A DNA stretch of 21,915 nucleotides from positions 1 through 21,915 of the forward strand of contig JAOAGA010000017.1 of the NCBI GenBank assembly GCA_026415985.1, in the 5' to 3' direction. The DNA is from Pseudomonadota bacterium. Lineage in GTDB: Bacteria; CALINM01. Both the position numbers and the translations under genes were made by a program. Positions within the stretch are counted from its first letter, which is position 1, and each line of letters begins with the position of its first letter. Below the pieces are notes generated by a model. It saw nothing but the letters and a program-made list of their open reading frames with translations. It was not told the DNA's origin and made no database searches. Shown piece after piece: positions 1-21,915 of this stretch.

Positions 1-583
1 GTCTTGTTTCATCGGCATATACAGATATCTTTTTACCGCTGAAAAAGGCGCTTCTTATAATCGAAAGGGCGGTACCGTATTCCGATGTTGCCAAGGCACC
101 TGCGTTACAGTGGGTAAGTATGGTATCTCCGTCTTTTATCAAGGGGTTGCCATTTTCACCTATTTTCTGGCATATCTCTATATCTTCTTCATAAATCCTT
201 TTTGCCTTGGCGATGAGCTCATCTTTTATCTCATTTATAGAAAGGCATGGGCTTTCATCAAAGGTTCGTCTCATCCTGTTTATAGCCCAGAAAAGATTAA
301 CCGCAGTGGGACGCGTCTTGGAAAACTCATCAAGTATTTTGTAGAACTCCTCCTTAAATTTCTCTCTGTCAAGGCTATTAATACTTTTTGCACCAAGAGC
401 TATACCAAAGCCAGCAGTTACACCAATGGCAGGGGCACCTCTTACCACCATATCCTTTATTGCCTTTGCCACATCTTTATAGTCTGTAAAGGACAGATAG
501 ACCTCTTTATCAGGTAATAGCCTCTGGTCTATCATGCTCACCTTTTCTCCATCAAACCTGACTGTGTAGAAATTTTTACCCAT
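1..583 (-). CDS. mtnA: S-methyl-5-thioribose-1-phosphate isomerase, N-terminal part (cut by window edge)
   Basis: MtnA converts 5-methylthioribose 1-phosphate to the ribulose form in the methionine salvage pathway, in the cytosol. The frame is open from the ATG at 583 to the window edge, giving 194 codons of a protein that is usually about 345 residues. Family motifs are visible: VRGAPAIG near residue 48, RPTAVNLFWA at 91-100, and THCNAGALAT at 157-166, whose Cys159 matches the catalytic cysteine. The catalytic aspartate lies in the missing C-terminal part. The same eIF2B-like fold includes related sugar-phosphate isomerases, so a paralogue with another substrate is possible. The start lies 12 bases after the stop of the NtrC-type gene, with a GAGG-type ribosome site about 8 bases upstream. 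There is no separate promoter in that gap, so it is probably co-transcribed with the two-component pair. Confidence 0.93.
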   Translation of the reverse strand, partial: MGKNFYTVRFDGEKVSMIDQRLLPDKEVYLSFTDYKDVAKAIKDMVVRGAPAIGVTAGFGIALGAKSINSLDREKFKEEFYKILDEFSKTRPTAVNLFWAINRMRRTFDESPCLSINEIKDELIAKAKRIYEEDIEICQKIGENGNPLIKDGDTILTHCNAGALATSEYGTALSIIRSAFFSGKKISVYADETR

Positions 584-595
584 TGCCCTGTACCT

Positions 596-2071
596 CTAAC
601 CTTTCCTATTAGTTTTTTTAAAATCTATACAATCAAGCCTGTAATCCTTTATCTTTTTTCTCAGCGTATTTCTGTTAATACCTAAGATCTCCGATGCCTT
701 TATCTGATTGCCCTTTGTAATCTTAAGTATTTTTTCTATCAGAGGTTTTTCTACCTGAGACATAACAAAATCATGGACATCTTTAATTTCTCCTGTACTC
801 AGGAACTTTATAAACTCGTCTAATTTCCAGCTTATCATCTCTTCCAGAGAGAGTTCTTTTACAACATCTTTGTTCATCTCTCCTTTCGTCAGGAAAAGGA
901 AATCTGATTTATCAAGAACATCGTTAGGCGAGATAAGAAACACCCTTTTTATGGTATTCTGTAGCTCTCTTACGTTACCGGGCCAGTCATAGGCCATCAG
1001 AAAATTTATAGCATCATCTGTAATATCCTTTTTTATTCCAATCTCTTTAGAAAATTTCTTAAGAAAGTATCTTACAAGTTCAGGTATATCCTCTTTTCTC
1101 TCCCTTAAAGGAGGAATGTATATGGGTATCTGATTAAGCCTGTCAAAAAGATCAGCACGGAAGGCCTTGTTCTTAATCAGATTAATAATATCCTGGTTTG
1201 TTGCAGCAATTATCTTAACATCAATCTTAACCGCTTTTGTCCCGCCGATGGGAACAATCTCTTTCTCCTCAAGGACCCTTAGTATTTTTGCCTGTAGTTC
1301 TACTGACATATCACCAATCTCATCGAGAAAAAGAACACCATTATTAGCTACCTCAAACTTACCTATCTTTCTCTCTGTGGCACCTGTAAAGGCACCCTTT
1401 TCATATCCGAAAAGCTCGCTTTCCAAAAGGTCCTTTGGAATTGCTGCACAGTTAACAGATATAAAGGGGTTAACCGCCCTTTTGCTATTTAAATGGATCG
1501 CTCTTGCTACCAAATCTTTACCAGTTCCTCTTTCTCCCTGGATCAATACTGTTGCATCACTATCGGCAATCTTTCCGATGAGTTTAAAAATTTCCTTCAT
1601 GGCGGGTGATTTGCCAACCATAAAGATATCTTCTTCAATCTCGTTTATTTTTTGCTTCTCAGTAAGTGTGGTATTAATTTTTCTCGATTTTAAATAGGTT
1701 TCAACCGCCCTTTCTGCTATTTTTTCCACATCATCCAGGTTAAAGGGTTTGGTTATGTAATCATAGGCACCTCTTTTCATAGCCTCAACGGCATTTTTCA
1801 TAGTGCTCTGAGCGGTCATTATCACTGTGGGCGGGTGATTTGGAATTTTTACAATTTTATCAAGTATCTCAAAACCAGATATATCCGGCATTATAATATC
1901 AAGGAATATTAAATTATACTTGTCTTCCTCAAGTTTTTTCAAAGCTTCCTTACCGTTGACAGCCTCTGTGACAGTATAACCCTTTTGTAAAAAAAGCCTT
2001 TTTAATAACCAGCATATATTTTTTTCATCATCTATAACCAAAATCTTTATATTTTTTTTATTTATATCCAT
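596..2071 (-). CDS. NtrC-family sigma-54-dependent response regulator
   Basis: This cytosolic transcription activator should turn on sigma-54 promoters when phosphorylated by the kinase encoded just upstream. From the ATG at 2071 it has 491 residues. The receiver domain (about 8-125) has the acidic pair D14/D15, phospho-acceptor D58, T86 and K108. The AAA+ domain (about 150-385) has Walker A GERGTGKD at 179-186, the sigma-54 contact loop GAFTGA at 226-231 and Walker B VLFLDE at 246-251. A Fis-type helix-turn-helix lies at about 455-476. The frame also reaches a TTG at 2101, but the ATG at 2071 is preceded by GGGGAT and begins right at the receiver domain, so I prefer it. The gene lies 40 bases downstream of the kinase stop and is followed closely by mtnA. 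I see no sigma-54 promoter (GG-N10-GC) in the intergenic gaps, so the targets are unknown. Confidence 0.95.
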   Translation of the reverse strand: MDINKKNIKILVIDDEKNICWLLKRLFLQKGYTVTEAVNGKEALKKLEEDKYNLIFLDIIMPDISGFEILDKIVKIPNHPPTVIMTAQSTMKNAVEAMKRGAYDYITKPFNLDDVEKIAERAVETYLKSRKINTTLTEKQKINEIEEDIFMVGKSPAMKEIFKLIGKIADSDATVLIQGERGTGKDLVARAIHLNSKRAVNPFISVNCAAIPKDLLESELFGYEKGAFTGATERKIGKFEVANNGVLFLDEIGDMSVELQAKILRVLEEKEIVPIGGTKAVKIDVKIIAATNQDIINLIKNKAFRADLFDRLNQIPIYIPPLRERKEDIPELVRYFLKKFSKEIGIKKDITDDAINFLMAYDWPGNVRELQNTIKRVFLISPNDVLDKSDFLFLTKGEMNKDVVKELSLEEMISWKLDEFIKFLSTGEIKDVHDFVMSQVEKPLIEKILKITKGNQIKASEILGINRNTLRKKIKDYRLDCIDFKKTNRKG

Positions 2072-2077
2072 AAAATT

Positions 2078-2083
2078 ATCCCC
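2078..2083 (-). promoter_or_regulatory. Ribosome binding site deciding the NtrC-type start
   Basis: On the minus strand this reads GGGGAT, 6 bases before the ATG at 2071. It favours this ATG over the in-frame TTG at 2101, which lacks a purine-rich site. The call rests on spacing and composition only. Confidence 0.5.
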
Positions 2084-2111
2084 GGCAAACAGTTTTTCCA
2101 ACTAAAAAACT

Positions 2112-3170
2112 TTATAAACTATCTTTCATAGGAAGATAAATGCTGACTTTTGTCCCTCTTTTATACTCACTTTTTATTTTCATAAAACCATTATGCTCCA
2201 TCACTACCTTTTGAGAATAAACAAGACCTAAGCCAGTTCCTTTAGGTTTCGTGGTAAAAAAGGGCGTAAAAAGCTTTTGTATATCTTCTTCTCTTACACC
2301 TTCTCCCGAATCTTCTACCTCTATTAAAAGATAACTATAATCCCTGTTTTTTTCTTTGTATTTTATATCAACAACAACCCTGACCCGAATATCTATTTTA
2401 CCACCGATATAGGAAGCTTCCACAGAATTTTTTATTACATTAAAAACCGCTTTATAGAGACTTTCTCTGTCACCAAAAATTTTTGGTATGGTACTGTCAT
2501 ACTCTTTTAATATTAAAAGATTTTTTTCCTTAACTACCGGTAGTAAACCTCCAGTTGCCTCATTAATCAGATCTATTATGCTAAAATTGTCGATATGAAC
2601 AAGCTGAGGATTTGAGTAATCAAGCAAGTCCTGAATTATCTTTTCTATTCTGTCAAGCTCTGAAAATATTATCTTGAAAGCCTCTTCATCGTAACTTTCC
2701 TTCTCTCGTGTCATTAACTGAATTATTCCTTTTATCACCCCGAGAGGGTTTTTTATCTCATGGGCCATACTTGCAAAAAGAATTGAAAGTTTTTCTATGT
2801 TTTGTTTCTCGTACTTTGATGCCTCCATAGATTTGAGAAAAGAACAATCCTCAACTAAAAGGAGAAAACTTTCGTCCTTTAAAGAGATAGGGATAAGAAA
2901 AAAATTAAGAAGATAATTGTTGCCAAGATAATTTATAAAAGGTTCTTCATAAAGTTTTAAGGTTTTGTTTTCTCTTTTTGACTTATTATAAAGTTCCGCA
3001 AGTTTTTTGGGGAATCTTAATTCCTCAATATTCAAACTCAGTAATTTCTGCTTTGAAAGACCAAGTATGCTTTCGACAGTTGAGTTTACATAAACTACTT
3101 TACCGTAGCTAAGATATACAGTCCCGTAGGGCAGGTTTTCAAGAATCTGTTCAAAAAAATGGGCCTTCAC
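2112..3170 (-). CDS. Soluble PAS-domain sensor histidine kinase (NtrB-like)
   Basis: This is the probable partner kinase of the NtrC-type regulator that follows. It has 352 residues and no membrane segment, so it should sense a cytosolic signal. An N-terminal PAS-like domain (about 1-110) precedes a HisKA domain with phospho-acceptor His137 in the SMAHEIKNPLG motif. The HATPase_c domain has an N box with N244 and N248, a G1 box DSGEG at 287-291, and an F/G2 region FFTTKPKGTGLGL at 304-316. All the residues expected for autophosphorylation are present. The start is GTG at 3170, which overlaps the stop of the MOSC gene as GTGA, a layout that usually means translational coupling. The signal is not evident. 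The overlap with a MOSC protein hints at a molybdenum- or sulfur-related cue, but that is only inference. Confidence 0.94.
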   Translation of the reverse strand: MKAHFFEQILENLPYGTVYLSYGKVVYVNSTVESILGLSKQKLLSLNIEELRFPKKLAELYNKSKRENKTLKLYEEPFINYLGNNYLLNFFLIPISLKDESFLLLVEDCSFLKSMEASKYEKQNIEKLSILFASMAHEIKNPLGVIKGIIQLMTREKESYDEEAFKIIFSELDRIEKIIQDLLDYSNPQLVHIDNFSIIDLINEATGGLLPVVKEKNLLILKEYDSTIPKIFGDRESLYKAVFNVIKNSVEASYIGGKIDIRVRVVVDIKYKEKNRDYSYLLIEVEDSGEGVREEDIQKLFTPFFTTKPKGTGLGLVYSQKVVMEHNGFMKIKSEYKRGTKVSIYLPMKDSL

Positions 3171-3604
3171 TTTTCAATCACTTCTATAGTTTGTCCTTTT
3201 CTGATTACTCCACCTTTGACAATTTTACAAAAAATCCCCTCCCTTGGCATAACACAATCTCCAACTGTCTTGAAAATATTGCACTTAGTATGACAGACCT
3301 TGCCATGCTGTGTAACTTCTAAAATAACATCGCCTATTTTTATCCTTTTACCAATAGGGAGTTCTATCAGATTAACCCCCTCGGTGGTAATATTTTCAGC
3401 AAAATCTCCTGCTTTAACATCAAGCCCTGCCTTTCTCATCTTTTCTATACTTTCGTTGGCGAGAAGACTTACCTGTCTTATTCCGCCTTCTGCATGGGCA
3501 TCGCCTTCTATCCCCTTATCTTCAACAAAAACCGCTGAGTCAACGGGTTTTTTGCGAATGGATTTTTTTTCCGAAATATTTATTGATAATACTACACCTT
3601 TCAT
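3167..3604 (-). CDS. MOSC-domain protein (molybdenum cofactor-related)
   Basis: This is a stand-alone MOSC domain of 145 residues from the ATG at 3604. MOSC domains occur at the C-terminus of molybdenum cofactor sulfurases and in small bacterial proteins thought to bind or deliver sulfurated molybdenum cofactor. Visible family features are the GIEGDAHA segment, the RQVSLL segment, a GDFAENITTEG stretch, and a cysteine-containing HGKVCHTKC motif in the second half. The frame also contains a GTG at 3613, but the ATG at 3604 has a good AAAAGGAG ribosome site 8 bases upstream. It ends in a GTGA overlap with the PAS histidine kinase, so the two should be translated together. No moa, moe or mog genes are in the window. 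Its biochemical role is unproven. Confidence 0.9.
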   Translation of the reverse strand: MKGVVLSINISEKKSIRKKPVDSAVFVEDKGIEGDAHAEGGIRQVSLLANESIEKMRKAGLDVKAGDFAENITTEGVNLIELPIGKRIKIGDVILEVTQHGKVCHTKCNIFKTVGDCVMPREGIFCKIVKGGVIRKGQTIEVIEK

Positions 3605-3612
3605 AGCAACCA

Positions 3613-3620
3613 CTCCTTTT
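3613..3620 (-). promoter_or_regulatory. Ribosome binding site deciding the MOSC start
   Basis: On the minus strand this reads AAAAGGAG, 8 bases before the ATG at 3604. The upstream in-frame GTG at 3613 abuts this site and could not use it, so the ATG is chosen. Confidence 0.65.
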
Positions 3621-3624
3621 ATAA

Positions 3625-3630
3625 ATTATA
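3625..3630 (-). promoter_or_regulatory. Candidate -10 element for the MOSC-kinase-regulator-mtnA genes
   Basis: A perfect TATAAT is present on the minus strand about 20 bases before the MOSC start, inside the 70-base gap after the GAF protein gene. No convincing -35 is seen at 16-18 bases. The nearest is a TTGAAT 22 bases upstream. A small palindrome, AGATTCAATCT at 3651-3661, sits near where a -35 would be. This may give the last four genes their own transcript, but the call is weak. Confidence 0.35.
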
Positions 3631-3674
3631 TAATGATTTTGATTTATAACAGATTCAATCTATTCACTGATTAC

Positions 3675-5906
3675 CTATCCCCTGATATGATTTGCCTTTA
3701 CAATCAACTCATCATACTCATCTCCATCATCGGGGAATCTTGAGTATCCAAACCTTATAGAAACTTCTTCTTTCAGAAGATTTTTGGGATCAAAATTCAT
3801 CTTTTCAAAGACCTTCTTAAGCCTGAATACTACCTCCAAAGCCTTCTCATCGGCATCAACAAGTATTATGCCAAACTTATTATCATTAAGTCTCGATACT
3901 ACCTCAAAACTTCTTATCTTTTCTCTCAACTCAAAGGCTATCTTCTTTATAATCTCATCGGTAAACTTTTTTCCGTAAGATTCAAGATATTTTTCATAAT
4001 TCTGAAGCTCAATTATTAAAAGCACAACCCTCTTGTTATGTCTTTTTGCCCTCGCAATCTCTTCAAAGACCCTTTTTTCATAGTATCTGAAGTTTGGCAA
4101 ACCGGTAACAATATCAATATAATTCTCATAGTTTGCTACGCTTTTACGCTCTAACTCCCTGTAAAGCGGTATAATCTTTGAAATAATATCATCAATTAGT
4201 TTAATATCCTGTAAACTGAAATTAGAAATTTTTCCTGCTCCTTTTTTGTTATAAAAAGAAAAACAGGCTTCTACTTCCTTTCCGACCAGGCAGGGGTATA
4301 TAATAAAAGAGCTTATTTGCGGATACAGATACGCCAAATCTATATCTCTTTTGGTATTCTTGATAAGCAACTCCTTTTTTGTTTTAATGGCCCTTTTTAC
4401 AAGCTCTCTGTCTAACTCAAAGAAATCTTTATTAACAATGTTTTCATAACCTATACAATCTTTTACTGTGTATGCCTTTTTTTCTTCATCATAAATTCGG
4501 AGAAATGAAACAGACGAGCCTATGCACTCAGACAATCTTTTCAGAAGGTGATTGAAAAAAGAGATCCTGTCATCCATTAGACTAAGTTCTGAAAATATTT
4601 CATCGGTAAAATCCCTAAGTCTTGTCTGTTCCGCCACTTCTTCCTTGTGGTAAACCAAAGAAAGCAGTCTTGATAAATCATTGGAAAGGTCCTTTAAAAA
4701 ATCAATTGTCACATAACCATCTCTTTTAAAATTAATAAAGGAAATAATCCCGAAACACTCGTTTTCATCAATCAGGGGAAAGACCGCGTAGCCCCTGAAG
4801 TTTTTTCTTTCAGGTTCAGCAAAAAAGACACTTTCTTTACTATCGAAAACCCACCTTTCTAACGTGTCTTCTGAAAATATCTCGTTGCTATCGAGAATGC
4901 TATAGTTTGTTGCAACAATCTCAAAGGAAAACTCCTTTGATCTCAAAGCAATAAGAGAGTAAACAGAGAATGATTTAAATATAAAGTCTATAATCTTTTT
5001 TATTCTGTCATACAGCGGTATCTTCTGAGAAAGTATCTGAGATAGTTCAGAAAAACTTTTATAACGCTCTGAATCTTCTCTGAACTCCGCAAAGCTCTTA
5101 GAAGTAAAAAGGATATCACCTATAATGGCAGAAACACTTTTAAGAAACTCTAAGTCTTTTTCAGAAAAGGCATTTATGTCTGAATTGCTTGAAAGATTAA
5201 TGACGCCAACTACTTCATCATCCTTTAGCAAAGGAACACAAATAGCAGACTTAATATCTTCTCTCTTTCTGATCTTTTTAAAAGATTTATCATCGGGACT
5301 ACCTGTAATAATAATGGGCTCTTTATTCTCAACAACCTTACCCGCTATTCCTTCGCCCACAGGGATTTTAATAAAATCCCATAAAACCCTGTCTATACCA
5401 TAGGACATTGCCACTTTGAGAACCTTTTCCTTTTTATCATAGAGCATAATAGAACCTCTGTTAGCCCCTGTCTTATCACAGAGAAACTTCAGAATCTCAT
5501 CAAGAAGCTTTTCTTTGTCAAAAAGCATAGATAGATTATCGGCAATGCCCTTTAACTCACCGACAACAAAACTTATGTCTTTTTTCTCCGAAAGCCCCTC
5601 AGCACCTCTATATAAAAATTCTGCCGAAGACCCGCTTATAATTTTTATATGACCCAATCCCAGATTAGTTAATCTGTCTTTCAGCTCCGGATTATTGTCC
5701 ACATTTATAATGGCAAAAATACTGTTTTTTCCTTCAGTCAACTCGGAAAGATTGCTTTTGATAATATTATCAGGAATAACCTTTTTTTTCTGTAACACAC
5801 CCATCTCATCAATAACTAAAGATACATTAATATTTTTATCCTCTTTCATCTTCTCATATAGGCTTATCAACCTTTCTGAACTTCCATATAAGGCTATGTT
5901 GTTCAT
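3675..5906 (-). CDS. Multi-GAF signalling protein with degenerate GGDEF domain
   Basis: A soluble signalling protein of 743 residues from the ATG at 5906. The first 100 or so residues look like a small nucleotide-binding (Rossmann-like) fold beginning NIALYGSSERL. A clear GAF domain follows (about 115-270), then two weaker GAF-like regions (about 285-415 and 425-585). The C-terminal 146 residues form a GGDEF-type domain starting DIVTGLPNFRYY at 598. The catalytic signature is replaced by LNDNKF at about 673-678, and the metal/substrate residues of the first half are also altered (ELQNYEKY). It is therefore probably not an active diguanylate cyclase and may bind a nucleotide or a partner instead. 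The start lies 4 bases after the MglA-type gene's stop, which embeds its ribosome site, so the two are coupled. The ligands of the GAF domains cannot be told from sequence. Confidence 0.88.
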   Translation of the reverse strand: MNNIALYGSSERLISLYEKMKEDKNINVSLVIDEMGVLQKKKVIPDNIIKSNLSELTEGKNSIFAIINVDNNPELKDRLTNLGLGHIKIISGSSAEFLYRGAEGLSEKKDISFVVGELKGIADNLSMLFDKEKLLDEILKFLCDKTGANRGSIMLYDKKEKVLKVAMSYGIDRVLWDFIKIPVGEGIAGKVVENKEPIIITGSPDDKSFKKIRKREDIKSAICVPLLKDDEVVGVINLSSNSDINAFSEKDLEFLKSVSAIIGDILFTSKSFAEFREDSERYKSFSELSQILSQKIPLYDRIKKIIDFIFKSFSVYSLIALRSKEFSFEIVATNYSILDSNEIFSEDTLERWVFDSKESVFFAEPERKNFRGYAVFPLIDENECFGIISFINFKRDGYVTIDFLKDLSNDLSRLLSLVYHKEEVAEQTRLRDFTDEIFSELSLMDDRISFFNHLLKRLSECIGSSVSFLRIYDEEKKAYTVKDCIGYENIVNKDFFELDRELVKRAIKTKKELLIKNTKRDIDLAYLYPQISSFIIYPCLVGKEVEACFSFYNKKGAGKISNFSLQDIKLIDDIISKIIPLYRELERKSVANYENYIDIVTGLPNFRYYEKRVFEEIARAKRHNKRVVLLIIELQNYEKYLESYGKKFTDEIIKKIAFELREKIRSFEVVSRLNDNKFGIILVDADEKALEVVFRLKKVFEKMNFDPKNLLKEEVSIRFGYSRFPDDGDEYDELIVKANHIRG

Positions 5907-5910
5907 TATC

Positions 5911-6933
5911 TCACTCCTCAATCTCAATCTTTAATCTTATTTTTACAGACTTCTCTCTTTCTCCGATAGTTAATCTGATGGGAAGCTCTATTTCTTTACC
6001 CTTTATTGAGGGGCTGTCGATTGAGATGTTTAATTTATCATTATTAGTTAACTCTTTTCCAGTTTCAGCAGTAAGTGCCTTTTTTTCGAAAATATCTTTA
6101 TTAATATCAGTTATATCAATCTCTTCCTTCTGTTCAGTCTCCAGCTCTTCAATCTCAGCTATTATATCTTCAACCTCACTCTTTTGTTCCTTTACTTCTT
6201 CAGTTATATCTTCCTTGATAATACCATCTAAAACCTCCAATGCAGAATCACTATAATCATCGGGGAGGTACTCTCTTAAATCCTCACCGACATTTTCCTT
6301 CAAAGTTTTTGTCTCTGACAATTCTTCTTTCTCTTCACCACCTCTTTGCTGGAGTTCCTTAAGCTTTTTAATAACCATCTTGCAGATTGCCATTAGAGTT
6401 TCGAGAACCCCTTTACCTTCTGTAGCGACCGCAGGGAAAAAAGGAACCTTCCTTTTATTAAGATGAATATGTAGCTCTTCCATATCCATGGCATTATCCA
6501 AATCTCTTTTGTTATATTGAATCACAAGCGGAATGGTATTTATGTCCATTCCATACTCATTTAAGTTGTCCTCAAGATTTTTCAGGCTCTCAATGTTGTC
6601 CTCAAGCATCTGCTTTTGAGAATCTGCTACAAAAACCACGCCATCAACACCTTTCAATACCATCTTTCTCGTGGTGTTGTAAAAGATCTGACCGGGAACT
6701 GTATATAAATGAAACCTTACCTTAAAACCATTTATCTCACCTATACTTATGGGCAAAAAATCAAAAAAAAGCGTTCTGTCTGTTTGGGTGGCCAAACTGA
6801 CAAGTTTACCTCTGCTCTCAGGAGTTAGTTTTTGATGAATATACAAAATATTAGTTGTCTTACCCGATAAACCGGGTCCGTAATATACTATTTTTGCGTT
6901 TATCTCTTTATTGATATAGTTGATAAAAGCCAT
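5911..6933 (-). CDS. MglA-type Ras-like GTPase with long acidic C-terminal extension
   Basis: Residues 1 to about 195 are a clear MglA-family small GTPase, the switch that sets cell polarity and motility direction in Myxococcus and relatives. The P-loop is GPGLSGKTT at 19-27. R53, T78 and Q82 are conserved at the positions known in MglA, with TVPGQ at 78-82 in place of the usual DTxGQ. The guanine motif NKRD is at 141-144. Residues matching the intrinsic arginine finger and catalytic glutamine are present, so GTP hydrolysis is likely. Unlike MglA (about 195 residues) the protein has 340: a Glu/Lys-rich linker (about 200-290) and a final beta-like segment. The gene starts 2 bases after the HEAT-like gene and is followed after 4 bases by the GAF gene. 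No mglB (roadblock) GAP gene is in the window. A role in motility is inferred from the family. Confidence 0.93.
   Translation of the reverse strand: MAFINYINKEINAKIVYYGPGLSGKTTNILYIHQKLTPESRGKLVSLATQTDRTLFFDFLPISIGEINGFKVRFHLYTVPGQIFYNTTRKMVLKGVDGVVFVADSQKQMLEDNIESLKNLEDNLNEYGMDINTIPLVIQYNKRDLDNAMDMEELHIHLNKRKVPFFPAVATEGKGVLETLMAICKMVIKKLKELQQRGGEEKEELSETKTLKENVGEDLREYLPDDYSDSALEVLDGIIKEDITEEVKEQKSEVEDIIAEIEELETEQKEEIDITDINKDIFEKKALTAETGKELTNNDKLNISIDSPSIKGKEIELPIRLTIGEREKSVKIRLKIEIEE
5914..5918 (-). promoter_or_regulatory. Ribosome binding site deciding the GAF protein start
   Basis: AGGAG on the minus strand lies 7 bases before the ATG at 5906, within the last codons of the GTPase gene. 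This supports the ATG over the in-frame TTG at 5927, and implies re-initiation after the GTPase stop. Confidence 0.55.
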
Positions 6934-6935
6934 CT

Positions 6936-7925
6936 CTACTTGCTCCTCTGCACAAGGATTTTCCTTGCTGTGCTTGAGATAATGGAAGACACATTTTTAC
7001 TTTTGGATATCTTGTCAAGATCTTTGTTACCCAGTGAGGATAAAAATTTTACCGACACCTGAACAGGAGTTTTCGGATTAAAAACAAGATTAAGTCTTAT
7101 ATTATAGTTCTGTACCCAGTTTTTATTCATTGCAATAGCCCTGATTATCTCGTCGGGCAGGTTTTTATCCTGTGATATCTTTATTACCTCGCCCTCTGTT
7201 ATTCTTGGATTTTTTAAAACTGCGGTGGAGACAAGTTTATTGCTATCCTTTATCAAAATTCCTCTGACCTCTTTGTTTCCCATGAGAGCAAACTTAATCT
7301 TTTCTGCAACGGACAGTTTAGCTATCTTACCTGCAATACTTCTCTTTTTTTCTTCATCATTTTCATCAACATTTTCAACAAGCTCCTTATGTTCAATAAA
7401 AACCTCCTTAGGAAGCGGAGGTTCTTTCTTTTCTATACACTCTGTTACTTTTTTAGATACATAAAAACTAACCTTATCATAATATTCCAAAGGCAGAGAG
7501 GGGTTATTTAACAAGTTATCAATAATCTTCTGATTACTTGACCATATCTCTTCTCTTAACAATATAAGTCTTAAAACGTCCTGATTCTTTGATGTGGCAA
7601 ATCTTTCAACCAAACTTGCAGGAACAGCCTTATGGGAGAAAACGGTTTCCAACATTTCCAGATCATCCTGAAAGAGATACGCTATAAGTGCTATTATCTT
7701 TTCATCTTCTGTGTCTTTAAGAAAATTTTTCAGAAGATGCGGGGGTATCTCTCTCAAATAATGGATACATTTTTCTCTTAAGCCATTTCTGTTCTCAATG
7801 GCGTAAACAGAGACAATATATATCAGCTCATTAAGCTGGAGGGGGAAGCTCCCCTCCAGAACTTTAATATTAATTTCCCTGTTTTGCTCATTTAAAAGCT
7901 TCAATCCTACTTCAGATAATCTCAC
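6936..7925 (-). CDS. HEAT-like alpha-helical repeat protein, uncharacterised
   Basis: A 329-residue, mostly helical protein with no signal peptide or membrane segment. I do not recognise a characterised family. The second half (about 205-325) resembles a conserved region found next to signalling genes in deltaproteobacteria, containing KLSVAEKIKFALMGNKE, LVSTAVLKNPRIT and a closing helix pair. Repeated short helical units such as LLNNPSLPLEYYDKV and AIAMNKNW suggest a HEAT/leucine-rich-variant type scaffold. The linker around residues 165-200 is charged and probably flexible. The start is GTG at 7925 in a GTGA overlap with the EF-G2 stop, and its own stop is 2 bases from the MglA-type start. 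This layout suggests it works with the GTPase, perhaps as a scaffold or regulator. That is inference. Confidence 0.8.
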   Translation of the reverse strand: MRLSEVGLKLLNEQNREINIKVLEGSFPLQLNELIYIVSVYAIENRNGLREKCIHYLREIPPHLLKNFLKDTEDEKIIALIAYLFQDDLEMLETVFSHKAVPASLVERFATSKNQDVLRLILLREEIWSSNQKIIDNLLNNPSLPLEYYDKVSFYVSKKVTECIEKKEPPLPKEVFIEHKELVENVDENDEEKKRSIAGKIAKLSVAEKIKFALMGNKEVRGILIKDSNKLVSTAVLKNPRITEGEVIKISQDKNLPDEIIRAIAMNKNWVQNYNIRLNLVFNPKTPVQVSVKFLSSLGNKDLDKISKSKNVSSIISSTARKILVQRSK

Positions 7926-10009
7926 TGATGTGCTTCCTGCCTCTCTTTATTAGCCTGTTGAATTATTTTTTCGCTAAGATGGGTAGGCACCTCTTCATAG
8001 TGGGAGAACTTTACCGTAAACATAGCCCTCCCGCTGGTAAGAGATTTAAGATCATTTGCATACTTCAGAATTTCTGCCATTGGCACCTTAGCCCTTATTA
8101 TCTGATTATTTGCCTTTGGTTCCACCCCTACAACATGACCTCTCTTACTGTTAATATCACCGATGACATCACCCATATACTCATCGGGGCATATAATTTC
8201 AATATCCATAATCGGTTCTAAAAGAACCGGATTTGCCTGCTGAGCTGCCTTTTTAAAGGCTAATGAACCCGCTATCTTAAATGCCATTTCTGAGGAATCA
8301 ACGGGATGAAAAGAGCCATCGTATAAAGTAACCTTAACATCAACTACCGGAAAGCCCGCCAATATTCCTTCCTGCATTGCCTCTACTATTCCCTTCTCTA
8401 CAGCTGGTATATACTGTTTTGGTATGACACCTCCTACAATTCTGTCAACAAACTCAAAACCACCACCTCTTGGTAGTGGTTCAAGCTCAATCCAGCAGTC
8501 ACCATACTGGCCTCTCCCACCGGACTGTTTTTTGTATTTTCCCTGAACCTGTGCCCTGCCTTTTATTGTCTCTTTATAAGGAACCTTAGGAGTTTTAAGT
8601 TCTACTTCAACACCATATTTTCTCTTAAGTCTGTCTAAAACAATCTCTATATGCGTCTGCCCTGTACCGGAGAGGAGAAACTCCTTCGTCTGCTCATTCA
8701 TGGTAAAACTGACTGTCGGATCTTCATCGATAATCTTCTGAATAGCCTGACTTAATTTATCCTCATCGTTTCTTGTCTTTGGGACAATAGCAAAAGATAT
8801 CATGGGCTCAGGGATATCAGGTGCCTTGTAAACTATCGGGTTTGCCTCATCTGATAAAGTATCGCCTGTCTTAATATCTTTAGATTTTAATATGGCTACT
8901 ATATCGCCCGCATAGGCCTGCGGAATGTTTTTAAACTTTTTCCCTTCTATTACCGCTAAGGAGCCGATCTTTTCTTTTACCCCCTTTGTTGCATTGTATA
9001 CGGTGGATTCAGAACTAATCTTTCCTGAAAAAACTCTCATTACAGAAACCTTACCTGTAAAGGTATCTACAAAGGTTTTAAAGACAAGTGCCGAGAAAGG
9101 TGCATCGGGCGTTCTCTTTCTTCTCTCTTCCTTTTGAGTAACGGGATTTATACCTATGGTATCGGGAACCTCATCGGCAGAGGGTAGTAACAATGTAATA
9201 TAATCAAGAAGATGTGATACCCCTATGTTTTTAAAGGCAGAGCCACAGAGAACAGGAATAAACTGATGAGTTTGGGCACCAAACTTTAACCCGTAAATTA
9301 ACTCTTCCTGAGTAATCTCCTTACCTTCTAAGTATTTCTCTGTTAACTCATCATTTACTTCGGCAACCTTTTCTATAAGAAAATCCCTCAATCTTTTTAC
9401 TTCACCCTCAACATCCTTTGGTATATCTATCTTTTTGTATGTTCCCGCACCATTATCATCAAAGGCATAGGCTTCCATTTTTACGAGGTCAACTATCCCT
9501 TTAAAGTCTGCTTCCTTGCCGATTGGAAACTGAACAGGAACAGGTAAGACATTAAGTTCTTTTTCCATATCATCTACTGCCTTGAGAAAGTCTGCCCGTT
9601 CTCTATCCATCTTACTCACAAAGGCGATCCTCGGAATGTGCCACTCCTCAAGCAAGTTCCATATTGTGTGAGTCTCTACCTTAACACCGGATATTGCACT
9701 GATGATAACCACCGCTCCCGTTGATGCCTTCAGACAAAACTCCGAATCAACTATAAAATTTGCATATCCGGGAGTATCAAGCAGGTTTATATAACATTTA
9801 TTCCAGTTAATATGATTAAATGCAGAAGATATACTTATCTTTCTTGCAATCTCCTCGGGTTCGTAATCAAAATTTGATGTTCCGTCATCTACTCTCCCTA
9901 ACTTATCAACCGCTTTTGCGTTAAACAACATAGAATCGGCAAGAGTTGTTTTACCCGCTCCACCGTGGGCAACCAGTGCTATATTCCATCTTTTCTCAAA
10001 ATCTCCCAT
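7922..10009 (-). CDS. EF-G2-type translation elongation factor G-like GTPase
   Basis: A 695-residue protein with the full five-domain EF-G layout. The P-loop is AHGGAGKTT at 14-22, differing from AHIDAGKTT of canonical EF-G and typical of the second, EF-G2-type paralogue. G3 is DTPG at 78-81 and G4 is SKMD at 132-135, where NKMD is usual. The switch I region (ARKISISSAFNHINW) also lacks the RGITI motif. Domain IV is well conserved, with GGVIPKQYIPAV and DGSFHPVDSSEMAFKIAG. EF-G2-type proteins are thought to act in translocation or as ribosome-associated GTPases, and their role is less clear than that of EF-G1. The ATG at 10009 has a strong AAGGAGGG ribosome site. A gap of 63 bases follows coaX. 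It overlaps the HEAT-like gene by 4 bases. No ribosomal protein or tufA gene is nearby. Confidence 0.93.
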   Translation of the reverse strand: MGDFEKRWNIALVAHGGAGKTTLADSMLFNAKAVDKLGRVDDGTSNFDYEPEEIARKISISSAFNHINWNKCYINLLDTPGYANFIVDSEFCLKASTGAVVIISAISGVKVETHTIWNLLEEWHIPRIAFVSKMDRERADFLKAVDDMEKELNVLPVPVQFPIGKEADFKGIVDLVKMEAYAFDDNGAGTYKKIDIPKDVEGEVKRLRDFLIEKVAEVNDELTEKYLEGKEITQEELIYGLKFGAQTHQFIPVLCGSAFKNIGVSHLLDYITLLLPSADEVPDTIGINPVTQKEERRKRTPDAPFSALVFKTFVDTFTGKVSVMRVFSGKISSESTVYNATKGVKEKIGSLAVIEGKKFKNIPQAYAGDIVAILKSKDIKTGDTLSDEANPIVYKAPDIPEPMISFAIVPKTRNDEDKLSQAIQKIIDEDPTVSFTMNEQTKEFLLSGTGQTHIEIVLDRLKRKYGVEVELKTPKVPYKETIKGRAQVQGKYKKQSGGRGQYGDCWIELEPLPRGGGFEFVDRIVGGVIPKQYIPAVEKGIVEAMQEGILAGFPVVDVKVTLYDGSFHPVDSSEMAFKIAGSLAFKKAAQQANPVLLEPIMDIEIICPDEYMGDVIGDINSKRGHVVGVEPKANNQIIRAKVPMAEILKYANDLKSLTSGRAMFTVKFSHYEEVPTHLSEKIIQQANKERQEAHQ

Positions 10010-10031
10010 AAACCCTCCTTTTTATAGAATA

Positions 10032-10061
10032 ATTTTAACTGATATTTACCACCTGACACAA
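10032..10061 (-). promoter_or_regulatory. Candidate promoter for the EF-G2/HEAT/MglA/GAF genes
   Basis: In the 63-base gap after coaX the minus strand has TTGTGT (10056-10061), an 18-base spacer and TAAAAT (10032-10037). A start of transcription near 10025 would leave a short leader carrying the AAGGAGGG ribosome site. The -35 match is poor, so this is tentative, and read-through from coaX is equally possible. Confidence 0.3.
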
Positions 10062-10072
10062 AACACCATAAC

Positions 10073-10849
10073 CTATATTTCTCCTTCGTTCATCTCGTAA
10101 AGAATTTTCAACCCTTCAAGGGTAAGATTTGGTTCAACCCCTTCTATATACTTAGTTTCCCTTGATATAACCGATGCCAGCCCTCCTGTTGCATAAAAGC
10201 CAATGTTTTTATCTGCCATCTCTTTTTTTATTTTCTCACAAATAGCATCTACCATTCCCGCATAACCATATATAATTCCTGATTGAATAGCAGATATAGT
10301 ATTTTTTCCTATAACCTTAGAGGGTGTTACCAGTTCTATTTTTGGTAGTTTTGCGGTTCTCTCGGCAAGGGCTTCAAGTGATATCTCTATACCGGGTATA
10401 ATTACTCCTCCTATATATTCCCCCTTCCTGGTAACACAATCAAAGGTTGTGGCAGTTCCAAAATCTATTATAACCAGAGCTTTCTTATATTTTTTATAAG
10501 CTGAGACCGCATTGACTATTCTGTCTGCCCCTACCTCCTTCGGATTATCATAGAGAATCGGCATCCCTGTTTTAATGCCCGGTCCGATAAAAAACGGTTC
10601 TTTATTGAAATATTTTTTACACATCAAATTTATTGTAAATGTCAGTGGGGGAACCACGTTTGATATGGCAACCCCTCTTATATCAGTTACATCTATGCCA
10701 TAATATCTGAAAAAGTTAAGAAAAAGCATTCCCAGCTCATCGGCGGTTCTGTTTTTTTCAGTTCTTACCCTAAAGGAGTTTATCAAGGAATCACCTTTAT
10801 ATACACCGCAGGCTATGTGGGTATTCCCAACATCTATCACAAAAAGCAT
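10073..10849 (-). CDS. coaX: Type III pantothenate kinase
   Basis: CoaX phosphorylates pantothenate in the first committed step of coenzyme A synthesis, in the cytosol. The protein has 258 residues, the normal length. Family motifs are all present: DVGNTH at 6-11 (phosphate-binding), GADR at 107-110, DFGTATTFD at 129-137, and GGVIIPG at 147-153. These are the features of the ASKHA-fold type III enzyme, which is insensitive to CoA feedback and has a high ATP Km, as known for the family. The ATG at 10849 has an AAAGGAGG-type ribosome site. It follows birA after 86 bases, an order (birA then coaX) common in many bacteria. It is probably part of the valS-nadC-birA-coaX group, which supplies NAD, biotin and CoA functions. 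Confidence 0.97.
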   Translation of the reverse strand: MLFVIDVGNTHIACGVYKGDSLINSFRVRTEKNRTADELGMLFLNFFRYYGIDVTDIRGVAISNVVPPLTFTINLMCKKYFNKEPFFIGPGIKTGMPILYDNPKEVGADRIVNAVSAYKKYKKALVIIDFGTATTFDCVTRKGEYIGGVIIPGIEISLEALAERTAKLPKIELVTPSKVIGKNTISAIQSGIIYGYAGMVDAICEKIKKEMADKNIGFYATGGLASVISRETKYIEGVEPNLTLEGLKILYEMNEGEI

Positions 10850-10935
10850 TTGTAGCCTCCTTTCAGGATATTATCTATTCTCTCACCCGACCCTTTCTTA
10901 ACTTTGAGTTGAGCCTCTTTTGAAAATTAATCATT

Positions 10936-11895
10936 TTATCCGCCTATCTCCCCCGCATATATCTCTTTTAAAACTCCGCCTATATTTGCAAGCAAAGCTC
11001 CATCGGCTTTAAGTCCGATAACCCTGCCCTTTTCCTTAATTTCTCCTGTTGTAATCATAATCTCTTTATCTTTCCCATAGGCTATACTTTCCCATTCCTC
11101 TTTTACATCTCCTATCTCACCGTTATTAAAGATAAAAGAATCATACCTTCTTTCAAAAACCCTGATTATTTCTAAAAGAAGTTTAGACCTGTCAATTTTT
11201 TTACCTGTCGTTGAATAAACCGAACCTGCTATATCTCTAAGTTCTTCAGGAAACTCGTCTTTTTCGCAGTGAACGTTGATTCCCACTCCTAATACAACGT
11301 ATTTAGCGGTTTCTCCTTCACTATATAGTTCCGACAATATTCCGCCGATTTTTCTATTATTTATCATAATATCATTAGGCCACTTAAGATTAACATCAAT
11401 TCCAAAGCTTTTAAGGGCATCCGCTACTGAGACACCAACAACTATTGTCAGTCTTGTTAAAACCGTTACAGGTAACCTTGGCTTTAGAATAACAGAAAAA
11501 TAGAGACTTTTTCCAAAGGGAGAAAACCAGATCCTTCCCCGTCTTCCCCTGCCTGCAGTTTGCTGTTCAGATATGATTATAGCTCCTTCCCTTGCACTTT
11601 CGCTTACCCTATGGGCATAGGAATTAGTTGAATCTATACTGATAAACTGAAACAGTTCCTTCCCGAAAGATAACCCCTTAAAGCTCTCCTCATCAAGGGA
11701 AAGAGGTGAATCCTTGGGAAAAATAAGCTTATACCCTTTCTTGGACTGACTTTCTATAAGAAATCCCTTTTCTTCGAGAAACTTGATATGTTTCCATACT
11801 GCGGTTCTTGAAATATTGAATTTTTCACATATCTGCCTGCTTGATGTCCAGCAGTTGTTATCGCTTAGTATCTTTAAAATTCTTTTCCAAACCAA
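10936..11895 (-). CDS. birA: Bifunctional biotin-protein ligase / biotin operon repressor
   Basis: BirA attaches biotin to the acceptor lysine of biotin carboxyl carrier proteins via biotinyl-AMP, and the form with an N-terminal DNA-binding domain also represses biotin genes. The 319 residues show a winged helix-turn-helix (about 1-60, with SRTAVWKHI), the biotinyl-AMP loop GRGRRGR at 115-121, the KWPNDI motif at 171-176 and RKIGGIL at 181-187. A C-terminal SH3-like domain ends in EIYAGEIG. The start is TTG at 11895. The upstream in-frame codon run is TGT then the nadC stop TAA, so no earlier start is possible, and an ATG at 11899 is out of frame. A GAGGGG sequence at the end of nadC is a plausible ribosome site. 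Biotin operon genes are not in the window. Confidence 0.95.
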   Translation of the reverse strand: MVWKRILKILSDNNCWTSSRQICEKFNISRTAVWKHIKFLEEKGFLIESQSKKGYKLIFPKDSPLSLDEESFKGLSFGKELFQFISIDSTNSYAHRVSESAREGAIIISEQQTAGRGRRGRIWFSPFGKSLYFSVILKPRLPVTVLTRLTIVVGVSVADALKSFGIDVNLKWPNDIMINNRKIGGILSELYSEGETAKYVVLGVGINVHCEKDEFPEELRDIAGSVYSTTGKKIDRSKLLLEIIRVFERRYDSFIFNNGEIGDVKEEWESIAYGKDKEIMITTGEIKEKGRVIGLKADGALLANIGGVLKEIYAGEIGG

Positions 11896-11898
11896 ACA

Positions 11899-12732
11899 TT
11901 ACCCCTCTATCTCAAGACTGATATCTACCGCTTTAACAGAATGGGTCAAAAATCCAAGAGATATGTAATCTATTCCTTTTATTAAATAATTGTCGAAATT
12001 CTCTGAATTTATTCCGCCTGACACCTCATAGGTTATGCCGTTTTTTTTCATAGAAAGTGCCTTTCTTATATCTTCAGGAGACATGTTATCAAGCATTATG
12101 TGATCCGCACCTGCCTTTATGGCTTCGCCAAGCTCTTTTAGGTTTTTAACCTCCACCGCAACCTTTAAAAGGGCTGTTTTTTTTTCTTTGGCAAGGGAAA
12201 TAGCCTTTTTAACGCTACCTATTACCGCAATGTGATTATCTTTTATGAGGATGCCATCGGTTAGCGAAAACCTGTGGTTATAAGCACCACCAACCTTAAC
12301 CGCATATTTCTCAAAGGAGCGTAAAAGAGGAGTTGTCTTTCGTGTATCTAAAATTTTTATTCCAAACTTACCTGCCTTTTTTGAAAGAAGGCTACATAAG
12401 GTAGATATTCCCGATAATCTCTGAAGAAAATTTAAGGCAGTTCTCTCAGCGGTAAGAATGCTACAAAGTCTTCCCTCAACAAAACCAAACCTGTCTCCCC
12501 TTCTGACAGTATCGCCATCTTTCTTATTGAAACTGACAACCAGCTCACCGTCTAACTGCTTAAAAACCTCTTTCGCAACTTCAATACCTGAGATTACAAA
12601 ATCTTCCTTCGCCAAAAAATATGCCCGTCCTGTTAAATCCCTATCTATGATTTCATTGGTTATATCAAGAAACCCGATGTCTTCCTGAAGGGCATCATTA
12701 ACCACTTTTTTTAAAATTACAGGATTGATCAA
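11899..12732 (-). CDS. nadC: Nicotinate-nucleotide pyrophosphorylase (quinolinate phosphoribosyltransferase)
   Basis: NadC makes nicotinate mononucleotide from quinolinate and PRPP in de novo NAD synthesis. It has 277 residues, typical for the family. Motifs include AERTALNFLQRLSGIS at 95-110, DTRKTTPLLR at 129-138, the KYAVKVGGAYNHR run at 142-154, IKDNH at 163-167, IMLDN, and SGGIN near the end. The PRPP and quinolinate contact residues of the family appear intact. The start is a TTG at 12732 that overlaps the valS stop (TTGA), suggesting coupled translation from valS. NadA and NadB are not in the window. The tight link to birA is seen in several bacterial groups. Confidence 0.96.
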   Translation of the reverse strand: MINPVILKKVVNDALQEDIGFLDITNEIIDRDLTGRAYFLAKEDFVISGIEVAKEVFKQLDGELVVSFNKKDGDTVRRGDRFGFVEGRLCSILTAERTALNFLQRLSGISTLCSLLSKKAGKFGIKILDTRKTTPLLRSFEKYAVKVGGAYNHRFSLTDGILIKDNHIAVIGSVKKAISLAKEKKTALLKVAVEVKNLKELGEAIKAGADHIMLDNMSPEDIRKALSMKKNGITYEVSGGINSENFDNYLIKGIDYISLGFLTHSVKAVDISLEIEG

Positions 12733-15500
12733 AGACCCAACTCCTTGAGAAAAGATAAATTTTCCTTTAGTCTTTTAAGCTTATCTCTAAAGCCCTGTAA
12801 CCTAACCTTATCATCCTCAACAACCGCTTCAGGTGCATTTTTCAGATAATCCTCATTTGATAATCTCTTGGATAAAAACTCCACATCTTTCTCTACCTTA
12901 TTAATCTCCTTCATTATTCTTCCAATCTCATTGGTCACATTAATCATACCTTCTAAGTTAACCCAGATATCAATACCAGAAACATAGGCAAAGGCAGAAC
13001 TCTTAGGCCTTTCTGCAATATCATCTTCAAAAGATACCTCACACCTGCCCAATGCCTCAAGATACTTTTTCAGGTCTCTGATAAAGTTTTTTTCTTTATC
13101 TCTGATTACAAGCAGGGTCTTTGGTTTCAGAGCAGGCTGAATATTCATCTCGCTCTTTATGTTTCTTATGGCTCTTACAATGTTGATAAATATTTCCACA
13201 TCTTCCGTATCCTGATTAATAAAAAACTCATGGGCCTTCGGAAATGAAGAAACCATTATACTATCCGAAACAGAAGGAAGTTTACTATAAATCTCTTCGG
13301 TAACATAAGGCATAATAGGATGCAACAGCTTTAATGACGTAATCAGACAGTACCAGAGAGTATATTTAACCGCGTCTTCTTCCATCCTGAGTTTTGACAG
13401 CTCTATATACCAATCACAATAATCGTTCCAGAGAAATCTATAAATAGAGCTGGCAGAGACATTAAAATTATAGGTTTCATAGGATTCTCTGACTTCCTTA
13501 ATTGTCTCGTTAAGTCTTTTTAGTATCCATCTGTCAAAGACATTTAAATCACTGTTATTTATATGGCTATGGTCAGGGTTATAGCCACCTATATTCATAA
13601 GAACAAAACGTGAGGCATTCCATATCTTATTAACAAAATGTCTGTAACCTTCAATTCTGTCTTCAGAAAGCTTTACATCTCTTCCCTGTGCAGCGAGGGC
13701 AGTTAAGGTAAATCTGAAGGCATCTGTTCCAAACTTATCCATTATAATTAACGGGTCAATAACATTACCCTTTGATTTGCTCATTTTCTGACCGCTTGCA
13801 TCTCTTACGAGGGCATGAATATAAACATCTCTAAAGGGGACATCATCCATAAACTTAAGTCCCATCATTATCATACGGGCTACCCAGAAAAAGAGGATAT
13901 CAAAACCAGTAACAAGGACCGAGGTCGGATAAAATATCTCAAGCTCTTTTGTTTTTTCTGGCCAGCCGAGTGTTGTAAAGGGCCAAAGGGCAGAGCTAAA
14001 CCATGTATCAAGTACATCGGGATCCTGAATAAGATTTTTATTATTACATCTTGGACAGGCCTCTCCCTCTGCAAGCGGTGAAGCACCTGCAAGAACTAAA
14101 TAATAATCAACATCTTCGATAATCCTGTCGAAGGAAAGCCCCTCTTTTTTATAATCACTGTATAAACCATTAATCCTTGTGGTGTCTTTCTGGTTTTCTC
14201 TCATGGTAATAAAAATTTTATCGCCATCACAGTCAGGGCAGTAATAGACCGGTATCTGATGTCCCCACCATATCTGTCTTGAGATACACCAGTCCTGAAT
14301 ATTTTCCATCCACTGGTAATAACTATTTTCCCACTGGTCAGGTATAATTCTAATCTTCCCATCTCTGACAACGGAGATAGCCCTTTCTGCAAGTGCCTTG
14401 ACCCTTACAAACCACTGAAGAGTGAGTAATGGTTCGGTAACATCCTTACATCTATAACAATGTCCTACATTATGATGATGCACTTCTATCTTATGGATAA
14501 GTCCAAGCTCTTTCAGGTCTTCTACTATTACTCTTCTTGCCTCAAACCTGTTCATCCCCCTGTACTTTAAGGGAGCGGGATCACATATCACGCCCTTTCT
14601 GTCAATAACTGATATAAAAGCCAGTTTGTGCCTTTTTCCCGTTTGCTCATCTGCAAAGTCGTGTGCTGGTGTAACCTTTACCGCACCAGTCCCAAAGTCA
14701 ATATCAACCATATTATCTGCTATAACAGGGATCTTTCTCCCTGTCAGCGGTAGAATGAGCTCCTTTCCGATGAAATCCTTATATCTTTTATCTTCCGGAT
14801 TAACCGCTACTGCTGTATCACCAAGCATTGTCTCGGGTCTTGTGGTAGCGACAACCAGATACTTTGTCTCGTCATCGGCAAAGGGATATTTTATATAATA
14901 CAAAGAACCGTCTTTCTCCTCATACTCAACCTCTAAATCAGAGAGAGCGGTTTCACAACGGGGACACCAGTTAATCAATCTGTTATCCCTCTGGATAAGA
15001 CCCTCTTTAAAAAGTGTCAGAAACACCTGCTTTACTGCCTTTGATAAACCTTCATCCATAGTAAATCTCTGGCGGGTCCAATCACAGGTGCAACCTAATC
15101 TTTTCAACTGATTGATAATAGTGTTTCCAGACTCTTCTTTCCATCTCCAGACACGTTCAACAAACTTCTTTCTTCCTAACTGGTGTCTGTTGAGACCTTC
15201 TTTTCCTATCATCTTTTCAACGACATTTTGCGTAGCTATCCCTGCGTGATCTGTGCCGGGGACCCACAGAACATTGTATCCGTCCATTCTTTTAAATCTT
15301 GCAAGTATATCCTGAATCGTATTGTTTAAGGCATGTCCCATATGGAGAGAGCCTGTAACATTTGGCGGAGGTATGACCATAGAAAATGGTGGCTTATCTG
15401 TGTCTGTCCTTGCTGTAAAATACCCTCTCTCAAGCCATTCCTTATACCATTTTTCCTCTACCTTATCTGGTTCATATGACTTCGGCAAAATCTCTTCCAT
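12729..15500 (-). CDS. valS: Valyl-tRNA synthetase
   Basis: ValS charges tRNA-Val and edits mischarged threonine. The protein has 923 residues, usual for a bacterial ValS. The class I signatures are HMGH at 53-56 (HIGH) and KMSKS at 572-576. The editing domain has TTRPETMLGDTAVAVNP. Cys-rich stretches (WCPRCETALS, YCPDCDGDK, ACPRCNNKN) may bind zinc. The C-terminal 60 or so residues form the valyl-tRNA synthetase coiled-coil arm. The ATG at 15500 follows a GGGGGG ribosome site and lies 18 bases after the stop of the receiver-linker gene, so it may be read from the same transcript. The stop overlaps the nadC start by 4 bases. Confidence 0.98.
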   Translation of the reverse strand: MEEILPKSYEPDKVEEKWYKEWLERGYFTARTDTDKPPFSMVIPPPNVTGSLHMGHALNNTIQDILARFKRMDGYNVLWVPGTDHAGIATQNVVEKMIGKEGLNRHQLGRKKFVERVWRWKEESGNTIINQLKRLGCTCDWTRQRFTMDEGLSKAVKQVFLTLFKEGLIQRDNRLINWCPRCETALSDLEVEYEEKDGSLYYIKYPFADDETKYLVVATTRPETMLGDTAVAVNPEDKRYKDFIGKELILPLTGRKIPVIADNMVDIDFGTGAVKVTPAHDFADEQTGKRHKLAFISVIDRKGVICDPAPLKYRGMNRFEARRVIVEDLKELGLIHKIEVHHHNVGHCYRCKDVTEPLLTLQWFVRVKALAERAISVVRDGKIRIIPDQWENSYYQWMENIQDWCISRQIWWGHQIPVYYCPDCDGDKIFITMRENQKDTTRINGLYSDYKKEGLSFDRIIEDVDYYLVLAGASPLAEGEACPRCNNKNLIQDPDVLDTWFSSALWPFTTLGWPEKTKELEIFYPTSVLVTGFDILFFWVARMIMMGLKFMDDVPFRDVYIHALVRDASGQKMSKSKGNVIDPLIIMDKFGTDAFRFTLTALAAQGRDVKLSEDRIEGYRHFVNKIWNASRFVLMNIGGYNPDHSHINNSDLNVFDRWILKRLNETIKEVRESYETYNFNVSASSIYRFLWNDYCDWYIELSKLRMEEDAVKYTLWYCLITSLKLLHPIMPYVTEEIYSKLPSVSDSIMVSSFPKAHEFFINQDTEDVEIFINIVRAIRNIKSEMNIQPALKPKTLLVIRDKEKNFIRDLKKYLEALGRCEVSFEDDIAERPKSSAFAYVSGIDIWVNLEGMINVTNEIGRIMKEINKVEKDVEFLSKRLSNEDYLKNAPEAVVEDDKVRLQGFRDKLKRLKENLSFLKELGL

Positions 15501-15518
15501 TAGCCCCCCGCTTAAAAA

Positions 15519-16685
15519 TTATCTCTTCGGAAATTTATCCTTTAATATAGTATCCACGATCTCCGGAACTACTTCCCATGCAACTTTTTCAATAATTTCG
15601 TAGGTAATCTCTTTTATTATCTTTTCAAGCTCCTTTCTCTCAAGACTAAGTAGCTCGCTTTTACTTTCCTCTCTCTTTGTTTCTACAACCTGCTCAACAG
15701 GTTCTTTACCCTCTTTTTCTGTCGGTAACTCAAAATCCCATATATCCAGCTCTTCCTCTGAAGCAACTATCTCTTCCATCTCCTTCAGCTCTTTTGCAAC
15801 TTCTTCAACAACAGGTTTTACCTTTTTCTCCTCAAAGATCTTTTCTGCCGAAGGTTTTTCCTTTTCGACAAGTATCTCATTCAAATCTGAGAAAAACTCA
15901 TTTATATCAATGGATGGTTCCTCTGTCTTCTTCTCTTCGGGTACCTGCTCTATCTCAACCTTTTCTTTCTTTTGAGGCTTTTCTACCTCTTCTTCAATAA
16001 CAATTTCTTCTCCCAAAAGATCCTCTAAGGTTACAGTCTCTCCGATCTCTTCCTTCGAAGGCGATTTTTCCTCTTCTATCTTTAATTCCTCTACTTCTAT
16101 CTCTTCAATGTCCTTAAGCTCCTCCAACTCTTCAACCTCTTCCGGCTCAACGATGCTTAAGTCTAACTCCTCAAGAGAAGCCTTTTCTTCTTCCTTTATA
16201 GTAAACTCCTCACCAAAATCTAACTCAAAAGATTCTAAAGGCTCTTCCTTTGAACTTATTATGTCTTTCAAAAACTCCTTCTCAGCGGGTTTAATCTGTT
16301 CCTCTTTTTTCTCTGTTATAACCCCGGTTTTTGCTTTAAGACCTTCTATTTTTGTGATAAACGTCTGAGAGTCAAAGGGTTTTTCTATAATCTCGTCACA
16401 TTGGGAAAGCGACAGAATTTTATCTCCCGTATAATCTTTGCCGTTATACATTATAAGTATGGGAAGGTTAGGTTTTTGTTTTTTTATCTCCTTTGACAAT
16501 TCTCCGGAGTCCCTGTCGGGAAGGCCGAAATCAAGTATTAACGCATCTGCAGACGATGATTTTACAGCGTTCAATGTTTTTTCACCGTTCTCGGTAAAGA
16601 TAAGATTATACCCCAGGGGTTTAAGAAGCATCTCAATAACCTTTCTAACGGTAAAACTATCATCTGCTATTATTAAATTTTTCAT
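15519..16685 (-). CDS. Receiver-domain protein with long acidic linker and conserved C-terminal module
   Basis: Residues 1-120 are a CheY-like receiver domain with the acidic pair D8/D9, phospho-acceptor D52 (LILDFGLPD) and K102 (EKPF). The usual switch threonine is replaced by Tyr80 (LIMYNG), so signal output is likely non-standard. Residues 121 to about 345 are a very acidic, low-complexity linker with short repeats of the type ELDF, ELDLS and ELDIWDFEL. The last 40 residues are a separate helical module with EKVAWEVVPEIVD, a motif I recall from other deltaproteobacterial response regulators. There is no DNA-binding or enzyme output domain, so it probably acts by protein contact. It begins in an ATGA overlap with a CheW-like gene, behind a GAGGAG ribosome site. 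This suggests a chemosensory or polarity role, by inference. Confidence 0.85.
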   Translation of the reverse strand: MKNLIIADDSFTVRKVIEMLLKPLGYNLIFTENGEKTLNAVKSSSADALILDFGLPDRDSGELSKEIKKQKPNLPILIMYNGKDYTGDKILSLSQCDEIIEKPFDSQTFITKIEGLKAKTGVITEKKEEQIKPAEKEFLKDIISSKEEPLESFELDFGEEFTIKEEEKASLEELDLSIVEPEEVEELEELKDIEEIEVEELKIEEEKSPSKEEIGETVTLEDLLGEEIVIEEEVEKPQKKEKVEIEQVPEEKKTEEPSIDINEFFSDLNEILVEKEKPSAEKIFEEKKVKPVVEEVAKELKEMEEIVASEEELDIWDFELPTEKEGKEPVEQVVETKREESKSELLSLERKELEKIIKEITYEIIEKVAWEVVPEIVDTILKDKFPKR

Positions 16686-17089
16686 AAACTCTCCTCGCCA
16701 CTGAAAAGTGACATCTCATCAAAAAAGTAACAATCCTTTTCTCCAATCTTTAGAGCCCTTTTTGCGTAACAATCATCAACAACAATAGCGTTTTTTAAAT
16801 CTTCCTCATTGATTTTTATAAAATCTATGAAGTTATCGATTATAACTCCTGCCAAATCAAGTATCTTAATGACTATGAGAACAATGCGATCTTTTAAAGA
16901 CAAATCAGCGTTTACGCTAAAAAGGGGGATCAGTGTTTTGTTATAAACCGCAACATAGGGGAGATTTTTACCATAGGGAGAACTAAATATTTCCAAACTG
17001 TCCGGGGCTGTAACTTTAGCTATAATTTTTTCGTCAAAGAGATAAATTTTTTCGCCTATATTTACTCTTAAAAAGGTTATTTCGGGCAA
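16682..17089 (-). CDS. CheW-like protein, second of a pair
   Basis: A 135-residue soluble protein with a CheW-like beta-barrel pattern: an N-terminal strand pair (FLRVNIGEKIYLFDEKIIAKV), a central LPYVAVYNKTLIPLFSV segment, and VIIDNFIDFIKI, matching the GLIVDxVxxV strand of CheW. CheW proteins couple receptors to the CheA kinase. This one is shorter than typical CheW (150-170) and divergent, so the call is at the fold level. The start is TTG at 17089 behind an AAGGAG ribosome site, overlapping the previous CheW-like gene by 13 bases. The stop overlaps the receiver-linker gene start (ATGA). No CheA or chemoreceptor gene lies in the window, so it may serve a distant array or a non-chemotaxis system. 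Confidence 0.7.
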   Translation of the reverse strand: MPEITFLRVNIGEKIYLFDEKIIAKVTAPDSLEIFSSPYGKNLPYVAVYNKTLIPLFSVNADLSLKDRIVLIVIKILDLAGVIIDNFIDFIKINEEDLKNAIVVDDCYAKRALKIGEKDCYFFDEMSLFSGEESL

Positions 17090-17490
17090 GTTAGCTCCTT
17101 ATATCTTTCATCAAAAAACTCATCAAAAAAGACGAAAATGATCCTGCCATCTAAAATCCCTGCAAAATCAATATACTGATAACCATATTTGTTTAATAGC
17201 CCCACCTTATTAACCACTTTAATCTTTTCTAATTCAAAAAACCCCTCTACCGAATCAAGAGTAAGTCCAAAGTTATAACCTCTTTTAGAATTTAAAAACA
17301 GTAATTTTTTTTTTTGACCCTCTTTTCCCTTTGTAATTTTTAAAAACTCACTTCCGTTAAAAACCTCCTGTTCTCTACCATCTACAACGATAGTGCCCTC
17401 TTTCAGTCCTTCCTCATAACTATAAACCTTCTGAACGAGTGTTGTATTAAGTGCAAAAAAGTAGCCATTGACATTGAAAAACAAATACAT
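17077..17490 (-). CDS. CheW-like protein, first of a pair
   Basis: A 137-residue protein with the expected CheW-like order: YLFFNVNGYFFALNTTLVQKV at the start, a middle KLLFLNSKRGYNFGLTLDSVEGFFEL segment, and a C-terminal YIDFAGILDGRIIFVFFDEFF strand pair. The last of these matches the closing strands of CheW (LLDxxRLLxxLD). It resembles the neighbouring 135-residue protein in layout, so they may be a diverged duplicate pair. The ATG at 17490 has no Shine-Dalgarno sequence, and the best promoter lies only 10 bases away, so leaderless translation is likely. It is the first gene of the minus-strand group. A scaffold or coupling function is inferred from the fold. Confidence 0.7.
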   Translation of the reverse strand: MYLFFNVNGYFFALNTTLVQKVYSYEEGLKEGTIVVDGREQEVFNGSEFLKITKGKEGQKKKLLFLNSKRGYNFGLTLDSVEGFFELEKIKVVNKVGLLNKYGYQYIDFAGILDGRIIFVFFDEFFDERYKELTCPK

Positions 17491-17500
17491 AACTTAACAT

Positions 17501-17529
17501 TTTCTATCACAAAATTGCCTTACTGTCAA
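17501..17529 (-). promoter_or_regulatory. Promoter for the CheW-like operon
   Basis: The minus strand has a perfect TTGACA (17524-17529), a 17-base spacer ending in TGA, and TAGAAA (17501-17506), i.e. an extended -10. This is a good sigma-70 type site. Predicted transcription would start near 17494, only a few bases before the ATG at 17490, so the mRNA would be leaderless or nearly so. Confidence 0.55.
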
Positions 17530-17548
17530 GAAATGATTAAGATTTCTT
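17528..17548. repeat. Inverted repeat overlapping the CheW-operon -35 (candidate operator)
   Basis: AAGAAAT (17528-17534) and ATTTCTT (17542-17548) form perfect 7-base arms around a 7-base spacer. The left arm overlaps the -35 hexamer of the minus-strand promoter by two bases, where a repressor would act. A second, overlapping inverted repeat is AGATTT (17540-17545) and AAATCT (17551-17556). AT-rich sequence makes chance matches possible. Confidence 0.35.
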
Positions 17549-17581
17549 ATAAATCTGGCTCTCATTTAAAATAATAACCGG

Positions 17582-17626
17582 TGAAAAAACAGGATAAGGC
17601 AGATGATCTTGAAAAAGACCGATAAG
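17582..17626. repeat. Imperfect direct repeat upstream of the ABC transporter promoter
   Basis: Two 17-base copies, at 17582-17598 and 17610-17626, share TGAAAAA at the left and GATAAG at the right (13 of 17 identical), and lie 28 bases apart start to start. A 9-base direct repeat, ATAATAACC, also flanks this stretch at 17571-17579 and 17627-17635. They lie about 26-70 bases upstream of the candidate -35 and could bind a regulator. The spacing is not a strong proof. Confidence 0.25.
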
Positions 17627-17651
17627 ATAATAACCTTCCCTTACTGCACTA

Positions 17652-17679
17652 TTGATTTAAAAAATTTTTTTCATATAAT
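17652..17679 (+). promoter_or_regulatory. Promoter for the amino-acid ABC transporter operon
   Basis: TTGATT (17652-17657), a 16-base A/T-tract spacer and a perfect TATAAT (17674-17679) lie just before the ATG at 17688. The start point would fall about 2 bases before the ATG, and no ribosome site is present between them. The mRNA is therefore predicted to be leaderless. Confidence 0.5.
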
Positions 17680-17687
17680 ATACATCA

Positions 17688-19175
17688 ATGAAAAGAGCGG
17701 TTAATTTTACAATATTAATCGTAACTTTATTTTTAATTGTAGCAAGCTCTCAATCATCGGAAAGCTCCCTTGAGAGGGTTAAGAAAAGAGGATATCTTTT
17801 ATGGGGAACTGATGCAGAAGGAGGTGCCCCTTACGCCTTTCCTGACCCCGGTAACCCCGATAAACTAATCGGTTTTGAAATAGACTTGGCCGAGGCAATA
17901 GGCAGGGAGCTTGGCGTAAAAATCAGATACGTTCAAAACGCTTGGGATAGTTTAATTCCTGCCCTTGAGCGAGGCGACTTTGACATAGCAGTAAACGGTA
18001 TTGAGATTACACCTCAACGCCTTGAAAAGGTTATCTTTACCAAACCCTATTATGTTTACACCCTTCAGACAGTGGTTAGGCTTGATGACAACAGAATCAG
18101 TGATTTTAATGACCTTAAGGGGAAAAAGGTCGGAACTCTTCAGGGGGCTGTATCACATTCTCTTCTTCAAGAGCTTGGTGGTGTAGATATAAAGGTTTAT
18201 TCAGGTGTTGTGGAACCCTATGAGGATCTGGCATTAGGAAGGCTCGATGCGGTTTTCCTTGATAGCCCCATCGCAGGATACTACGCAAAACCAAATAAAA
18301 AGTTAAAATACGTAGGAACCCCTATTGGCGAGGGACTTTACGGAATGGCACTGAGAAAAGAAGACAAAGAACTTAGAGACGAGATAGACAAGATACTAAT
18401 GAGGTTAATATCAACGGGAGAGTTAAAAAAGATATACGAAAAATGGAACCTCTGGGATAAAAGTCAGGAAAAACTTTATAAATATGCAAAGGAATATACA
18501 GGAGAATCCTTCAAAGAAGAGATAAAATCAGTTTCTGCATTATCTTTTATTCCCGCACTTTTCAAGGGAGCTCTTGTAACCATAGGGGTTTCTGTAGCGT
18601 CAATGATTGTCGCCATTATCTTAGGTCTTACCCTTGCTTTGATGAAAGTTTATATGAGACCACCCTTCAGTTATCTTGCATCAGCCTACATTGAGTTTTT
18701 CAGAGGAACGCCTCTTTTAATCCAGCTTTATATACTATATTACGGCTTACCCAATATTGGTATATCTCTAAACCCGCTGACCGCAGCCATATTAGGTTTG
18801 GGGATGAATTATGCCAGTTATGAGGCAGAACTATACAGGGCAGGGATTTCAGCTATTCCCAAAGGACAGTTGGAGGCGGGGCTGTCTCTTGGTATGTCAA
18901 ATTTCTTGGCGGTGAGAAGAATAGTTCTGCCACAGGCTATAAAAATAGCCTTGCCCGGCATAACCAATGATTTCATTGCACTTTTTAAAGACTCTTCTCT
19001 TGTTTCGATTATTGCGATGGTTGAGTTAACTAAGTCATACACAATTCTTGCTGCGACTACAATGAAGTTTTTTGAATTAGGGTTGATTGTGGCCTTTTTA
19101 TATTTTGCCATGAGTTATCCCCTTTCTTTACTGTCTAAAAGATTAGAAGAAAGATTAAAGAAGAAAAAAAGATGA
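17688..19175 (+). CDS. Fused substrate-binding protein / permease of a polar amino-acid ABC transporter
   Basis: A single 495-residue protein imports amino acids across the inner membrane. An N-terminal signal sequence or membrane anchor (about 1-22) leads into a family 3 solute-binding domain (about 28-258) with [11 protein letters not shown] at 62-72 and the amino-acid binding ITPQR at 107-111. A linker (about 259-285) is followed by a HisM/GlnP-type permease (about 285-490) with several membrane helices and the ATPase-contact EAA loop around EAGLSLGMS at 397-405. Such fusions are known, for example in GlnP. The exact amino acid cannot be told. The ATG at 17688 gives a complete signal sequence and has no Shine-Dalgarno sequence. 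Its stop overlaps the ATPase gene start (ATGA). Confidence 0.95.
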
Positions 19176-19924
19176 TAAAGGTCAGAAACTTACACAAATA
19201 TTACGGAGATATTCACCTCTTCAAAGGACTTTCATTAGAGGTCGCCAAAGGAGAGGTTGTTGTTTTAATCGGCCCCTCCGGCTCGGGAAAAAGCACCTTC
19301 CTCAGATGCATAAACGGTCTTGAGATATTTCAGGATGGCGAGATAATCGTTGATAACATTGAACTCCATTCCATTAACAGATTGAACCCCTCAAAAGAAG
19401 AAAAAGAAACAATCAGAAAAGTAAGGATGAAGGTTGGAATGGTATTTCAGCAGTTTAATCTTTTCTCCCATATGACGGTATTAGAAAATATTATAGAAGC
19501 TCCTGTACATGTCCTTAAAATGAAAAAGGATCTTGCAATCGACCGTGCTACAGAGCTTTTAAAAAGAATAAATCTGCTGAAAAAAAGGGATAGTTACCCC
19601 GATGAGCTATCAGGGGGAGAACAACAAAGGGTTGCCATTGCAAGAGCACTGGCTATGAGACCGGAGGTTATGCTTTTTGATGAGCCGACCTCTTCACTGG
19701 ACCCGGAAATGGTGGGAGAAGTATTAGCGGTAATAAAGGACCTTGTAAATGAGGGTATGACAACAATAATCTCTACCCACGAGATGAGCTTTGCAAGAGA
19801 AGTAGCTGATAAAATCTGTGTCTTCGACAACGGAGAGATAATAGAGATCGGAGAGCCTGAGGAGATTTTCACTAACCCGAAGATTGAAAGAACAAAAGCC
19901 TTTTTAAGAAGAATAATCAAATAA
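19172..19924 (+). CDS. Polar amino-acid ABC transporter ATPase (GlnQ/HisP family)
   Basis: This 250-residue ATPase powers the fused transporter encoded just before it. It has Walker A GPSGSGKS at 34-41, the Q-loop QQFNLF around 93-98, the signature LSGGEQQR at 146-153, Walker [13 protein letters not shown] at 167-177 and the switch histidine H203 (STHEM). It is a complete single-domain protein of normal length. The start is an ATGA overlap with the permease stop, so expression of the two is likely coupled. The next gene begins 17 bases after the stop, so a CHAT lipoprotein is probably on the same transcript. Confidence 0.97.
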
Positions 19925-19941
19925 AAAGGGACAACTGAAAC

Positions 19942-21915
19942 ATGAAAAATATTTTTTACTTTTTCTCTTTATTTTTAATTATGACAGCCTTGTCTGGTTG
20001 CGCAGGTAATATCTCCCATTACGAATTGTTATTAAACAGAGGAAATTACTTAGAAGCAGAAAACAAAATAGAAAAAGATCTGGGGGATATTAAAAACTCA
20101 AAAAGCGGTGAGTTAGTATTTCTGTGCCAGACCTATTACAAGACTAAAAAATATGATAAACTCTTTTCCTGCCTTGACCAGTTAGAAAAAAATATAAACA
20201 GGGGAGACAAATACCTATCCGACTGGAACCTTATTATAGCAGGCTCACGCCAGTTCCCCTATGATTTGACATTAATTCCCCATATTCTCAGAACAGAAGC
20301 CTACCTTGAGCTTGGAAATTACAAAAGGGCATTACAATCAGCTAATTTAGCTTACAACCTTTATAAAAATATGAACTGGGCTATCTGGGACTTACAGATA
20401 AACTGGGACAGAATATTAAAGATACGCATACTTAGTAATCTCGTAATCTCGAACGCCTTTTACGGAAACAGGGAAGTCGCAAAAAATTTTTTATCTGATC
20501 TTGAAAATGAAGGGACCGGGTTTGGTGCAAGATATTTTGTTGATAAAGAAAAAAAGGTTGCCTTGGCAAAGTCTTATATGGCAGTTGGAAGTTATGATAA
20601 GATCCTGGAAAACAATATAGACCCCTTTCTTACCTTTGCCCATATTTTTACCTTAGGAATATTTAAGGCAATTGAAGAAAACGTCTTTGCCTACAGTGAG
20701 CTTCCGAAGAAATTCTATAGATACAAAGCCCTGTATGAAACCGGAAAAACCGAGGAAGCAAAGTCTGGTTATGATGAACTAATAAACAATCCTCAGTCAA
20801 GGCATAATGGCGAAATCTTTTGGTCTCTCTTATACGATAGAGGACTCATATATGAAAAGGAGGGTAACAGAAAAACTGCAAAGGATTATTTAGAAAAGGC
20901 GATTAATATAATAGAGTCCCAAAGATCTTCAATTAATACGGAGGCAAACAAGATTGGTTTTATTGGAAACAAACAGAGAGTCTATGAAAAAATCATCTCT
21001 CTTTTCTACGATGACAAAGAGTATATTAATGCCTTTGAGTTTGCAGAAAGATCCAAATCAAGAGCACTCGTAGACCTGTTAGCCTCCAAAAAAGAGTTAA
21101 CTTCAAAAAGCAAAGAGATAAACTCACTGATAGCTGAGCTTGATAACTTTGAAAATCAGGGCAAATCTATAGCTGTCAACCTCTCAGAAAAAACCGGTCA
21201 TAGTTCAACAAGAGGATTAGAAATAAAAGAAAAGATAAAAACCCTTGCTCCGGAGGTATTTACCCTTATATCTGTTTCAGTCCCTTCACCTAAAGAAATA
21301 CAATCACTATTAAAAGAAAAGGAAACCATAATTGAGTACTATTATGGGAGCAATGATTTATATGCCTTTGTAATTAACAGAGATAAAATTAATGCTGTCA
21401 AATTAGATAACGGTAACTTTCTGAATTTGGCAGAAAGCTTTAGAAAATCGCTTCAAGACCCAGATACAAAGGATTACTTGGAATTATCAAAAAAACTATA
21501 TCAAAAAATTTTCCAACCTCTTCGATCACTAATTGAAAGTGATAATATAATCATAGTCCCCCATGGAATACTCCATTACATACCATTTTCAGCCCTTTAT
21601 GACGGGGAAAAGTTTCTCATTGATAAATATAATTTAAGTTACCTGCCCAGTGCAAGTATAATTAGATTTTTAAGAGATAAAAAGGAGAGTCATAACAACA
21701 GTTCCTTGATACTTGGCAATCCTGATATCGGTAACCCCCTTTATGATCTAAAATACGCAGAAGATGAAGCAGTTACAATCTCAAAGAAACTACCCAACCC
21801 AACTGTCTTATTAAAAAACTCAGCTACAGAGACCGCCTTTAAGAAAAATGCTTCAGGTTTCAGGTACATTCATTTAGCCTCCCACGGTCTGTTTAACTCC
21901 GATGACCCTTTAAAC
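19942..21915 (+). CDS. TPR-like/CHAT-domain lipoprotein, N-terminal part (cut by window edge)
   Basis: The frame is open for 658 codons from the ATG at 19942 to the window edge. The N-terminus is a lipoprotein signal with lipobox LSGC and Cys20, so the protein should be anchored at the cell envelope outside the cytoplasm. Helical TPR-like repeats follow (about 25-330, for example AYLELGNYKRALQSA and GLIYEKEGNRKTAKDYLEKA). From about 440 there is a CHAT domain, a caspase-like (clan CD) protease fold, with PHGILHYIPFSALYDG and LSYLPSASI. The sequence IHLASHG contains the predicted catalytic His648. The catalytic Cys would lie beyond the edge and is not seen. A distant AAGGG, 11 bases upstream, may be the ribosome site. 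Its place behind an amino-acid importer suggests envelope proteolysis, by inference. Confidence 0.92.
   Translation, partial: MKNIFYFFSLFLIMTALSGCAGNISHYELLLNRGNYLEAENKIEKDLGDIKNSKSGELVFLCQTYYKTKKYDKLFSCLDQLEKNINRGDKYLSDWNLIIAGSRQFPYDLTLIPHILRTEAYLELGNYKRALQSANLAYNLYKNMNWAIWDLQINWDRILKIRILSNLVISNAFYGNREVAKNFLSDLENEGTGFGARYFVDKEKKVALAKSYMAVGSYDKILENNIDPFLTFAHIFTLGIFKAIEENVFAYSELPKKFYRYKALYETGKTEEAKSGYDELINNPQSRHNGEIFWSLLYDRGLIYEKEGNRKTAKDYLEKAINIIESQRSSINTEANKIGFIGNKQRVYEKIISLFYDDKEYINAFEFAERSKSRALVDLLASKKELTSKSKEINSLIAELDNFENQGKSIAVNLSEKTGHSSTRGLEIKEKIKTLAPEVFTLISVSVPSPKEIQSLLKEKETIIEYYYGSNDLYAFVINRDKINAVKLDNGNFLNLAESFRKSLQDPDTKDYLELSKKLYQKIFQPLRSLIESDNIIIVPHGILHYIPFSALYDGEKFLIDKYNLSYLPSASIIRFLRDKKESHNNSSLILGNPDIGNPLYDLKYAEDEAVTISKKLPNPTVLLKNSATETAFKKNASGFRYIHLASHGLFNSDDPLN

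Follow-up and report, generated by a model that had tools for sequence, protein, structure and literature searches.

CHAT enzymes whose activity is known cleave particular target proteins; they do not digest protein in bulk. Those with a worked-out mechanism are, to our knowledge, nearly all cytoplasmic. The CRISPR-linked TPR-CHAT protein of Craspase keeps the two members of its catalytic dyad, H585 and C627, apart until a partner triggers it, and is activated allosterically (PMC9729208). Here, we analyzed a TPR-CHAT lipoprotein gene at the end of a 21,915-base window, which is the whole of contig C70 from a 1.57-Mb draft genome (84% complete) whose phylum is represented by three genomes in our sample. 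Its product is likely to be a partner-activated CHAT protease tethered to the outer membrane, encoded by an accessory gene that stands by chance behind an amino-acid importer.

Architecture of the TPR-CHAT lipoprotein

The gene occupies positions 19942 to 21915 on the plus strand, where all window features given below also lie unless stated otherwise. From the ATG at 19942, its frame stays open, with no stop codon, for 658 of ~760 expected codons and is cut by the contig end, the assembly stopping 10 residues past His648 of the CHAT protein. A profile search of the contigs identified it as the only CHAT gene in this draft genome. The idea that another contig carries the 3′ remainder of the gene was rejected, as the CHAT profile, even at an E value of 10, matched this contig only and found no CHAT remnant on any other. 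GC content showed no sign of a recent entry. Because orthologs in other phyla align over its full visible length at 35-44% identity, chance is excluded.

The N terminus of the protein, MKNIFYFFSLFLIMTALSGC, is a lipoprotein signal, in which residues 1-20 (19942..20001) form the signal sequence with the lipobox LSG-Cys20 and an alanine at position +2. It is followed by a helical region of TPR-type repeats (residues ~27-326; 20020..20920), recognized by Pfam and visible as helical hairpins in a structure model, which was built from the single sequence and, with a mean pLDDT of 45, has a low confidence that makes it usable for the helical pattern only. The strongest repeat, at residues 296-323, passes the Pfam cut-offs for TPR_2 and TPR_6; it is the one strong repeat by profile, the others being recognized from the helical pattern and from the orthologs.

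The C-terminal part comprises the N-terminal 55% of a CHAT domain (PF12770; 21481..21909), in which residues 514-656 match profile positions 2-159 of 289 (E = 3.1e-25). The PF12770 score is 89.7 bits, against a curated cut-off of 24, and the complete ortholog from genome G096 scores 249.9 bits. All of the CHAT motifs visible in the window protein are intact; they include VPHGxLHYxPF, with His541 and His545, and IHLASHG, which contains the catalytic His648 (codon 21883-21885). The preliminary description of the gene, which had listed the Cys20 lipobox, TPR-like repeats, a CHAT domain with His648 in IHLASHG, and a 17-base gap to the preceding gene, proved accurate in all of these points.

Distribution of full-length orthologs

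Among the sampled genomes, two other phyla contain a total of nine full-length orthologs, which can be aligned with all of the visible protein at 35-44% identity. One of them (G096; 42% identical) is from another small phylum, and the eight others (35-44% identical) are from a large phylum. The full-length group is present in three phyla with few members in each (1 of 3, 1 of 6, and 8 of 395 genomes). Of two scans against named genomes, one returned no match, and the other, which was driven by N-terminal patterns, returned a single distant protein from Chitinophagaceae. Gene transfer from the large phylum was considered, and no direction is claimed, with the window sequence placed on an unresolved fork of the tree. 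Because the remaining homologs, whose frames often have 850-3000 codons, match only from about residue 270 and have different N termini, the full-length TPR-CHAT proteins form a group of their own, distinct from other CHAT homologs. We read the window gene as a stand-alone accessory gene that is patchily distributed among few species.

Probable envelope location

An N-terminal signal sequence is present in all ten members of the group (the window protein and its nine orthologs), and a lipobox-type cysteine in eight. The two other members, both of one genus, have a signal sequence in which no clear lipobox is seen, so that the family can do without lipidation. The visible window protein contains three cysteines only, namely the lipid-carrying Cys20, Cys62, and Cys77. 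The last two (20125..20172) reside in two adjoining helices of the low-confidence model and show an all-or-none distribution, with both present in seven of the ten members and neither in three. Cys62 and Cys77 may form a disulfide, as would fit an oxidizing compartment outside the cytoplasm; the three members that lack them are neighbors in the tree, and the relatedness of the ten sequences weakens this disulfide test. The protein is probably lipid-tethered at the outer membrane, where it would face the periplasm.

Active site

His648, in its HxxxHG context, is invariant in all ten members and is aligned with H585 of Craspase. In each of the nine complete orthologs, a cysteine follows exactly 45 residues after this histidine, within the motif LSAC(E/D)T (SACxT context). 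A profile of the ten sequences aligns the histidine and the cysteine with H585 and C627 of the solved Craspase TPR-CHAT protein at an E value of about 1e-5, with the correspondence counted on the printed profile alignment. In the window protein, the SACxT cysteine falls beyond the contig end and is predicted near residue 693, a further 35 residues on. Because the nine orthologs keep the His-Cys dyad, in alignment with the published H585/C627 pair, the window species is likely to possess an intact protease.

The neighboring amino-acid importer

Two genes of one importer lie upstream, encoding (i) a fused SBP_bac_3 binding protein and permease (17688..19175) and (ii) an amino-acid ABC transporter ATPase (19172..19924), which is closest to the cystine/ectoine/glutamine group (GlnQ/TcyN-type). 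The fusion of binding protein and permease in one polypeptide is common to the window and the sister genome G001. On the minus strand, at 15519-17490, a gene for a response-regulator-domain protein comes after two small genes, of which one shows a CheW-like match below threshold; these genes, which are divergent from the importer, are possibly chemosensory.

The CHAT gene starts 17 nt past the ATPase stop codon (19922-19924) on the same strand. A consensus scan of this gap revealed neither a plus-strand terminator-like site nor a promoter-like site, in agreement with the earlier remark that the gene has no visible promoter of its own. Because the gap is only 17 nt, the importer and CHAT genes probably share a transcript in the window species.

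Both sister genomes retain the importer, with SBP-permease proteins that are 66-74% identical and, in G001, an ATPase that is 70% identical, and no CHAT match to the query was found in either of them (G001 or G002). The gene behind the ATPase encodes a cytochrome P460 in G001, and in G002 it is a convergent permease-like gene. Among 38 CHAT-homolog loci, the SBP-permease had no match, and the ATPase had three distant ABC matches only. The conserved linkage to importer genes by which an accessory protein of the importer would be recognized was thus not found. The preliminary description had proposed that the protease and the importer are paired in function, had suggested a survey of homolog neighborhoods, and had named in advance, as one refuting result, homologs that are not near such transporters; this is what the survey returned. 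The functional pairing was therefore not borne out, whereas the other part of the description, a CHAT-protease-like lipoprotein of the envelope whose gene probably shares a transcript with the importer, was supported. Because the sisters have the importer without CHAT and the 38 homolog loci lack the SBP-permease, the adjacency appears to be confined to this species, and the ATPase and its fused companion are best read as chance neighbors, not as partners.

DUF4384, caspase, and CHASE2 genes

A link between CHAT and DUF4384 genes was noticed post hoc. In G096, the next gene upstream of the ortholog encodes a CsgG-DUF4384 lipoprotein, which is the sole DUF4384 gene found in that genome. In G715, a DUF4384 gene is 6 kb from the ortholog, and DUF4384 and a WD40-Peptidase_C14 gene are both within 8 kb. 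In G584, which contains a more distant homolog, DUF4384 is beside several CHAT genes. One frame of this genome (L139, from G584:C38; 2868-4844), among consecutive CHAT genes that follow a DUF4384 gene, encodes both CHAT (74-348) and DUF4384 (505-579) as a fusion.

The window's own genome contains one DUF4384 gene, which is truncated where contig C95 ends (G000 C95:53142-53443; L082:12983-13441). Because its orthologs in G001 and G172 come after a gene for a Peptidase_C14 caspase, such a gene is probably present in an assembly gap of this genome. A join of C70 to C95 was also considered; it is unproven, the gene before DUF4384 in G001 and G172 being the C14 caspase. Pairs of caspase (C14) and DUF4384 genes are present at L083:2-1853 (G001), L088 (G172), and L131:1734-6652 (G715), with 62-64% identity between phyla in the caspase part. 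The G715 caspase shows WD40 repeats and a signal-like N terminus.

A CHASE2-adenylate/guanylate cyclase gene lies directly upstream of the CHAT ortholog, on the same strand, in G622 (L127:11508-13493) and G664 (L129:11279-13216), and three genomes of another family have CHASE2 genes at a distance of 3-5 kb from CHAT genes. The CHASE2-cyclase was rejected as a general partner, as it adjoins CHAT in one genus only and is several kilobases away in the other family. We treat the DUF4384 link, which is weaker but recurrent, as a lead, by which DUF4384 proteins would be better partner candidates than the importer. No relevant papers on CHAT with DUF4384, CHASE2, a lipoprotein, or the outer membrane were found in the literature searched.

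Proposed mechanism and alternative explanations

We propose that a caspase-fold (CHAT) cysteine protease is held by its lipid, probably at the outer membrane on the periplasmic side, where its N-terminal helical repeats would bind a protein partner or sense it. The protease would be latent at rest, by analogy with Craspase and separase. The TPR part would then relay a conformational change that brings together His648 and the unseen cysteine (~693), and the activated protease would cleave a specific protein of the envelope, or a small number of them. Its gene would have landed behind the amino-acid importer, whose transcript it probably shares, without serving it.

Three other explanations were weighed against this one. 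That CHAT and the importer make up a functional unit, in which envelope proteolysis feeds amino acids or CHAT controls the transporter, is suggested by the short same-strand gap with no terminator-like site and by an amino-acid-type binding protein of another family (Peripla_BP_6) 480 bp upstream of the ortholog in G536, the one locus with a loose resemblance. However, synteny largely refutes this reading: the sisters keep importer genes of 66-74% identity without CHAT, the 38 homolog loci offer no SBP-permease match and, for the ATPase, only the three distant ABC matches, and it is established that CHAT enzymes of known activity are specific cutters and not digestive; we regard such a unit as very unlikely. 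It is likewise hardly to be expected that the protein is a catalytically dead CHAT fold, with no role in the envelope beyond that of a binding scaffold. The catalytic cysteine of the window protein is out of view, and some more distant CHAT homologs gave no dyad-motif match in a simple scan, but both dyad residues are found at constant spacing in all nine full-length orthologs, and every CHAT motif that can be seen in the window protein is intact.

Doubtful, though conceivable, is an envelope system built on DUF4384/CsgG-type lipoproteins, with a secreted WD40-caspase in some species, in which CHAT is the effector or activator and DUF4384 its partner. It is favored by the CsgG-DUF4384 lipoprotein next to the G096 ortholog and found nowhere else in that genome, by the DUF4384 and WD40-Peptidase_C14 genes within 8 kb in G715, by the neighboring genes and the CHAT-DUF4384 fusion in G584, and by the contig-end DUF4384 gene of the window's genome. 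Nonetheless, the link holds at only two of nine full-length ortholog loci and was noticed post hoc, CHASE2-cyclase genes recur too, and DUF4384 in G001 and G172 adjoins the C14 caspase, not CHAT. More speculative, and improbable in our judgment, is an extracytoplasmic cascade in which a DUF4384/CsgG sensor releases the outer-membrane TPR-CHAT lipoprotein, which in turn cuts or activates the secreted WD40-caspase; if true, it would be the equivalent, in the envelope, of the CHAT-caspase immune cascades of the cytoplasm.

We thus favor the latent, partner-activated protease. If this is correct, a group found in three phyla, whose ten members all have a signal sequence and mostly a lipid anchor, and whose complete members all retain an intact dyad, would place proteolysis of the caspase type in the envelope of bacteria. 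In the analysis of neighbors, the importer emerges as a misleading clue, and DUF4384 proteins as the better partner candidates.

Comparison with known systems

The Craspase TPR-CHAT protein (Csx29, type III-E; PDB 7x8a, 7y9x, and others) resembles the window protein in its N-terminal TPR-type repeats, its C-terminal CHAT domain, and its aligned dyad, but it has a gRAMP/Cas7-11 partner and no known envelope signal, and its similarity to the window family is very low (E about 1e-5 by profile). The attributes of a type III-E Csx29, namely a neighboring gRAMP/Cas7-11 with a CRISPR array and a cytoplasmic location, were not found here; the window protein has a signal sequence, no Cas gene was detected among the window proteins scanned, and PADLOC returned no defense family for the CHAT protein. 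The window protein is not a CRISPR Csx29.

According to a published comparison (PMC9729208), separase and the caspase clan CD peptidases share the fold and the type of dyad; they differ in being eukaryotic and cytoplasmic, and no direct sequence match to them was found here. The CHAT protein of PDB 8rot/8rw5 (991 aa) is matched by profile (E = 5e-6), in an alignment that spans the CHAT core only. Generic "CHAT domain-containing TPR proteins" from cyanobacteria, Azospirillum, and others, including plasmid matches of 22-32%, have the same architecture over residues ~295-658. Their similarity, however, mostly ends before the N-terminal 260 residues, whereas the window group is marked by a conserved N-terminal half and a signal sequence.
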